Source of the DNA: Natrinema ejinorense
GTDB taxonomy: Archaea; Halobacteriota; Halobacteria; Halobacteriales; Natrialbaceae
Direction: 5' to 3'
Length of the DNA: 64,000 nucleotides
Assembly: GCF_002494345.1 (NCBI RefSeq)
Contig: NZ_NXNI01000001.1
Span: forward strand, 2,852,001-2,916,000
Under the pieces are notes generated by a model, which saw only the letters and a program-made list of their open reading frames with translations, was not told the DNA's origin and ran no database searches. Made by a program: the position numbers and the translations under genes. Positions 1 through 64,000 of this stretch are shown piece by piece; within the stretch, counting starts at the first letter, position 1, and each line of letters opens with the position of its first letter.

Positions 1-83
1 GACTCGAGCCGGACGTCCTCGAGGTCGAAGTGCTCGACGAGCCCCGCATCGAGCGCGTCCAGTGCCAGGACGATCACCGTCAT
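1..83 (-). CDS. Alkaline phosphatase superfamily protein, N-terminal fragment (runs off window)
   Basis: Only the first 27 codons lie in the window. They begin MTVIVLALDALDAG, a hydrophobic beta strand followed by an Asp at about residue 9. This is the usual first metal-binding strand of alkaline-phosphatase/sulfatase-superfamily enzymes. The three downstream genes of the same type on the same strand support the call. The rest of the active site is outside the window, so the substrate cannot be judged. The start codon coincides with the first unit of a short tandem repeat. Confidence 0.55.
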   Translation of the reverse strand, partial: MTVIVLALDALDAGLVEHFDLEDVRLE

Positions 84-142
84 CCGTCGCCCCCTCCGTC
101 CGGCGTCATCCGTCGCCCTCTCCGTCCGGCGTCATCCGTCGG
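81..142. repeat. 26-bp tandem repeat, 2.4 copies
   Basis: Two 26-bp units (81-106 and 107-132) differ at one base and are followed by a partial third unit to 142. The unit starts CATCCGTCGCCC. The repeat begins on the start codon of the partial gene and fills most of the short gap to the next gene. Because 26 is not a multiple of three, the repeated ATGs fall in different frames. Confidence 0.75.
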
Positions 143-159
143 TCGTCTGCAAGCGTCAG

Positions 160-1323
160 TCATGCGTATCCGAGGTCCTCCAGGTCTTCCCGCAGCGCGT
201 CCTCCGTGACCACGTAGTCGGGGTCGAACCGCTCGAGTTGCTTCTCGAGGGCGGGGTCGGTCGCCGGTTCGCCGTCCGAGAGCCGGACGGTGTGGTCGTC
301 CGTCGCGACGTGCTCGGCGTTCATCGCCGCCGTCCGCTCGCCGTAGGCCGCGAAGGCGACCTCGCGCTCGAGGGTCCCGACGCCGTGCTCGCGTCCGGTG
401 AGGATCGTCGGCACGTCGATCAGCGAGACGACCTCGCCGAGATCGGGCGCGTTTCGCGTTCCGAACGGCACGGTGAGCAGTTCCGGCCGCATCTCGCCGG
501 GATGGCCCCACAGGCCGTCTTCGCCGAGTAGCTCGCCGTGGTCCGCACAGAAGACGACCCGCGTCTCGTCGGGGATGGCGTCCCAGAGTCGCGCCAGTTT
601 CCGGTCGAGTTCGACGACCTCCTGGCGGTAGAGGTCGCGAACGAGGGTCTCGTCGGCCACCGAGCCACGGCCCGCGAGCACGCGCCGGCTCACCCGCTGG
701 GCTTCCGCCCGGCTCACGCTCGCGTCCTCCGGATCGTACGGATGGTGCGGTTCCATGAAGTGCAGCCAGCCGAACCACTCCTCGCGTCCCTCGCGTTCGG
801 CGAGGAACTGCTCGATCACGTCCTCGGCCGGGCGAAACGACTTCTCGAGGTCGGTAACGCGGCTCCGAAGCGCCTGATACCGGTTCCAGCCCCAGCTGGC
901 GATCTCGTAGGCGAGCGTGCCCCGCTCGAGCAAGACCGCCCCTTTCTCCTTGAGCGTCTCCCCGCCGCCTTTCGGCGAGGTAAACGAGTCGAACGCGTCG
1001 GCGTAGCCGTACGCCGCCGAGAGGAGGTGATTCGTCGTGATCCCGATCCGCCGACAGTCGAACGCGGTAGCCACGCTCGTCGCCTCCCCGAGGCCGTCGC
1101 CGGTCGCGTACTCGCCGCCGACGATCGCGGGAAAGCTTCCGAGGGTCGCCGTCGACGTCGCGAACGCCCGCGGATGCTGCGTTTCCAGATAGGCCTTCGT
1201 TCGCTCCATCTCGTCGAAGTGGTCGGCGCGCAGGGAATCGACCGTGACTAACAGCGTCGTCCGTGCCGGTTCGGTCGAGTCCACACGGGCGTCCGTGCTC
1301 GTCGTCGCTGACTCACCGCTCAT
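160..1323 (-). CDS. Sulfatase/alkaline-phosphatase-like hydrolase
   Basis: This 387-residue protein has the alkaline-phosphatase superfamily layout. A strand ending in the metal-ligand Asp (TVDSLRADHF, Asp about 29) is followed by a His-Pro-rich segment (EPHHPYDP, about 191-198), then ADHGELLGEDGLWGHP from about 260 with the second metal-binding Asp-His pair. It ends EDLGYA, as its neighbour at 3359-4756 does. The formylglycine motif C/S-x-P-x-R of true sulfatases is absent, so phosphotransfer or phosphatase chemistry on a surface glycan is as likely as sulfate removal. The start overlaps the stop of the upstream glycosyltransferase by 4 bp (ATGA), so the two are probably translationally coupled. 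Confidence 0.75.
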   Translation of the reverse strand: MSGESATTSTDARVDSTEPARTTLLVTVDSLRADHFDEMERTKAYLETQHPRAFATSTATLGSFPAIVGGEYATGDGLGEATSVATAFDCRRIGITTNHLLSAAYGYADAFDSFTSPKGGGETLKEKGAVLLERGTLAYEIASWGWNRYQALRSRVTDLEKSFRPAEDVIEQFLAEREGREEWFGWLHFMEPHHPYDPEDASVSRAEAQRVSRRVLAGRGSVADETLVRDLYRQEVVELDRKLARLWDAIPDETRVVFCADHGELLGEDGLWGHPGEMRPELLTVPFGTRNAPDLGEVVSLIDVPTILTGREHGVGTLEREVAFAAYGERTAAMNAEHVATDDHTVRLSDGEPATDPALEKQLERFDPDYVVTEDALREDLEDLGYA

Positions 1324-2234
1324 CGCGGACTCACCACCGGGAGTCGGTCACTCACGCCCGCAGTCGCGGCCTCGAATCGCAGCCGTGCGTCGCGAACGTC
1401 CATCAGTTTCGCACCGAGCCACGTGGGGATCGGGACCGAGCCGTCGAGGACGGCGAGGGGTTTGTCGACGGACTGGTTCCCGAGCCAGAACTCGCGGGCG
1501 ACGACCTGATCGTAGCCCCACTTCTCGCGGAAATAGGACTTGCTCGCGAGGAGTTTGGCGGGATCGAGTCGATTCGAGTCGTACTCGCCGCCGCCGCCGG
1601 GACGGTGGGGAAAGAGCACCGCTGGGCAGGTGCCAAAGCGCCAGTCGGTCGCCCGGTGGGCGACGAAGAAGTCGAGGTGCTCGCGGCCGATCACGTACCG
1701 TTCGTCCCAGCCTTGCTCCTCGAGACACGCCCGGCGGAACGTCGCGACGTTCGGGACGAAGTCGAACGCGACGAGGGGGTAGCCCGCCACTATCGCCGCC
1801 GTTTTCGAGCCCGTCTCCCGGACGAGCACGTCGCCGTCCTCCGACAGATCGTGACACAGGCCCTGTATCGTCCCGTGTTCGAGCAACAGTCCGCTGATGC
1901 CGCCGAACTCGGGACGGGCCTCGAGTTGGCGAACGAGGACGTCCGCGTTCGGCGGCACCTCGTGGTCGCTGTCGACGATCGTCAGGTACTCCTCGGAGAG
2001 GGCGTCGACGATCGCGTTGCGGCCGACGCCGAGCCCCGCGTCGTAGGGCAGGTCGATCACCTCGAGGGCGAACGGCCACGCCCGTTCGTAGAGGTGACTG
2101 CGCTCCTCGGTCCGCCCGTCGTCGGCGACGTAGACGGTCTCGTAGTGGTCCCCGGGAACGGATTCCAGGAGGGTCTCGAGCTTCTCGGTCCGACTGAAGA
2201 CCTTCACGCCGAGGGCGACTGCGGGGTCGCTCAC
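1320..2234 (-). CDS. Family 2-type glycosyltransferase
   Basis: The GTG start at 2234 gives 304 residues beginning MSDPAVALGVKVFSRTEKL. It follows the upstream stop by 67 bp, whereas longer readings would run into the upstream gene. A GT-A nucleotide-binding fold is seen: VYVADDG at about 34-40, GRNAIVDAL at about 71-79 and the metal-binding DSDHE at about 88-92. The C-terminal half contains a His/Phe-rich acceptor region and no membrane segment. It probably transfers a sugar to a lipid- or protein-linked glycan on the cytoplasmic face. Neighbouring sulfatase-like genes suggest surface polysaccharide or N-glycan assembly. The exact sugar is unknown. Confidence 0.75.
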   Translation of the reverse strand: MSDPAVALGVKVFSRTEKLETLLESVPGDHYETVYVADDGRTEERSHLYERAWPFALEVIDLPYDAGLGVGRNAIVDALSEEYLTIVDSDHEVPPNADVLVRQLEARPEFGGISGLLLEHGTIQGLCHDLSEDGDVLVRETGSKTAAIVAGYPLVAFDFVPNVATFRRACLEEQGWDERYVIGREHLDFFVAHRATDWRFGTCPAVLFPHRPGGGGEYDSNRLDPAKLLASKSYFREKWGYDQVVAREFWLGNQSVDKPLAVLDGSVPIPTWLGAKLMDVRDARLRFEAATAGVSDRLPVVSPR

Positions 2235-2301
2235 GACGACCGCACCTCCGCCCGATTCGTTCCGCCGATCGTCTTCGGTTCTAGTGTCGTATGCATCGTG
2301 G

Positions 2302-3258
2302 TTACTCCGTGTATCCGAGCGACGCCAGGCGATCCTGAACGTCCGCATCGACCGTGCGTTCGTCGGCTGCCGATTCGGGGTCGAGCGTCGGGACTGTCGT
2401 GCCCTCGTCGCGGGCCTCGAGTTCGACCCAGGGGACCCGACGGATACTCGAGACGGGAGTGTCGGGATGGCCCCAGATGCCGAGTTCGCCCATCGCGTTG
2501 CCGTGATCAGCACTCAGCGCCAGCGTCCCGTCGACGTTCCGGCGGAGCGTCGCCACCGAGCCCAGCCCCGTTCGAAGGTTGTCGGCGTAGGCCTCCCAGA
2601 CCACGTCTCGAGCCAGTTCCCCGCGTCGAACGCGCCCCCACACGTCCAGTCCGGTCTCGGCAGGATCGACGACCGAGTCGGGGGAGCCCCAGTACTCCGG
2701 TCGATAGCCCGCGTGGAGATCCGGACGGTCGAGAAACGGAACGTGGGGTTGCATGTAGTGGACGATGACGCGGTCGTAGTCACCCTCCCGACAGACGGCG
2801 ATCGCTCGGTCGGTGATCGGTTCCGGCCGGATCGAGCCGAGGTCGTCGTCCCAGGCGTAGCGCCACACTTCGTCGAGCAGTCCGAGCGGATGATCGTCGC
2901 CGAGGGCCGCCGCCGAGAACGGGTTCCCGGTCACGTAGGCCGTGTTCTCGAGTCCCTCCCTGTCTGCCGGTGTGAACGTCCGGCGCATCCACTCTTTGGA
3001 CGACCCCGCGACCGAGTCGATCGCGGCCGCGTCGACGGCTTCGGGCGAGGGCAGCCAGTCGTACTCGGGTGCGACCTCGGCCAGCAGGTCGACCCGACAG
3101 GCGTCCAGCAGGACGAGGACGTCCCACTCGCGCTCGAAGACCGTCTCGTCGGCGAACTCGCCCATCCACACCCGTCGGCCCACCCACTCGAAGACGACCT
3201 CGAGCGACCGGCGAACGCCGCGTTCGGGCATCTTTCGAACGAAGCGGCCGACGCCCAT
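2302..3258 (-). CDS. Sulfatase/alkaline-phosphatase-like hydrolase
   Basis: The start MGVGRFVRKMPERG at 3258 is preferred, because the open frame upstream is low-complexity and overlaps the promoter gap. The 318-residue product has LVLLDACRVDLL with the metal-ligand Asp at about 52. VHYMQPHVPFLDRP follows in the middle, then ALSADHGNAMGELGIWGHP with the Asp-His ligands. It ends LASLGYTE, the terminal LGY seen in its neighbours. This is a shorter variant of the superfamily in the same glycan cluster. No formylglycine motif is present, so a true sulfatase activity is not supported. Confidence 0.7.
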   Translation of the reverse strand: MGVGRFVRKMPERGVRRSLEVVFEWVGRRVWMGEFADETVFEREWDVLVLLDACRVDLLAEVAPEYDWLPSPEAVDAAAIDSVAGSSKEWMRRTFTPADREGLENTAYVTGNPFSAAALGDDHPLGLLDEVWRYAWDDDLGSIRPEPITDRAIAVCREGDYDRVIVHYMQPHVPFLDRPDLHAGYRPEYWGSPDSVVDPAETGLDVWGRVRRGELARDVVWEAYADNLRTGLGSVATLRRNVDGTLALSADHGNAMGELGIWGHPDTPVSSIRRVPWVELEARDEGTTVPTLDPESAADERTVDADVQDRLASLGYTE

Positions 3259-3358
3259 CAGTCGCCCACCTCCCGAAGCGTCGCCGAACCCGTCACCGCG
3301 GGTCGCCACGATTGCGTCCGCGAGCAGGAGCGATCCATCGTGAGTGAACTCGGTGCGA

Positions 3359-4756
3359 TCATGCGTATCCCAGATCCTCGAGCTGTTGGCGTACCGATTC
3401 GTCGAGTTCGAGGTCCTCCTCGACGTCGGTGCGACGGTCGATCGAGTCGACGAGTTCCCTGAGGCGAGCGCGGGGGTCCTCGTAGGGCGATTCGCCCCAC
3501 TCCTCAAATCCGCCGAACGTCTCGTAGCCGAAGTACTCGCCCAGCGCGACCCCCTCGAGCCACCGGGTGCGGTACTCGAGGTCGTCGAACCCCTTGCGCC
3601 GCAGGGCGTCGAGGTGCCGTTCGGGGAGGCCGTGGTACTCGACGAGCGTCTCGCCCTCGCGGAACGCACCGTCGGGGCCACCCTCGTCGCCGTCTGGTCG
3701 CCCCGCCGAGTCGGAGTCCGAGAGGGCGGTAAGGTCTCGTCCCCTCGCCGCGGGATCGGACTCGAGACCGGCGGCTGCGAGGACCGTCTCGTGGACGTCG
3801 AGGAGCGTCACCGGCGTCTCGTCGTACGTGACGTCCTCGACGGCCCCCTCGCGCGCGTCGAAGACCGACAGCGGCACGCGAGCGAGTTCGGGATAGAGAC
3901 CCGAGAGGTGTTCCCAGCCGCCGTGTTCGCCCAGGAGTTCGCCGTGGTCGCTGACCGTCACGACCAGATCGAACGACGCGCGCAGGTGGGCGAACAGTCG
4001 CTCGTAGACGTCGGAGAGGTATCGGACGCAGTCGTCGTACGCCCGTTCGAGATCCGCCGGGTCGTCCGTGGGTTCGCCCAGCGAGGCGGCCAGGCCGTCG
4101 ATGTCGACGTCGACGGTCTTCCACTCCGGAGGCGGATCGTACGGCGAGTGGGCCTCCATCAGATTCACGAAGAGGAACTCGTCGTCGCCGAACGTCGTCT
4201 CGCGAACCAACTCGAGGGCGGCCCTCGCACCGTCGTCGACGGCGTCGAGGTGGTGGCCGAATCGGGTGTCGCGCAGCTTCAACTTCGCACCGTGTTTCAG
4301 GGACGGGAGCGTCCGGTCGTCACCGAACAGGACCTTGCCGAGCGCGAGCGCGTATCGCTCGGGACCGCGGTCGCGCGTCTGCGCGATGAAGTCGTCCCAG
4401 TCGAACAGCTCATCGCCGTGGTGCTGGAGGCGATGGCTCTTCTCGAACCGGTCGAAGCCGCGGTCGGCGTCGAACACCGGGGAGATGTTGGGGTTCGCGC
4501 TGAACGCTCGCGTCGTGTATCCGGCCGATCGCAGTCGCTCGGCGAGGAGGGGATCGGCGGTATCGAACGTCTGTGCGCCGGCGTAGATGCCGACCTCGCT
4601 CGCGTACCGTCCCGTAAACAGCGACGCGTGGGCCGGCACCGTCCAGTGGCTCGTGCTCCAGGCGTGCTCGAAGCGCCGCCCGGGCACCCAGTCGAAGTGG
4701 TCCTCGAACGCGTCGTAGCGGAGCGTGTCGAGAACGATCAGTGCGATATTCGTCAT
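3359..4756 (-). CDS. Sulfatase/phosphoglycerol-transferase-like enzyme
   Basis: The ATG at 4756 (MTNIALIVLDTLRYDAF) is chosen over one 13 codons upstream, because it avoids overlap with the upstream gene. The 465 residues show Asp10 in the first metal strand and HWTVPAHASLFTG at about 37-49. Thr39 or Ser45 there sits where sulfatases have the modified Cys. SPYDPPPEW comes in the middle and TVSDHGELLGEHGGWEH carries the Asp-His metal ligands. This is the best-preserved superfamily member in the cluster. The Thr/Ser at the nucleophile position points to phosphotransferase or phosphodiesterase chemistry, but substrate specificity is unknown. Confidence 0.75.
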   Translation of the reverse strand: MTNIALIVLDTLRYDAFEDHFDWVPGRRFEHAWSTSHWTVPAHASLFTGRYASEVGIYAGAQTFDTADPLLAERLRSAGYTTRAFSANPNISPVFDADRGFDRFEKSHRLQHHGDELFDWDDFIAQTRDRGPERYALALGKVLFGDDRTLPSLKHGAKLKLRDTRFGHHLDAVDDGARAALELVRETTFGDDEFLFVNLMEAHSPYDPPPEWKTVDVDIDGLAASLGEPTDDPADLERAYDDCVRYLSDVYERLFAHLRASFDLVVTVSDHGELLGEHGGWEHLSGLYPELARVPLSVFDAREGAVEDVTYDETPVTLLDVHETVLAAAGLESDPAARGRDLTALSDSDSAGRPDGDEGGPDGAFREGETLVEYHGLPERHLDALRRKGFDDLEYRTRWLEGVALGEYFGYETFGGFEEWGESPYEDPRARLRELVDSIDRRTDVEEDLELDESVRQQLEDLGYA

Positions 4757-4778
4757 GGATTCGATCCGTTCGTCCGTC

Positions 4779-5498
4779 TCATCTGTCGAGTCCAACGGCG
4801 TTTGGCAGGTCGTACCGGACCCTGTCGACGAGGTTCCAGACCCCCTTTCGCCACAGCCAGTCGTTGACCCGTCCCCGAAGCGTGTCGGGAACGAGTACTG
4901 CCTCGTAGCGGTCGGGATACTCCCGGCGCAAGCGCGCCTCGAGTGCCTCGTCGAGCGTCGCTCGTGGCGGCTCCGGATGGTGCATCCGGACGTCGTCGCG
5001 ATACGCGCAGCGACCGTCCGCGTCGCGCTCCATCCGCCAGCCGAACTCGGTATCGTCGCGCCACCCGGCGAACGCCGGCCGGAAGCCGCCGACGGCGATC
5101 GCGGCCTCGCGGTCGAACGCGAGGTTGCAGCCGACGTATCGCCGCTCCCCGTCGTAGGTCCGGCCGCCGTGGACGGCCCCCTCCAGACAGACGAGGTCCG
5201 GGTCGCGGTCGAACGCCGCTTCGACGTGTGCGAGCCAATCCCGAGGTGGCCGGCAGTCGTCGTCGGTCAGCGCGACGACGTCGCCTCGAGCGCCGAGAAT
5301 CCCCGTGTTGCGCGCCTCACAGATGTCCAGCGTCGCGTCGTCGACGACGAGCACCTCGTAGGCGGCCGCGGTCTGCTCGCGGAGGCAGTCGACGACCGCG
5401 TCGTGATCGTTCGCGGGGATGGTCGGCACCACGACCGAGACGGTCGGCTCCGGATGCTCGATCGGTCGCAACGGGGACCGATCCGACGCCGCCCTCAC
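4779..5498 (-). CDS. Family 2 glycosyltransferase
   Basis: A GTG start at 5498 overlaps the stop of the upstream GT4 gene by 4 bp (GTGA) and gives 239 residues. Family-2 hallmarks are SVVVPTIPAN at about 21-30, VLVVDDAT at about 49-56, the DDD metal motif in ALTDDDCRPP at about 76-85, and GWRDDTEFGWR as the catalytic ED-type motif. There are no membrane segments. It probably acts in the cytoplasm on a lipid-linked glycan together with the overlapping GT4 enzyme. The donor sugar cannot be read from the sequence. Confidence 0.8.
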   Translation of the reverse strand: MRAASDRSPLRPIEHPEPTVSVVVPTIPANDHDAVVDCLREQTAAAYEVLVVDDATLDICEARNTGILGARGDVVALTDDDCRPPRDWLAHVEAAFDRDPDLVCLEGAVHGGRTYDGERRYVGCNLAFDREAAIAVGGFRPAFAGWRDDTEFGWRMERDADGRCAYRDDVRMHHPEPPRATLDEALEARLRREYPDRYEAVLVPDTLRGRVNDWLWRKGVWNLVDRVRYDLPNAVGLDR

Positions 5499-6664
5499 CG
5501 ATCGGTCACCCCCTCGAGGTCGGGTTCGTCGGCGTCGGTGGCGCGCCGCGTCGGTTCGCCGAGGGCCGCCGTCTGCTCGACGACCGCACGGAGCCCCTCC
5601 GCGAAGCGGTCGTACTCGTAGCGCCTCGCTTCGGCCCTGATCGCGTTCGAATCGAAGTCGGCGGGGTCGAACCGCCGAACCGTCTCGCGAATCGATTCGA
5701 CGGTCGGCTCGAAGCGCAGGCCCGTCCGTCCCTCCTGTACCTGATACCGCGTGAACCCCTCGTCGACACCGAGGAGGGGTTTGCCTGCCATCATCGTTTC
5801 CGCGCCGACGAGGCCGAAATCCTCCTGTTTGGGCGCGTAGACGACCGCGGTGGCCCGCGCGACGAGGGACTCGATGTCCGCGACGTAGCCCCGCACCTCG
5901 ATGTTGTCGTGGGTCGCCGCGATCGCCTCGAGTCGCTCGCGTTGCTCGCCGTCGCCGGCGATCACGAGCCGCTCGTCGAGCCCCGCAAACGCCGTCGCGA
6001 TCAGGTCGATCCGCTTCTCGGGAGCGAGCCGAGACCAGGTGAGGAAGTAGCCGTCGTCGCCGTCGGTTCGCCAGTCGCCGGTCACCGGCGGATAGACGAC
6101 GGTCGCGTCGCGCCCGTAGAACCGCCGAATCCGATCGCGAACCAGTTCGCTGTTCGCGACGAAGCGGTCGACGTAGTCGTTGGCCTCCTTGTCCAGCGCC
6201 CGCCACGCCTTCGCGTACGCCTTGAGTCCGGTCTCGAGGAACGGGTACGCGAACGACGAGAGCCGATCCCGATAGAGATCGTACAGCCACCGCGGCGGGC
6301 TGTGGGGATAGTGGACGATCCGCTGGTCGACCGCGGGGACGTAGGACTTCGACAGCGGCGCGCTCTCGAGGATCACGTCGTACTCGGTGAGCGCCTCGTG
6401 GGCGTCGGTCATATCGAGTGCCACGTGCAGCGTCTCGAGGGGGTTCATCCCCTCGTTTTTCCACTCGAGGAGCGGCCGCCACGGCAGCGACGTGTATTTC
6501 GACTGCTGGAACGGGATCACCGCGACGTCGTCTGGGATGGCCGTTCCCTCGGCGACGTAGGCGGTGTAGATCGGCGCGTCGAGCACCCGCGCGGCCTCGA
6601 GTGCGAACTCTTCGCCGCCGCCGATGCCGGGGAACCGGTCGTGGAGGATCGCCACGTCGGTCAC
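5495..6664 (-). CDS. Family 4 glycosyltransferase
   Basis: The GTG at 6664 (MTDVAILHDRFPG) makes a 4-bp overlap with the upstream gene and gives 389 residues. The N-terminal Rossmann half includes the glycine-rich acceptor loop FPGIGGGEEFALEAA. The C-terminal half has the retaining-enzyme E-x7-E motif in PKQEDFGLVGAETMMAGKPLL. LTWSRLAPEKRIDLI and RLVIAGDGEQ are the usual GT4 donor-binding strands. It is a cytosolic or membrane-associated hexosyltransferase, centrally placed in the surface-glycan operon. Confidence 0.85.
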   Translation of the reverse strand: MTDVAILHDRFPGIGGGEEFALEAARVLDAPIYTAYVAEGTAIPDDVAVIPFQQSKYTSLPWRPLLEWKNEGMNPLETLHVALDMTDAHEALTEYDVILESAPLSKSYVPAVDQRIVHYPHSPPRWLYDLYRDRLSSFAYPFLETGLKAYAKAWRALDKEANDYVDRFVANSELVRDRIRRFYGRDATVVYPPVTGDWRTDGDDGYFLTWSRLAPEKRIDLIATAFAGLDERLVIAGDGEQRERLEAIAATHDNIEVRGYVADIESLVARATAVVYAPKQEDFGLVGAETMMAGKPLLGVDEGFTRYQVQEGRTGLRFEPTVESIRETVRRFDPADFDSNAIRAEARRYEYDRFAEGLRAVVEQTAALGEPTRRATDADEPDLEGVTDR

Positions 6665-7824
6665 TGTAACACCTCCCTGAGTTCCCGGTCGGGCGACCAG
6701 GTGCCGTCGTGGGCGTCGTCGTCCCCGTCGGCGCGAGCGCGGAGCAGCGAAACGCTCGCCCGAAACAGCGAGATCTGACTGTCGAACAGCGAGTACAGCG
6801 GCTGGAGCGGGCCGAGCGCGTCCCGAGAACCGAGTGCCGTGAACGCGAGGAGGGCAGCCGGAGTCGCCAGCCCGAACGGCCCCAGGACGGCCAGCGAGCC
6901 CACCGTCGCGACGCCGATTCCGGTGGCGACGAGCCACGGCGAAATCACCATGAACCACCAGTTGAACGGCAAGACGACGCGTCCGTAGGCACCGTGACGG
7001 CCGAGCGCGTCGCGCTGTCGCCACAGGAGTCGCAGGAGTCCCATCGCACGCCGATCCTTCTGGGCCCGGCGCTTGCCGAACGCGGAGTGGGCCGCTTCCC
7101 GGTAGCGGATCGCCGGATCGAAGACGACCCGCCCCCCGTTGCGCCGGATTTTGAGGGCGAGTTCGGTGTCGTCGGCGATCGAATCCTCGTCGATCGGGAC
7201 GATCGCGTCGCGCTCGAACGCCGAGAACGGCCCGTGAAAGATCAGCGTCGAGTCGATGTGTGACTCGAGGATCTGAATGATCGTCTGGACGTCGCGGTAC
7301 CCCCGCTCGACCTCGCTGTCGCCGAGGACCTCGGCGTTGCGCCCGGTGACGGCCGCGACGTCGGGATCGGCGAGGTTCGCGGCCGCTCTCCGGACGGCGT
7401 CGGGTTCGATCCGGGAATCACAGTCGGTCTTGACGACGATGTCGTTTTCGGCGGCCGCGTAGGCCTCGTTCAGCGCGGGCGCGAGCCCCTCGCGTTCTGC
7501 CGTCCGGATGAGTGTCAGCTCCGGCTCCGGCCGGCCGGCGAAGAACGTCTCGACCAGGTCGGCCGTCCCGTCGTCGCTCGAGTCGACGACGACGATCTCG
7601 ACCCGATCCATCGGATAGTCGAGTTCGACCAGTTCCTCGAGTTTCGACTCGACGATCGCCGCCTCGTTGTACGTCGGCAGGACGATACTCACCGACGGCT
7701 CCTGGGGCCACGTCCGGGCGGGGGTGCCCGAGGGCCGTCGCAGGACGTACACGCCGAGGTAGAGCAGATACGGAAGGCCCGTGAGTGCAACCAGTCCGAA
7801 CAGAGCCTCGAGGAGGCGCTTCAT
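6661..7824 (-). CDS. Membrane-anchored family 2 glycosyltransferase
   Basis: The start MKRLLEALFG at 7824 gives 387 residues; a start five codons earlier is possible. An N-terminal membrane helix (about 4-28) precedes a GT2 domain with SIVLPTYNEAA (about 46-56), VVVDSSDDGT, KTDCDSRIEP (D-x-D) and DDTELALKIRR. A basic amphipathic stretch (FGKRRAQKDRR) is followed by three or four C-terminal hydrophobic segments. The layout resembles processive or dolichol-phosphate-type transferases that work at the membrane. It is the first gene of the minus-strand run, with the promoter presumably in the 290-bp gap upstream. Confidence 0.8.
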   Translation of the reverse strand: MKRLLEALFGLVALTGLPYLLYLGVYVLRRPSGTPARTWPQEPSVSIVLPTYNEAAIVESKLEELVELDYPMDRVEIVVVDSSDDGTADLVETFFAGRPEPELTLIRTAEREGLAPALNEAYAAAENDIVVKTDCDSRIEPDAVRRAAANLADPDVAAVTGRNAEVLGDSEVERGYRDVQTIIQILESHIDSTLIFHGPFSAFERDAIVPIDEDSIADDTELALKIRRNGGRVVFDPAIRYREAAHSAFGKRRAQKDRRAMGLLRLLWRQRDALGRHGAYGRVVLPFNWWFMVISPWLVATGIGVATVGSLAVLGPFGLATPAALLAFTALGSRDALGPLQPLYSLFDSQISLFRASVSLLRARADGDDDAHDGTWSPDRELREVLQ

Positions 7825-8050
7825 GCAAGTACGCCTCAACGCTCAACGGTCCGCTGCAAAGCCGACCGGCTTGCATTGTGCAAGGACTGGGTGCCCCTCC
7901 CCCGAGCCCATCGCCGCGAACACGTGAGCGAAGGGGCGACGGAACTCGTTCCGACGGTGGACGGGTGGTACGAGCTGTTGTTCCCGCTAACCGGTGGCTT
8001 TTTCCACCCGCCTCGAGAGAGTCGAGTACACGATAAACGCTCGTGAATCC
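7825..8050. other. Gap between divergent glycan and riboflavin genes
   Basis: No gene is supported here. It contains a short perfect inverted repeat, CTTGCA-TTG-TGCAAG, at 7870-7884, about 46 bp upstream of the glycosyltransferase start. This could be an operator or a small hairpin. The rest is GC-rich and contains no clear TATA box for the minus-strand operon. Confidence 0.4.
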
Positions 8051-8068
8051 CATCACAGTTTCGTGATG
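8051..8068. promoter_or_regulatory. Candidate operator upstream of rbkR
   Basis: The palindrome CATCAC-agtttc-GTGATG lies 19 bp upstream of the TATA-like box of rbkR. RbkR proteins carry a DNA-binding domain and in other archaea regulate riboflavin genes including their own. The position fits an autoregulatory site, but binding to this palindrome is inference. Confidence 0.35.
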
Positions 8069-8086
8069 CGTGCCACATTCGGTATG

Positions 8087-8094
8087 CTTTTATC
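8087..8094 (+). promoter_or_regulatory. TATA-like box of rbkR-ribB
   Basis: CTTTTATC ends 23 bp before the rbkR ATG at 8117. This is the spacing expected for a leaderless or near-leaderless haloarchaeal transcript. Confidence 0.5.
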
Positions 8095-8116
8095 GGCGTA
8101 GGGGATACGTAGGTGT

Positions 8117-8824
8117 ATGTCAGTGTTAGCCGAGTCCGCCGTCGGGCACGACGAACTCGCCGTGCTCAAACTCCTCGCACTCGAGGGCGGCCTCGAGGGA
8201 GACGTGAAGATTTCCTGTTCTCACCTCGCAGAACGCCTCGACGCATCGAACCAGACCGCCTCGCGACGGCTCCAGCGCCTCGAGAGCGCCGACCTGCTCG
8301 AGCGCGATACGGTCAGCGACGGCCAGTGGGTCGCGATCACCGACGATGGAGAGCACACGCTCCACGCCGAATACGAGGACTACCGCCGCATCTTCGAGAC
8401 GGACTCGCAGGTCGAACTCGAGGGGACCGTCACCAGCGGGATGGGCGAAGGTCGCCACTACATCTCGCTGTCGGGCTACAAACGCCAGTTCGAGGAGCGA
8501 CTCGGCTACGAGCCGTTCCCCGGCACGCTCAACGTCGACCTCCGCGACGATAGCGTCCGCCGGCGCAGCGCCATGGCCTCGCTCGAGCCAGTCCCCATCG
8601 ACGGCTGGGAATCGGACGAGCGGACCTACGGCCCCGCCGTCTGTTACCCCGCGACGATCGAGACGGCCGATGGCGAGGTCTACGACGGCGCATACACCAT
8701 CGCCCCCGAACGCACCCACCACGACGACGACCAACTCGAGGTCATCGCCCCCGCAAAGCTCCGCGAGGAACTCGCCCTCGAGGACGGCGATCACGTCACC
8801 GTCTCGGTGGGTGATCGGGAATGA
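8117..8824 (+). CDS. rbkR: RbkR: winged-helix regulator fused to CTP-dependent riboflavin kinase
   Basis: The 235-residue protein has an N-terminal winged-helix DNA-binding domain (about 10-85; [20 protein letters not shown] is the recognition region). The C-terminal domain is an archaeal RibK-type kinase (about 95-230; [16 protein letters not shown], then FPGTLNVDL). The family phosphorylates riboflavin to FMN using CTP and represses or activates riboflavin genes. The next gene is ribB, overlapping by 4 bp (ATGA), so both are cotranscribed. A TATA-like box ends 23 bp before the ATG and a palindrome lies further upstream, consistent with autoregulation. Confidence 0.9.
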
Positions 8825-9543
8825 CTGGCCACCACGCCGGTCCACAGTCGAACGCGGACGGCACCGGTGCGGGTTCGCCCTCGAGAACCACGGGTTCGAC
8901 GAGCGCGTTCGAGCGCGCCCTCGAGTCGCTCCGGGCCGGCGAACCGATCCTCGTCCACGACGCGGCCGACCGCGAGGGCGAGACGGACCTGATCTACCAC
9001 GCCGATGCCGTGACGCCCGAGGCCGTCGCCCGACTGCGCAACGACGCCGGCGGACTGGTCTGTGTCGCGCTCGGCCACGAGGTCGCGGAGGCGTTCGACC
9101 TCCCCTTCTACTCGGAGGCCGTCGACCACCCCGCGACGGACGACCACGAACTCGGCTACGACGAGCGGTCGTCGTTCTCCCTGACGGTCAACCATCGAGA
9201 CACCTACACCGGAATCACCGACGACGACCGTTCGACGACCATTCGGGCGCTCGGTGCTGCCGCCGCGACGCCCGACGAAACCGACTTCGCCACCGAGTTC
9301 CGGGTCCCCGGCCACGTCCACCTGCTCAAGGGCGCGCCCGACCTGCTCGCCCAGCGCGAGGGCCACACCGAACTCGGACTCGCATTGGCCGACGCCGCGG
9401 GCCGCTCGCCCGCCGTCGTCGTCTGCGAGATGCTCGACGACGAAACCCGCGAGGCGCTTACCCCCGCCGACGCTCGCGCCTACGCCGACCGACACGGCTT
9501 CGCCTACCTCGAGGGCAGCGAGGTCCTCGAGCGCTGCCGATAA
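8821..9543 (+). CDS. ribB: 3,4-dihydroxy-2-butanone 4-phosphate synthase
   Basis: This enzyme converts ribulose 5-phosphate to the four-carbon precursor of riboflavin. After a 30-residue acidic leader, the catalytic segment [16 protein letters not shown] (about 47-62) carries the acidic metal and substrate ligands. RNDAGGLVC and [26 protein letters not shown] follow, the latter equivalent to the conserved G-H-T-E motif. The 240-residue length is normal for a stand-alone archaeal RibB. Its ATG overlaps the rbkR stop, tying synthesis to the riboflavin kinase/regulator. Confidence 0.9.
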
Positions 9544-9643
9544 CCGCTTCGACCCGACTCGACGCGGACCTACCCAGTTCCAGGCCCGACCCACCGACAC
9601 GGAGTCGCCCGCTGATAGCCCCGCCTCGAGGAGAACCGCGAAC

Positions 9644-9651
9644 ACTTAGTA
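9644..9651 (+). promoter_or_regulatory. TATA-like box of ilvE
   Basis: ACTTAGTA ends 25 bp before the ilvE ATG, the spacing of a leaderless haloarchaeal promoter. It directly abuts the palindrome at 9651-9670. Confidence 0.45.
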
Positions 9652-9670
9652 CAGTGGCTTGCAACACTGT
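9651..9670. promoter_or_regulatory. Candidate operator between TATA box and ilvE start
   Basis: ACAGTG-N8-CACTGT is a perfect 6-bp inverted repeat filling the space from the TATA-like box to 5 nt before the ATG. Bound protein there would block initiation. An Lrp/AsnC-type regulator would be plausible for a branched-chain aminotransferase, but this is inference. Confidence 0.35.
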
Positions 9671-9675
9671 CGATC

Positions 9676-10611
9676 ATGGGATTCGACGAGATGGACGTCG
9701 ACACGATCTGGATGGACGGCGAATTCGTCGACTGGGACGACGCGGAGATCCACGTGCTCACGCACGGGCTCCACTACGGGTCGGGCGTCTTCGAGGGCGC
9801 GCGCTGTTACGACACCGAAAACGGGCCGGCGCTGTTCCGCTGGGAGGAACACCTCGATCGGCTCTACCAGTCCGCGAAACCCTACGAGATGGAGATCGAC
9901 TTCACGAAGGCGGAGCTCACCGAGGCGACGAAGGAGCTCATCCAGCGCCAGGAACTCCCCTCCTGTTACGTCCGACCGATCGCCTACTACGGCTACAACT
10001 CGCTGGGCGTCAGCCCAAAGGACTGTCCGACCCGCACCGCCATCGCCGTCTGGCCGTGGGGTGCCTACCTCGGCGAGGACGCGCTGGAAAACGGCATCGA
10101 CGTGATGATCTCCTCGTGGCGGAAACACGCCTCGAGCCAGATTCCGACCAACGCCAAGACCACCGGCCTCTACGTCAACAGCATGCTCGCGGGCGAGGAG
10201 GCGCGGCGAAACGGCTACGCGGAAGCGATCGTCCTCAACAAGGAGGGCAACGTCGCCGAAGGCCCCGGCGAGAACGTCTTCCTCGTGCGCGACGACGAGA
10301 TTTTCACGCCCGGCCTCTCGGAGTCGATCCTCGACGGTATCACTCGCGACTCCGTGATCGAGATCGCCGAGGAGCTGGGCTATACGGTCCACGACGACGT
10401 CTCCATCTCGCGTGGCGAACTCAATACGGCCGACGAACTGTTCTTTACCGGCTCCGCGGCCGAAGTCACACCGATCCGGAAAGTCGACAACGTCGTCATC
10501 GGCGACGGCTCCCGCGGCCCCGTCACCGAGGAAATCCAGCAGCGGTTCTTCGACATCGTCGAGCAGGCCCCCGCGGAGTACGACGAGTGGTTCGAGTTCG
10601 TCGAGGTCTGA
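9676..10611 (+). CDS. ilvE: Branched-chain amino acid aminotransferase
   Basis: This fold-type IV PLP enzyme of 311 residues performs the last step of Val, Leu and Ile synthesis. HGLHYGSGVFEGARCY (about 31-46) is the family signature. The PLP lysine lies in TNAKTTGLYVNS (Lys about 158). LNKEGNVAEGPGENVFLV and FFTGSAAEVTPI are the cofactor phosphate and substrate loops. Length and motifs match IlvE rather than the shorter PabC encoded nearby on the other strand. It stands alone with its own promoter and a palindromic candidate operator. Confidence 0.93.
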   Translation: MGFDEMDVDTIWMDGEFVDWDDAEIHVLTHGLHYGSGVFEGARCYDTENGPALFRWEEHLDRLYQSAKPYEMEIDFTKAELTEATKELIQRQELPSCYVRPIAYYGYNSLGVSPKDCPTRTAIAVWPWGAYLGEDALENGIDVMISSWRKHASSQIPTNAKTTGLYVNSMLAGEEARRNGYAEAIVLNKEGNVAEGPGENVFLVRDDEIFTPGLSESILDGITRDSVIEIAEELGYTVHDDVSISRGELNTADELFFTGSAAEVTPIRKVDNVVIGDGSRGPVTEEIQQRFFDIVEQAPAEYDEWFEFVEV

Positions 10612-10716
10612 GGGCGGCTTCCCGAAGCAAACGACACCGATCGCGCTCGAAACGGGCGCATAGAAGGCTAATCGACTGTCTTGCTGTCCGTTTCTCTCGA
10701 CGACAGATTACCGTGC
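10612..10716. other. Gap after ilvE
   Basis: About 100 bp without a supported gene. No strong terminator is visible, and a composite repeat starts downstream. Confidence 0.3.
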
Positions 10717-11051
10717 CCGGGAACGCGCCTCGAGTATCGCGAGAGGCGGACGACCCGGGGGAGGGCAGGCGGTTTGCCGAATACTGCCGCGAGCGAACGA
10801 AGTGAGCGAGCGGGCCGACGACTGATGTGGAGAGCGCGAAGCGCTCGAAACGGAGGGAGGAGTGCTTTCGATCGAAACTGAGCGGGAGCGTTGCTCCCTC
10901 GAGCAGTCGGCGCGAAGCGCCGACGACCTCGCGAATTCTGGCGGGAGATCCATCCCGCTGACCTCGCGGGAGCTTCGCTCCCGCTTAGCTTCGATTCGCT
11001 CAGTCACGAGAGAGCTTCGCTCTCTCGAACGACAGCGCAAAATTTCGTTGG
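10717..11051 (-). repeat. Composite 3'-end repeat, copy A
   Basis: Read on the minus strand, the repeat begins 4 bp after the stop of the DUF502 gene with the core CGAAATTTTGCGCTG (11033-11047). It continues through several GC-rich imperfect hairpins (for example GAGAGCGAAGCTCTC). It shares the blocks CCCGCTCAGTTTCGAT, GCCCGCTCGCTCAC and CGCCTGCCCTCCCCCG, in the same order, with copy C at 43764-44167. No coding function is supported. It may act as a terminator or mRNA 3'-end structure, or be a decayed mobile repeat. Confidence 0.7.
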
Positions 11052-11768
11052 TTAGTCGTCGTCGACGGAGGGTTGCTGGTCGGTCCCCTCGCCGCCGTCG
11101 GTTCTGGACCCGTCGATGACATCGATCGAGACGCCCGCGTCCATACCGCGGCGGTTGGCGTCACCGAAGCCGGCGCTCAGCACGCGAGTCAGCGCGTCCT
11201 CGACGTCCTCGTCGAGTTCGGTGATCCGGTCGGACTCGACTTCGATGACGTAGCCGGTCGTGATATTCGGGGAAGTCGGCAAGAAGAGCACCTCGCGGCC
11301 GTCGTCGGTCACCTTGCCCGTCTTGAACGCCGTCATTCGAAGCCCCTGCCAGGTCTCGATTTTGACCGGTTTCTGCAGCGATTCCTGTTCGCCGAAGGCC
11401 GTCTCGGCGGCCATCTTCGAAGCGTTGTAGACGACGCGAACCACGGGAACGCGGTTGGCGACGTTGTCGACGAGCCGTTCGACGAGCCCGCCGACGGTCG
11501 TCCGCATGAGGTAGCCGACCGAGAAGGTCAGAATGACGAAGACGGTGAGCGCGACGAGCACGCGGAGGAACTGTGCGACCTGCTCGCGGGTTTGGACGGC
11601 CTGATCGCTCGTCCCCGGAATGAGCGAGCTGAGCGCGTCCGGATCGAGGATCAACCCGGGTGTGATCCCGGCGACGATCCCGTAGAGCCAGTAGACCGCA
11701 TAGAGCGTAATGAGGATCGGGACCAGAACGATGAGCCCGCTGGCGAAATCCCGCTTCCACGAAGCCAT
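11052..11768 (-). CDS. DUF502 family membrane protein
   Basis: The 238-residue protein has two N-terminal hydrophobic segments (about 9-35 and 70-95). A conserved DUF502 domain follows with RVPVVRVVYNASKMAAETAF, MTAFKTGKV and FLPTSPNITTGYVIEV. The C-terminus is acidic and disordered. The family is widespread in prokaryotes and of unknown biochemical role, probably an inner-membrane protein with a large cytoplasmic domain. A composite repeat follows its stop within 5 nt. Confidence 0.85.
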   Translation of the reverse strand: MASWKRDFASGLIVLVPILITLYAVYWLYGIVAGITPGLILDPDALSSLIPGTSDQAVQTREQVAQFLRVLVALTVFVILTFSVGYLMRTTVGGLVERLVDNVANRVPVVRVVYNASKMAAETAFGEQESLQKPVKIETWQGLRMTAFKTGKVTDDGREVLFLPTSPNITTGYVIEVESDRITELDEDVEDALTRVLSAGFGDANRRGMDAGVSIDVIDGSRTDGGEGTDQQPSVDDD

Positions 11769-11916
11769 GTCCTGAAACTCACACTACTGGCTAATGAGCC
11801 CTTCCCTTTGTCGTATCCCGCGACGGCCGGCCGCTCGGATCACGGTCCGGAGCGGTCCGGCAATCGACCCCCGTCGCGAACGAAATTTCAAGGGCGTTCG
11901 ATGAGCAGTGAGACGT

Positions 11917-13290
11917 ATGAGTCTCGAGCGGGAGCCAGCCGAGGAAGCCGACCTGCTGGATCCGTTTCGACAGTTCTTCGCGCTCGAGCGCGACGTGCTC
12001 GTCCTCTCGGCGGCGATGTTCGCGTTCAGCCTCGGCTTCCAGATGACCAGTCGGTACATGGCCGAGTACATGTACGCGCTCGGGGCGACGGGAGCCGTCG
12101 TCGGCCTGTTCGGGTCGTTCGGGAACGTCATCAGCGCCGTCTACCCCTATCCCGGCGGGGCGATTTCCGATCGGATCGGCTCGCGGGACGCACTGACCGC
12201 GTTCGGCCTGTGCTCGACGGTCGGGTTCGGCATCTGGCTGGCCGCCCCCGCGCTCGCGGACGTGACGATCGGGCCGACGTCGCTGGCGATCGTCGCGGTC
12301 TTCCTCGGCTTGCTCCTCGCACAGGCCTGGAAGTCCTTCGGACTCGGCGCGACGTTCGCGATCGTCAAGCAGGCGGTTCCGCCCTCGCAACTGGCTGCCG
12401 GCTTCGCGAGCACCGAGACGTTCCGCCGGACCGCCTTTCTCGTCGGCCCGCTGTTCGCCGCCGCGCTCTTCTATCCGTTCGGCTCGAGCGACGGGGAGAT
12501 CGTCACCGCCTTCCAGCTCATCCTGCTCGTCGCCGTCGCGTTCGGCGCTCTCGGAACGGTCGTCCAGCACGTCCTCTACCGACCCGACGAAGACGACATC
12601 GGCAAGGAGTTCGAGGGCGTCTCCCAGCTGCTCGCCGACCTCCGTGCGATGCCGAGCGAACTCCGACCCCTGCTGATCGGCGATACGCTCGTTCGCTTCG
12701 CCAACGGCATGGTCTACGTCTTTTTCGTGCTCGTCGTCACGCGCGTTCTCGAGGTCGGACTCTCGGTTTCCGTTCCCGCGGTCGGAACCGTATCCCTCTC
12801 GCCGCAGTCGTACTTCGGGGTGTTGCTGGGGATCGAGATGGTCGTCGCCCTGCTGACGATGATTCCGGTCGCCAAGGCCGCCGAACGGATCGGACTCAAA
12901 CCGGTCGTGGCCCTCGGCTTCGTCGTCTACGCGGTGTTCCCGATCCTGTTGATCAACGCGCCCGCCGACGCGGCCGTTCTCGCGGGCCTCTTTGCCTTCT
13001 CCGGGCTGCGCTTTGCCGGCCTACCGGCACATAAGGCGTTGATCGTCGGCCCCGCCGAGCAGGGGGCCGGCGGCCGGGTGACGGGTGCGTACTACCTCCT
13101 GCGGAACCTGATCGTGATCCCGAGCGCCGCGCTGGGCGGATTGCTCTGGGACGGCGTTTCGAACCCGCTTACCGGTGTCGAACTGTTCGCCGGCGATCCG
13201 GTCGTCGCGTTCAGTGTCGCGACCGGCGTCGGGCTCGTCGGGACCGCCTACTTCCTGGTGTTCGGCGAGGAGTTCGAGGCGTATCGATAG
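11917..13290 (+). CDS. Major facilitator superfamily transporter
   Basis: The ATG at 11917 (MSLEREPAEE) gives 457 residues with about 12 hydrophobic segments. The inter-helix loop GGAISDRIGSRDAL matches the MFS G-x3-D-R-x-G-R signature between helices 2 and 3. A long hydrophilic loop separates the two six-helix halves. The substrate is not recognisable; drug-efflux or sugar carriers are both possible. It has no functional link to its neighbours. Confidence 0.8.
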   Translation: MSLEREPAEEADLLDPFRQFFALERDVLVLSAAMFAFSLGFQMTSRYMAEYMYALGATGAVVGLFGSFGNVISAVYPYPGGAISDRIGSRDALTAFGLCSTVGFGIWLAAPALADVTIGPTSLAIVAVFLGLLLAQAWKSFGLGATFAIVKQAVPPSQLAAGFASTETFRRTAFLVGPLFAAALFYPFGSSDGEIVTAFQLILLVAVAFGALGTVVQHVLYRPDEDDIGKEFEGVSQLLADLRAMPSELRPLLIGDTLVRFANGMVYVFFVLVVTRVLEVGLSVSVPAVGTVSLSPQSYFGVLLGIEMVVALLTMIPVAKAAERIGLKPVVALGFVVYAVFPILLINAPADAAVLAGLFAFSGLRFAGLPAHKALIVGPAEQGAGGRVTGAYYLLRNLIVIPSAALGGLLWDGVSNPLTGVELFAGDPVVAFSVATGVGLVGTAYFLVFGEEFEAYR

Positions 13291-13375
13291 CTGAGGGATA
13301 GCCCGGGCGGGAGTCACGCACGGGCGGAGAGGCACCCGACTCGAGGGATGTCGACGCCGAGACGGGGAAAAGAAT

Positions 13376-14248
13376 CTACCGATAACACGCGTGTTCGACG
13401 CGCTCGTCGTACAGCCGGGATAGCCGCGCCGTGATCGGGCCGCCGCCGATCTCGTGGCCGTCGATCGTTGCGATCGGCCGCAGTTCCCACGTACGGTTGG
13501 TGAGAAACGCCTCATCGGCCGCGAGAACGTCGGCTAGCTCGTATCGGCCCTCCTGAACCGGAACGTCGGCCTCGCAAGCGAGCGCGAGGACGATCCGTCG
13601 CGTGATCCCCGGCAGCATGGGACCGTCCGCTGTCGGCGTGTACAACTCGCCGTCACGGGCGAAGAACAGGTTGCTCGTCGCACCCTCCGTAATCGCCCCC
13701 TCGAGATCACACATGAGCGCCTCGTCGGCATCGCCCTCGAGTTCCGCACGCGCGAGGATGCCGTTCAGGTAGTTGTGGGTCTTCGCCGCGGCCGGAAGCG
13801 CTTCGTCGGGGACGCGTCGGGTTTCGACCGTCTCGACCGTCGCCGGTTCGTCCCAGACGGACTCGCCCTCGAGGCCGCCCCGCGGGAGCGGGGTCGCGTA
13901 GACGACGACCGTCGGATCGACCTCGGGCTGGGGCGTCAATTTGCCCGGCTGGACGCCGCGGGTGATCGACAGCCGGACGGAGGCGTCCGCGAGGTCGTTC
14001 GCCGCCAGCGTCTCGTCGATCCGCGTCCGGAGGTCGCTCGCGTCGAGGCCGTGTGCGAGCGAGAGGGCCTCGCAGGTCCGCTCGAGGCGCTCGAGGTGGG
14101 CGTCCCACGCGAAGATCGTGCCGCCGTAGGCGCGCATCGTTTCGAAGGCCGCGTCGCCGTAGCGGAAGCCGCGATCGTCGACGCTGACGGTCGCCTCGCT
14201 GGCGGGGACGAGATCGCCGTCGACGTGGTAGATGGAGTCGTCGGTCAT
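13376..14248 (-). CDS. pabC: Aminodeoxychorismate lyase (PabC-type class IV aminotransferase)
   Basis: The start MTDDSIYHVDGDLV at 14248 gives 290 residues; upstream codons are low-complexity. Motifs are DDRGFRYGDAAFETMRAYGG (about 24-43), the PLP lysine in AAAKTHNYLNGILA, and EGATSNLFFARDGELYTP. The enzyme releases pyruvate from aminodeoxychorismate to give 4-aminobenzoate for folate. Its partners pabA and pabB lie on the same strand but 2.5 kb upstream, separated by an accessory island. A D-amino-acid or branched-chain aminotransferase is the alternative reading, but context favours PabC. Confidence 0.8.
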   Translation of the reverse strand: MTDDSIYHVDGDLVPASEATVSVDDRGFRYGDAAFETMRAYGGTIFAWDAHLERLERTCEALSLAHGLDASDLRTRIDETLAANDLADASVRLSITRGVQPGKLTPQPEVDPTVVVYATPLPRGGLEGESVWDEPATVETVETRRVPDEALPAAAKTHNYLNGILARAELEGDADEALMCDLEGAITEGATSNLFFARDGELYTPTADGPMLPGITRRIVLALACEADVPVQEGRYELADVLAADEAFLTNRTWELRPIATIDGHEIGGGPITARLSRLYDERVEHACYR

Positions 14249-14361
14249 GGCAGTGCGCTCGAGTTGGCGTGGCACTCGAAGGAGTATGAACCCACTGCTC
14301 GTCGAGACCGTCGACCTCATCACTACCGCCGCTGCATTACATTCCGTTACATAGGTCGGGT

Positions 14362-14487
14362 ATGCCCGTCGACCTCGAGACGACGTTCACCGCGATGGCG
14401 ACAGCTCGTGCGGCGACCGATCGACTCGGCCCGGAAGACCCCGACGAGTGGGGTCCCGGCGTCGAGACGGACGGTGACGACCAGTAG
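14362..14487 (+). CDS. Small acidic protein, possible antitoxin
   Basis: This 41-codon frame (MPVDLETTFTAMATARAATD to GVETDGDDQ) ends directly before the ATG of a truncated PemK/MazF-like toxin. That tandem arrangement is typical of toxin-antitoxin pairs. The C-terminus is acidic, as expected for a haloarchaeal antitoxin tail. It may be a complete micro-antitoxin or the surviving end of a longer one. No DNA-binding fold is recognised. Confidence 0.4.
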   Translation: MPVDLETTFTAMATARAATDRLGPEDPDEWGPGVETDGDDQ

Positions 14488-14745
14488 ATGACCGATATGC
14501 AAGGAGCGGTCTGGTGGGGACCAGCACCGCACAAATCCGATGCCGCATATCGTCCGTGGCTCGTCGTAAGCGACACCTCGTATCCGTCTGCAGTCGAAGA
14601 GTGGATTCTCGTCGGGATGACACCCCAGGATCGTCCTCGGAGAGCAACTGACCGAACAAAAACAAGAGCGAGAAGCAATCCGAAACGCGTCCAGATCAAG
14701 AACATCAGCACAGAAAACACTGAGAGATGGTATCGGAACGCCTGA
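14488..14745 (+). pseudogene. Truncated PemK/MazF-like toxin
   Basis: The 85-codon frame starts GAVWWGPAPHKSDAAYRPWLVVSD and EEWILVGMTPQ. These match the N-terminal strands of haloarchaeal PemK/MazF-type mRNA interferases. After about residue 47 the sequence becomes basic and low-complexity and the expected C-terminal strands are missing, so the toxin is probably inactive. The ATG directly follows the stop of the small upstream gene. An 86-bp MITE-like palindrome begins 75 bp downstream and may mark the event that removed the 3' half. Confidence 0.5.
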
Positions 14746-14819
14746 TCAAGAAATCTAAGCGAGAAATGGACCGAAAAACAGTACGATGGTACTCGATATC
14801 GACTAATGGCTGTTCTCTG

Positions 14820-14905
14820 CTATAGTAGCAACTGAAAGTCATTGCACACCTGATCGCACGACAGCGTTGCGATCAGTGTGTAAATCGTTTCAGTTGCTAC
14901 TATAG
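14820..14905. repeat. 86-bp MITE-like palindromic element, copy 1
   Basis: Terminal inverted repeats CTATAGTAGCAACTGAAA face each other across an imperfect palindrome with an inner stem CTGATCGCA...TGCGATCAG. The whole 86 bp is the exact reverse complement of 47018-47103, and a diverged copy lies at 38451-38532. It has no coding capacity. Size, terminal repeats and dispersion fit a non-autonomous transposable element. A clear target-site duplication is not visible. Confidence 0.85.
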
Positions 14906-15012
14906 AGATCCGGCGGTCAGTTCATAGGCTTGTGAGCGATCATTATTTTCGACTGAACGGTGCGGGTATCAGGGCATGCATTTAAGTGAGGACCTATTGT
15001 AAATAAGTAGAC

Positions 15013-15831
15013 ATGGTTACCCCATCCGTTAGCTTCGGCCCTTTTGATTTTTTTGCGAAATCTATCCCGGGAGCGGTACTAATTCTTGGATTGATACCGT
15101 TATTGTCACAAAGACATTTTGAAGGAATTATTGGTGATGTCGGTACGTTTTCAGATCTGGCTGCAATACTCGTCATGGTGTTTATTTTAGGAATGTTAGT
15201 TGGCGAATTGGTGCACACACTATCAAATCTAGCTGAAAAACTATTCTATAAATTATTTTTTACGCCTAATTCTAATAATATTGAACAACGAGGAGGTAGC
15301 CAAGTACCTATTTTGCTATTAGAACGCCTATACTTCATGTACAGACCACATAGAGGTGTTTTCCACGATGTTATGAACGGTGAGAAGATTAGGGGAAAGG
15401 AGGTGAAGGAGAAGTTAGATATACCGTTTGACTCTTTTGTCGAAGCATGTGACGAGTATGGTATTTGGCATTTGAAAAGCAATTCCAGTCTGTATCCAAT
15501 GGTGATGAGTAATTTATCCCAGGAACAAAATTGGCGATCGGAACGGTTCGAGGTGATTTACCTCTTATGTCGGGGGATGTGGGCCGTTTTTCTGATACTC
15601 TTACTATTATACCTCGTATCTATTTGTCTCTACGTACCCATTTGGATCACAATACGTGGACCGGAGGTATATTCGATCGACATATTGCCGATAATAATGC
15701 TATTGTCCTTGGCCTTGATTGCACTTATTTTTCTAATCGCATCAAAAGACTATAAGAAGACAATGATTGGATATGTTTTATCAGACTTTTGCGTGTATGT
15801 CCAATCGAAGGAGGTAGGAAGCCATGATTGA
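15013..15831 (+). CDS. AT-rich four-helix membrane protein of unknown function
   Basis: The 272-residue product begins SFGPFDFFAKSIPGAVLILGLIPLL, a membrane helix containing the PGAVL motif. A second helix lies at about 50-75, a basic cytoplasmic stretch at about 80-175, and two helices at about 190-255. Codon use is strikingly AT-rich (many AAA, ATA and TTA codons), and Lys replaces the usual acidic residues, unlike every flanking gene. This indicates recent horizontal transfer. No enzyme motif is seen. A TATA-like ATTTAAGT ends about 25 bp before the ATG. Similar small membrane proteins occur in defence islands, but no such role can be claimed. Confidence 0.7.
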   Translation: MVTPSVSFGPFDFFAKSIPGAVLILGLIPLLSQRHFEGIIGDVGTFSDLAAILVMVFILGMLVGELVHTLSNLAEKLFYKLFFTPNSNNIEQRGGSQVPILLLERLYFMYRPHRGVFHDVMNGEKIRGKEVKEKLDIPFDSFVEACDEYGIWHLKSNSSLYPMVMSNLSQEQNWRSERFEVIYLLCRGMWAVFLILLLLYLVSICLYVPIWITIRGPEVYSIDILPIIMLLSLALIALIFLIASKDYKKTMIGYVLSDFCVYVQSKEVGSHD

Positions 15832-16372
15832 AGAGACTCCGTGAATGATGTCATACTCCCGTCGATGGGTGTCGCATGACGCCTGGGTTTGGTTACGGGT
15901 TCACTGATAAACCCTCGTAGGCGAATCCGACAATCACCGTTATCAAGGATCTACCTCGCCCGACCCAGAAGGTAGTACCGCTTAATCGGCTTGTATCGCC
16001 CAGTCCACTGTTCGCTAGCGCGGCGCTCAATTGCCCTGCCCCGTAGGGGCACCCGTTTTTGCATAGAGAAAGGACGAACCGTGACCGTCGTCCCGTCTCT
16101 CGAGACACGATCTGAGTTCCCAATCAGTCAATATCCTAACGTTCTTTAGGGTAGATTGCGTAACGCACAGACGCGCACGAAAGTGCGCTGAGCCGGAGTG
16201 CCCAGGACCAACCAAGCGCTCCGGCTCACACGCTGCCCCCGCGTCGCGGGAGCAATCCACCATTGACGTTGGCGAAATAAAGAAGTGCCGACGTCCCGCC
16301 GACCGGTCGCTCCTGTCGCCGACTCGCTCGCTGGGTTGTGTACCGCCGCGTCGGGGCCACACAGAACGACCC
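15832..16372. other. Gene-poor island stretch with two perfect hairpins
   Basis: No convincing gene is seen. Two strong inverted repeats are present. TGCCCC-GTA-GGGGCA lies at about 16042-16056, and GAGCCGGAG pairs with CTCCGGCTC at 16190-16227. Short open frames on the minus strand look like remnants, possibly the end of an IS200/IS605-type element given the hairpins, but no transposase motif survives. The base composition lies between the AT-rich gene to the left and the host genes to the right. Confidence 0.35.
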
Positions 16373-16552
16373 ATGGTCTCGAGAATCACCATCCACTGCG
16401 ACTGTGGTACCGACATTCGTATCGCACCGACCGAGGACCCGGCCACGTGTCCGGACTGCGAGACGACGTTCGCGGTAACGGTCTTCGAACTCCCCGACGA
16501 TCACCATGCACCCAGCACTCGCCACGGCACTCACGTGTATCGCGGCCCGTGA
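16373..16552 (+). CDS. Zinc-ribbon mini-protein
   Basis: This 59-codon frame has ITIHCDCGTDIRI at about 5-17 and ATCPDCETTFAV at about 25-36, giving a C-x-C plus C-x2-C zinc-binding pattern. The His-rich tail (DDHHAPSTRHGTH) overlaps the start of the next gene in another frame by 47 bp. Haloarchaea encode many such one-knuckle proteins, usually of unknown role. The cysteine spacing supports a real gene; function is unknown. Confidence 0.55.
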   Translation: MVSRITIHCDCGTDIRIAPTEDPATCPDCETTFAVTVFELPDDHHAPSTRHGTHVYRGP

Positions 16553-16724
16553 GGACCGTGCCGTGACGGGCCTGCCACCCCTGTCCGAGACGGTCGACGC
16601 CGAGGCTCTCACCGCGGTCCTCGAGTCGAACGCGCCCGTCACCGTCCGCTTCGAGTACGAGGGTTACCGCGTCGTGCTCGGTCCCGGACCCGACGAGGTA
16701 GCGGTGATCGATCGGGAGCGGTGA
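16506..16724 (+). CDS. Free-standing HalOD1 output-domain protein
   Basis: The 72-residue protein matches the haloarchaeal HalOD1 output domain. An N-terminal helix (ALATALTCIAAREDRAVTGLPPLSETVDAEAL) is followed by strands VTVRFEYEGYRVVLGPGPDEVAVI. HalOD1 usually sits at the end of signalling proteins; here it is alone, as often seen in haloarchaea. The start is an ATG inside the preceding zinc-ribbon gene, suggesting translational coupling. Ligand and partner are unknown. Confidence 0.6.
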   Translation: MHPALATALTCIAAREDRAVTGLPPLSETVDAEALTAVLESNAPVTVRFEYEGYRVVLGPGPDEVAVIDRER

Positions 16725-16769
16725 CGGGCCGCCGATCGGCCCGCCCGGGCGACGATTCGGGCGGGCCGA

Positions 16770-17441
16770 TCACGCGTCGACTCGAGCGGCGAACCGACAG
16801 AAGTTCGCGATCATTCGCTTGCCGACCGACAGCGAGATGCCGTCGCCGTCCGCGGCGTCCTCGTGCCTGCGCGTGAGAATGCTCTCGGGATGGAACTGCA
16901 CCCCGAGATGTGGTTTCTCGCGGTGGCGGACCGCCATCAGGACGCCGCGCTCGTCTGCCGTCCGGGCGGTCTCCGCGAGCGTCGCGGGCAGGCCAGCGCG
17001 CTCGACCGACAGCGAGTGATAACGGCCGACCCGAAACGTCTCGGGGAGTCCGTCGAAGACCCCCGTCCCGTCGTGGGTGATCGTCGACGGCTTCCCGTGG
17101 ACGACTTCGGGGGCGTGGACGACCGGCGCGCCGTTAGCCGCACACAGCGCCTGGTGGCCGAGGCAGACGCCCAGAATCGGGTACTCCGTCTCCGCGAACA
17201 GGGGAATCGAGATGCCCGCTTCCTGTGGAGTTCCGGGTCCCGGCGAGACGATGATTCCGGTCGGCTCGAGGTCGCGAACGCCTGCGAGATCGATCTCGTC
17301 GTTTCGCCGGACGAGCACCTCGTCCGCGACTTCGCCGACGTACTGGACGAGGTTGTACGCGAACGAATCGTAGTTGTCGATCACGAGTATCCGTTCGCTG
17401 CGGTCGCTCGCCGACGGCCGGTCGCCGTGCTCGTTACTCAC
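16770..17441 (-). CDS. pabA: Glutamine amidotransferase subunit of aminodeoxychorismate/anthranilate synthase
   Basis: The GTG start at 17441 overlaps the pabB stop by 8 bp and gives 223 residues. Class-I glutaminase motifs are complete: [28 protein letters not shown] (oxyanion loop), GVCLGHQAL with the nucleophile Cys, and GVQFHPESI with the catalytic His and Glu. It supplies ammonia to the chorismate-using subunit encoded by the overlapping gene. PabA and TrpG cannot be separated by sequence alone. The same-strand pabC further on favours folate synthesis. Confidence 0.85.
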
Positions 17442-19008
17442 GCCGTTCACCTCCGCGTTCCGCCTCGAGTCCCAGGTCGGCCCGCTCGCCGAGCGCGTCG
17501 TCGACCGCCGTGATGAGCGCGCGGGCCTTGTCGAGGGTCTCGTCGTACTCGCGGTCCGGTTGGGAGTCGTGGACGATCCCCGCACCGACCCGCAGGTGGT
17601 ACTCGTCGGCGTGGCGGACCAGCGTCCGGATGACGATATCGAGGGTGGCTCGGCCGTCGAAGCCGAAGATGCCGACGCTGCCCGTGTAGGGGCCGCGCCG
17701 GGTCGCCTCGAGTTCGTCGATGATCGCCATCGTTCGCGGTTTCGGCGCGCCGGTGATCGTCCCGCCGGGGAAGGTGGCTGCGATCGCGTCCGCGAGCGAC
17801 GCCGACGGGCGGAGTCGACCCGTGACGTTCGAGACGAGGTGCATCACCTCGGAGTAGCGGTCGATCCGCCGGTACTCGTCGACGGTGACGGAGCCGAACT
17901 CGCAGACCTTCCCGAGGTCGTTGCGCTCGAGGTCGACCAGCATCGCGTGCTCCGCCCGCTCTTTCTCGTCGGTGAGCAGGGCCTCCTCGAGGGCGGCGTC
18001 CGCCTCGGCCGTCGCCCCACGGGGTCGCGTCCCGGCGATGGGCTCGGTCCGGACGAAGTCGCCGTCGCGTTCGAGGAGGAGTTCCGGGCTCGCGCTCACC
18101 AGGTCGGCCGCGCGGAACTCGAGCAGACAGGAGTAGGGGGCGGGATTGACCCGTCGCAGGGCGTCGTAGGCGGCGACCGGGTGGACCACGGCGGGCGCGA
18201 CCAGCCGCTGGGAGACGTTCGCCTGAAAGGTGTCTCCCTCGCGGACGTACTCCTTGACCCGACGCACGCGGTCGGCGAAGGCCGCGCGGCCACAGTCGCT
18301 CTCGAAGGTCGCTTCCGTCCCCGAGACGGGCGGCTCGCCGATCTCGGGATCGCCGTCGCGAACGGCACGGGCGAGTTCGAGCGCCCGGTCGCGGCCCCGT
18401 TCGTAGGCTGCCTCGAGGTCGCTCTCCGTCCAGGCCGTGGGGTTGACGCCGACCCGCGGACAGGCCGTGATCCGCATCGTCACCGCGCCGTCGGTCGGTT
18501 CCTCCCAGGCGACGAGTCGATCGTAGACCGCGAGTTCGAGGCGGGGCAGTGCTCGATCGTCGACGGCCGAATCGGGCAGCGTCTCGAGTTCGCGGGCGAC
18601 GTCGTAGGCTACCCAGCCGATAGCTCCGCAGGGATAGGGAACGTCGCAGTCGCCACGGCGGAGCCGGTCGCTCGCGAGCAGCCCCTCGAGTGCGGCGAGC
18701 GTCGGCGACCGACCGTCGTCGGTTCGGGTGACCGCATCGGGGCCGACGGTGAGCCGATCGACGGGATCGACGCCGAAGTAGCCCCAGCCGGGCTGGCCGC
18801 CGGTCGTCTCGAGGAAGGCACCCCCCTCGCCGTCGCGCGCTCGGCGATAGGCGCGAAACGGATCGTCGACGGTCACGCGAACTTCGACGGGGACGCGACA
18901 GTGGGCGCGCGCCGACTGGTCACGCTCCGCGCCCGCTACACTGTCGTCGCAGTCGCGAGCGGCGGCGCGAAACGAATCCAGCGTCGTGACGACGCGCGGA
19001 TCGCTCAT
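17434..19008 (-). CDS. pabB: Chorismate-utilising synthase component I (PabB/TrpE type)
   Basis: The 524-residue protein starts [16 protein letters not shown]. The chorismate-binding C-terminal domain (about 250-500) has [53 protein letters not shown] and [14 protein letters not shown]. This enzyme class amidates chorismate. The position after PI is Ala, as in anthranilate synthase, not the Lys of the E. coli PabB PIKGT motif. The reaction product is therefore uncertain despite the pabA/pabC context. The stop overlaps the pabA start by 8 bp. Confidence 0.8.
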
Positions 19009-19135
19009 AGCCCTCGAGAGGGGGGCGGTAACTAATCCTCTTGCGATTTCGGGTCTCGACGGGAACGTTGAGACGGGACGTCTCGAGGAAACAGATGGGG
19101 GGTCGGGGTGTGGACGACGGGTCGTCGCGGCTCCG

Positions 19136-19753
19136 TTATCGGAGTTCGGCGCGATCGATCCAGCCCTGGATGCGCTTTTCGGAGAGATCCGTCTGGTCTG
19201 CCAGTTCGGCGGCGTCCGCAGCGGCGAGTTCGCCGACGGTGTCGACGCCGGCGTCGGCGAGCCGGTCGGCGTAGGCCGGGCCGATCCCCTTGATCGAGTC
19301 GACGGGGTCGTCGTTGATCTCGACGTCGTCGGTTTGGTCGGGCTCGACTGCATCGGTTGGTTCGGAGTCGGCAGGCTCGTCGTCGGTCTCGGCGTCGTCG
19401 GTTCGGTCGGGTTCGGCTTCGTCGACCGGGTCCGCGGGACGGGCTGCCGCAGTCGGCTCGTCGGCGGCCTGCCCGGCCGTTTCCGCAGTCGGAGCCGCGT
19501 CGTCGGTCCCCGATTCGGTCGATTCCGCCGGCTCAGCGGCCTCCTCCGGTGTGTCGGTCGGTTCCGCTGGCGACGCCGTCGATCCCCCAACGCTCGAGTC
19601 GGCCGTGGTCGACCGTGGCGATTCGGTGGGGTCGCTGCCGTCGTCGCTCGACCCTTCCCGCTCGACCGTTACCCCGACCTCTCGAGTGCCCCCGCGCTCC
19701 GAGTTCGACTCGTCGAACCCCAACAGGGACTTCAGCTTTTGGAGGAGTGCCAT
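19136..19753 (-). CDS. Helix-hairpin-helix protein with acidic linker
   Basis: The 205-residue protein has a short amphipathic N-terminus ([13 protein letters not shown]). A long Glu/Asp/Thr/Ser/Pro-rich low-complexity region (about 30-148) leads to a C-terminal helix-hairpin-helix pair ([28 protein letters not shown], about 152-180, then a second helical repeat). The C-terminal fold is the DNA-binding module found at the ends of recombination and polymerase proteins. The disordered linker is typical of haloarchaeal adaptor proteins. Specific function is unknown. Confidence 0.75.
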
Positions 19754-19843
19754 TATCGGCGTGTAGTCGGTTCCAACACTTAAATTCGTCTGATACTAGT
19801 GGACTACTTCGGGGTGCCGCTCGCTTCGGACGGCGGTGGGCTC

Positions 19844-20647
19844 TCAGAGCCGGGCCCGAAGCGCCTCGTTCATCACGTCGACCGGCGCGTCCCGGCCGGT
19901 CCAGATCTCGAACGCCTCGACACCCTGATAGAGGAGCATCCACGCGCCGTCGACGGTCGTCGCTCCCGCGTCGGCTGCGTCGGCCAACAGCCGCGTCTCC
20001 AGGGGTCGATAGACCGCGTCCAGGACGGCCAATTCCTCGTGCAGCGCGTCGGCCGGAACCGGCGTCGCGTCTTCCTCCATGCCCACGCTCGTCGCGTTGA
20101 CCAGCACGTCGGCGTTAGCGACCAGTCCCTCGAGTTCCGCGAGGCCGTGGCCGCTCGCGCGGGGGACTTCCTCGGCCAGCGCGTGAGCCGTCGCTTCGGT
20201 TCGATTGGCGATCGCGACCCTCGCGCCGGCATCCGCGAGGCCGAAGGCGATCGCCCGGCCGGCACCGCCGGCACCGACGACGACGGCTCGCGCGCCGTCG
20301 ATCCCGACATCGTGGTCGCGTAACGCGCGCAACGCACCGACGGCGTCGGTGTTGTAGCCCGTCGGCGGCCCCGATCCCGAGAAGTCGATCGTGTTGACCG
20401 CGCCGATTCTGGTCGCCAGATCTTCGGGGGCAACGATCTCGAGGGCCGCCTGCTTGAACGGAATCGTCACGTTCAATCCCGCGATACCGAGCGCGTCAGC
20501 GCCGTGGATCGCGTCTTCGATATCGCCTTCGTCGGGTTCGAAGGTCACGTAGCGGGCCTCGAGGCCGCAGTCGTCGTAGGCGGCCTCGTGCATCGGCGGC
20601 GACAGCGAGTGGCCGACCGGATTGCCGAGCAGTCCGTAGACGTCCAT
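19844..20647 (-). CDS. aroE: Shikimate dehydrogenase
   Basis: This enzyme reduces 3-dehydroshikimate with NADPH in the chorismate pathway. The start [20 protein letters not shown] (20647) gives 267 residues; an ATG two codons upstream is possible. Substrate-binding motifs are [16 protein letters not shown] with the catalytic Lys, and NTDAVG. The Rossmann loop is [19 protein letters not shown], and the C-terminal [12 protein letters not shown] helix is present. It feeds the chorismate used by the pab genes just downstream on the same strand. Confidence 0.93.
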
Positions 20648-20817
20648 AGCCATTTGTCTCTCTGCCATTCGGTCGGGTGGGCCTATAATGGGTCTGGCTT
20701 CGGCGACGGACACCGCCATACCGGCGTCGTGTGCCGCTGGGTGCCGGCCGACCCGACGCGCCTGCCGACGGCGTCCGTTTCGCGTCGCTTTTAGGGCTCT
20801 CCTGAGTAGCCGCCGCC

Positions 20818-21762
20818 ATGCTCTCGGGAACCCCGCTCGATCTCCTCCTGGTGGCGGGTGGGATCGTCGCGCTGTATGCCGGTGCGGAGTTGCTGGTCGC
20901 CGGTGCGGGGCGGCTGGCGCTCGGAATCGGGCTCCGGGCGACGACCGTCGGCGTGACGGTAATCGCGTTCGCGACGACAGCGCCGGAACTGTTCGTCTCG
21001 ACGATCGGTGCGCTGAACGTCTCGAGCGATATCGGGCTCGGGACGATCGTCGGCTCGAACATCGCGAATATCGGCCTGGTCCTCGGGGCCGCCGCGTTGA
21101 TCAAGCCCCTGCCGATCGCGGAGCGAGTGCTCCGTCGACACGTTCCCGTGATGACACTCGCGGCCGTCCTGTTGGTCGTCCTGGGTGCGAACGGGCGGAT
21201 CGGCCGCCTCGAGGGCGTGGTCTTCCTGCTGGTGCTTGCCGGATTCACTGCGTTCTTGCTGTACTACGCCAGCGCGGACCCGCCGTCGGTCGCGGAGGAT
21301 CACGACGCGGGAGCGGGCGTCTCGGTTCGAGACGTTGCACTCGTCGTCGGTGGGTTGATCGTTCTCGTCGGTGGCTCTCGGTGGCTCGTCGACGGTGGGA
21401 CGGGACTGCTGTCGGCACTGGGCGTCCCGGATCTCGTGATCGGCCTGACGGTCCTCGCACTCGGCACGTCGCTGCCGGAGCTGGCGGCCTCGGTCGTGGG
21501 TGCGATCCGCGGGCAGGCGGAGTTCGCCGTCGGAAACGTCGTCGGCTCGAACATCTACAACATCGTCGCCGTCCTGGGGATCGTGGCCATCATCACGCCG
21601 ATCGAGATCCAGCCGGCCACGCTCCGGTTCGAACTCCCCGTCATGGTTGCCTTTACCCTCCTGCTGGTCGGGATGATGGGGTACGGCCGGCGACTGACGC
21701 GGATCGACGGCGCGATCCTCATCGTCGGCTACGCGGGATTTCTCTTCCTCCTGGTTCCCTGA
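20818..21762 (+). CDS. Calcium/sodium antiporter, CaCA superfamily
   Basis: The 314-residue membrane protein has about ten hydrophobic segments and both alpha repeats of the exchanger family. The first is [14 protein letters not shown]...[13 protein letters not shown] (about 58-98). The second is [16 protein letters not shown]...[17 protein letters not shown] (about 217-260). The paired G-T/S-S-x-P-E motifs bind Ca and Na ions. Length matches archaeal NCX_Mj and bacterial YrbG. It divergently neighbours aroE with no functional link. Confidence 0.9.
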
Positions 21763-21795
21763 TCGAACCCCGTCGAACGGTTCGTCGCCGCCGAC

Positions 21796-23112
21796 TCAGA
21801 TCGAGAGCGGCGTCTCGTCCTGGGCGTCGCCCTCGGCCGTGAGCCGATCCAGACGCGGACACATGTGTTCGCACACGAGCGAGACCAGCGCGTTCCGCCG
21901 TCCGTGACCGGTGATCGCACCGATTCGCGGGTCCGTCTCCGGGCGAGAGTCGTCCCTCGTCACGATCATCGCCGTCGTTCGGTCGGCGAAGACGATACGG
22001 CCGTGGTTCCCCCGTTCGATCGGAAAGTTGAGCCAGTCGAGTCGTGGCTCACACACGGTCGCCTCTGGAACCGCTGAGCGGATGGTATCGCGAACCCGCG
22101 GGGAATAGGATCCGACGTACACGTCGACCCCCCGCTCGGTGGCCTTCCGCCAGTGCTCGAGGCACGTCTGTTGAACCAGGTCGGGGTCCGGAACCGTCAC
22201 GAACAGCTCCTCGTCGGCGTTGTCGGCGATCTGGAGTCCCGCCGCGACGACGGATTCTCGGCCCCTGATCGTCCGACAACTGTTGACGCACGCGTCTTCA
22301 CTCCCGGTACTCCCCTCCGTGGTCGGCTCCGTCGTCGCTGGCGCCGCGCTGGCAGGACCGCCGGTGCGGTCTCGAGCCGTTCGGATGGGGTCGGCCGCGT
22401 CCGCGAGTGGCCCCGTGAGCAGCCAGTCGGCCCCCCACTGTGGGGCGTCGGTCGCGAGTTCGACGCGTCTCTCGGCGTCGTCGTACGCGACGAGCCCTGC
22501 ATCCGAAAGCGCGGGCAGCGCCTCGTGGACGAGCATCGTTGCGGCAGCCGTACACGCTGCCTCGGTGACGTCGACCAGCCGCGTCCCGTCACCGTCCTCC
22601 CGTGCCACGACCAGTGCCGCGAGATCGGCGACGGGAACGGTCCCGCGCTGCCTCGCGAGGACGGTACAGACGGTTCGGTAACGCGGGCGACGCAGGGCCT
22701 CGAGCGTTCGATTCAGCGTCGCCTCGGGGGCGGGGAACTCCTCGCCGGTCGGATCCGCGAGAAGCGCCCGTACCCACTCGGTCTCGAGAAGCGGGTGATC
22801 GGCGAGCGCGACCGCCGTCGTCTCCCCGTCGGACCGTCGGGTCAGGATACCGTGGTCGATCAACCGTGGAATGTGGGCGTGAACCAGCGTGGTCAGGGTT
22901 CGCTCGCGCTGGTCGTCGGTGACGATCGGACTGTCGTGTTCCGTGGCCGCAACCTCGGTTGCGAGCGTGGCGACCGACATCGACTCCGACGTCGCGTCGG
23001 GTGTGGACGTGTCCTCGCGCCCGAGTAGCGTGGCGAGCAGGTATCGCCGCCGTGGCTCCGCGAGAGCCGTCAACGCAGTCGTTGTCGGCGCAGTGTCGAG
23101 GGCCTGACTCAT
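21796..23112 (-). CDS. Haloarchaeal regulator with two winged-helix-like domains
   Basis: The 438-residue protein has two tandem DUF7344-like helical domains. The first is at about 12-110 (ALAEPRRRYLLATLL...IPRLIDHGILTRRSD). The second is at about 130-235 (RRPRYRTVCTVLARQ...LPALSDAGLVAYDDAERRVEL). A Ser/Thr-rich linker leads to a C-terminal alpha/beta domain (about 285-430) resembling the ligand or effector domain of TrmB-like regulators. DNA binding is inferred from the YRRRYL-type helices. The target is unknown; the adjacent Bat-type regulator points to a signalling locus. Confidence 0.65.
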   Translation of the reverse strand: MSQALDTAPTTTALTALAEPRRRYLLATLLGREDTSTPDATSESMSVATLATEVAATEHDSPIVTDDQRERTLTTLVHAHIPRLIDHGILTRRSDGETTAVALADHPLLETEWVRALLADPTGEEFPAPEATLNRTLEALRRPRYRTVCTVLARQRGTVPVADLAALVVAREDGDGTRLVDVTEAACTAAATMLVHEALPALSDAGLVAYDDAERRVELATDAPQWGADWLLTGPLADAADPIRTARDRTGGPASAAPATTEPTTEGSTGSEDACVNSCRTIRGRESVVAAGLQIADNADEELFVTVPDPDLVQQTCLEHWRKATERGVDVYVGSYSPRVRDTIRSAVPEATVCEPRLDWLNFPIERGNHGRIVFADRTTAMIVTRDDSRPETDPRIGAITGHGRRNALVSLVCEHMCPRLDRLTAEGDAQDETPLSI

Positions 23113-23179
23113 TGGTGGAGCAAGACGACGAGCGGGGGAAAGGGGTGTACCAGCATGCTCTGGTATCGCCGAGTTATCG

Positions 23180-25165
23180 TCAGTCGCTCGCGCCGAAATA
23201 CGCCGAGAGCAGCTTTGCCTGCGCGACGCGGAGATGCTGGTGGAACGTCTGGCGAGCGATGCCGAGCCGGTCGGCGATTTCGCTGGCGTCGCTGTTTCGC
23301 GTCGGCCACTCGAAGTAGCCGCCGTGGTAGGCTGCCTCGAGGGCCAGACGTTGTTTTTCGGTGAGGCTCGATTCGACGGTCTGCCGGAAGTCGCCGCGTG
23401 TCTCGACCGGCCGATCGACGGTTCGTTTCGAGACGAGTCTGGTGTCGGGGTAGGCCGACGTGACCGCGTCGACGAACTCCCGGAGGTCGACGTCGGGACT
23501 TACCTGAACCGTCAGCGCTGCGACGCCGTCGCGAACGACTTTCGACTGCAGCCGCGCACCGTACCCCACGAGCAGTTCGCTGATCGTCGACCCGCGGACG
23601 ACGACTTCCCAGTAGCTCTCGGCCTCGCTGACGTCGATGCAACGCAGTTCCGTGATCGCGGGCAAATCGGCCGCAGCGTCGCGAACCGCGTCGGGATCGC
23701 TGTCGGGCACGGTAAGGTAGTAGACGAACACGTCGTTGAGGGGCAACACGTGGTCGACCGCGATAGTCGTGGCAGTCTCGGCTGAGAGGGCGATACAGGC
23801 GTCCCCGTGGTCGGTGGACTCGAACTCGAGTTCGACGACGCTGTCCGTATAGAGGAGTCGGCGGATCGCCGTCGCGTTGATCGCGTGGCCGATGGTAACC
23901 CCGAACTCCTGTAACACCTCACACTCTCGATCGGCGAACGCCGACGGGTCGTCGGCGGCGATCACGAGCACACCGAAGACCCGATCGGTTGCGACGATCG
24001 GAACGAGCGCGACGGAGCCGTAGCCGCGCTCGCGAGCGTCGGCTTGCCACTCGTCGACGGCACTCTCCTGGAGGTGCTGGTACCGCTGGACGCGCCGCGT
24101 TTCGAACGGCGACGCGCCGGCTGTGTCGGTTGGCGGGTCGATGAACGACGCGAGGACGTCTCCGACCGACGTCGAGTCGATTCCCGCCCAGACCGCGGGC
24201 TGCCACGAGTGGCCATCGCTCGTCGGGACAGAAGGTTCCCGCCCGATACCCGCGAAGCAGTACCCGTCGGCGGCCGCGAACTCCTCGACGACCGCGGTCT
24301 CGATTCGGTCACGGGACTCCGCCGCGACCATCGTCTCGTCGATCCGCCGCACGATCGCGTTGAGGCGCTCGAGCCGCTCGAGTTCCCGTTCGCGGGTCTT
24401 CCGCTCGCTGATGTCGCGACCGACCCCGGTAAATCCCAGCACGATCCCGTCGTCGCCGGTGATCCGGGCGCTGTTGAACTCGTGTGGGATCCGAGCGCCG
24501 TCTTTCGTGAGGATCCGTCCCTCGGCGGTCACGCGCTCGCCCTCCTCGAGAATCCGCTCGATCGCGTCGCCGATGTGGTCTCGATCGGCCGGTGCGATGA
24601 ACCGAAGCGGATCCATGCCGGCGAGTTCGTCCGGCCGGTAGCCGACCACCCGTTCGAACTGCTCGTTCCACTCGATCAGATTCCCCGCCGCATCGAACGC
24701 ATAGAGGATGTCCGGCTGCACCTCGACGACGGTCTCGGCGACGGCTTTCTCCTCGCGGAGTGCCCGCTCGCGCTCGTGTTCGGCGGTACGGTCGGAGACG
24801 TACCAGATGTATCCCGCCAGTTCGGCGTCGCCCGCGTTCGCTCCGATCTCGCCGTCGTCGCCGAGCGCGGCGAGTACCTCGCGGACCCAGAGCTGGCGTC
24901 CGGCGCTCCCGACCCGCACTCCCTCGTCCTCTACGGCACCGTCCGATCGCGCCCGCTCGAGCAACCGCTCCGGGCGTTCGGCCTCCCGCGCGTCCGCCGG
25001 GAAGAACGCCCGGTAGTGCGATCCGACGATCCGCTCCTCGTCGTATCCCACGAGCTGCTCGGCCCCGTCGTTCCACGAGGTGACGTTCCCTCTCGAATCG
25101 AACAGCGCGACGGCGTGATCGCTAACGAGCGCGCTGACCTCATCGACAGCGAGGTGATGGTCCAT
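23180..25165 (-). CDS. PAS-PAS-GAF-HTH_10 regulator (Bat family)
   Basis: The 661-residue protein has two PAS domains (about 8-125 and 145-265, the second with DILYAFDAAGNLIEWN and the PAC end GVGRDISERK). A coiled linker, a GAF domain (about 285-430), a bacterio-opsin-activator accessory domain (about 435-590) and a C-terminal HTH_10 domain follow (SLTEKQRLALEAAYHGGYFEWPT, about 598-655). This is the Bat architecture, sensing light, oxygen or redox and activating transcription. No opsin gene is in the window, so the target is unknown. It is read divergently from dtdA across a 318-bp gap. Confidence 0.88.
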   Translation of the reverse strand: MDHHLAVDEVSALVSDHAVALFDSRGNVTSWNDGAEQLVGYDEERIVGSHYRAFFPADAREAERPERLLERARSDGAVEDEGVRVGSAGRQLWVREVLAALGDDGEIGANAGDAELAGYIWYVSDRTAEHERERALREEKAVAETVVEVQPDILYAFDAAGNLIEWNEQFERVVGYRPDELAGMDPLRFIAPADRDHIGDAIERILEEGERVTAEGRILTKDGARIPHEFNSARITGDDGIVLGFTGVGRDISERKTRERELERLERLNAIVRRIDETMVAAESRDRIETAVVEEFAAADGYCFAGIGREPSVPTSDGHSWQPAVWAGIDSTSVGDVLASFIDPPTDTAGASPFETRRVQRYQHLQESAVDEWQADARERGYGSVALVPIVATDRVFGVLVIAADDPSAFADRECEVLQEFGVTIGHAINATAIRRLLYTDSVVELEFESTDHGDACIALSAETATTIAVDHVLPLNDVFVYYLTVPDSDPDAVRDAAADLPAITELRCIDVSEAESYWEVVVRGSTISELLVGYGARLQSKVVRDGVAALTVQVSPDVDLREFVDAVTSAYPDTRLVSKRTVDRPVETRGDFRQTVESSLTEKQRLALEAAYHGGYFEWPTRNSDASEIADRLGIARQTFHQHLRVAQAKLLSAYFGASD

Positions 25166-25483
25166 GAACTGGTCCGTTCCCGTTGCGCCGCGTTCCGTCT
25201 CGGTGGACGACGCCGTCTCGTTCGACCGATGATCGCTCGCCGCGGTCGTCAGATCACTACGATATGTGTTATCTCTCTACAATGGAAAAGCTATGGGACG
25301 CTCTCGCAACGCGTATTTACCAGTGGAAACGCTCCGGTTTGGCTGCCTTCGAGAACCGGCGACGTCGGAGTCGACGAGACGCCCGACCTCGATCCCACGA
25401 AAGCAGTCGCTCCGGCGACCGCCGCGGGGACGAGCTAGGTCGAAAGCGCAGGGTATTCGTCTCCCCGCCACCGACGCTCGCTC
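25166..25483. other. Divergent promoter gap, Bat-type regulator / dtdA
   Basis: The 318-bp gap contains AT-rich stretches around 25255-25285 and a TATA-like GTATTTAC near 25313. No tRNA, small gene or strong palindrome is seen. It probably holds back-to-back promoters. Confidence 0.4.
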
Positions 25484-26833
25484 GTGATCGCCATCGTCGA
25501 GAGCCGCGCCGACCGCGCCTCCGAGCACATCTGTGACCGGCTCCGCGAGCGCGTCGACTGGGACCGACGGACCGACGACGACCGCCCGGCAGCCGACGGC
25601 GGCGGCACCTACTATCGGACCGACGGTGCCGAACTGCGCTCCTTCGACGACCTCCACATCGAACTCGAGCGCCCCGCCGACGCCTTCGACTGCGATCCCG
25701 ATCTGCTGGTCTTCGCGTCGCGACACTCCGGCGACACCGGCCCGTTGCTGACCGGTCATTTCACGGGCAACTTCGGCCCGGCCGAGTTCGGCGGCGAGCC
25801 CGATTCGTTGGCCGAAGCCGCCCCCAACGCGCTGGCACGCTTGCTCGCGGCCTTCGAGGAGTACGCGCCCGATGAGTACGACGTGGGGATGGAAGGAACC
25901 CACCACGGCCCCTCTGCCGTTGGCTGTCCCTCCCTCTTTGCCGAACTCGGCAGCGGCGACGAACAGTGGGACGACCGCGCCGCTGCCGACGCCGTCGCTC
26001 GCGCCGTCCTCGAGCTTCGGGACGTCGACCCACACCGCCCCCGACAGGTCGTCGGTTTCGGGGGCAACCACTACGCCCCGCGATTCGGGCGCATCGTTCG
26101 CAACACCTCGTGGGCGGTCGGCCACGTTGCACCCGACTGGGCACTCGAGGCGATGGACCACCCCACGGCTCACCGGGAGGTTCTTGAGCGCGCGTTCGAC
26201 GCCAGCGACGCCGAGATCGCGTTGCTCGATGGCGAGTGGCCGGTTCTCGAGGAGACGCTCGCGACCATCGATTGCCGGATCGTCAGCGAGACCTGGCTGC
26301 GCGAGGTCGACGACCGCCCCCTCGAGGTCGTCGACGCGGTCGAGTCCGATCTCGGTGCCGTCGACGACGGGATCCGCTTCGGCGATCGGCTCACGGCGTC
26401 GGTTAGCGTCGTCGAACTGCCGGCCGACCTCGTGAGTACCGCACAGGGGATCGATCCCGACCGCGTCCGGACGATCGTCGAAGCGAACACCGTGGCCTTC
26501 GCGACCGACAACGGCGGGAGCAGAGTCGGCTTGCGGGTCGCAGCCCCCGACGCTGACGTCGGGGCCGACTCCGACACCGAGAGTGAGCCACGCGAGAAGA
26601 TCGTCGAGGGGTTGGCCGCCGTCCTCGAGTCGAAGTACGACACGGTGACGGTCGAGGACGACGCCGTCGTCGCCGAAGAGACGGCCTTCGACCCGGATCT
26701 GGCACGGGAAGCCGGCGTGCCGGACGGACCGAAGTTCGGGACGCTCGCCGACGGCGAATCGGTTATCGTCGACGGGGAAACTATCAGCCCAGAGATGGTT
26801 CGGACCGAGCGGACGCGTCGATTCCAGATCTGA
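25484..26833 (+). CDS. dtdA: D-aminoacyl-tRNA deacylase, archaeal DTD2 type
   Basis: A GTG start gives 449 residues beginning MIAIVESRADRAS. The archaeal/plant DTD2 (GEK1) fold is shown by LVFASRHSGDTGPLLTGHFTGN (about 70-90), GMEGTHHGPSAVGCPS (about 132-147) and GFGGNHYAPRFG (about 192-203), with the zinc-binding His residues. It cleaves D-amino acids from mischarged tRNAs. The C-terminal about 150 residues are more variable, as in other haloarchaea. It is next to ftsZ1. Confidence 0.9.
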   Translation: MIAIVESRADRASEHICDRLRERVDWDRRTDDDRPAADGGGTYYRTDGAELRSFDDLHIELERPADAFDCDPDLLVFASRHSGDTGPLLTGHFTGNFGPAEFGGEPDSLAEAAPNALARLLAAFEEYAPDEYDVGMEGTHHGPSAVGCPSLFAELGSGDEQWDDRAAADAVARAVLELRDVDPHRPRQVVGFGGNHYAPRFGRIVRNTSWAVGHVAPDWALEAMDHPTAHREVLERAFDASDAEIALLDGEWPVLEETLATIDCRIVSETWLREVDDRPLEVVDAVESDLGAVDDGIRFGDRLTASVSVVELPADLVSTAQGIDPDRVRTIVEANTVAFATDNGGSRVGLRVAAPDADVGADSDTESEPREKIVEGLAAVLESKYDTVTVEDDAVVAEETAFDPDLAREAGVPDGPKFGTLADGESVIVDGETISPEMVRTERTRRFQI

Positions 26834-26958
26834 TCGATTCCTCAAGCGACAGTAATACGATCTTACTCGCCTCAGACTGGCGAATTCGATCTATAGATAC
26901 ACATACAAGTAATATCATAATAATGTGTCAGACGCCCGGCTGACGTGTAGGGGAAAGG

Positions 26959-26966
26959 TAATTATG
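26959..26966 (+). promoter_or_regulatory. TATA-like box of ftsZ1
   Basis: TAATTATG ends 25 bp before the ftsZ1 ATG, predicting a near-leaderless mRNA. The preceding 100 bp are AT-rich for this genome and include the palindrome-like GATCTATAGATAC. Confidence 0.45.
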
Positions 26967-26991
26967 CTCCATCGTTTAGACAGGAGCAAGA

Positions 26992-28164
26992 ATGGACTCG
27001 ATAATCGACGACGCAATCGACGAGGCCGAAGACGGGGAGGGAACGATCCCCGGCGACGCCGCGTCGGACGACGGGAACTCTCCCGACGGCGACGTATCGG
27101 ACGGCCGGCAAACAGGGACGATGACCGACGACGAGCTGGAAGACGTCCTGCAGGACCTCCAGACCGACATCACGGTCGTCGGCTGTGGCGGTGCCGGCGG
27201 GAACACGGTCAACCGCATGCACGAGGAAGGCATCCACGGCGCGAAACTCGTCGCCGCCAACACCGACGTACAACACCTGGTCGAGATCGACGCCGATACC
27301 AAGATCCTGATGGGCGAGGAGAAAACCGGCGGTCGCGGTGCCGGCTCGCTCCCACAGGTCGGCGAAGAGGCCGCCCTCGAGAGCCAGCAGGACATCTACG
27401 ACGCCATCGACGGCTCCGATATGGTCTTCGTCACGGCGGGTCTGGGCGGCGGCACCGGCACCGGCTCCGCACCGGTCGTCGCCAAGGCCGCCCGCGAGGC
27501 CGGCGCGCTCACGATTTCGATCGTCACGACGCCCTTTACCGCGGAAGGCGAGGTCCGCCGGACCAACGCCGAAGCCGGCCTCGAGCGCCTGCGTGACGTC
27601 TCCGACACCGTGATCGTCGTCCCCAACGATCGGCTGCTCGACTCGGTGGGCAAACTGCCCGTTCGGCAGGCGTTCAAGGTCAGCGACGAAGTACTGATGC
27701 GCAGCGTCAAGGGCATCACCGAACTCATCACGAAACCCGGCCTCGTCAACCTGGACTTCGCCGACGTCCGCACCGTCATGGAACGGGGCGGCGTCGCCAT
27801 GATCGGTCTCGGCGAATCCGACTCCGAAGCCAAAGCCGAGGATTCGGTCAAGACCGCGCTACGCTCCCCACTGCTCGACGTCGACATCTCGGGTGCGAGC
27901 TCCGCACTCGTCAACGTCACCGGTGGCAACGACATGGCCATCGAGGAGGCCGAAGGCGTCGTCGAGGAGATCTACGACCGGATCGACCCCGACGCCCGCA
28001 TCATCTGGGGGACCTCCATCGACGAGAGCCTCGAGGGCAGCATGCGGACGATGATCGTCGTCACCGGCGTCGAGTCCCCCCAGATCTACGGCCGGCCCGA
28101 CGGGGAAGAGCCCGTCCAGCCCGAAGCGCCCGCGGAGGGCGAAGACATCGATTTCGTCGAGTAA
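26992..28164 (+). CDS. ftsZ1: Cell division protein FtsZ, FtsZ1 type
   Basis: The 390-residue tubulin homologue begins [14 protein letters not shown], the N-terminus I associate with haloarchaeal FtsZ1. An acidic leader of about 60 residues precedes the GTPase domain. [15 protein letters not shown] (about 62-76) is a nucleotide loop, [15 protein letters not shown] (about 150-164) is the tubulin signature loop, and [11 protein letters not shown] is the T7 region containing the catalytic Asp. It polymerises at the division ring. Haloarchaea use FtsZ1 and FtsZ2 together; assignment to type 1 rests on the N-terminus. Confidence 0.9.
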
Positions 28165-28295
28165 CACCGCTCGCAGCAGCCACGCGTCGGCGATTCGAGT
28201 CCAGTTTGCAGTCACATCCGATTCGTTCTCTCTCCGGTCGAGACCGTTCTATGGCCCCGATTCCGGTTCGGAGCCGACGATCCCATCCACACCGC

Positions 28296-28928
28296 TCAAC
28301 AGATCGGTCTCGGATCGAGTCCGAGTTCGTCCAGCGAGTCCGCGTACGCGTCGTACGCGACGTCGATCACGTCCTCGGCGACCGTCCGTGCGCGACGCCA
28401 GTCCTCGCTGCCCGCACAGACGTCCGCGAGCAACTCGGCCGCCCGGTCACCCTGTGTGGCCGTTTCGGTCCGTAACTCCCGGAAGCAGTCGGCCCGTTGC
28501 TCGTCGCCCTCGTTGACGAAGAACCCCACGAGCTGGAGGTGCGTTCGATCACTGACCAGCGCCCGACCGACGAGTCCGCCGAGGCGAGCCGTCGGCGTCT
28601 CGAGCGATCGAAGCCGTTCGTGCATCGGATCGACGCTGCCAGCGTCGACCTCGCCGTCCTCGAGCATGGCCGTGATCCGGTCGTAGTGGTCGCGTTCCTG
28701 ATCGCGAGACGCCACGAAGAACTCGCGTGCGTCGTCGTGGTCCTCGTCGTCGATCCACGCCTCGAGGGTTTCCATCGCGGCCCGTTCGCTTCCCGCAGCG
28801 GTCCGGAGGACCGTCTCCTCGGTGAGGTCCGCGTCGGTGAGCGCGACGAGGAGTTTCGACGAACCGAGTCGCTCGAGTTCGACGGCGTTCGATTCCTCGA
28901 CCGTCTCCTGGAATTCGGCGGCGTCCAT
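28296..28928 (-). CDS. Ferritin-like (rubrerythrin-type) protein
   Basis: The start MDAAEFQETVEESNAV at 28928 gives 210 residues, almost entirely helical. E/H pairs such as SERAAMETLEAW, FFVASRDQERDHYDRI and FRELRTETATQGDRAAE sit where di-iron ligands occur in rubrerythrin-like four-helix bundles. There is no rubredoxin domain. A role in peroxide or iron handling is likely but unproven. It is divergent from the rhodanese/beta-lactamase fusion gene. Confidence 0.6.
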   Translation of the reverse strand: MDAAEFQETVEESNAVELERLGSSKLLVALTDADLTEETVLRTAAGSERAAMETLEAWIDDEDHDDAREFFVASRDQERDHYDRITAMLEDGEVDAGSVDPMHERLRSLETPTARLGGLVGRALVSDRTHLQLVGFFVNEGDEQRADCFRELRTETATQGDRAAELLADVCAGSEDWRRARTVAEDVIDVAYDAYADSLDELGLDPRPIC

Positions 28929-29016
28929 ACCGGGACGACACCGCGAGGCGTGTTGAACGTTGGTGGCCGTTCGAGCCAGCCGCGGCTTTAACCGGTACGA
29001 ACGCGTACCGATCGCC

Positions 29017-30240
29017 ATGAGCGACCGGAGCGATGCCGGCGACCGAGCGGCCGACGACCCCGCCTCGATGGCTCCCGAGACGCTGGCCGAGCGGCTGCGA
29101 TCCGGCGATCCGATGACCGTCCTCGACGTCCGCGACCGCGACGAGTTCGAGCGCTGGCACCTCGAGGGCGAGGGGATCGAGGCCGTCCAGATCCCACATA
29201 TGAAGTTCATCCAGGCGGAGGCCACCGGCGGCGTGACCGACCTCGTGGCCGACCTGACCGAGCCGATCCTCGCGGTCTGTGGCCACGGCGAAGCGAGCGG
29301 ACACGCGGTCGGCCTGCTTCGGGACGCGGGTATCGACGCCCGAAACCTCGCCGGCGGGATGGACGCCTGGGCGGACCACTATACGGCTCGCGAACTCGAG
29401 GTCGACGCCCCCGCGACGGTCCTGCAGTACGATCGCCCCTCGAGTGGCTGTCTCGCCTACGCGATCTACAGCGGCGGTGAGGCGGCGGTGATCGATCCCC
29501 TTCGAGCGTTCGCCGACCGGTACGCCGAGGACGCCGCGGAACTGAAATACGCCATCGACACGCACGTCCACGCCGACCACGTCAGCGGCGTCCGGACGCT
29601 CGCGGACCGAACCGACGCGACGGCGGTCGTCCCCGCGGGCGCGACGGAACGCGGCCTCGCGTTCGACGCCACGATCGTCGAGGACGCGGCGGAACGAAGT
29701 TCCGCGAGCCCTGCTTCGCAAGCTCAGCAGGATGGCGACGAACTGCGCGTCGGCGACGCGACGCTGACCGTTGTGGCGACGCCGGGTCACACGACCGAAT
29801 CGATCTCCATTCGTCTGGCGGGCGGCGACTCGGATACCCTGTTCACCGGCGACACGCTGTTCCTCGAGGGCGTCGGCCGGCCGGATCTGGAACGTGGCGA
29901 CGACGGTGCGGTCGCCGCCGCTCGGCAGTTGTACGAGAGTCTTCAGGATCGTGTCCTCGGGTATCCCGACGAGACGACGATCGCCCCGGGTCACTACAGT
30001 GATGCCGCCGAACCGCGGGCGGATGGAACGTATACGAACCGACTCGGGCACCTCCGGAAGCGGCTCGCTGCGCTCTCGATGGACGAAGCCGAGTTCGTCG
30101 ACCACGCGACGAGCGACCTGCCACCGCGGCCATCGAACCACGAGCGCATCGTGGCGACGAATCTCGGACTCGAGACCGTCGACGAGGAGACGGCGTTCGA
30201 ACTCGAACTCGGGCCGAACAACTGTGCAGTCGCCGACTGA
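29017..30240 (+). CDS. Rhodanese / metallo-beta-lactamase fusion
   Basis: The 407-residue protein has an N-terminal rhodanese domain (about 20-125; VLDVRDRDEFERWHLEG, active-site Cys in ILAVCGHGEASGHAV). A metallo-beta-lactamase domain follows (about 140-370) with THVHADHVSG, TPGHTTESI, FTGDTLF and APGHYSD as metal ligands. This pairing is found in persulfide-dioxygenase-like enzymes that oxidise glutathione or other low-molecular persulfides. In haloarchaea the thiol would probably be gamma-glutamylcysteine. The rhodanese-first domain order is noteworthy. Confidence 0.85.
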   Translation: MSDRSDAGDRAADDPASMAPETLAERLRSGDPMTVLDVRDRDEFERWHLEGEGIEAVQIPHMKFIQAEATGGVTDLVADLTEPILAVCGHGEASGHAVGLLRDAGIDARNLAGGMDAWADHYTARELEVDAPATVLQYDRPSSGCLAYAIYSGGEAAVIDPLRAFADRYAEDAAELKYAIDTHVHADHVSGVRTLADRTDATAVVPAGATERGLAFDATIVEDAAERSSASPASQAQQDGDELRVGDATLTVVATPGHTTESISIRLAGGDSDTLFTGDTLFLEGVGRPDLERGDDGAVAAARQLYESLQDRVLGYPDETTIAPGHYSDAAEPRADGTYTNRLGHLRKRLAALSMDEAEFVDHATSDLPPRPSNHERIVATNLGLETVDEETAFELELGPNNCAVAD

Positions 30241-30329
30241 CGGCGATCGGACGGTCCGCTGTCAGTCAGTGACAGTGTTCCCGCGAATGGTCTTGCCCGA
30301 CCACCAGTAAATCGGGACAGGAGACCGTC

Positions 30330-30662
30330 TCAGTCGTCTGCGACCGCGCCGTCGGTCGCGCCGCCAGCGAGATCGCCCTCGATACTCGGTGGGTACTTCC
30401 CGCGCTCGAGTTTCAGATCCGACTGCGGTCGCGCCATGCAGGTCAACGCGTAGTTCTCGGCCTCTTCGTCCGTCAGTCCGCGAGCCGCGGGCTGGGTGAC
30501 CTCGCCCTCGAGAATTTCCGCGGTACACGCCAGACACATCCCGACCCGGCAGGAGTACTCCTGTGCGATGCCCGTCTCGAGACACCGACTCAGGATCGTC
30601 TCCTTGTCGGAGCAGGTGATCGTCTCACCCGTCCCGACGAACTCGATGGTGTACTCTGTCAT
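30330..30662 (-). CDS. [2Fe-2S] ferredoxin
   Basis: The 110-residue protein (MTEYTIEFVGTGETITC) has the plant-type cluster motif SCRVGMCLACTAEILEG (C-x4-C-x2-C, about 38-54) with the fourth ligand in LTCMARPQ (about 75-82). The acidic tail is haloarchaeal. It transfers single electrons to an unidentified oxidoreductase. It stands alone and the partner cannot be named. Confidence 0.9.
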   Translation of the reverse strand: MTEYTIEFVGTGETITCSDKETILSRCLETGIAQEYSCRVGMCLACTAEILEGEVTQPAARGLTDEEAENYALTCMARPQSDLKLERGKYPPSIEGDLAGGATDGAVADD

Positions 30663-30841
30663 ACGGGGACGTACGGCCGACCTCACTAAAACTCTTTATT
30701 TGTGACGGCTGTGCCGACCAAAACAGCGCACTGACTGGGGCGAACGACCGTTCCGCTGTTACTCACGCTCACCGGCAATCGGTAAATATTGTTATTAATC
30801 ATCGTAGTTTTTATTTTCAAGGAGTGGAGAGGGTCGTAGCG

Positions 30842-32593
30842 ATGCCATCGAGACGCAAACAGGTCGGGTTGCTCGTGCTCTCGCTGCTGCTCGTGTTCAG
30901 CGGGAGTGCACTCGCCCACTGGGGGCAGACGGCAGGGGGAGAGATCGACGTTCGACAGGTCGAAATAGAGACGGACGACGGCGGGACGATCGACGGCTAC
31001 CTCTACGTTCCCGACGGGGTCAGTGCGGACGACCCCGCACCCGGCGTCCTCGCGATCCACGGCTACATCAACTCCAAGGAAACCCAATCGAGTTTCGCGA
31101 TCGAGTACGCACGCCGGGGTCACGTCGTCCTCGCGATCGACCAACCCGGCCACGGCTACTCCGATCCGCCGGCCTTCGCGAACGGCTGGGGCGGCCCGCC
31201 AGCACTCGAGTACCTCGCCGATCACGAACTGGTCGACGAGGACAACATCGGCCTCGAGGGTCACTCGATGGGCGGCTGGGCGGCGGTCTCGGCCGCCGCG
31301 GAACATCCGAACAGCTACGAATCGATCGTGCTCGTCGGCTCGTCGACGGGGTCGGCTGGCGCGCCGGAGGGCAACGAGACGTTCCCGCGGAACCTCGGCG
31401 TGGTCTTCGCGGACTACGACGAGTTCCACTGGCTGATGTGGGGGTCCGCGGCCGGGCCGGCGACGCCCGAGAGCGAGAAACTGCAGTCCGTCTTCGGCAC
31501 CGAAGACGGCATCGACGAGGGGAAGGTCTACGGCTCGATCGACGACGGCACGGCGAGGGCGCTGTACACGCCGCGGACGACACACCCCGGCGCACACCAC
31601 ACGCCGAGTGCCGTCTCCGATACCGTCGGCTGGACGCAACAGACCCTCGAGGGAGCCGACGAAGAGCCGGGCGATCACGTCTGGTACTGGAAGGAGATCG
31701 GAACGGCGATCGCCCTGCTCGGCGGGTTCCTCTTCCTGGTGCCCGCCGGCTCCGTGCTGACCGGCCGGGAGCCGTTCGCCGACGCGACGCGGACGGTTCC
31801 CGACGCGGTCACCGAGCGCGACCGCGGCTGGTACGTCGCGGCCCTGCTCGCGGCCGTGATCCCGGTCGTGCTCTACTATCCGACGATGCTGATCGGCAGC
31901 GGGTCGGTGCCAGTGACTCCGGTCACGCCCCAGGGCGAGACGAACGGCATCGTCCTCTGGGCACTCGCGAACGTCGTCGTCATCGCCGGTCTGTTCGGGC
32001 TGTGGCACCGCGATACCGGTCGGTCGCTCTTCGACGAGCGATACGGGCTCGATCTCGGCGACGGGATCAGGACGATCGCGAAATCGCTCGCGGTCGCGGT
32101 CGGCGCGGTCGGCGGCCTCTACGTCCTGCTGTGGATCGTCGATACGCTGTTCATGACCGACTTCCGAGCCTGGGTCCTCGGACTGAAGCTCATGTCGGCC
32201 GTCCACGCCCGGATCTTCGTGACCTATCTCCCGGCATTCCTCGCCTTCTTCGTCGCGCTCGGGGTCCTGTTGCACGGCCGACTCCGAACGCCGGAGACGA
32301 CGCGGTCGCTCCCGCGGGCGATGGCGACGAACGCGGTGATCCTGACCGGTGGGTTCGCGCTCCTGCTCGTGATCCAGTACGGCACCCTGTTCGCCACCGG
32401 CGCGCTCGCGATCCCGATCACGGCGCTACAGACGATCATCGCCTTCCAATTCCTCGCCCTGCTGCCGGTCATCGCGGTGGTGTCGACGTACTTCTTCCAC
32501 CGCACCGGCCGGATCTGGACCGGCGCGTTCGTCAACGCCCTCCTGATCACGTGGCTGATCGTCGCCTCGCAAGCGACCCACTACGCGTTCTAG
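30842..32593 (+). CDS. Alpha/beta hydrolase fused to a multi-helix membrane domain
   Basis: The 583-residue protein has an N-terminal signal-like helix (about 5-26). An extracytoplasmic alpha/beta-hydrolase domain follows (about 35-275) with the oxyanion strand VLAIHGYINSKETQSS, nucleophile elbow GHSMGG and a likely catalytic His in HPGAHHTPS. About eight membrane helices lie in the C-terminal half (about 290-583). It is an exported or surface lipase/esterase-like enzyme tethered by its own membrane domain. The membrane half may be more than an anchor, but no transporter motif is recognised. Confidence 0.75.
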   Translation: MPSRRKQVGLLVLSLLLVFSGSALAHWGQTAGGEIDVRQVEIETDDGGTIDGYLYVPDGVSADDPAPGVLAIHGYINSKETQSSFAIEYARRGHVVLAIDQPGHGYSDPPAFANGWGGPPALEYLADHELVDEDNIGLEGHSMGGWAAVSAAAEHPNSYESIVLVGSSTGSAGAPEGNETFPRNLGVVFADYDEFHWLMWGSAAGPATPESEKLQSVFGTEDGIDEGKVYGSIDDGTARALYTPRTTHPGAHHTPSAVSDTVGWTQQTLEGADEEPGDHVWYWKEIGTAIALLGGFLFLVPAGSVLTGREPFADATRTVPDAVTERDRGWYVAALLAAVIPVVLYYPTMLIGSGSVPVTPVTPQGETNGIVLWALANVVVIAGLFGLWHRDTGRSLFDERYGLDLGDGIRTIAKSLAVAVGAVGGLYVLLWIVDTLFMTDFRAWVLGLKLMSAVHARIFVTYLPAFLAFFVALGVLLHGRLRTPETTRSLPRAMATNAVILTGGFALLLVIQYGTLFATGALAIPITALQTIIAFQFLALLPVIAVVSTYFFHRTGRIWTGAFVNALLITWLIVASQATHYAF

Positions 32594-32683
32594 GAACCGC
32601 CGAGTCCCGAGTCGGGAGTGTCCCCGTCTCGCGACCGGATCGACCATAAAACGTTTTCTTACCGCGGTGTCCACACTGTTGGT

Positions 32684-34084
32684 ATGAGTACGCAGGAACA
32701 GTCGGCCGCCGCCGCGACGACGCGGTCGCCGGACGCGGTCGTCGTCGGTGCCGGAACGTCAGGGTGCTACGCCGCAGCGACCATCGCCCGGGAAGGATAC
32801 GACGTCGTCGTCCTCGAGCGAAAGGACGAGGAGGAGGCGGGCCACATCGCCTGCGGTGACGCGCTGAAGGGTGCCGACGCCTTCCCCGAGGCGATCCCGA
32901 AGTCCAAACTCGAGCCGGCCTTTACGAACACGGGCGTCGACCACGGCCGTTTCGAGATCCCACAGGAGGATACCGTCCTCGAGATTCCGGTCCCCGGCGA
33001 ACTCGCCGTCATCGACCGCTGGGAGTACGGCCGGCGGATCATCGACGGCGCCGAGGACGTCGGCGTCGACTTTCACTACGATACCGTCGTCAAAAACGTC
33101 GTTCAGGCCGACGACGGTCGCGTCACGGGCGTCGAGGCGATCCGCACGGGCGACCCCCTCACGTACGAGGCCGACATCGTCATCGACGCCGCGGGCTCGC
33201 TGTCCGTCCTGCAGGACAACGTCGACTTTTCGGACTCGACGTTCGACACGAACGTCAACTACAGCCACTTCTGTTCGGCCTACCGGGAAATCGTCCACGT
33301 CGAGGAACCCGTCGAGTGGGACGACGCGCTCGTTTTCAAGCCGACCGAACGCGCCGCGGGCTACCTCTGGTACTTCCCGCGGACCGACACCGAGATCAAC
33401 GCCGGCCTGGGCTTCCAGATGACCGAGGAACCGATGCAGCTCGTCGACGACCTCAAACGCGACCTCGAGAACCGCCCCGAGTTCGACGGCGCGGAAGTCG
33501 AGGACAAACTCGGCGCGGCGCTCCCGACGCGGCGACCCTACGACTCCGCCGTCCATCCGGGCTATATGGCCATCGGCGACGCCGCCGGCCACGTCAACCC
33601 CACCACGGGCGGCGGCATCGCCGGGGCCGCCTACGGCGGCAAGTACGCCGCCGAGCGGGCCATCGAAGCCCTCGAGACGGACGACTACGGCGAAGACGTC
33701 CTCTGGGAGTACAACCAGAAGGTGATGGACCACTTCGGCGCGCGCTACGCCGCCCTGGACGTCTACAACATCCTCTCGACGGCCGTCGACGTCGACGACC
33801 TGATGGGCTTACTCGCCGCCATGCCCGGCGACAAACTCGCCGAGGCGCTGTACTCGGGCAGTACCGACATCGGGCTCAAACTCAAACTCGAGGCGCTGGT
33901 CAAGAGCCGCGGTCACTGGGGGACCATCTGGAACCTCTACCAGACCAAGCGCCGGGCCGACGAACTGCTCGCCCACTACGAGAACTACCCGACCAGTCCC
34001 GAGGGGCTGGCGGGCTGGCAGGCTCGGCGCGACGAGCTGATGGAGACGGTCTACGAGACGACCGGGGCCGAGCCCAAGTACTAG
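32684..34084 (+). CDS. Geranylgeranyl reductase family FAD enzyme
   Basis: The 466-residue protein begins with an FAD-binding fold (DAVVVGAGTSGCYAAATIAREGYDVVVLERK, about 17-47). It contains GYMAIGDAAGHVNPTTGGGIAGA (about 295-317), the family's second flavin motif. These enzymes saturate the geranylgeranyl chains of archaeal lipids, or the isoprenoid of menaquinone. It is one of several haloarchaeal paralogues, so the exact substrate is open. A TATA-like stretch (ACCATAAAACG) lies about 40 bp upstream, and a composite repeat begins 4 nt after the stop. Confidence 0.85.
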   Translation: MSTQEQSAAAATTRSPDAVVVGAGTSGCYAAATIAREGYDVVVLERKDEEEAGHIACGDALKGADAFPEAIPKSKLEPAFTNTGVDHGRFEIPQEDTVLEIPVPGELAVIDRWEYGRRIIDGAEDVGVDFHYDTVVKNVVQADDGRVTGVEAIRTGDPLTYEADIVIDAAGSLSVLQDNVDFSDSTFDTNVNYSHFCSAYREIVHVEEPVEWDDALVFKPTERAAGYLWYFPRTDTEINAGLGFQMTEEPMQLVDDLKRDLENRPEFDGAEVEDKLGAALPTRRPYDSAVHPGYMAIGDAAGHVNPTTGGGIAGAAYGGKYAAERAIEALETDDYGEDVLWEYNQKVMDHFGARYAALDVYNILSTAVDVDDLMGLLAAMPGDKLAEALYSGSTDIGLKLKLEALVKSRGHWGTIWNLYQTKRRADELLAHYENYPTSPEGLAGWQARRDELMETVYETTGAEPKY

Positions 34085-34087
34085 AGA

Positions 34088-34140
34088 CGAAATTTTACGC
34101 TGCGAGCGCGGCTTCGCCGCGCTCTCGGTGAAATCTTCAA
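34088..34140 (+). repeat. Composite 3'-end repeat, copy B, left part
   Basis: CGAAATTTTACGCTG (34088-34102) starts 4 nt after the geranylgeranyl-reductase stop. It is followed by the hairpin GAGCGCGGC-TTC-GCCGCGCTC and GAAATCTTCAAA. This matches the left end of copy C. The remainder resumes near 34980, about 800 bp further on. Confidence 0.7.
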
Positions 34141-34164
34141 ACACTCTTGCGTAGCACATTGTTG

Positions 34165-34253
34165 ATCTCAGAGCGTTGCTCGGATAGCGTGCTTGAGTGC
34201 GTCTCGTTCTGGTTTTCGGTATAATTATCGACGGAGTTGGAACGCTCTGAGAT
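34165..34253. repeat. 89-bp element with perfect 13-bp terminal inverted repeats
   Basis: ATCTCAGAGCGTT (34165-34177) and AACGCTCTGAGAT (34241-34253) are exact inverted repeats flanking 63 bp without an open frame. The size resembles a MITE or the fused ends of a deleted insertion sequence. It differs from the 86-bp element found elsewhere in the window. Confidence 0.6.
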
Positions 34254-34401
34254 AAGGCGACGGAATTTGATCTGATGCTCCATATCTAAGTCGCCAGCAT
34301 ATCTGTGTATTTTTTACCCACAGTAAATTACATTTGATAATATTTGTAAATTGTGGTTTTTGATGTGAGTCTAAGGATATGTAGGTCATTTCTTGAATAG
34401 T
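34254..34401. other. AT-rich spacer
   Basis: No gene or structured element is seen. It is markedly AT-rich (for example TTTGATAATATTTG) compared with the flanks and belongs to the inserted segment interrupting repeat copy B. Confidence 0.4.
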
Positions 34402-34633
<232 letters not shown>

Positions 34634-34699
34634 TTAGTTCTGCTTGTGCTTTAATACTATGTTTGCCTGTAAAAGATTGTTTATAACTCCGTCGATCAC

Positions 34700-34893
34700 G
34701 CTGAGTCCGTCGGAGTTGACGAAGTATACGTCTCTATCTGGAAGAAAGGCCGCGAACGCGATCAGAAGTCGCAGTCCATGCCTGTCCACGCGCGGATATG
34801 GTTCTCTACGACAGTGACAAACTTCCTATGTCCATCCTACAGATTACGAGACTGAACAGCGATACGTGATCTCTGCGAAAGTTGGTGGTAAAT
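34700..34893 (+). pseudogene. Remnant of an IS1595-type transposase
   Basis: Translation in changing frames gives DEVYVSIWKKGRERD from 34718, then LSTRGYGS, YDSDKLP and ETEQRYVISAK. These segments, in this order, resemble the catalytic region of haloarchaeal IS1595-family transposases. At least two frameshifts are needed and both ends are missing, so it is a dead fragment. Family assignment is from memory of the motif and should be treated as moderate. Confidence 0.5.
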
Positions 34894-34979
34894 GATAATT
34901 CTGATTCTAATAGCTGACCGATAGAAAGAGTCATTTATGTGCATAGTAACGGCTTTTTGGCGTATGACCTGCTGGATAT
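34894..34979. other. AT-rich spacer, right end of insertion
   Basis: About 85 bp without a gene, joining the transposase remnant to the resumed composite repeat. No terminal inverted repeat was recognised. Confidence 0.3.
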
Positions 34980-35235
34980 GAACGCGCTCACTTCGTTCGC
35001 TCCAGGTCAGTCATCGGCCCGCTCGCTCACTGGCTCACGGCTACACCGCTCGCCTTCCCGCGACGCTTCGCGCCGCGCATCCGTTCGCTCACGGTCGATT
35101 ACCGGGCAACTGCCTGCCCTCCCCCGTTGAGCGGAACCTTCGTTTCCGCGATGTTCGGAAGAGTTTGCTCCTCCGTAGAGTCGAGAACCCCTCGCGTTGC
35201 TCGGAGCCCGCTCCCGGCCACTCCCGCTCGAGATC
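34980..35235 (+). repeat. Composite 3'-end repeat, copy B, right part
   Basis: The blocks GCTCACTTCGTTCGCTCC, CGGCCCGCTCGCTCACTGG, CTCGCCTTCCCGCG, TGCCTGCCCTCCCCCG and TCGGAGCCCGCTCCCGGCCA occur in the same order as in copy C. The last also lies close to the next gene. About 840 bp of AT-rich DNA with mobile-element remnants separates it from the left part. Confidence 0.65.
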
Positions 35236-35252
35236 GGTCGAGAACGTCTCGG

Positions 35253-36533
35253 TCAGGTGTGTCGATGGCTAATTCGCTCGATTGCTCCCGCGAGTACGTC
35301 GATCCCGTGGCCGATGCTCGCTTCGTCGACGTCGAACGTCGCGGTGTGGTGGCCGCCGGGGTGGTCGGTCCCGACCCCGACGTAGCAGGCCGTCCCGCCG
35401 TTTTCCTGGACCGCCTTCATCAGGAACGTCGCGTCCTCGCTCCCGCCGAGTTCGTCGCGCTCGAGCACCCGCTCGATCCCTGCGGTGTCGCCCGCCGCGT
35501 CGGCCACGATCGAGACGAGGTCCGCGTCGCTGGTCGCGCTGGGAGCTTCGGGCCCGGTCTCGATCGAGACCTCGCAGTCGTGCATCTCGGCGGCGCTCCG
35601 GAGGACCCGTCGGGTCCGTCGCTTCATGTACTCCATCAGTTCGGTCGTCTCGCCACGGACCTCGGCGACGATTCTGGCCTCGTCGGGGATGACGTTGGCG
35701 GCGCTCCCGCCCTCGACGACGCCCGCGTTGACCCGCGTCGTGCCGTCGTTGTGCCGAGGGATGGCATAGAGGTTCTGGACGGCCGTCGCCATCGCCTGCA
35801 CCGCGTTTCGTCCCTGCTCGGGGTGGCCGCCGGCGTGGGCCGACTCGCCCGTGAACTCGGCCTCGAGGTGCGACACCGCGAGAAAGCCGTCGATGCCGGC
35901 CACGACCTCGCCGGTCGGATGGTCAAGGCCGATATGGACCGCGAGCAGGGCATCGACGTCCCGGATGTGCTCGCTCTCCGCCATCGATTTCCCGCCACCG
36001 ATGACCTCCTCGGCGGGCTGGAAGAACACCTTCAGCGTGCCCGAAAAGTCACTCTCAGCGACTCGCTCGAGGACGCCGATTCCCATCGTCGCGTGGGCGT
36101 CGTGCCCGCAGGCGTGCATCGCGCCCTCGTGTTCCGAGCGAAAGCCCTCGGCGACGGGGTGGTGAGTCGGGTCGTCGGATTCCCGCCGCGGCAGGGCGTC
36201 GATGTCGACCCGGAGGCCGACGGTCGGTCCCTCGCCCCGTTCGAGGACGGCGACCGCACCCGTCGCGCCGCCCTCGAGTCGCTCAAGGACAGCCTCGTCG
36301 ACGCCCGTCTCCTGGGCCCGTTCGTACCAGTGGGTGAGTTCCGCGTCGTCGGGGACGGCCATCCGCTTGTCACCCGCGATGGCGTCGGGACCGACGTGGA
36401 GGGCGGCGAGGTCGTCGCCGAGTCGGGACTCGAGTTCCGCGACGATCCGTGCGGTGGTATAGAACTCCCGCCAGGCGGGTTCGGGTTTCCGGTGAAGGTC
36501 TCGGCGCAGCGAAACGAGGTCGTCTGCGGTCAT
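35253..36533 (-). CDS. M20 family amidohydrolase
   Basis: The start MTADDLVSLRRDLHRKPEPAW (36533) gives 426 residues. M20D features are LRRDLHRKPEPAWREF (about 8-23), ACGHDAHATMG with metal ligands (about 142-152), FQPAEEVIGGGK with the catalytic Glu (about 173-184), a dimerisation lid, and GTDHPGGHH-type C-terminal ligands. The family hydrolyses N-acyl amino acids or aminobenzoyl-glutamate. The insertion between the first two motifs (about 45-125) is longer than usual. The substrate is unknown. Confidence 0.85.
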   Translation of the reverse strand: MTADDLVSLRRDLHRKPEPAWREFYTTARIVAELESRLGDDLAALHVGPDAIAGDKRMAVPDDAELTHWYERAQETGVDEAVLERLEGGATGAVAVLERGEGPTVGLRVDIDALPRRESDDPTHHPVAEGFRSEHEGAMHACGHDAHATMGIGVLERVAESDFSGTLKVFFQPAEEVIGGGKSMAESEHIRDVDALLAVHIGLDHPTGEVVAGIDGFLAVSHLEAEFTGESAHAGGHPEQGRNAVQAMATAVQNLYAIPRHNDGTTRVNAGVVEGGSAANVIPDEARIVAEVRGETTELMEYMKRRTRRVLRSAAEMHDCEVSIETGPEAPSATSDADLVSIVADAAGDTAGIERVLERDELGGSEDATFLMKAVQENGGTACYVGVGTDHPGGHHTATFDVDEASIGHGIDVLAGAIERISHRHT

Positions 36534-36615
36534 GGTTTGTCCTCGTCGGGAACGGTAAAAAGCGCTGCCGCTGGTGTCGGGTGGAATCGATCGCCGGTCC
36601 GGTTGGTCGGTGTCG

Positions 36616-37166
36616 TTATTCGTTGCCGGCGATCGCGGCGACGAGATCGGCGATCGCATCCGCGATTCCGGTCAGGCTCTCGTCCGCGGTGTCGAGCCCG
36701 TGGCGCATCGCGAGAAACTCCAGATCGTTGTACGTCAGGAAGACGTCCCCGTCGTCTTCCCAGACCAGCAGTTTCTGTGGGAGATCGATCGCCACCGACC
36801 GTTCCGTCTGCATGAACGGCGTTCCGACGGTCGGATCCCCGAAGAGAAACGGGTCGTCGGCGGCAGCGACTGGTCGACCGATTCGGCGTTTGCGGCGTGA
36901 TCGACGGTCGCTACCAGCGTCAACTCCCGTTCCTCGAGCGCGGGTTCGACCCGAGACACCGTCGTCTCGAAATCGGCGTCGCTTTCGACAGTAACGAGAC
37001 CCGAGTCACTCTCGTCGTCACCGTCCGTCTGGTCGGCCTGTACGGCTTGTGCGGGTCCTCGGTCGCCAGCTACAGCCGTCGTCGAAACCCCGATACCGGC
37101 TGCGGCCCCGGCACCGAGTAGCTGGACGAGTCGCCGTCGCGCCATCTCGCTGGGTTGGTCCGTCAT
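36616..37166 (-). pseudogene. Frameshifted DUF302 protein with Tat signal
   Basis: The N-terminal frame starts at 37166 with a twin-arginine signal (ARRRLVQLLGAGAAAG) and an Asp-rich linker. A DUF302 start follows (GLVTVESDADFETTVSRV, then DHAANAESVDQSLPPT). The domain resumes in another frame with FLFGDPTVGTPFMQTE and ends VFLTYNDLEFLAMRHGL at 36616. One indel near 36850-36862 (within CGACGACCCG on the coding strand) explains the break. DUF302 proteins are small exported or cytoplasmic proteins of unknown role. This is either a real null allele or an assembly error. Confidence 0.75.
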
Positions 37167-37454
37167 GACAGGTGTGCTCACGGGATGTCATGCAGTAATT
37201 GTGCGGAACGGTTGCGCGGCAAACGGAACGTTGTCTCGCCGAAACGGTGGGAAGACGACCGGCCGGGAGAGCCGCGACTGGGTCGACCTGGCCCGGAACC
37301 GTCTCACCCCATCCGAGCACGGCAGAGACGAGGGAAAGCGCCAACAGACGATCCGAACGAAGAGCGTCGTCCGCAGACGGACCGCTGGCAGTCAGGGCCG
37401 GCGACCCCAGGGATGGGCCAGGGGGTCACCGGTCACACGGGACGAGGGACCGTC
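37167..37454. other. Gap without supported gene
   Basis: Some 290 bp of GC-rich sequence. Short open frames on both strands have no recognisable domain or good start context, so none is called. It may hold the promoter of the DUF302 gene. Confidence 0.35.
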
Positions 37455-37790
37455 TCAGTTCCCGCGACCCGCGCCGTGGATCTGTTCGACCTCGGCCTCG
37501 ATGTGGACCGAGTCGGGGAAGCTCTGTGCGGCGATGTTGCGTGCGAGGCTGTCGTGGCCGTGGATCTCGAGTTCGCGGGTGAAAACGGTGTACTCCCACG
37601 AGGAGAACTGGCGGTCGTCGTCGGCGTGGAGCCGACAGCGCTGTGGAACCGAGAACGTCTCCGGCGGGTGGGAGTGGGGACCTTTCAGCGCTGCCCCCTT
37701 TCGTTCCGCGTTGGTTTTGATGTCCTCGACGATGCCATCGAGCGCGGCGCGATCGCCGCTTTGGAGGGTGAGACGGGTGACGAAGGTCAT
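37455..37790 (-). CDS. uS10-like ribosomal protein paralogue
   Basis: The start MTFVTRLTLQSGDRAALDG at 37790 gives 111 residues. The uS10 fold is seen in RKGAALKGPHSHPPETFSVPQRCRL (loop region), WEYTVFTRELEIHG and the C-terminal strand DSVHIEAEVEQIHG. It is outside any ribosomal operon, and its divergence indicates a haloarchaeal S10-like paralogue rather than the main rps10. It may bind the ribosome or a transcription antitermination partner; that is inference. Confidence 0.7.
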   Translation of the reverse strand: MTFVTRLTLQSGDRAALDGIVEDIKTNAERKGAALKGPHSHPPETFSVPQRCRLHADDDRQFSSWEYTVFTRELEIHGHDSLARNIAAQSFPDSVHIEAEVEQIHGAGRGN

Positions 37791-37975
37791 AGCTGGTGTT
37801 GTCGCATACGTCCACGGTGGGAGCGTAAAAACCTGCTGAGACGGGACGATCACGTCCGCAGTCGGTCATCGACGGCACTCGATCGCCCGGTGACCGGCGG
37901 GAATCGGACAGGAATCAGTATACGCTGGACGAACAGTCCGATATTCTCTTAACGTCGCACCTGTTAGCCCACGTA

Positions 37976-38410
37976 ATGGCAGTCGAAGCTACGAGCGCAG
38001 GCGCGATCCTCTTCCGCGATACGCGGGGCCGGCGCGAGTATCTTCTACTCAAGAGCCGCCCAGGTGACTGGGAGTTTCCCAAGGGCGGTGTCGAAGGAGA
38101 TGAAGAACTACAGCAGACGGCGATCCGCGAAGTAACGGAAGAGGCAGGTATCGAACAGTTCCGACTCCTCGATGGCTTTCGCAGGGACTACGACTACGTC
38201 TTCGAAGCGAACGGGAAAACCATCCACAAAACCGTTCACCTCTTCGTCGCGAAGTCCTTCGAGGCGAGCGCGGAACTGTCAAACGAACATCGCGACCTCC
38301 AGTGGCGCGATTACGAACAGGCGATCAACACCGTCACGCAGGACGGCCCCAGAGAAATCCTCGAGGAGGCCCACGAGTTCCTCGACGAACGCGAGGAGGA
38401 CGAAGAATAG
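37976..38410 (+). CDS. Nudix hydrolase
   Basis: The 144-residue protein has an intact Nudix box (GGVEGDEELQQTAIREVTEEAGI in two halves, about 37-59), with all conserved Glu residues. The preceding LLLKSRPGDWEFPKG resembles Ap4A hydrolases. It probably removes dinucleoside polyphosphates or another nucleoside-diphosphate-linked waste product. It is a single gene with an acidic tail, and the diverged MITE-like repeat lies 40 bp downstream. Confidence 0.88.
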   Translation: MAVEATSAGAILFRDTRGRREYLLLKSRPGDWEFPKGGVEGDEELQQTAIREVTEEAGIEQFRLLDGFRRDYDYVFEANGKTIHKTVHLFVAKSFEASAELSNEHRDLQWRDYEQAINTVTQDGPREILEEAHEFLDEREEDEE

Positions 38411-38450
38411 CCACGGCGGCACTCCGCCCGGAATCGTCGCTTCGATCCTG

Positions 38451-38532
38451 CGATAGGATACAAACGATTCACACCCTGATCCTAACGGTGTCGTGCGATC
38501 AGGCGTGCAATGACTGTCAGTGGCTACGATAG
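38451..38532. repeat. MITE-like palindromic element, diverged copy 3
   Basis: The 82-bp stretch from CGATAGGATAC to GGCTACGATAG aligns along its length with the 86-bp element at 47018-47103. GTGTCGTGCGATCAGG and GTGCAATGACTGTCAGT are shared with few changes, and about four bases are missing near the left end. It is an older, decayed copy. Confidence 0.75.
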
Positions 38533-38795
38533 TCACCGTCGGCGGCGTACTCGTGGCGTTCGTCGAGTTCGACGCGACCGTTGCGGTCTGCCGCACGGTC
38601 GGGAAGGCCTTCGCGACGGTCAGCGCGACCACTACGTCGCAGTCAGCCACGGCACCCGCGTCCGTCCGAAATCGGAGCGAAAGCCATCGAACTCCGTCAC
38701 TGTCGTTCTGGCCCGATCCTGCTTTCCACCGTGGTGGGTCGGAAACGGACGAACGCACCGTAGCACACATAGTGACCCTGACCCTACGGAGAACA
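38533..38795. other. Gap upstream of the DUF5787 gene
   Basis: The stretch is open in the frame of the next gene, but its composition and lack of domain similarity argue against an extended N-terminus. No RNA gene or strong palindrome is seen. Confidence 0.35.
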
Positions 38796-39851
38796 GTGAC
38801 TCGAGACCCCGAGAGCGAATTCGCGTTCGAGTTGCGGACCTGCCGGTGGGCCGAACTCGAGTGGCCGCCCGGGGACGACTCCGTCAGCGACGACACCGCG
38901 ATCATCGTCGCTCGCCAACTCGGGACGAAGCGCCGTCGCTGGGACACGATCGTCCTCGAATGCAACCGCGACGGCCTCCGCCGGCGAGCGAACTTCGGCC
39001 TCGAACGGCTCGACAGCGATCTCCGCCACGTCGTCGGCAACGCTCCTGCAGAGTGGGCCTACTACCGCGATGCCCTGCCACAGCCAGGCTACCCCTGGCG
39101 ATACGTCCGCGAAGCGATCCACCGCGCCGACGACCGCGGGATCCTCGAGACGCGAAAGAGAGGCAATCGTATCGAGATCCGGCGAAAGTGGATCTATCCC
39201 GACTGGCTCGAGCGGGTCGTCGCGATCGAGAACAAACCGGACTTGGACGCCAGCGCCGCCCGCGCGCTCGCCTCGCAACTCGAGTACGACGTCGCCGTCG
39301 GGCTGGCCGACGAAGTCTGGGTTGCAACCCGACAAACGGACGAGCGCGTCGAACCCGCGCTCTTCGAGGACCTGCCGGTCGAGGCAGGGATCCTCACACT
39401 CGAGCCCGACGACCTGACCGCCGAGGTCGAGTGGCACCCCCGATCGCTCGCGATCGACGAGTCGGGGAGCCGAATCCTCGAGCGTCCCGACGGCGGAGAG
39501 CGGGACGACTCCGCCGCCCGGTTCGAGTACGTCGACCCCGAGTGGAAAGCCGCGAAACGGCTCGCGATCGCCGAGCGGGCCTACGAACGCGGTTGGCGGT
39601 CGTTCGTCGACACGATGCGTCCCGACTGCCGACACTTCGAGTTGTGCGCTCGAGACGGTGTGCAGGCGCTCCCCCACTGCGCCGCCAAGGGCTGCTCCCA
39701 GACGACCGCCGAGTGTTCCGGCACCTGTGGCGAGTTCGAACCCGAGCCGCCGGTCTGGCGTACCCGCGGCTGGCCGATCGAGGGCGGGCCCGGAAAACGG
39801 GTACAACAACTCCTCGCGGACCGCCGGCGGAGACGGCGACCGGGGGTATGA
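38796..39851 (+). CDS. DUF5787 family protein, possible PD-(D/E)XK-like fold
   Basis: The GTG at 38796 (MTRDPESEFAFELRTCRWAE) gives 351 residues; a GTG eight codons earlier is also in frame. The middle contains VVAIENKPDLDASAARALASQLEYDVAVGLADEVWVAT. An E-x-K after a hydrophobic strand plus a following helix resembles the PD-(D/E)XK nuclease core. A C-terminal Cys cluster (CRHFELCARDG, PHCAAKGC, CSGTCGEF, about 285-325) could bind zinc or an iron-sulfur cluster. This haloarchaeal family is uncharacterised; nuclease function is inference only. Confidence 0.6.
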   Translation: MTRDPESEFAFELRTCRWAELEWPPGDDSVSDDTAIIVARQLGTKRRRWDTIVLECNRDGLRRRANFGLERLDSDLRHVVGNAPAEWAYYRDALPQPGYPWRYVREAIHRADDRGILETRKRGNRIEIRRKWIYPDWLERVVAIENKPDLDASAARALASQLEYDVAVGLADEVWVATRQTDERVEPALFEDLPVEAGILTLEPDDLTAEVEWHPRSLAIDESGSRILERPDGGERDDSAARFEYVDPEWKAAKRLAIAERAYERGWRSFVDTMRPDCRHFELCARDGVQALPHCAAKGCSQTTAECSGTCGEFEPEPPVWRTRGWPIEGGPGKRVQQLLADRRRRRRPGV

Positions 39852-39870
39852 CGCGTCCCCGACCGAGGCG

Positions 39871-40374
39871 TCAATCGGAGACGGAAACCTCGAGGTCGTC
39901 GCGCTCGACCACCAGCCGAAACGTGGGGACGGTGCGGTACTCGACCTCGACGACACCCTTCCGGCGCAGGCTCTGGAGGCCCGAACGGACGTCCTCGGCC
40001 CCGGGATCGACGTCGTACTCGTCTCGGAGCTTGTGGAGCACCGAGACGACGCTCTCGGATCGCTCCTCGGGACCCGCCAGTACCGCGACGATCCGGGCCT
40101 GTAGTTCGGGCACGCGGATCTTGGAGGGGACGCCGTCGGACTCGGGATCGCTCTCGATGCCCGGCTCGACGTCGACCAGGTCGGCCGCCTCCGCGGTCGC
40201 GCGGATCAGGCTGTTGTCGTCCCGGAAGTAGTAGTCGCCGAGTTCGTTCTCGAGGTACTGGTGGACCTCGCTGCCGCTGTCCATTCCCCAGCGCTCCTGG
40301 AGTTCGGAGTTCTTCGTCGGCTGTAGCTCCACTACGTCCGCCAACCGGTCCTGGGCCTCCTCCGAGAGCGTCAT
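39871..40374 (-). CDS. DUF5797 family small regulator-like protein
   Basis: The start MTLSEEAQDRLADVVELQPT (40374) gives 167 residues. An N-terminal winged-helix-like segment (LADVVELQPTKNSELQERWGMDSGSEVHQYL) precedes a second helical segment with SVLHKLRDEYDVDPGAEDVRSGLQSLRRKGVVEVEYRTVPTF. Two short winged helices in tandem suggest nucleic-acid binding. The haloarchaeal family has no known function. Confidence 0.55.
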   Translation of the reverse strand: MTLSEEAQDRLADVVELQPTKNSELQERWGMDSGSEVHQYLENELGDYYFRDDNSLIRATAEAADLVDVEPGIESDPESDGVPSKIRVPELQARIVAVLAGPEERSESVVSVLHKLRDEYDVDPGAEDVRSGLQSLRRKGVVEVEYRTVPTFRLVVERDDLEVSVSD

Positions 40375-40442
40375 CGTCGAACCGTATGCGGATCCGCTAC
40401 TTTTGCGTTGCGTCCCGGCATGGGCTCGGGGGCGCTCGCCGC

Positions 40443-41609
40443 TCAGTCGAACTCGCCGAGGAACGATCGCAGGTCGTCGACGAACAGATCGGGAACTTCC
40501 ATCGCCGCGAAGTGGCCGCCCTCGGGCATCTCGCTCCAGTGGCGGATGTCGTAGACCGCCTCCGCCCAGGCGCGGGGCGTTTTGTACACTTCTGCCGGAT
40601 AGCGGGCGTGGCCAGTTGGCACGTCGACGGACTCCGGCGTCGCCGCTCCCACGTCGGTTTCGTAGTAGATCCGCATCGAGGAATTGATCGTTTCGGTGAG
40701 CCAGTAGACGCTGAGGTTGTCGAGCAGTCGGTCGCGATCGAAGTGAGCGTCGAGATCGCCGTCGCAGTCGCTCCAGGTCCGGAACTTCTCGACGATCCAG
40801 CCCGCGAGCCCGGCCGGCGAGTCGGTGAGCCCGTACGCCAGACTCTGTGGTTTGGTCGCCTGAATCTCGTGGTACGCGGTCTCTCCATCGCGGAACTCCG
40901 CGGTCGCCTCGTAGTCGGCCCACCCTTGCTCATCGAGGAGTTCCGTCGGGTCCTCGGCCTCGAGCGACGACGGATTCAGGAAGAGCATGTTCGTGTGAAT
41001 CGCCTCGACGCGGTCGGGATAGTTCGCACCCAGCAAGGCGGTGACCAGCCCACCCCAGTCGCCACCCTGTGCGACGTATCTGTCGTAGCCGAGCCGATCC
41101 ATCAGTTCGGCGACGGTGTCCGCTACCCGCGGGACGTCGTACCCCTGCTCGCTGGTGGGGCCCGAAAAGCCAAATCCCGGGAGCGACGGCGCGACGACGT
41201 GGAACGCGTCCGCCCGGTTGCCGCCGTGGGCCGCCGGATCCGCGAGCGGGCCGAGCACGTCGAGGAACTCCGCGACCGAGCCCGGCCAGCCGTGGCTCAG
41301 GACGAGCGGCGTCGCGTCCGGCTCGGGCGAGCGAACGTGATAGAAGTGGAGTCGCTGGCCGTCGATCGTCGTCTCGTACTGATCGAACTCGTTGCACCGA
41401 TCCTCGAACGCCGTCCAGTCGAACTCCTCGCGCCAGTACTCGCAGAGCTCCCGAAGAGACTCGCGTTCGGTCCCGTATTCCCACCCCGAGTCGGGGAGTT
41501 GGTCGGGCCAGCGCGTCCGTTCCAGTCGCCGCCGGAGGTCGTCGATCTCGTCTCGATCGACCGACACCTCGAACGGTCGAACCGAGTCGTCGTCGGGGGC
41601 TGTCGTCAT
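40443..41609 (-). CDS. Epoxide hydrolase family protein
   Basis: The start MTTAPDDDSVRPFEVSV (41609) gives 388 residues. The N-terminal epoxide-hydrolase lid domain (RPFEVSVDRDEIDDLRRRLERTRWPD) precedes an alpha/beta-hydrolase core with LVLSHGWPGSVAEF (oxyanion HGWPG), nucleophile Asp in AQGGDWGG, lid Tyr residues, and a C-terminal His in PEGGHFAAME. It matches microsomal-type epoxide hydrolases of normal length. The natural epoxide substrate in a haloarchaeon is unknown. Confidence 0.87.
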   Translation of the reverse strand: MTTAPDDDSVRPFEVSVDRDEIDDLRRRLERTRWPDQLPDSGWEYGTERESLRELCEYWREEFDWTAFEDRCNEFDQYETTIDGQRLHFYHVRSPEPDATPLVLSHGWPGSVAEFLDVLGPLADPAAHGGNRADAFHVVAPSLPGFGFSGPTSEQGYDVPRVADTVAELMDRLGYDRYVAQGGDWGGLVTALLGANYPDRVEAIHTNMLFLNPSSLEAEDPTELLDEQGWADYEATAEFRDGETAYHEIQATKPQSLAYGLTDSPAGLAGWIVEKFRTWSDCDGDLDAHFDRDRLLDNLSVYWLTETINSSMRIYYETDVGAATPESVDVPTGHARYPAEVYKTPRAWAEAVYDIRHWSEMPEGGHFAAMEVPDLFVDDLRSFLGEFD

Positions 41610-41714
41610 GGCGACCCCTCGAGTCCGAGCGTATCGGTCCGTGCGACAGTGGTGAGTGCCCACATACGCTCCCCAACTCGGGCCGTCCTCAAAGTAGTAT
41701 GGCGACGTGCCCCC

Positions 41715-43004
41715 TCAATCGCTTCCGACGACCGGAACGGAGGCCGACGTCTCGAGCGTCTCTTCGACCTGCGTATACACGAGAGCCAGCCCGAGCACTG
41801 CGAGTGTCGTCCCGAAGACGAAGGGAACTTCGAAGCCGTACCCGACCAGCGCGCCAGAGGAAAGCGGCCCGAGGGCGATCCCGTAGCCAAACGCCATCGT
41901 CAGCACCGACAGCTTCGACCCGGACTCGCCCGGGCCGGCGAGATCGCCCACCAACGCCAGCGACGGGGCAAAGACCATCGCGGCGGCGATGCCCTGGGAC
42001 AGCCGGGCGAGGAACATCAGAACGGACGAGAAGAGAAACCCCTGTACGAGCGTCGTCGGCACCAGCAACAGCATTCCGACGACGATGAACGGCCGCCGGC
42101 CGTACCGATCACAGGCCCGCCCGATCGGCGTCTGGAGGGCGACCTGCGCGATGATGAACGCCGCGAACTGCAGCCCGAACCAGGTCGATCCCTGCTCGAG
42201 GCGAGCGTTGACCTGGGGCTGGATCGTCGCGAACAGCGCGATCGCGGTCGCCATGAACAGCGACGCGACGCCGAGGGTGAAGACGGGATCGAGCAGGTTC
42301 GTGCCCGACCGATCGAGGATCGGGATCGAGAGGTCCGCGCCGGCGTTGGCGGCCGTCGATTCGGGGTCGGAGACGAGGACCGTCACCATGACGTAGCTGA
42401 TCGTGGCCGTGATCGTCGCGATGTAAAAGGCTGCGTCGAAGCCGTCGATCACCGCCCCGCCGGGAAGCGCGTACGGCCCGCGACTGACGACCGCACCGGC
42501 GACCGCCGGGCCGGCACCGAAACCGACCAGCCGAAAGGTGTTGTAGACCCCCATGTTCCCGCCGCGATCGCCCGTCGTCGCGAGTTCGTTGACCAGGGCC
42601 ACCGACGACGGGATGATGAAGGCGACGCTGACGCCCTGTAACCCGCGGATGACCAGCAGCGAGACGTACGTCTCCGCGAAAACGTAGGCCACGTTCGTCA
42701 TCGCGAGCCCGGCGAGGCCGACCAGAATGAACGGCTTTCGCCGTCCGATGCGGTCCGACAGCCGGCCGGTAACGGGCTGAAAACTGCTGTTGAGGAAGCC
42801 AAACAGCGAGAGAACCAGCCCGATGATCATCGACTCGCCGAGACCGAACGCCGTCCCGCCGACGACGCCGCTGGTCACGTACAGCGGAATGACGATGATC
42901 AGAAACGAGTTCCCGATCCCGTCAGCCATCCGGGCACCCGCCAGCGCGAGCACCCGTCGATCCACGGCAAACGGCGCGACGAGCCGCTCCACGAGTCTCC
43001 GCAT
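41715..43004 (-). CDS. Major facilitator superfamily transporter
   Basis: The start MRRLVERLVAPFAVDRRVL (43004) gives 429 residues with 12 predicted membrane segments. Loop motifs GRLSDRIGRRKPFILVG (helices 2-3) and GRACDRYGRRPFIVVG (helices 8-9) are the duplicated MFS signature and show an intact two-half transporter. It resembles DHA1-type multidrug exporters. The substrate is unknown. Confidence 0.85.
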   Translation of the reverse strand: MRRLVERLVAPFAVDRRVLALAGARMADGIGNSFLIIVIPLYVTSGVVGGTAFGLGESMIIGLVLSLFGFLNSSFQPVTGRLSDRIGRRKPFILVGLAGLAMTNVAYVFAETYVSLLVIRGLQGVSVAFIIPSSVALVNELATTGDRGGNMGVYNTFRLVGFGAGPAVAGAVVSRGPYALPGGAVIDGFDAAFYIATITATISYVMVTVLVSDPESTAANAGADLSIPILDRSGTNLLDPVFTLGVASLFMATAIALFATIQPQVNARLEQGSTWFGLQFAAFIIAQVALQTPIGRACDRYGRRPFIVVGMLLLVPTTLVQGFLFSSVLMFLARLSQGIAAAMVFAPSLALVGDLAGPGESGSKLSVLTMAFGYGIALGPLSSGALVGYGFEVPFVFGTTLAVLGLALVYTQVEETLETSASVPVVGSD

Positions 43005-43119
43005 GGACAATACCTGTGTTATCTCGCCCGATTATAGTTTCGAATCGAAATGTCACGTGCGTGGATGCTCCGTTCCAGCAGGGCGACACTACAAGCCACT
43101 CCGGCGCGTCAACCAACCC

Positions 43120-43374
43120 ATGTCCGACGTCAAACTCAGCCGAATCGACGCCGTCTTCGCGGACCTCGAGTACCCGATCACGCAGGACCACGCCGTCACC
43201 GAACTCGAGGACGTCACGCTCTTGCTCGCCGACGGCGAGCGAAATCTGGGGACGCTCGTCGAAAAAAGCGAGCGCGACCGCTTCGAATCGATGGACGACC
43301 TCCGGGCGGAACTCCACAACGTCCTCCCCCGAGAGGCCGTCGGCGAGCCCTACCAGTCGGAGGGAGAGGGCTAG
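43120..43374 (+). CDS. DUF5789 family small protein
   Basis: The 84-residue protein (MSDVKLSRIDAVFADLEYPI) has a compact helical fold with ITQDHAVTELEDVTLLLADGERNLGTLVEKSERDRF in the middle and acidic ends. It corresponds to a short haloarchaeal family, perhaps related to DUF2795. It precedes the TFS gene by 80 bp on the same strand. No function is known. Confidence 0.6.
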   Translation: MSDVKLSRIDAVFADLEYPITQDHAVTELEDVTLLLADGERNLGTLVEKSERDRFESMDDLRAELHNVLPREAVGEPYQSEGEG

Positions 43375-43454
43375 CTCGCGGGGGCGACCCCGCGGCCGGT
43401 CGGCGAGCCTAAACAGGTCTCTTAAGTCACTCGACCCCCGTAGCCCGGACAACG

Positions 43455-43763
43455 ATGGAATTTTGCGACGAATGCGGTTCGATGATGAAAGCCGAGGACG
43501 GCCTCTGGGAGTGCGGTAGCTGCGGGTTTACGAAACCGAAAGGCGACGCGGACCAGTATATCGTCACCGACGATCAGGAGGCCAGCGAGATCATCGAGTC
43601 CTCCGGCGAGACCTCGCTGCCCGAAACCGACGCGATCTGTCCCGAGTGTGGCAACGGCCGCGCCCACTGGTACATGCAACAGATCCGGTCGGCCGACGAG
43701 TCCGAAACGCGCTTTTTCATCTGCACTGAGTGCGAGCACAAGTGGCGCGAGGACGACAACTAA
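43455..43763 (+). CDS. tfs: Transcription factor S (archaeal TFIIS-like cleavage factor)
   Basis: The 102-residue protein has two zinc ribbons. The N-terminal ribbon is MEFCDECGSMM...WECGSCGF (about 1-24). The C-terminal ribbon is ICPECGNGRAHWYMQQIRSADESETRFFICTECEHKW (about 61-98). The Asp-Glu in RSADESET is the catalytic acidic pair that enters the RNA polymerase active site to rescue backtracked complexes. Length and motifs match archaeal TFS. A composite repeat starts directly at its stop codon. Confidence 0.93.
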   Translation: MEFCDECGSMMKAEDGLWECGSCGFTKPKGDADQYIVTDDQEASEIIESSGETSLPETDAICPECGNGRAHWYMQQIRSADESETRFFICTECEHKWREDDN

Positions 43764-44167
43764 CGAAATTTTGCGCTGCGGTCTATCGCGAGCGACGCTT
43801 TGAGCGTCGCTCGCGATGTCACTCGGCAAAATCTTCAAAAGAGCGCGAAGCGCTCTTTTGGACATCGCGGGATCTTCGATCCCGCTCAGTTTCGATTAAA
43901 AGCACCGGAAGACGCTCCGCGTCTTCCGAGCTCTCGTTCACTTCGTTCACGAGAACACACCTCCTTCCCCGCCAGTCGCGCGGGGCGCGGCTTCTGGGTC
44001 AGTCGTCAGCCCGCTCGCTCACCGGCTCACGGCTGCGCCGTTCGCCTTCCCGCGGCGCGAAGCGCCGCGCACTCGTTCGCTCGCGACCGTGATCGTGGAA
44101 CCGCCTGCCCTCCCCCGAGTCGCGGACTCCTCGCGATGCTCGGAGTCCGCTCCCGGCCATGGCTCTC
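43764..44167 (+). repeat. Composite 3'-end repeat, copy C (most complete)
   Basis: CGAAATTTTGCGCTG (43764-43778) follows the TFS stop with no gap. A long hairpin (ATCGCGAGCGACGC...GCGTCGCTCGCGAT) comes next, then CAAAATCTTCAAA. Further hairpins (AGAGCGCGAAGCGCTCT, GGAAGACGCTCCGCGTCTTCC) precede blocks shared with copies A and B, ending GCTCGGAGTCCGCTCCCGGCCA. No gene is supported in it. Confidence 0.75.
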
Positions 44168-44215
44168 GAGTTATCTCTATACCGCCGGCGGAACTCGAGG
44201 GGAGGGAGAACCGCC

Positions 44216-44992
44216 CTATTCGTTGCGGGCGATCGTCAGATAGCCGGTGTGACCGACGGGCGCGGTCGAGGGTCGCGAGCCCCGTTCGTCGAACTGCATC
44301 TCGCGTTGAATCGTCTCTCGAGTCGTCACGTCCGAGAGGCCGACCTCGCGGGCCGTCTTCGAGACCTCGCGAGTCGACTCGATAAAGGGGCTGTAGACCG
44401 CGACGAACCCGCCGTCGACGAGCAGGTCGGGCGCGTGCTCGACCATCGCGGGTGCGTCGGCCGTATCGAGGGTCAGGACGTCGAACGACGACGGCTCGAG
44501 AGCGTCGACGTCCTCGAGAACGTCACCGGTTCGAACGTCGACGGCGTCCTCGACGCCACCCAGCGCCATGTTCTCGCGGGCCACGTCGGCGAACTCGGCG
44601 TCTTGTTCGTAAGTCACGACCTCGGCCCCGGCCCGGGCCATCATGGCCGCGAGGACGCCGGTTCCGGTGCCGGCGTCGAGGACCCGGTCGCCGCCGGCGA
44701 TACCGGTCTCGCCGATGACGAGCCCGATGTCGCGGGGCACCATCGGTGCGCCCGTCCGCTCGAAGTGATGGAAAAGATCGGGGCCGCGCAGCCGACGGAC
44801 CTGGAACTCGTCGCCCAGATGCGTCTCGATGGTGTCGCCCGACTGAACGTCCTCGGGGACCTCGAGAACGCCGAGGTCGGTCCCCTGTTCGCCGCCGGGT
44901 TCGACGAGGTACTCGCGATCGCCGCGGACGAGCAGCACCGGGACACGGTCGGTACTGTCGGCCGCACGCTCGTCCTCGCTCACGCGAGTCAC
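44216..44992 (-). CDS. trmI: tRNA (adenine-N1)-methyltransferase, TrmI type
   Basis: The GTG at 44992 overlaps the aNAC stop by 4 bp and gives 258 residues; a second in-frame GTG three codons later is possible. After an N-terminal beta domain, the SAM-binding motif [22 protein letters not shown] (about 101-122) and [18 protein letters not shown] follow. [22 protein letters not shown] and [10 protein letters not shown] complete the TrmI fold. It methylates A57/A58 in the tRNA T-loop. The link to aNAC in one transcript is common in archaea. Confidence 0.88.
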
Positions 44993-45375
44993 TCGAGGGA
45001 GCCGACTGCCGCGGCGAGATCGCCGTCGTTCGCTTCGAGGGCCTCGCGGGCCTCGTCCTCACCCACGCCGGCGCGCGTGGCGACGAGTTCGACGTCCTCG
45101 TCGGGGATCGACGACCCGGCATCGGAATCGGATTCGCCACCGGCACTGCCACCGGCCGAGCCGGCTTCGACCTCCTCGGGCGAGCCGATGACCTGGTAGG
45201 TCTCCTGACCGCGGGCGTCCATCTTGGTGACCTCGGCGTCGTCGAAGACGAGGTCGTACTCGTCGGTACGGATGATGACCTCCTCGGCGTCGATGTCCTC
45301 GACGTCGATACCCATCTGCTCCATCATCTGTTCCATCTTGCGCGGGTTGAGTCCGCCGCCGCCTCCTCCAAACAT
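44989..45375 (-). CDS. nac: Nascent polypeptide-associated complex protein (aNAC)
   Basis: The start [23 protein letters not shown] (45375) gives 128 residues. The NAC domain (about 15-65; [36 protein letters not shown]) is followed by an acidic linker and a C-terminal UBA domain (about 88-128; [29 protein letters not shown]). It binds emerging polypeptides at the ribosome exit tunnel. The stop overlaps the trmI start. Confidence 0.92.
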
Positions 45376-45456
45376 ACTCGACACGTCGCCACGGGCGACC
45401 TTTTACTTTGTCGTTCCTCGAGGAGCGACGACCTCACCGGGCTCGGACGCGACTCG

Positions 45457-46302
45457 TCACTGCGAGTACTCCGGATCGAAGATCTGTGCGGACATCGGTG
45501 CCGGATCTCCCTCGGTGAGGTTGTACCCCGAAAAGTCCTCGACGCCGGCCTCGCGGAGGAACTCCTCGTCGTAGATGTGGTTGCCGGTGAACTCGGCCGG
45601 GTCGCGTGTCAGTATTTCGAGGACGGTATCCGAGACGATCTCCGGCGTGCGCCAGTCGTCCTCGGTCCCCATCTCGAAGTAACGAGTCGCACGCGTATCG
45701 ATGGCAGTCACCGGCCAGAAGGAGTTACAGCCGATGTCGTCGCTCGCCAGTTCCTGGGCCAGCGACAGCGTGATAAACGACATCCCCATCTTCGACCACG
45801 AATAGGCCGCCTTCCCCGGCGCGCGGTCGATCTCGACCGGCGGCGCGTTCGTCAGGATCCAGGCGTCTTCCTCGACGTCCTTCAGGTGGTCGATGAAACC
45901 CCGCGAGATCAGATAGGTTCCGCGCACGTTGACCTCGTTTAACAGGTCGTACCGGTTGGCCGGAATGTCCTCGACGTCGCCCATCTGGATGGCAGAGGCG
46001 TTGTTGATGACGATGTTGATCTCGCCCATCTCGTCGATCGCTTCCTCGATGGCCGCGTCGACGTCGTCCTCGTTGCGAACGTTCAACTGGAGCGCGTGCG
46101 TCTCGACGCCTTTCGCCGCACACTCCTCGGCCGTCTTGTGAATCGTTCCCTCGAGGTCCGAGTCCGAGTCGTCGACGGTTTTGCCCGTCGAGACGATGTT
46201 ACAGCCCTGTTCGGCGAGTGCGAGCGCGAGTTGCTTCCCGATTCCGCGCGTCGTCCCTGTGATGAACGCGGTCTGGCCGCTCAAATCCGGTTTCTGTAGC
46301 AT
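45457..46302 (-). CDS. Short-chain dehydrogenase/reductase lacking the usual Ser
   Basis: The 281-residue SDR has the cofactor loop ITGTTRGIGKQLALALA (about 14-30), NNASA in the central strand, and YSWSK (Y-x3-K). In related HSDL2-type proteins the Ser of the triad lies in an ISPPL segment. Here the aligned ILTNAPPVEI has Ala. It may use another proton donor, bind rather than reduce, or act on thioester substrates. Start ATG is at 46302. The substrate is unknown. Confidence 0.8.
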   Translation of the reverse strand: MLQKPDLSGQTAFITGTTRGIGKQLALALAEQGCNIVSTGKTVDDSDSDLEGTIHKTAEECAAKGVETHALQLNVRNEDDVDAAIEEAIDEMGEINIVINNASAIQMGDVEDIPANRYDLLNEVNVRGTYLISRGFIDHLKDVEEDAWILTNAPPVEIDRAPGKAAYSWSKMGMSFITLSLAQELASDDIGCNSFWPVTAIDTRATRYFEMGTEDDWRTPEIVSDTVLEILTRDPAEFTGNHIYDEEFLREAGVEDFSGYNLTEGDPAPMSAQIFDPEYSQ

Positions 46303-46400
46303 TCGTGTTTGGGAGACGTTCCCGCCACCCAAAAAGACAATTCAAACTCCCGAACCGTCGATCGACGTTTTCAATTTGCACCGACACGTGACGCGGTACA

Positions 46401-47033
46401 ATGGCCGAGGAATTCGACGCGTTGCTCGAGGCGGTCGAACTGAAAGACGAGCGGCGAACGGGATGGGTGCTCCGCGGGATCGAGTCACCGGAATCGGTCG
46501 CGGCCCATACCTGGGGGATGGCGACGCTGTGCCTGCTGTACGCCGACCGAGCGGGCGACGACGTCGACCGCGAACGGGCGATCTCGATGGCGCTCGTCCA
46601 CGATCTCGGGGAAGCGCGGACGGGAGACGTCGCGACGCGGGCCGAAGACGGCACGCAGCGGGTGTCCGGCGAGGAAAAGACGGCCCGCGAGCGGGACGCG
46701 ATCACCGATCTGCTCGAGCCGTTCGACGATCCCGACGGCGACTTCCTGTCGCTCTGGGAGGAGTACGAGGCGCGCGAGACGCCGACCGCGCGGTTCGTCA
46801 AGGACATGGATCTGATCGACAACTGCCTGCAGGCACTCGCATACGAACGCGAGGATCGCTACGACGAAACCGAACGAAACGACGTGTTCTCCGAGTACGA
46901 GAACCTCGACGAGTTCTTCGCCACGGCCGGACCGCGGATCCGGACTGCGGTCGGCGAGTCACTGTTCGAGGAGATCAAAGCCCGATACGAACGGGAGATC
47001 GGGCGGGCGTGTCAGCTCTATAGTAGCAACTGA
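46401..47033 (+). CDS. HD-domain phosphohydrolase (YfbR/HDDC2-like)
   Basis: The 210-residue protein has the HD fold with metal ligands in ESVAAHTWGMA (first His, about 36), LVHDLGEARTGD (HD pair, about 66-67) and FVKDMDLIDN (last Asp). Relatives dephosphorylate deoxynucleoside 5'-monophosphates. The last codons (LYSSN and stop) lie inside the MITE-like palindrome beginning at 47018, so the C-terminus was probably altered by its insertion. Confidence 0.8.
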   Translation: MAEEFDALLEAVELKDERRTGWVLRGIESPESVAAHTWGMATLCLLYADRAGDDVDRERAISMALVHDLGEARTGDVATRAEDGTQRVSGEEKTARERDAITDLLEPFDDPDGDFLSLWEEYEARETPTARFVKDMDLIDNCLQALAYEREDRYDETERNDVFSEYENLDEFFATAGPRIRTAVGESLFEEIKARYEREIGRACQLYSSN

Positions 47034-47103
47034 AACGATTTACACACTGATCGCAACGCTGTCGTGCGATCAGGTGTGCAATGACTTTCAGTTGCTACTA
47101 TAG
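47018..47103. repeat. 86-bp MITE-like palindromic element, copy 2
   Basis: This is the exact reverse complement of 14820-14905, with terminal inverted repeats CTATAGTAGCAACTGAAA. Its first 16 bp encode the final codons and stop of the HD-domain gene. Perfect identity between copies 32 kb apart implies recent movement or conversion. Confidence 0.85.
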
Positions 47104-47211
47104 TGGTTCGTCAAGCCTGATCTCGCGAGTAAAACCAATCGATCGGTTGTCCGGTTCCGCTCGCGAGCGACGGGTGACAGAGCACTATAGGGGAACGGCT
47201 CGACGGGGCTT

Positions 47212-47700
47212 CTACGTCCCCGCGGGCGCGCCCTCGCGGACGTTCACTGCCATCCCCGTCTCGAAGTCTCGAATCGCGCCGGCGTCGAGTTGGGCCGTCC
47301 CGACCGCGAGCAACTCGCCGCGCTCGTGGACGACCAGTACCTCGTCGCCCGGTCGAATCTCGTCGCCGACTTCGAGGACGAACTTCGCGAAGACGTTCTT
47401 TTCCTCGCGGACGAACGGTTCGCTCTCGTCGTCGACGACGACGCGATAGGCAGGGTGAGAGAGCGCGACCGCGAGCCGGCGGCCGCCCTCGAGTCCGAGC
47501 GTGAACCGGCCGTCGGTGCCAAAGGAGACGATCCGGCCCGCATCCGCGTGGACCTGTTGTGGTCGTCCCGAGGTGGTTCGTTTGACCGTCAGCGGTTCGT
47601 CGGGCGGGAACAGCGCCACGCCCGCACCCGCGCCGAACTGGTAGTCCGCGATGGTCCGAAGCTGGGGCAGGCCCGCGCTCCCGTCTGCTGGGTCGCTCAT
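47212..47700 (-). CDS. PUA-domain RNA-binding protein
   Basis: The 162-residue protein begins with a segment like the C-terminal part of archaeal tRNA-guanine transglycosylase (LRTIADYQFGAGAGVALFPP, about 14-33). It ends with a PUA domain (about 80-155; EPFVREEKNVFAKFV, IRPGDEVLVVHERGELLAVGTAQL, AVNVREG). It probably binds tRNA or rRNA as an accessory to modification, but has no catalytic residues of its own. Confidence 0.8.
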   Translation of the reverse strand: MSDPADGSAGLPQLRTIADYQFGAGAGVALFPPDEPLTVKRTTSGRPQQVHADAGRIVSFGTDGRFTLGLEGGRRLAVALSHPAYRVVVDDESEPFVREEKNVFAKFVLEVGDEIRPGDEVLVVHERGELLAVGTAQLDAGAIRDFETGMAVNVREGAPAGT

Positions 47701-47878
47701 TGGCCGAGGTTCGTCGTGACGGGTCGAAAGCCCTTCGACCTGGCCCGCCCCCTACGGATATTCGGCCAGCTGTGATTCCGCTCCGGGACAGTCGAATTCG
47801 GGACTGTCGGGACTCGTGTCACCTACCGTGTCAATCAAATAGCTTGACTTTTCTACCGAGCGTCCGATTCACCGATCG

Positions 47879-48133
47879 ATGGCTCCGGAGAGAACCGAGA
47901 CTCACTCCGACATCGCCACCCGATTGGCCGGTCGTCTCGTCGTCATCGTCGCGGTCGCAGGGTTCTGTACGTGGATACTGTTACCGTGGCCGTCAGTGCT
48001 TTCGGTGGCGCTGGTACTGACCGTCAACCTGATTGCGCTCTGGTTTGGGGTTCACTACGTGTTCGCGGCACTGAACGACCTGCTCGAGGTCAAACTCGAG
48101 GCGAGCGACCGGCCCCTGGGAACGGACGAGTGA
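47879..48133 (+). CDS. Small two-helix membrane protein
   Basis: The 84-residue protein has hydrophobic segments at about 18-38 and 40-60 and an acidic C-terminal tail (LEVKLEASDRPLGTDE). It has no recognisable domain. Haloarchaeal codon usage supports a real gene. A TATA-like box is not clear. Confidence 0.5.
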   Translation: MAPERTETHSDIATRLAGRLVVIVAVAGFCTWILLPWPSVLSVALVLTVNLIALWFGVHYVFAALNDLLEVKLEASDRPLGTDE

Positions 48134-48210
48134 CGGAGACGAGCCCGCGGATCGGACGCGGCACCAGATGCGGCAAACGGCTACCGAGGTCGCCAGAACA
48201 GTGTGCGTGG

Positions 48211-48810
48211 TTACAGTTCTTCGATGCTTCCGTCGGCCTCCCGCTCGCGGAAAACCTGCCCTTCGAACAGGGTGACGACGACGTCGTCGTTCTGCCAGGC
48301 TCCCGGTGCGAGTTTCGCTTTTCGGCACGTCCGATCGAGGTACTCGCGGGCGCTCCAGTCGTTCTCGACCGGCACCGTCGGGTAGAGCCAACCGCCCTCG
48401 CCGCCGTCGATGGCGACGCCGTGGGTACCGAGTTCGAGGTCGGCGAGCGGATCGTCGGTCAGCAGGACGTTCTTGACGGTACAGACCGAGACCGTCAGGT
48501 TCGGCAGCTCCGAGGGGCTGACCTCGGAGCCACAGGAATCCTCGCTTGCGGCCTCGATCGCCGCGTCCACGATGACGTGGCCGAGCTGGTCGCCCGAGCG
48601 ATAGCCCCCCGCACAGCCCCGCAGGCTCCCCCGGCCGCGGGTCGACTCGAGGCGGACGAACGCGCCGGTTCGCTCGTAGAAGGCTTCGCGCATGCTGCCC
48701 GGTTGTTCTCGTTGCCCGTGTTGTACGTACGCTTCGACGGACTCGCGCGCGAGTTCGACCGCGCGAGCACCGTCTTCGTAGGAGAGGTCGACGCCCTGTC
48801 GCTGGGACAT
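48211..48810 (-). CDS. AMMECR1 family protein
   Basis: The start MSQRQGVDLSYEDGARAV at 48810 gives 199 residues of the AMMECR1/TIGR00296 family. The family core is shown by LRGCAGGYRSGDQLGHVIVDAAIEAA (the L-R-G-C-x-G motif, about 63-88), SVCTVKNVLL, LELGTHGVAIDG and WLYPTVPVENDWSAREYLDRTC. Conserved from archaea to humans, its molecular role is still unsettled; redox or RNA-related activities have been proposed. It is divergent from rnpB. Confidence 0.9.
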   Translation of the reverse strand: MSQRQGVDLSYEDGARAVELARESVEAYVQHGQREQPGSMREAFYERTGAFVRLESTRGRGSLRGCAGGYRSGDQLGHVIVDAAIEAASEDSCGSEVSPSELPNLTVSVCTVKNVLLTDDPLADLELGTHGVAIDGGEGGWLYPTVPVENDWSAREYLDRTCRKAKLAPGAWQNDDVVVTLFEGQVFREREADGSIEEL

Positions 48811-48885
48811 ACAGGTGGACAAGGGGATAGTCGTCCTAAAACGCTTCCATTCGTCACAGGGCGGTTTCGAGTCCCCGACCGGGGG

Positions 48886-48894
48886 ACTTATTCG
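48886..48894 (+). promoter_or_regulatory. TATA-like box of rnpB
   Basis: ACTTATTCG lies about 20 bp before the estimated 5' end of the RNase P RNA. Confidence 0.45.
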
Positions 48895-48910
48895 CCCCAC
48901 GAGCCTATCC

Positions 48911-49442
48911 CGAGTGGGAGAGAGAGCCTGGCCGCCGCGGCGGTGGCGTCGGCGACGGCGCGACCGTACAACGTGACCCATCCCTTCGGGATGTGTCATG
49001 CTCGCGAGGAAAGTCCCCCCACCTGTTTGGGCAGGTGACCGGACGCAAGTCCGGAGCGGGAGACCGCTGGCTCTGGAACAGAAACGACACGTCTCGGCCC
49101 GACCGATGATGCGCGCGAACCCGACCGAGAGGAAGGGGAGTTGACCCGCAGAGGGATGCGCGGTCCTACGGACCGCGAAACGTGAGGCGGCGCGAGCCGC
49201 CGAACTGGCGAGCGGCACACGCCGCGAGCCGCGTGCAGTCGTCAAACCGTGGTTCGAATCCACGGGTCACGTTCGTCGTGATCGACCGCACACGGACGGC
49301 CGAGGATCGATGGAACGGCGAACCCTCACCGGTGCAAGTCCGTGCCGTGGTAGCCCGAACACCCCGTGGCTCCGCCACGGACGGCACGGACGCTAAGCCG
49401 AATGCCGGGCCGAACAGAAGGGGGCTTACTCCTCTCACCCGA
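48911..49442 (+). ncRNA. rnpB: RNase P RNA, archaeal type A
   Basis: The universally conserved block GAGGAAAGTCCCCCC is at about 49005, preceded by the P3 hairpin ATCCC-TTCG-GGGAT-like. The 3' conserved region ACAGAAGGGGGCTTAC is at about 49413-49428. Between them, TCACCGGTGCAAGTCCG and AAGCCGAATGCCGGG fit the specificity and P15-P17 regions. The RNA cleaves tRNA 5' leaders with protein subunits. The ends are estimated from terminal pairing and the TATA-like box. At about 530 nt it is longer than I remember for other haloarchaeal RNase P RNAs. An extended P12-like arm contains the T-loop-like hairpin CCGTGG-TTCGAAT-CCACGG. Confidence 0.92.
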
Positions 49443-49634
49443 TTTTGAATCCTCGAGTGGCGACGCCGTCGACGCTCCTGGCTACCGAGCGGGTCAGTAA
49501 TCGTATCGGCATCCCTCCCCGATCCCGGACGATCGTATTTCGACCCTCTCGAGTTACGACGATGGCTGGTCCGAAGACGACACGAACGTGACGTTCTGAC
49601 TGGGCCAGTTCGGCCTAGTATCGAAGAAACGCGC
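49443..49634. other. Gap between rnpB and tRNA-Arg
   Basis: No gene is supported. No box C/D or H/ACA pattern could be established by eye. Confidence 0.35.
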
Positions 49635-49681
49635 CCTGACGGAGTCCAACGCGAGCGCTAGCGAGCGTTGGGCACGTCAGG
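49635..49681. terminator. Long two-part hairpin downstream of tRNA-Arg
   Basis: CCTGAC pairs with GTCAGG (outer) and CCAACGC with GCGTTGG (inner) around a GAGCGCTAGCGA loop. It lies 53 bp beyond the tRNA 3' end. It also repeats the tRNA-end string CCTGACGGAG. It may be a terminator, a processing signal or an integration scar. Confidence 0.4.
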
Positions 49682-49734
49682 ACCGAACGACGCAGCGAGT
49701 GCTGAACATCGTGAAGCACTCGCAAGGAGTGAGC

Positions 49735-49806
49735 GTCCTGACGGAGATTTGAACTCCGGTCCCTGGCTCCGCAAGCCAAGAGGATAGTCCACTACCCTAT
49801 CAGGAC
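49735..49806 (-). tRNA. tRNA-Arg (anticodon GCG)
   Basis: The minus strand folds into a cloverleaf. The acceptor stem is GTCCTGA/TCAGGAC, the D-arm is GGGTAGTGGACTATCC, and the anticodon stem TTGGC/GCCAG encloses TTGCGGA (anticodon GCG). The T-arm is CGGAG-TTCAAAT-CTCCG. No intron is seen and CCA is not encoded. It reads CGC/CGT arginine codons. Confidence 0.9.
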
Positions 49807-50006
49807 TCATCTCTTCATACCCCGGTGAACATTAAAGCCCTTTCGAAAGGCTCCCGTCGCCGCCCCGGAGTTTCGCCGTCGATCGGCACAGCGATCGCTC
49901 GCGTTCGACTCACGGACGGCTCCTGCGGTCCGGATCCAAACGACGAGTCCGACCTCGTCACTACGAGGCGACGAACGAAAGAAAACTGATCGATCCGCGG
50001 CGTCGA

Positions 50007-50156
50007 TTATGCGGCTCGGGGCTCTTTGGCTTTGGGACGGAGCTTCGTGTACCCGCACTTGCGACAGCGGTTCGCTCGCTTGGAGTTGCGAGCGTTACAG
50101 CGCATGCAGATCATCTTCTCGAGCATCCGTTTCTCAGCGGCGTCGAAACTGGCCAT
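50007..50156 (-). CDS. rpl40e: Ribosomal protein eL40
   Basis: The 49-residue protein ([20 protein letters not shown]) carries the eL40 zinc ribbon: ICMRCNARN and [14 protein letters not shown] (C-x2-C and C-x2-C, about 17-36). It ends in a basic/acidic tail. Size and motif match archaeal L40e exactly. It is in the usual haloarchaeal position near Tsr3. Confidence 0.9.
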
Positions 50157-50227
50157 ACCCGCCCTTTGCTCGTGGGGCATTTAGTCGCTGTGATTCCGCC
50201 GACCACCACGGCAGGCGGCCGAATCGA

Positions 50228-50731
50228 TCACTCCTCGTCGGCCAAGTAGTCGTCTTGCACCGCGACGACCTCGCTCGAGTCAGCACACTCGCTGTATCGG
50301 GTCAGGGGCTCCTCGTTGAGCGTCAGGAACGTCTCGCCCCAGCGGAACGGCTCGAGTAGGTCCGCCGCCAGTGCCCACTCGTCGAAGAGACAGGCCGCGG
50401 CGGCGAGCGCTTCGACGGTGGTCAGCCGGAACGGACGGCCGTAATTGATCGGGTTGGCGGCGACGAGGAAGGGAAGTGCCCGATGGACGCCACGCATCTC
50501 GAACGACGCCGCTTCGGCGGACTCCCACGAGCAGTCGAGGGCGACCAGCGTCCCCAGTCCCGCCTCGAGATCGGCCGGCGAGAGCGCCTGCTCGGCGTGG
50601 GGGTTCAACACGACCCCGTAGGGCACCTGTCCCATCGACCGATGGAGGATGGCCTTGTCGAACTTCTCGAGGCGACGCGCGGTACACTTCTCGGGGTCGT
50701 CGTCGCCCTCGTAGTAGACGTGACACTCCAC
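50228..50731 (-). CDS. tsr3: rRNA aminocarboxypropyltransferase Tsr3 (DUF367)
   Basis: The GTG at 50731 ([21 protein letters not shown]) gives 167 residues, the normal archaeal length. Family features are [67 protein letters not shown] and [21 protein letters not shown]. It transfers the aminocarboxypropyl group of SAM to N1-methylpseudouridine in the small-subunit rRNA. It sits next to eL40, consistent with ribosome assembly. Confidence 0.88.
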
Positions 50732-50902
50732 GGCGTATCGGTACGCGGAGGCGGAAGAAAAGGAACGTGGAACGCGATTCCACGCCCGTCGCGAGAGCCA
50801 GTTCGAGACGGCGGCTCCAACGAGCCCCCCTCCTGGGAGCGCGGACGGATATGCATACCAATGGATCGACATGCATACGGGTATCGCGTGGGAGCCGCTA
50901 GT

Positions 50903-51808
50903 ATGCTCGAGACGGGAGAGACTGCACCGACGTTCGACGGGCCCGCGGCGATCGACGACGAGGTTCGTCACGTCACGTTCGAGGAACTGATCGGGGGCAA
51001 CGGTGTCACCTTGCTCCTCTTTTACCCGGCCGACTTCAGCCCGAGTTGTACCGAGGAACTCTGTTCGCTTCGCGACTTCGATCTGGTCGGGTTGCAAAAC
51101 GACGTCTCCATCGTCGGCATCTCGACGGACACCGCGTTCACTCACCGGGAGTTCGCGGATCGACACGACCTCGGCTTTCCGCTCGTTTCGGACGGCGACG
51201 GCTCGATCGCGGCGTCTTACGGCGTCCTCGAGGACGAGCTGTTCGGCGGGCATCGACAGCTCGCCAGGCGAACGGTGTTCGTTCTCGACGAGCAACGGAC
51301 GGTCCACTACGTCTGGTCGAACGAGGATCCGTTACAGCAGCCGGACCTCGAGGCGATCCGCGCGGCGATCGAGGAGGTCTCGGACGACGATGCAGCCGTC
51401 GAGCGCTACCGAGTCGCTACCACCCACTACCGCGAGGGTCGCGAGGAGTACGAACGGGGGCGGGACGCGTTGGCCGGCGAGGACTGGGTGACCGCCGCCG
51501 CCGCGTTCGACGCCGCGGTCGAGCCGCTTACCGCTGCCCTCGAGGCCTTCGACGCGGCCAGACGGTACGCCGACGACGACGCGGTGGCCCGGGCGGCGGA
51601 ACGCGCGAACGAGCGCGCGACGGACCGACGGAACGCGGCGAAGTGGTACGCGACGGCGGCCGACCACTACGCGCGGGGCGACGAGACCGCGGGCGAGGAG
51701 CACCACGCGGACGCCGATCGCGCCCACGCAAGAGCCACCGACGGCGAGGACCTGCCCGCTCCGGACGACCTCTCCGCGACCGACGGCCGGGACGTGCCGG
51801 AACGGTAA
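50903..51808 (+). CDS. PrxQ/BCP-type peroxiredoxin with C-terminal helical extension
   Basis: The ATG at 50903 gives 301 residues. The first 155 form a peroxiredoxin with [14 protein letters not shown] (about 49-62): the peroxidatic Cys and a second Cys five residues on, as in PrxQ/BCP. An added 145 residues (about 160-300) are Ala/Glu/Tyr-rich helices resembling TPR or other helical-bundle repeats ([38 protein letters not shown]). The fusion may bring the peroxidase to a partner protein. The enzyme class is clear; the role of the extension is not known. Confidence 0.82.
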
Positions 51809-51883
51809 CGCGGGGCCGTATCCGCGACACCAGCCCAGTCAGGAGAGTCGCATCCTTTTGAGGGTCGGGACGAAACGTCGAGT

Positions 51884-52207
51884 ATGGACGCCGTCGCCCT
51901 CGTCCGGCGATACTACGACGCGCTCGACGAGCACGACTACGACGCACTCGAGGAGATCCTCGAGCCCGAGTTCGTCCAGCATCGCCCCGATCGGACCTTT
52001 GCGGACCGCGAGGCGTTCGTCGCGTTCATGCGCGACGAGCGGCCGAACCCGGCGACGAGCCACGAACTCGAGTCGGTAATCGCCGGAGACGGTCGCGCCG
52101 CGGTTCGCGGCCGAGTGATCGAGGATGAAACGGTGCTGTTCGAATTCGCCGATTTCTTCGACATCGGCGACGGACGACTGCGTCGCCTAGAGACGTACTC
52201 GCGGTGA
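51884..52207 (+). CDS. SnoaL/NTF2-like protein
   Basis: The 107-residue protein has the cone-shaped NTF2/SnoaL fold signature: VALVRRYYDALDEHDYDALEEIL helix (about 4-26), FVQHRPDRTFADREAFVAFM and C-terminal strands with VLFEFADFFDIGDGRLRRLETY. Such proteins are isomerases, hydrolases or ligand-binding domains, so no reaction can be named. It is a single gene. Confidence 0.75.
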   Translation: MDAVALVRRYYDALDEHDYDALEEILEPEFVQHRPDRTFADREAFVAFMRDERPNPATSHELESVIAGDGRAAVRGRVIEDETVLFEFADFFDIGDGRLRRLETYSR

Positions 52208-52248
52208 CGGTGGGCGCGCGTCCCGATCGGGTTCGAGACGATGGCTCG

Positions 52249-52749
52249 TCAGGCCGACAGCGAGACCCGACTCACCGGTAGCTTGTCCGTGCCATCCCAG
52301 AACTCGAGTTCGCTCACCGTCCACTGGATCGGTTCGATCTCGCGGTCGGCCAGCCGTGTTGCGGTCTCGAGGTCGCCGCCTCGGGCCAGCGTGACGTGGG
52401 GGACGTAATCGTCGCCCTCGAGTCCCGCGACGGTCTCGAAGGTCTCGGTGAGGTCGGCGTGGATCGCCTCGAGTCCGGGACTCTCGACGGCGAGATAGAC
52501 GACCGGCGTGGAGCCAAGCGGGGGGTCGTCGAAGTAGTCGATGCCCGTGATTTCGGCGTCGACGGCGGAAACGCCCTCGAGCGCGCGGTGGGTGCGGTGT
52601 TGCAGTTGTGAGACGTGGTCGACGTCCCCGAGTCGCTTGAGCAGACACGAGTGGTCCTCGCGGACGGTCTCGAACCCGATCAGGTCGGGGTGGAGCCGGT
52701 TCGCGAGCTGGCGAACGCGACCGGGGACCGGAACGTTGACGCTGTACAC
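52249..52749 (-). CDS. 2'-5' RNA ligase / 2H phosphoesterase family protein
   Basis: A GTG start at 52749 gives 166 residues (MYSVNVPVPGRVRQLANRL). Two H-x-T/S motifs characterise the 2H family: EDHSCLLKR (about 31-39), an imperfect first motif, and YVPHVTLARGG (about 115-125). The enzyme would hydrolyse or join 2'-5' or cyclic phosphodiester RNA ends. The first motif has Cys in place of Thr, so activity may be reduced. Confidence 0.75.
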   Translation of the reverse strand: MYSVNVPVPGRVRQLANRLHPDLIGFETVREDHSCLLKRLGDVDHVSQLQHRTHRALEGVSAVDAEITGIDYFDDPPLGSTPVVYLAVESPGLEAIHADLTETFETVAGLEGDDYVPHVTLARGGDLETATRLADREIEPIQWTVSELEFWDGTDKLPVSRVSLSA

Positions 52750-52777
52750 TTCCGCCGATATAGCGTCGGTGTGGGTA

Positions 52778-52957
52778 TCAGTCTGGTGGTCCCGGACGGA
52801 CGACGATCGTTCGATGGCCGGATTCGAGGCGATCGAGAAACCAGAGGACGATCAGCACGGCGACCACTCCGAGGACGATCTCCAGCAGCGTTTCGACCCC
52901 GAGTGTGGCGCGCGTATCGATCAGACGTTCACGGGAGCGTGACTGTGTGAAAAACAC
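52778..52957 (-). CDS. Small membrane protein
   Basis: The 59-codon frame has a single hydrophobic helix (TLLEIVLGVVAVLIVLWFL, about 22-40) and a basic/hydrophobic tail. A GTG at 52957 is the best start, since no ATG lies in frame. Haloarchaea have many one-helix proteins of the ETLL-x-IVL type; this may be one. Weak start signals keep confidence low. Confidence 0.4.
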   Translation of the reverse strand: MFFTQSRSRERLIDTRATLGVETLLEIVLGVVAVLIVLWFLDRLESGHRTIVVRPGPPD

Positions 52958-53009
52958 ACCGTCTCGTCGTCGGAAAGACCTATTTAGACGGCCCCGGCAT
53001 GTCATAGTA

Positions 53010-54125
53010 ATGGACGTATGGGGGCTGCGAGCACTGGTTTGCGTGCTCGTAGTGGTGGGCTGTTCGGTCGCGTTCGTCACGGCACCCGGCGTGGCCGGGG
53101 CGGACGCCGGTACCCAGTCGGCAGCCTTCCAGGAAGATGCGGACCAATCGCTGGAACTCGAGGACGCCGATCGAATTCACATCGACGTCTTCATCGCCGA
53201 GAACGGCACTGCGAACGTAGCCGTCGATTATCAGTTCCATCTCGACGACGGAAACAGTTCCCCGGCGGAGTGGGAGCGGCTCCGGGAGGACATCGAATCG
53301 AATCCGGAGACGTACACCGCTGCCGAGCGGGCGAAGTGGAACGAAACCCTCGCCGAGGGCGAAAACCGGACGGATCGGGAGATGAATCTCTCGAACGTCT
53401 CGATCACCACGGAAACGAATTCCGCGCCACGGGAGGTCGGCCACGCAGTCGTCACGTTCCAGTGGTCTAACTTCGCGCTCGTCGTGTGGAAACAGATAGA
53501 GGCGGGAGCCGCGCTCGCCGGACTGACGCTCGACGACGGGACGGAGTTGCAGTTCCACTGGCCGGAGGGGTATACCGTCTATCAGAACGGGGGCGAGCGG
53601 CAGATCGACCCACCGCCGAGCGAGCCACTCGACGGCTCGGCCATCTGGCGGGGCGAGTCGACGTCGTTTACCGAGAACCAGCCACGGATCACCTTAGTCG
53701 AGAGCGGAAACACGACTTCGGAGTCGGAGCCGACCGACCGGGGTCCGGCGATGCCGTGGACGATCGTCGTGCTGGCGCTTGCGCTGCTCGCGACCGTCGG
53801 CACGGTCGGCTGGCTGGTCGGCCGCAATCGTACAGACACCGTAAGCGACGACGGCTCCGGACCCCCACAATGGACCGACGGCGCAACTGCCTCCCGGTCG
53901 GATTCGTCCGGCGGTCCGCCCCCGGAACTACTAAGCAACGAGGAGCGGGTGCTGCGGCTGCTCGAGGAACACGGCGGCCGGATCAAACAACAGGCAGTCG
54001 TCTCGGAACTCGAGTGGACCGAGGCCAAGACCAGTCAGGTCGTCGGTGAACTGCGTGAAAACGACGAGATCGAAGTGTTCCGGATCGGGCGGGAGAACGT
54101 CCTGGCGTTGCCCGACGAGGAGTAG
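53010..54125 (+). CDS. Membrane-anchored winged-helix regulator
   Basis: The 371-residue protein has a signal peptide (about 5-30), an extracytoplasmic beta-rich domain (about 45-245; HIDVFIAENGTANVAVDYQF, FQWSNFALV, FHWPEGYTVY), a membrane helix (about 252-272) and a cytoplasmic winged-helix domain (about 315-368; LLSNEERVLRLLEEHGGRIKQQAVVSELEWTEAKTSQVV). It resembles haloarchaeal DUF7345/DUF7343 proteins thought to transmit outside signals to DNA. The ligand is unknown. Confidence 0.8.
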   Translation: MDVWGLRALVCVLVVVGCSVAFVTAPGVAGADAGTQSAAFQEDADQSLELEDADRIHIDVFIAENGTANVAVDYQFHLDDGNSSPAEWERLREDIESNPETYTAAERAKWNETLAEGENRTDREMNLSNVSITTETNSAPREVGHAVVTFQWSNFALVVWKQIEAGAALAGLTLDDGTELQFHWPEGYTVYQNGGERQIDPPPSEPLDGSAIWRGESTSFTENQPRITLVESGNTTSESEPTDRGPAMPWTIVVLALALLATVGTVGWLVGRNRTDTVSDDGSGPPQWTDGATASRSDSSGGPPPELLSNEERVLRLLEEHGGRIKQQAVVSELEWTEAKTSQVVGELRENDEIEVFRIGRENVLALPDEE

Positions 54126-54226
54126 CGGCGAACGCGAGCCGGTTCGTCACCCGGGCGGCTCTCGATCGGTTCCGATCGAGATCGACAGTATGCCGTGCTG
54201 ACGGCCCCGGCAGCGCGATGTAGCAG
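54126..54226. other. Gap before the arginine-locus leader
   Basis: About 100 bp with no gene. It ends in the promoter of the small Arg-rich open frame. Confidence 0.35.
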
Positions 54227-54235
54227 CTTTTAATA
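54227..54235 (+). promoter_or_regulatory. TATA-like box of the Arg-rich leader ORF
   Basis: CTTTTAATA ends 24 bp before the ATG at 54260, giving the standard leaderless spacing. Confidence 0.5.
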
Positions 54236-54259
54236 CCGTGGATCCTCACCGTTTCAGCA

Positions 54260-54352
54260 ATGAGCTACTCCGTCGGTACCGCATTCGCCGTGGCCGGTAC
54301 CGGCGGGGCCGTCGCTCGGCGGCGACCGCGGCGATTCCGACCGGGCCTTTGA
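54260..54352 (+). CDS. Arg-rich leader peptide-like ORF upstream of argG
   Basis: The 30-codon frame reads MSYSVGTAFAVAGTGG then AVARRRPRRFRPGL. Six of the last eleven residues are Arg (CGG, CGG, CGA, CGG, CGA, CGA). A TATA-like box 24 bp before the ATG predicts a leaderless transcript. A short hairpin (CGGGC-CTTTGA-GCCCG, 54342-54357) has the stop codon in its loop. A second hairpin with a T-rich arm follows near 54397-54420, then argG with its own promoter. The layout is like bacterial attenuation leaders whose ribosome stalls on the end-product amino acid. That function is inference; a conserved micro-protein is the alternative. Confidence 0.5.
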   Translation: MSYSVGTAFAVAGTGGAVARRRPRRFRPGL

Positions 54353-54463
54353 GCCCGTACTCTACCTACTCCCCCGATCCCGGTTCGTTCCAACGTTCCC
54401 GAAATCGCAGTATTTTCGGTTAGCAGCGCCTCTACCTACAATTTACGCGATCGAAACCAATGA

Positions 54464-54471
54464 GCTTAAGT
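54464..54471 (+). promoter_or_regulatory. TATA-like box of argG
   Basis: GCTTAAGT ends 28 bp before the argG ATG. It follows the Arg-rich frame by about 110 bp, so argG may be read from both this promoter and the leader promoter. Confidence 0.45.
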
Positions 54472-54499
54472 CTCTCCTGGGGTTTCACTCGAGTACCAT

Positions 54500-55699
54500 A
54501 TGACCCGCGTGGCACTTGCGTTTTCGGGGGGCCTGGACACGACCGTCTGTGTCCCGCTGCTCGAGGAGGAATACGGATACGACGACGTGATCGGCGTTAC
54601 CGTCGACGTCGGCCAGCCGGCCGAAGAGTTCGACGAAGCCGAGGAAACCGCCGAGGCACTCGGCCTCGAACACTACGTCGTCGACGCACGGGCGGAATTC
54701 GCACAACTCTGTCTCGAGAGCGTTCGCGCGAACGCGACCTATCAGGGCTACCCGCTCGGCACGGCGCTGGCCCGTCCCGTGATCGCGGAAGCGATCCTGG
54801 AGGTCGCCGAGGAACAGGACTGTACAGGTATCGCCCACGGCTGTACGGGCAAGGGCAACGACCAACTGCGCTTCGAGGCCGTCTGGCGCGACTCGGATCT
54901 CGAGGTCATCGCCCCCGTGCGCGAACTCGGACTCACCCGCGAGTGGGAGAAGGAGTACGCCGCCGAGAAGAACCTCCCCGTCGAGGGTGGCAGCGGCGGC
55001 GACTGGTCGATCGACACCAACATCTGGAGCCGCTCGGTCGAGGGCGACGATCTCGAGGACCCCAACTACGTCCCGCCGACGGATATCTACGCGTGGACTG
55101 AGGATCCCTCCGACGAGACCGAGGAGATCGACATCTCCTTCGAGAACGGCTACCCCGTCGCCGTCGACGGTCAGGAGTACGAGCCGGTCGAGCTCGTCGA
55201 ATACCTCAACGAACTCGCCGGCGGGTACGGCGTCGGCCGCACAGACATGATGGAAGATCGCATGCTCGGGCTGAAGGTCCGCGAGAACTACGAACACCCA
55301 GGTGCGACGACGCTGCTCAACGCCCACGAGGCCCTCGAGGGGCTCGTCCTCACCCAGGAGGAGCGTCAGTTCAAGACCCAGATCGACCAGCAGTGGTCCC
55401 AGAAAGCCTACGAGGGCCTGATCGACGCGCCGCTCGTGAGCGCGCTCGAGGGCTTCATCGACGAGACCCAAAAGCGCGTCACGGGGACCGTGACGATCCG
55501 CTTCGAGGGCGGGCAGGCACGTCCGGTCGCTCGCGACAGCAAGTTCGCGGCTTACTCCGCGGAACACGCTTCCTTCGATACCGAGACGGTCGGCAAGATC
55601 AAACAGGAAGACGCCACCGGCGTCGCGAAGTACCACGGCTTCCAGCGCCGCCTCGCGAACGAGGCGATCGCTGCAAACGCCACGGAAGACGACGAGTAA
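54500..55699 (+). CDS. argG: Argininosuccinate synthase
   Basis: The 399-residue enzyme joins citrulline and aspartate using ATP. The N-type ATP pyrophosphatase loop is AFSGGLDTTVC (about 7-17). Further conserved segments are GYPLGTALARP, GIAHGCTGKGNDQLRFE (about 112-128), the VEGGSGGDWSIDTNIW substrate region and the C-terminal GKIKQEDATGVAKYHGF. The ATG follows a TATA-like box by 28 bp. It is the first enzyme gene of the arginine locus and lies 2 bp upstream of argH. Confidence 0.95.
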   Translation: MTRVALAFSGGLDTTVCVPLLEEEYGYDDVIGVTVDVGQPAEEFDEAEETAEALGLEHYVVDARAEFAQLCLESVRANATYQGYPLGTALARPVIAEAILEVAEEQDCTGIAHGCTGKGNDQLRFEAVWRDSDLEVIAPVRELGLTREWEKEYAAEKNLPVEGGSGGDWSIDTNIWSRSVEGDDLEDPNYVPPTDIYAWTEDPSDETEEIDISFENGYPVAVDGQEYEPVELVEYLNELAGGYGVGRTDMMEDRMLGLKVRENYEHPGATTLLNAHEALEGLVLTQEERQFKTQIDQQWSQKAYEGLIDAPLVSALEGFIDETQKRVTGTVTIRFEGGQARPVARDSKFAAYSAEHASFDTETVGKIKQEDATGVAKYHGFQRRLANEAIAANATEDDE

Positions 55700-55701
55700 T
55701 C

Positions 55702-57195
55702 ATGACCGAGGAGAGCACTCGAGATGGCGGCGAGCGGGATTCCTCGTCGGATCAGAGATCCGACGGCGTCGTCCGCCGAGACCGTTTCAGCGGCGGCCCC
55801 GCCCGGAGTTTCCTCTCCTCGCTCGCGGCGGACGAACGGATTTTCGTGGCGGATCTCGAGGTCGACCGCGCACACACGGTCATGCTCGCCGAGCAGGACA
55901 TCGTCGACGACGACGTGGCCGGCGAGATCCTCACGGCGCTGGACGCGATCGAGGTCGACGGCCACGGCTCGCTGCCGGACGGCGAGGACGTCCACGAGGC
56001 CATCGAGACGGCCGTCATCGAACGCATCGGCGCGGACGGCGGCAAGATGCACACCGCGCGATCGCGCAACGACGAGGTCGCGGCCTGTATCCGCTATCGC
56101 TTGCGCGAGGACGTCCTCGAGGCCGTCGAGACGACGCTCGCGCTCCGCGAATCGCTGGTGGCCGTCGCGGAAGAACAGACGGAGACGGTCATGCCCGGCT
56201 ATACCCACCTCCAGCCCGCCCAGCCGACCACCGTGGCTCACTGGGCGCTGGCCTACGAGGGAGCCGTCCGCCGCGACACGGAACGCTTGCTCGCGGCCTA
56301 CGGCCGGATCAACCAGTCGCCACTGGGCGGGGCCGCGTTCGCTGGAACGACGTTCGATATCGACCGCGAGCGCACGGCCGAGCTGTTGGGCTTCGACGGT
56401 GTCGTGGAGAACTCGATGGACGCCGCCTCGAGTCGAGACTTCCTGCTCGAGACGACGCAGGCGCTGTCGACGCACGCGACGACGCTGTCGGGGCTGGCCG
56501 AGGACGTGATCATCTTCGCGAACCGCGGCTTCGTCGATCTGGCGGACGACTACTCCTCGACGTCGTCGATCATGCCCCAGAAGAAGAACCCGGATACGCT
56601 GGAGCTCGTCCGCGCGGTCGCGGGCGACGCGGCCGGCGGCGTCCAGGGGCTGACGACGACGCTGAAGGGACTGCCCCGCGCGTACAATCGCGATCTGCAG
56701 CGGGCGACGACCCACGCCTGGGAGACCGTCGACGCGGTGACCGAGGCCAGCGAGGTCGCAGCGGGGGCGGTCGCGACGGCCGACTGGAACGAGGACGTCC
56801 TCGAGGCGGAGGCCGGCGAGGGGTTCTCGACGGCGACCGGCGTCGCGGACCTGCTGGCCGCCAACGGGTTGCCGTTCCGGACCGCGCACGAGTTGGTGGC
56901 CATCGCTGCCGAGGGCGGTGCGAACTACGACGCCCTCGAGGCCGCGGCCCAGGACGTCCTCGGCGAGTCGCTCGAGGCAGCCGTCGATCCCGCAGCCGTC
57001 GAAGACGCGCTCGATCCGGTCCAGAGCGTTGCGAGCCGGAACTCGCAGGGCGGGCCAGCACCCGAGGCGGTCGAGACCCAACTCGAGTCGGCCCGCGATG
57101 CACTCGCGATCGACGCGGACGCGCTCGAGGAGGTGAGCGTCCCGCTCGAGTCGGCTCGCGAGGCGCTCCGTTCGGAGGTGAACGGGTATGTCTGA
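55702..57195 (+). CDS. argH: Argininosuccinate lyase
   Basis: The 497-residue enzyme releases arginine and fumarate. After a haloarchaeal acidic leader, motifs are GGKMHTARSRNDEVA (about 113-127), MPGYTHLQPAQPTTVAHW (catalytic His loop, about 164-181), and the superfamily signature SSIMPQKKNPDTLELVR (about 289-305). The final 60 residues are more variable. It starts 2 bp after argG, so both are cotranscribed. A stem ATCCCC-GCGA-GGGGAT follows the stop by about 70 bp. Confidence 0.95.
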   Translation: MTEESTRDGGERDSSSDQRSDGVVRRDRFSGGPARSFLSSLAADERIFVADLEVDRAHTVMLAEQDIVDDDVAGEILTALDAIEVDGHGSLPDGEDVHEAIETAVIERIGADGGKMHTARSRNDEVAACIRYRLREDVLEAVETTLALRESLVAVAEEQTETVMPGYTHLQPAQPTTVAHWALAYEGAVRRDTERLLAAYGRINQSPLGGAAFAGTTFDIDRERTAELLGFDGVVENSMDAASSRDFLLETTQALSTHATTLSGLAEDVIIFANRGFVDLADDYSSTSSIMPQKKNPDTLELVRAVAGDAAGGVQGLTTTLKGLPRAYNRDLQRATTHAWETVDAVTEASEVAAGAVATADWNEDVLEAEAGEGFSTATGVADLLAANGLPFRTAHELVAIAAEGGANYDALEAAAQDVLGESLEAAVDPAAVEDALDPVQSVASRNSQGGPAPEAVETQLESARDALAIDADALEEVSVPLESAREALRSEVNGYV

Positions 57196-57267
57196 GTGTG
57201 AGACTCGCGCACGGCGGATCGGACGGCGGCCGCTGTCGCGGGCCGTCGAACGGCCGCTTCGGCGACG

Positions 57268-57283
57268 ATCCCCGCGAGGGGAT
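57268..57283 (+). terminator. Hairpin after argH
   Basis: ATCCCC-GCGA-GGGGAT is a perfect 6-bp stem followed by the AT-rich TAATTA. It may end the argG-argH transcript before the next promoter. Confidence 0.4.
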
Positions 57284-57388
57284 TAATTACCGACTTCATG
57301 ATATGTCAAAGTAGACCTGCGGTAACATAGCCTCCACGGACCGTTAGAGTGGCGTGCAGTTAGTATAATTTTGCTGTTAAGTTCGAAG

Positions 57389-57396
57389 GCTTTAAG
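57389..57396 (+). promoter_or_regulatory. TATA-like box of lysW-argF operon
   Basis: GCTTTAAG ends 27 bp before the lysW ATG. It shows that the second half of the arginine locus can be transcribed separately. Confidence 0.5.
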
Positions 57397-57410
57397 GGAG
57401 CCGGGCTCCC
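57396..57410. promoter_or_regulatory. Perfect palindrome at the lysW transcription start
   Basis: GGGAGCC-G-GGCTCCC directly follows the TATA-like box, where RNA polymerase would sit. This is a strong candidate repressor operator; the protein is unknown. Confidence 0.45.
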
Positions 57411-57423
57411 ACGTGCGAGTACA

Positions 57424-57588
57424 ATGACCGAATGCGTCGAGTGTGGGGCCGAACTGTCCCTGCACGACGATCTGGAAGCGGGAGAGATCGTTGACTGTAC
57501 GACCTGTGGAGCAGAGCTTGAAGTCGTCGATACCGAGCCGCCAGTCCTCGAACGAGCGCCCGAGCTCGAAGAGGACTGGGGTGAGTGA
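57424..57588 (+). CDS. lysW: Amino-group carrier protein LysW/ArgW
   Basis: The 54-residue protein has a zinc ribbon (TECVECGAEL and VDCTTCGAEL, about 2-33) and the diagnostic C-terminal EDWGE. The gamma-carboxyl of the last Glu accepts glutamate (or alpha-aminoadipate) so that intermediates stay carrier-bound and cannot cyclise. It is too short for many gene finders but is the key protein of the pathway. It has its own TATA-like box and a palindrome upstream, and precedes argX. Confidence 0.95.
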   Translation: MTECVECGAELSLHDDLEAGEIVDCTTCGAELEVVDTEPPVLERAPELEEDWGE

Positions 57589-57679
57589 CCTTGCAGACGG
57601 GCACGACACTGGCCCGCGTTGCGTCCACGACTCGAGGGGCTCGTAGCACGCCGCTCGTCACATCCAGGAGGTGGCTCGC

Positions 57680-58555
57680 GTGAACGTCGGCATACTCTAT
57701 TCACGGATCCGCAAAGACGAGAAACTCCTGTTGAGCGAGCTTCGCGAGCGCGACCACGAGGTCACGAAGATCGACGTTCGCAAGCAAACCTTCGACATCT
57801 CGGAGGCACCCGCGGCGTTCGACGGCCTCGACATCGTCGTCGACCGCTGTCTCGCGACGAGCCGGAGCTTGTACGCCACGCAGTTCTTCGAATCGTACGG
57901 GATTCCCGTCGTCAACAGCCACGAGACCGCGGACATCTGCGCCGATAAGGTAAAGAACAGTCTCGCACTCGAGAAGGCCGGCGTTCCCACGCCCGCCACG
58001 AAAGTCGCCTTCACGAAGGAAACGGCCATGGCGGCCATCGAAGAGTTTGGCTATCCGTGCGTCCTCAAACCCGTCGTCGGCTCGTGGGGTCGCCTGATGG
58101 CCAAGATCGACTCCGAGTCGGCCGCCGAGGCCATCTTGGAACACAAGGCGACGCTGGGCCACTACGAGCACAAGGTGTTCTACGTGCAGGAGTTCGTCGA
58201 GAAACCCGGCCGCGACGTTCGCGTACTCGCGATCGACGGCGAGCCCATCGCGGGGATGGTCCGGTCGTCCGATCACTGGATCACCAACGCCGCCAAGGGA
58301 GCGGAGACGGATGTCTTCGAGATCGACGACGAGGCGAGAGCGCTGGTTCGGAAGGCGAGCGACGCCGTCGGCGGCGGACTCCTCGGTGTGGACCTCATGG
58401 AAACCGGCGATTCGTACACGGTCCACGAGGTCAACCACACGGTGGAGTTCAAAGCACTCGACGGTGCGGTCGAGACCGACGTCGCGGGGACCGTCGTCGA
58501 CTGGCTCGAGACGAAAGCGCAAGCGGCGGATCCGGAACTCGAGGTGAGCGCCTGA
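57680..58555 (+). CDS. argX: LysW ligase ArgX/LysX
   Basis: The GTG at 57680 (MNVGILYSRIRKDEK) is chosen because the Shine-Dalgarno-like AGGAGG at 57666-57671 lies 8 nt upstream; a GTG at 57671 would overlap it. The 291-residue ATP-grasp enzyme has PCVLKPVVGSWGRLMAKI (about 127-144) and GLLGVDLMETGDSYTVHEVNHTVEF (about 238-262, metal and ATP ligands). It ligates glutamate, or aminoadipate for lysine, to LysW. Which substrate is used cannot be settled by eye; argG/argH favour arginine. Confidence 0.9.
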   Translation: MNVGILYSRIRKDEKLLLSELRERDHEVTKIDVRKQTFDISEAPAAFDGLDIVVDRCLATSRSLYATQFFESYGIPVVNSHETADICADKVKNSLALEKAGVPTPATKVAFTKETAMAAIEEFGYPCVLKPVVGSWGRLMAKIDSESAAEAILEHKATLGHYEHKVFYVQEFVEKPGRDVRVLAIDGEPIAGMVRSSDHWITNAAKGAETDVFEIDDEARALVRKASDAVGGGLLGVDLMETGDSYTVHEVNHTVEFKALDGAVETDVAGTVVDWLETKAQAADPELEVSA

Positions 58556-59631
58556 TGGCGGTCGACGCCGAACCCGGCTCGGCCGAGCGCGCCGAGACGG
58601 TCACCGCGAGCGTCATCGGCGGCTCCGGCTTTACCGGCGGCGAACTCCTGCGACTGCTCGCCGGCCATCCGAATTTCGAGATCACGGAGGTCACGAGCCG
58701 TTCGAAGGCCGGCAAGAGCGTCGGCTCCGTCCACCCGCCGTTGCGGGGGACGGACCTGCGCTTTACCGAACCCGAGGACCTCGCGTCCGTCGACGTCCTC
58801 TTCGCGGCGACGCCACACGGCGTTTCGATGGGCCAGATCGACGAGTTCTTCGAAATCGCGGATACCGTGGTCGACCTCTCGGCGGACTTCCGCCTCGAGA
58901 ACGAGGCCCAGTACGACGAGTGGTACGACGGCCACGAGGCCCCCGAGTATCTCGACAAGGCGGAGTACGCGCTTCCCGAGATCAACCGCGACGATCTCGA
59001 GGGCGCGGAACTCATCGCCGGCGGCGGCTGTAACGCCACCGCGACGATCCTCGGGCTCTACCCGCTGTTCGAACACGGGATCTTAGAGGGCGGCGAGCAG
59101 ATCGTCGTCGACGTGAAGGTCGGCTCCTCCGAAGGGGGAGCCGGCGGCGGCGAGGCCTCGAGCCACCCCGAGCGCTCGGGCGTCGTCCGCCCCTACGCGC
59201 CGACGGGCCACCGCCACGAGGCCGAGATCGAGCAGTTCCTCGACACCTCGGTTGCCTTCACCTGCCACGCCGTGGACATGATCCGCGGTGCCAGCGCGAC
59301 GAATCACGTCTTCCCCTCGGGCCCCGTCTCGAAGGGCGACCTCTGGAAGGCCTATCGGGGCTGCTACGAGGACGAACCGTTCGTCCGCATGGCCGCCGGC
59401 GGCTCCGGCGTGTATCGGTATCCGGAGCCCAAGGCGGTCGCCGGAACGAACCTCGCCGAGGTCGGCTTCGAACTCGACCCCTCGAACAAGCGCATCGTCG
59501 TCTTCTCGGCGATCGACAACATGATGAAAGGCTCCGCGGGACAGGCGGTCCACGCCGCCAACGTCGCGCTGGGCTTCGAGGAGACGGCCGGACTCGAGTT
59601 TACGGGACTGCACCCCGTGGGGGCACCATGA
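58555..59631 (+). CDS. argC: LysW-bound N-acyl phosphate reductase (ArgC/LysY)
   Basis: The ATG shares one base with the argX stop (TGATG). The 358-residue NADPH enzyme has the Rossmann loop SVIGGSGFTGGELLRLLAGHPN (about 20-41) and the catalytic Cys in AGGGCNATATILGLYP (about 158-173). SADFRLENE and a C-terminal His-containing substrate region follow. It reduces the carrier-bound gamma-glutamyl phosphate to the semialdehyde. Its stop overlaps argB by 4 bp. Confidence 0.93.
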   Translation: MAVDAEPGSAERAETVTASVIGGSGFTGGELLRLLAGHPNFEITEVTSRSKAGKSVGSVHPPLRGTDLRFTEPEDLASVDVLFAATPHGVSMGQIDEFFEIADTVVDLSADFRLENEAQYDEWYDGHEAPEYLDKAEYALPEINRDDLEGAELIAGGGCNATATILGLYPLFEHGILEGGEQIVVDVKVGSSEGGAGGGEASSHPERSGVVRPYAPTGHRHEAEIEQFLDTSVAFTCHAVDMIRGASATNHVFPSGPVSKGDLWKAYRGCYEDEPFVRMAAGGSGVYRYPEPKAVAGTNLAEVGFELDPSNKRIVVFSAIDNMMKGSAGQAVHAANVALGFEETAGLEFTGLHPVGAP

Positions 59632-60494
59632 CTGTAGTGGTCAAGATCGGCGGCGCACGCGCCGTCGATCCCGAAGGCGCACTCGCGGACGTGGCCGCGC
59701 TCGTCGAGGACGGCGAAGACGTGGTTCTCACCCACGGCGGCTCGACCGCCGTCGACGAGACCCTCGAAGAGCTGGGCGAGGAACCCACCTACGTCGAGAC
59801 GCCCGGCGGCGTCGTCGGCCGGTTCACCGACGAGCGGACGATGGACGTGTTCAAGATGGTGATGCCGGGCAAGCTCAACACCGATCTGGTCGAGAGCCTG
59901 CACAACGAGGGCGTCGACGCCGTCGGCCTCTCGGGAACGGACGGCAAACTGCTCGAGGGCAAACGCAAGTCCGCCGTCCGCGTCAAAGAGGACGGCAAGA
60001 AGAAGATCAAGCGCGGCGACCACTCGGGGACGATCGAGTCGGTCAACGCCGACCTGCTCGAGACGATGCTCTCGGGCGGCTACACGCCCGTCGTCTCCGT
60101 CCCAGTGCTCGGACGGGAGAAGGAGGGCGGCTACACCGCGGTCAACGCCGACGCCGACCGCGCCGCCGCCGCAGTCGCCGGCGCGCTCGGTGCCGACTTG
60201 ATCGTCCTCACAGACGTGTCGGGGATCTACGAGGACCCCGACGACGAGTCGACGCGCATCGAGTCGGCGTCCACGCCCACCGAGTTCGACGCCGTGAAAG
60301 ACGCCGCCGAGGGGTTCATGACCAAGAAGGTCATGGCCGCCGAGGAGGCGCTCGAGGGCGGTGCGGCGTCGGTGATCGTCGCGACCGCAAACGCCGACGA
60401 GCCGATCACAGCCGCGTTAGCGGGCGAGGGGACGACCCTCGAGCCCGGCGTGCTCGCGGACGCAACTGACGCGGAAACGGAGGCCACACAATGA
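59628..60494 (+). CDS. argB: LysW-bound glutamate kinase (ArgB/LysZ)
   Basis: This 288-residue member of the amino-acid kinase family starts TVVVKIGGARAVDPEG with the phosphate loop KIGG. THGGSTAVDETLEELG follows, then TPGGVVGRFTDERTMDVFKMVM and NADADRAAAAVAGALGADLIVLTDVSGIYEDPDD (nucleotide and metal region). It phosphorylates the carrier-linked glutamate. A basic stretch (GKRKSAVRVKEDGKKKIKRGD) fits contact with acidic LysW. ATGA overlaps with argC and argD indicate tight coupling. Confidence 0.93.
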   Translation: MTVVVKIGGARAVDPEGALADVAALVEDGEDVVLTHGGSTAVDETLEELGEEPTYVETPGGVVGRFTDERTMDVFKMVMPGKLNTDLVESLHNEGVDAVGLSGTDGKLLEGKRKSAVRVKEDGKKKIKRGDHSGTIESVNADLLETMLSGGYTPVVSVPVLGREKEGGYTAVNADADRAAAAVAGALGADLIVLTDVSGIYEDPDDESTRIESASTPTEFDAVKDAAEGFMTKKVMAAEEALEGGAASVIVATANADEPITAALAGEGTTLEPGVLADATDAETEATQ

Positions 60495-61645
60495 GTGACC
60501 TGGATTTCGTCTCCGGTAGCAAGCCGATCGGTCTCGAGAAAGGTGAGGGCCCGTATCTCTACACCGCCGACGGCACGGAGTACGTAGACGCCGGTGCGAG
60601 CTACGCCTGCACGCCGCTGGGCCACTGTCACCCCGCGGTCGTCGACGCGGTTCAAGAGCAGGTCGGCGAGCTGACCTTCGTCGACTCCTCGTATCCCGTT
60701 CGGGCGCGCGAGGACGCCTACGCCGCGCTCGTCGCGGCCGCGCCCGACGGACTCGAGGGGGCCTGGTTCTGTAACTCCGGGACCGAGGCCAACGAGGCCG
60801 CGCTGAAGTTCGCCCGGTCGGCGACCGGCGAGTCGAAGATCGTCGCCGCGACCCGCTCGTTCCACGGGCGGACGATGGGATCGCTCGCCGCGACCTGGAA
60901 GGACAAGTACAAAGAGCCATACGAGCCACTGGCCGGCGACATGGAGTTCGTCCCCTACGGCGACGGCGAGGAACTGGCGGCCGCCGTAGACGACGAGACG
61001 GCGGCGGTCATCCTCGAGCCGATTCAGGGCGAAGGCGGGATCAACGTCCCGCCTGCGGGCTACCTCGAAACCGCCCGCGAGGTCACCGACGAGGCCGGCG
61101 CGGCGCTCGTCCTGGACGAGGTTCAGACCGGCATGGGCCGCACCGGCGAGATGTGGGCCTGTCAGAACGCGGGCGTCACGCCCGACGTACTCACGACGGC
61201 GAAGGGCCTGGGCAACGGCCTGCCCGTCGGCGCGCTCGCGGTGCAAGACTGGATCGCCGACGGCGCGGCGTCGCACAACGCCACGTTCAGCGGCGGCCCC
61301 GTCGTCGCCGCTGCGGTCCACGCGACCGTCTCGACGCTGGTCGAAGAGGACTGGCCCACCCACGCCGCCGAAATCGGCGACTATCTCGTCACCGAACTCG
61401 AGGCGGCGCTGGGCGAGGCGGTCCGTGAGGTCCGCGGCGAGGGCCTCCTCGTCGGCGTCGAGTTGAAGCGTGGCGCGAACCGTGTCGCCCGCGATCTGGC
61501 GATGAACCACCAGATACTGGCGCTTCCCGCCGGCCGGACCGTACTGCGCCTGCTGCCACCGCTCGTGATCGGTGAGGACGAAGCGGACCAGCTCGTCGAC
61601 GCACTGACAGCGGTCATCGCACCTGCAGCCGACTCCGAATCATGA
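60491..61645 (+). CDS. argD: LysW-bound semialdehyde aminotransferase (ArgD/LysJ)
   Basis: The 384-residue class-III PLP enzyme has GAWFCNSGTEANEAALKFAR (about 92-111) and HGRTMGSLAATWK. VILEPIQGEGGINVP, LVLDEVQTGMGRTGEMWAC, and the PLP Lys in TTAKGLGNGLPVGAL (Lys about 239) follow. It converts the carrier-bound semialdehyde to ornithine (or lysine) still attached to LysW. ATGA overlaps on both sides place it within a single coupled operon. Confidence 0.94.
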   Translation: MSDLDFVSGSKPIGLEKGEGPYLYTADGTEYVDAGASYACTPLGHCHPAVVDAVQEQVGELTFVDSSYPVRAREDAYAALVAAAPDGLEGAWFCNSGTEANEAALKFARSATGESKIVAATRSFHGRTMGSLAATWKDKYKEPYEPLAGDMEFVPYGDGEELAAAVDDETAAVILEPIQGEGGINVPPAGYLETAREVTDEAGAALVLDEVQTGMGRTGEMWACQNAGVTPDVLTTAKGLGNGLPVGALAVQDWIADGAASHNATFSGGPVVAAAVHATVSTLVEEDWPTHAAEIGDYLVTELEAALGEAVREVRGEGLLVGVELKRGANRVARDLAMNHQILALPAGRTVLRLLPPLVIGEDEADQLVDALTAVIAPAADSES

Positions 61646-62754
61646 GCGCGACCATGGAGGACACCGCCGACGTCTCGCTCGAGGCGGCCCGCGACCTCCT
61701 GATCGATCTCGTCTCGACGCCCTCTCCCTCCGGCGAGGAGGAGAGGGCAGCACGGCGGCTCGTCGAGTTCTTCGACGCCTACGGCCGCGAGGCCTGGATC
61801 GACGACGTCGGCAACGTCCGCGCGCCGGCCGACGACGCCGTCCTCCTGACCTCCCACGTCGACACCGTCCCCGGCGAGATCCCGGTCCGCGTCGACACTG
61901 CGGACGCCGCGGACGAGGACGCCGAGGTCGCCCGCGAAGGCGAGGAGATCCTCTGGGGGAGAGGCAGCGTCGACGCGACCGGCCCGCTGGCCGCGATGGC
62001 CGTCGCGGCCGTCCGGACCGGCGTCTCCTTCGTCGGCGTCGTCAAAGAAGAGACGAGTTCGCTGGGGGCCCGCCATCTCGTCGCGGAGCGCGATGCCGAA
62101 CCCGATGCCGTCGTCAACGGCGAGCCAAGCGGTGCGACGGGCATCACGCTGGGCTACCGTGGCTTCCTCGACGGGACCTACGTCGCGACCAGCGAATCGG
62201 GCCATACCTCTCGACCCGAGCCAAACGCCATCCAGCACGCGACGAACTGGTGGACGAGCGTCGAGGACGCGTTCGAACAGGACGAGTACACGCCGGTCTT
62301 CGAGCGCGTAACCGCCAAACCCGTCGACATCGACGGCGGGATCAGCGACGACGGCCTCTCCGTCGAGGCCACCCTCGAGGCCCAGTTGCGGGTGCCACCC
62401 TCGCTAGACGTCGAGACGGTCCGCGAGACGGCCGAAGCGGAACTCGAGATCGGGACCGTCTCCTGGGACGAGCCGATCCCGCCGGTGATGGAGAGTCCCC
62501 GTACCGAAGTCGCCCGCGCGTTCCGGGCGGCCATCCGCGCGGAGGACGGCGACCCGCGTCTCCTCCGCAAAACCGGGACCAGCGACATGAACCTCTATGC
62601 CGACGCCTGGGACTGTCCGATGGTTACCTACGGCCCCGGCAACTCGGCGCTCGATCACGCACCCGACGAACGGCTCTCACTCCCGGAGTTCGACCAGTCG
62701 GTCGCGGTGCTCGAGCGGGTCGCGACGACGCTGCGCGGAGGGGACGACGAATGA
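61642..62754 (+). CDS. argE: LysW-ornithine/lysine hydrolase (ArgE/LysK)
   Basis: The 370-residue M20 metallopeptidase has PSPSGEEERAARRLVEF, LLTSHVDTVPGEIPV (first metal ligands), LWGRGSVDATGPLAAMAVAA (bridging Asp), VVKEETSSLGARHLV (catalytic Glu) and TGTSDMNLYA. It frees ornithine from the carrier. This replaces a separate acetyltransferase recycling enzyme, and no argJ is present. The stop overlaps the ATG of a 20-codon Arg-rich frame. Confidence 0.92.
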   Translation: MSATMEDTADVSLEAARDLLIDLVSTPSPSGEEERAARRLVEFFDAYGREAWIDDVGNVRAPADDAVLLTSHVDTVPGEIPVRVDTADAADEDAEVAREGEEILWGRGSVDATGPLAAMAVAAVRTGVSFVGVVKEETSSLGARHLVAERDAEPDAVVNGEPSGATGITLGYRGFLDGTYVATSESGHTSRPEPNAIQHATNWWTSVEDAFEQDEYTPVFERVTAKPVDIDGGISDDGLSVEATLEAQLRVPPSLDVETVRETAEAELEIGTVSWDEPIPPVMESPRTEVARAFRAAIRAEDGDPRLLRKTGTSDMNLYADAWDCPMVTYGPGNSALDHAPDERLSLPEFDQSVAVLERVATTLRGGDDE

Positions 62755-62813
62755 CGGCGACGGCAACGCGCCCGCTGCCAGCAACACGAACACGGACACG
62801 CGGTGATCAGTAA
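62751..62813 (+). CDS. 20-codon Arg-rich linker ORF between argE and argF
   Basis: The frame starts in an ATGA overlap with the argE stop and reads MTATATRPLPATRTRTRGDQ. It ends TAATG, where the last A is the first base of the argF ATG. Arginine makes up 5 of 20 residues. Both overlaps suggest that ribosomes pass from argE through this frame into argF. Such coupling could make argF translation sensitive to arginyl-tRNA supply. It may instead be a neutral spacer; no homologue is recognised. Confidence 0.45.
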   Translation: MTATATRPLPATRTRTRGDQ

Positions 62814-63727
62814 TGACGACCGAGCCGACACACTTCCTCGACATCGACGACGTTTCGCGCGACGAACTGCTGACGATCCTCGAGCGAGCCGAGGCGTACA
62901 AACGCGCCCAGCGAACGGGTGCGGACCACGCCGATCTCGACGGGCAGACGCTGGGGATGATCTTCCAGAAGCCGAGCACGCGAACCCGCGTCTCCTTCGA
63001 GACGGGGATGACCCAACTGGGCGGCCACGCCGTCTTCCTGGGGGAAGACGACATCCAGCTCGGGCGAGGAGAGCCGCTGAAAGACACCTCGCGGACGCTC
63101 TCGCGGTACGTCGACGCGGTGATGGCCCGCGTGTTCAAACACGAGAACATCGAAGTGCTCGCGGAGTACTCCTCCGTGCCGATCGTCAACGGACTCACCG
63201 ACGACGCCCATCCCTGCCAGACGCTCGCGGACCTGTTGACGATCCGGGAACACGAGGGCGGGTTCGACGACGTCTCCGCGGTCTGGATCGGTGACGGCAA
63301 CAACGTCGCCCAGTCGTTCGCGCTCGGCGCTGCGCTGACCGACATCGATCTGACGGTCGCGACGCCGGCGGGCTACGAGATCGACGACGACGTCCTCGAG
63401 CGCGCCCGCGAACTCGGAGGCGATCCGACGGTCACGACCGATCCCGTCGAGGCAGTCACCGACGCCGACATCATCTACACGGACGTCTGGATCAGCATGG
63501 GACAGGAGGACGAACGCGACGTCCGAATGAACGACTTCGAGGGGTTCCAGGTCGGTTCGGATCTGCTCGAGCACGCCCCCGAGGCGTCGGTTATGCACTG
63601 CCTTCCGGCGCACCGCGGCGAGGAAATCACCGACGAGATCATCGAGAGCGATCGGTCGATCGTGTTCGATCAGGCGGAAAACCGGCTGCACGCCCAGAAA
63701 GCGCTGCTGAGTTGGCTGCTCGAGTAA
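62813..63727 (+). CDS. argF: Ornithine carbamoyltransferase
   Basis: The 304-residue enzyme condenses ornithine and carbamoyl phosphate to citrulline. Hallmarks are FQKPSTRTRVSFE (S-T-R-T-R, about 51-63), GLTDDAHPCQTLAD (H-P-C-Q, about 126-139), WIGDGNNVAQS and VMHCLPAHRGEE (about 259-270). It ends ALLSWLLE. It is the last gene of the operon, and its final 49 bp recur exactly 211 bp downstream. A hairpin with a T tract 5 bp after the stop is a likely terminator. Confidence 0.95.
   Translation: MTTEPTHFLDIDDVSRDELLTILERAEAYKRAQRTGADHADLDGQTLGMIFQKPSTRTRVSFETGMTQLGGHAVFLGEDDIQLGRGEPLKDTSRTLSRYVDAVMARVFKHENIEVLAEYSSVPIVNGLTDDAHPCQTLADLLTIREHEGGFDDVSAVWIGDGNNVAQSFALGAALTDIDLTVATPAGYEIDDDVLERARELGGDPTVTTDPVEAVTDADIIYTDVWISMGQEDERDVRMNDFEGFQVGSDLLEHAPEASVMHCLPAHRGEEITDEIIESDRSIVFDQAENRLHAQKALLSWLLE
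63678..63726 (+). repeat. 49-bp direct repeat, copy 1 (argF 3' end)
   Basis: The sequence from AAAACCGGCTGCACG to TGGCTGCTCGAGTA is identical to 63889-63937. It encodes the last residues of ArgF and includes the first two bases of its stop. Confidence 0.9.
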
Positions 63728-63731
63728 GCAT

Positions 63732-63764
63732 CCGAACGCGAACATCGTGAGCGTTCGGCTTTTT
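63732..63764 (+). terminator. Terminator of the arginine operon
   Basis: CCGAACGC pairs with GCGTTCGG across an 11-nt loop and is followed by CTTTTT, with a second T run (TTTTTT) at about 63773. Confidence 0.65.
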
Positions 63765-63888
63765 GGTCCAGATTTTTTCGAGTGGTTCGACCGAGCACGG
63801 TTCGAAGCGAAGCGAGAACCGCGAGAAGCGAACGGCGTTGCCGTGAGCGAGCGGTGCGAGGGAGGGCCCGAAGAAAAAGGTGGGCTGT

Positions 63889-63937
63889 AAAACCGGCTGC
63901 ACGCCCAGAAAGCGCTGCTGAGTTGGCTGCTCGAGTA
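63889..63937 (+). repeat. 49-bp direct repeat, copy 2
   Basis: This is an exact copy of 63678-63726, followed by GCCGGTAGCCGG instead of the intergenic DNA after argF. It has no start codon or known function of its own. The 162 bp between copies contain the terminator and GC-rich imperfect repeats. Confidence 0.9.
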
Positions 63938-64000
63938 GCCGGTAGCCGGTCCGAACGTCGACCGACCGGGACCCGGGCGCGTTCCCGCTCGAATTCCCGC
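63938..64000. other. Window end
   Basis: The remaining 63 bp are GC-rich and include the small direct repeat CCGGTAGCCGGT. No gene start is recognisable before the window ends. Confidence 0.3.

Follow-up and report, generated by a model that had tools for sequence, protein, structure and literature searches.

A conserved arginine-rich leader ORF before argG in haloarchaea, with phenylalanine and tryptophan counterparts before pheS and trpS: candidates for ribosome-mediated attenuation in Archaea

The window analysed here is a stretch of 64,000 nucleotides from Natrinema ejinorense (contig NZ_NXNI01000001.1, positions 2,852,001 to 2,916,000), in which argG heads a full arginine operon of the type that uses a LysW/ArgW carrier protein (Table 1). 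Within this operon the argH frame was read within 55393-57195 and its start is approximate, and argD is the best NCBIfam match for its product, though below that family's cut-off. The gene upstream of the leader region (52905-54125) had no NCBIfam match; it looks membrane-anchored, with a helix-turn-helix-like C-terminus.

A short ORF with its ATG at 54260 and its TGA at 54350-54352 precedes argG, and 147 nt separate its stop from the argG ATG (54500). A sequence-only reading of this DNA had described a 30-codon frame with a TATA-like box 24 bp upstream, a terminal stretch with six Arg codons in eleven, a stop codon in a hairpin loop, and a second hairpin with a T-rich arm upstream of argG. 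All of these features were located. The C-terminus, RRRPRRFRPGL*, holds six Arg among its last 11 residues, and since the box TTTTAATA lies 24 bp before the ATG, the leader frame would be leaderless. Absent from that reading was another TATA-like box, CTTAAGTC, 35 nt ahead of the argG ATG. A basal second promoter at 54465 is therefore probable for argG in N. ejinorense, in which case the leader would add to argG expression and not switch the gene fully.

Table 1. Features of the N. ejinorense argG locus (window coordinates)
Feature	Position	Strand	Basis or remark
Leader-promoter TATA-like box TTTTAATA	54228..54235	+	similar box in 150/157 distinct regions
Leader ORF, 30 codons plus TGA, MSYSVGTAFAVAGTGGAVARRRPRRFRPGL	54260..54352	+	predicted leaderless; sequence reading and cross-genome comparison
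Arg run RRRPRRFR, codons CGG CGG CGA CCG CGG CGA TTC CGA	54317..54340	+	conserved, CGA-biased across the set
Hairpin CGGGC-CTTTGA-GCCCG, stop codon in loop	54342..54357	+	sequence and covariation among loci
Second hairpin CCGAAA..TTTCGG, T-rich 3' arm, possible end of leader transcript	54398..54419	+	sequence; comparable hairpins elsewhere
TATA-like box CTTAAGTC, likely second promoter for a near-leaderless argG transcript	54465..54472	+	conserved; box in 122/125 long-spacer loci
argG, argininosuccinate synthase	54500..55699	+	NCBIfam TIGR00032 and NF010392 above cut-off
Remaining arginine operon: argH, lysW/argW, argX (lysX-like), argC, argB, argD, argE, argF	55700..63727	+	NCBIfam

Conservation was assessed in argG upstream regions from 125 genomes of the family and 80 named haloarchaeal loci, which together gave 157 distinct regions. 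Within the genus, the 381-bp region matched all 24 other genomes searched, and each of the 24 kept the frame together with the Arg run, as in MSHSVGTTLAVLGTDGTVARRRPRRLRRAF and MSQSVGTMLADFGTDGTVARRRRRRAL. Across the whole set, 150 of the 157 regions had a TATA-like box 30-34 nt ahead of an ATG, as fits a leaderless start, and an ORF that ended before argG with at least 3 Arg in its last 13 codons. The other seven comprised three longer frames with the Arg run deeper inside, three ORFs whose upstream region did not match the TATA pattern, and one contig edge. N-termini were unrelated between genera, as in Haloferax (MATRSTLATFAPLRAAAVRRRRPAL) and Halorussus (MTGTRGSGTFAVAGSRGSALVLVPRRRPGRP), while the Arg run was kept. 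Close relatives, and the class Halobacteria as a whole, thus retain both the frame and the Arg run, so that two outcomes which would have spoken against the proposal, a frame that is not conserved and replacement of the Arg codons in close relatives, did not occur. No convincing Arg leader was seen at 30 argG loci from other Halobacteriota.

A stricter test, applied to 156 distinct regions, called for an ATG, a TATA box placed for a leaderless start, and a stretch of 10 codons with at least 4 Arg. It was passed by 139 regions, compared to 0-3 in each of ten dinucleotide-preserving shuffles and none on the reverse strand; these controls and the genome scan described below exclude a chance origin. 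Codon changes were then counted in 29 distinct 30-codon leaders, among which sequence pairs are not independent. In the leader frame, 1816 codons with a single change were synonymous against 1291 expected, whereas the other two frames gave 1138 against 1124 and 841 against 1028 expected, so that the synonymous bias is confined to the leader frame. CGA made up half of the leader Arg codons (491/975) but only 8% (12/148) of those in the arg operon of the window. Judged from these sequence patterns, the leader frame is translated and its cognate Arg codons are conserved.

The arms of the hairpin around the stop codon vary among lineages with pairing retained: GGGC/GCCC in Natrinema, GGCC/GGCC in Haloferax and GGGGT/ACCCC in Halorussus. 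When stems around the stop were counted without preselection, at least 4 pairs formed in 134 of 153 loci, against 71% when 3' arms were re-dealt among loci, a control weakened by the likeness of most hairpin arms. In 116 loci the stop lies in the loop; these gave 23 distinct arm pairs, with two to three pair types at each of the first three pairs, which are compensatory changes. Over these 23 arm pairs, 118 of 138 cells pair, compared to 89.7 +/- 4.8 with arms re-dealt (maximum 108 in 2000 re-deals); this count leans towards structure, as stems of at least 4 pairs were preselected, while the compensatory pair types are independent of that selection. In seven loci, some of them Natronorubrum-like, the frame with the Arg run passes the hairpin by about 15-25 codons and the hairpin sequence is kept, which shows that the hairpin is important in its own right. 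The second hairpin with its T-rich arm occurs in the Natrinema lineage and many relatives, though its sequence is not uniform. A comparable hairpin lies about 80 nt before argG in most loci with two promoters, and 88% score above shuffles.

Two architectures were distinguished by the spacer between the leader stop and argG. With spacers of at least 130 nt, a TATA-like box stood just before argG in 122 of 125 loci, whereas none was present in the 20 compact loci, whose spacers are about 81-120 nt (Haloarchaeobius, Halorussus, Halomarina, Halobacterium, Halovenus, Halocatena and others). Seven further short-spacer loci with a TATA-like box proved to be those with frames running past the hairpin. 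As the leader promoter is the only visible argG promoter in the compact lineages, leader and gene are there tied in cis.

To look beyond argG, about 1.7 of the 4.5 Mb of the N. ejinorense genome was scanned for short ORFs that have a TATA-like box at leaderless spacing and precede a long ORF. The 140 candidates were ranked by residue clustering only, blind to gene function. Rank 2 was MAAESQVRASDGTRPQRPRSGFGFFFAR before pheS, rank 4 was MTSALGWQWRWDAPSRADSIVAAGDVA before a second trpS, and rank 7 was the argG leader. The leader residue therefore fits the gene in three independent cases, Arg with argG, Phe with pheS and Trp with trpS. The top-ranked mini-ORF, MCGWMWCSLWWVNTTCL, has a GTG start and lies before a 1518-aa glutamate-synthase-like ORF (contig C1 of this genome, about 147340-147640). 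All 12 same-genus genomes searched retain this region, with 69-89% identity in the stretches that matched, and it appears to be structured; as Trp is mismatched to a glutamate-synthase-like gene, it may be a conserved RNA and not a leader peptide.

The Phe leader contains GFGFFFAR* (contig C1, ATG near 3282155, minus strand). It was found in all 30 Natrialbaceae loci examined, where a hairpin GCCCGG-TGA..CCGGGC usually encloses the stop. Most of the other haloarchaeal families sampled have it too, with losses. In the Natrialbaceae loci examined, pheS had no TATA-like box of its own, and the Phe codons were near-perfectly complementary to AAGCGAATG, which lies over the pheS start codon. At argG and at most pheS leaders, the leader stop thus falls in or close to the loop of a hairpin that adjoins the cognate codons. 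The Trp leader (locus C1:3096026-3096889, minus strand) contains WQWRW, starts with GTG and has a stem around its Trp codons. It recurs with RWRW or WRW in other families and CWRW in Haloferax, where a stem CCGCTC..GAGCGG contains or adjoins the Trp codons. Several haloarchaea carry the second trpS on a plasmid.

Published transcripts of Haloferax volcanii include a 26-aa uORF before pheS and a 23-aa, 2743-Da uORF before trpS HVO_A0127 (Babski et al. 2016, PMC4983044), and these dRNA-seq data mark no second start site at either gene. In H. mediterranei and H. larsenii the trpS leader is likewise 23 aa long, with masses of 2703 and 2728 Da. The published start sites at pheS and trpS agree with the Phe and Trp leaders. 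From the study's table of uORFs in long 5'-UTRs argG is missing; the distance from leader to argG in Haloferax, 215 nt, is within the range examined. The search does not find leaders everywhere: none was found directly before hisG (28 loci), at ilvB (30 loci and three wider stretches) or at trpE (14 upstream stretches of about 4.5 kb each). As these biosynthetic genes are without a leader, the device appears to be selective.

Taken with moderate confidence, our best explanation is that the ORF encodes an arginine leader peptide, through which the translating ribosome tells the argG operon how much charged tRNA-Arg is available. The leaderless transcript would start at or beside the leader ATG and be translated immediately. 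With arginine plentiful, the ribosome would cross the Arg run, reach the stop inside the hairpin and open that hairpin, and the leader transcript would then end before argG, perhaps at a T-rich site or through FttA. With arginine scarce, the ribosome would stall in the Arg run, the stop-codon hairpin could form adjacent to it, and more transcripts would extend into argG. For end-product control of this kind the hairpin must favour expression, possibly as an antitermination signal, or act as a pause hairpin like the 1:2 hairpin of E. coli trpL. Transcription in H. volcanii terminates at T stretches, and one hairpin that was assayed stopped 59% of transcripts (PMC7237163). In archaea, a proposed role of FttA-dependent termination is to police the coupling of transcription to translation (PMC11616081).

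The interpretation given in the sequence-only reading is supported as regards the leader peptide, while the attenuation step itself stays an inference. Independent support for a leader peptide comes from the Phe and Trp versions found at pheS and trpS, but no mutually exclusive structures were detected. Competing pairings between the Arg codons, the hairpin, the spacer and the argG start were no better for cognate than for non-cognate combinations in all segments tested, and when compact loci were folded with a ribosome positioned at either the stop or the Arg codons, no consistent switch emerged. As no co-evolving alternative pairing was found, we do not file the leader as a trpL-type attenuator and regard it as trpL-like up to the sensing step. 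The promoter-like box before argG in most lineages also weighs against this explanation, as an upstream terminator would not control transcripts from it, and so does the absence of argG from the H. volcanii uORF table.

The main rival is translational control, in which the same Arg-sensing leader acts on the translation or stability of a leader-argG mRNA, the stalled or terminating ribosome altering access to the argG start or protecting the RNA. The lack of a bacterial-type terminator switch would suit it, as would a gap between leader and argG of merely 81-120 nt in compact lineages and the complementarity at the pheS start in Natrialbaceae. At argG, however, cognate pairing between leader and start was no better than non-cognate pairing (difference in the compact group -1.6 kcal/mol, t = -1.4, n = 20); the pairing at pheS hardly varies, hence shows no covariation, and is not retained in other families; and two-promoter lineages would have much argG mRNA without the leader. 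We consider this reading unlikely, though it stands closest to our own. Less probable again is that the ORF is an independent small gene whose Arg-rich peptide or transcript acts in trans or interferes with the argG promoter, its position reflecting co-regulation. Most lineages have separate promoters for leader and argG and, in between, a possible terminator-like hairpin, which is consistent with such a gene, but only a run of one amino acid persists between genera while the N-termini do not, the compact lineages have no other visible argG promoter, and the existence of Phe and Trp versions at pheS and trpS agrees with a codon sensor and not with a single peptide function.

Arginine itself, and not uncharged tRNA, might stop the ribosome through the nascent peptide, as with the fungal arginine attenuator peptide. 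An arginine-specific leader before an arginine gene is what this would predict, and basic runs can slow ribosomes; arrest peptides, however, conserve residues outside the run, whereas here the run alone is kept, the Phe and Trp leaders have the same layout, and the CGA bias is a codon feature that a nascent-peptide sensor does not need. This makes such a sensor very improbable. We give hardly any credence to a conserved GC-rich RNA structure with the open frame as a by-product. The covarying hairpin, retained even where the frame passes it, would be expected of such a structure, but the frame-specific synonymous bias, the fixed spacing from TATA box to ATG and the UUC- and UGG-rich sister leaders would not. 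Known RNA families were rejected as the identity of the leaders, as Rfam, including the T-box covariance model, gave no match at E up to 1 on the argG, pheS and trpS loci, a result that also counts against a structure alone.

We think it likely that the three leaders belong to a general haloarchaeal system of leaderless, residue-specific leaders in which the first ribosome senses tRNA charging. Downstream expression would be decided by the stop-codon hairpin together with archaeal termination or translation, and not by a bacterial antiterminator switch; this would amount to ribosome-mediated attenuation in Archaea. A full-text literature search returned no description of amino-acid leader peptides in archaea, in line with the sequence-only reading, in which none for arginine was known to have been described in haloarchaea; subscription journals were largely outside its coverage, and an earlier report may exist. 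The H. volcanii start-site study, pointing to the scarcity of 5'-UTRs, concluded that haloarchaea do not typically use structured leaders for control (PMC4983044). Here a leaderless start appears to be used to put a sensor ORF ahead of the gene, suggesting that archaea, like bacteria, may sense amino acids through a ribosome reading a short leader. The leader set makes coupling between ribosome and RNA polymerase testable as an archaeal gene regulator in the genetically tractable H. volcanii, with three different amino acids (Arg, Phe and Trp) as internal controls. The leaders also mark a class of genes of 22-35 codons that annotation easily overlooks.

The closest published observations are the H. 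volcanii uORFs in long 5'-UTRs, which share with our leaders the mapped starts and the 26-aa pheS and 23-aa trpS frames; the section consulted describes them as low-pI small proteins and mentions neither a residue run, attenuation nor an argG leader (PMC4983044). The sensing principle proposed here is that of the bacterial textbook; the host domain and the leaderless start differ, and the output step probably differs as well. T-box riboswitches, which stand ahead of pheS, trpS and biosynthetic genes, likewise monitor tRNA charging but need no leader translation. In fungi, the arginine attenuator peptide (arg-2, CPA1 uORF) provides arginine-related uORF control before an arginine gene. It acts through a conserved nascent sequence and not an Arg run, unlike the haloarchaeal argG leader, which conserves the Arg run only and has N-termini unrelated between genera. 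The E. coli leaders trpL, hisL and pheM (before pheST) are bacterial ribosome-mediated attenuators with amino-acid leader peptides. The haloarchaeal leaders differ from these in their predicted start without a 5'-UTR from a TATA promoter, in showing no detectable mutually exclusive antiterminator and terminator, and in that the controlled gene often has a second promoter. By sequence organization they appear to share with them a short leader ORF in cis with a run of cognate codons before a biosynthetic or tRNA-synthetase gene. A further common trait is the first hairpin, which adjoins the cognate codons and encloses the leader stop codon in its loop, as the trpL 1:2 pause hairpin of E. coli does.
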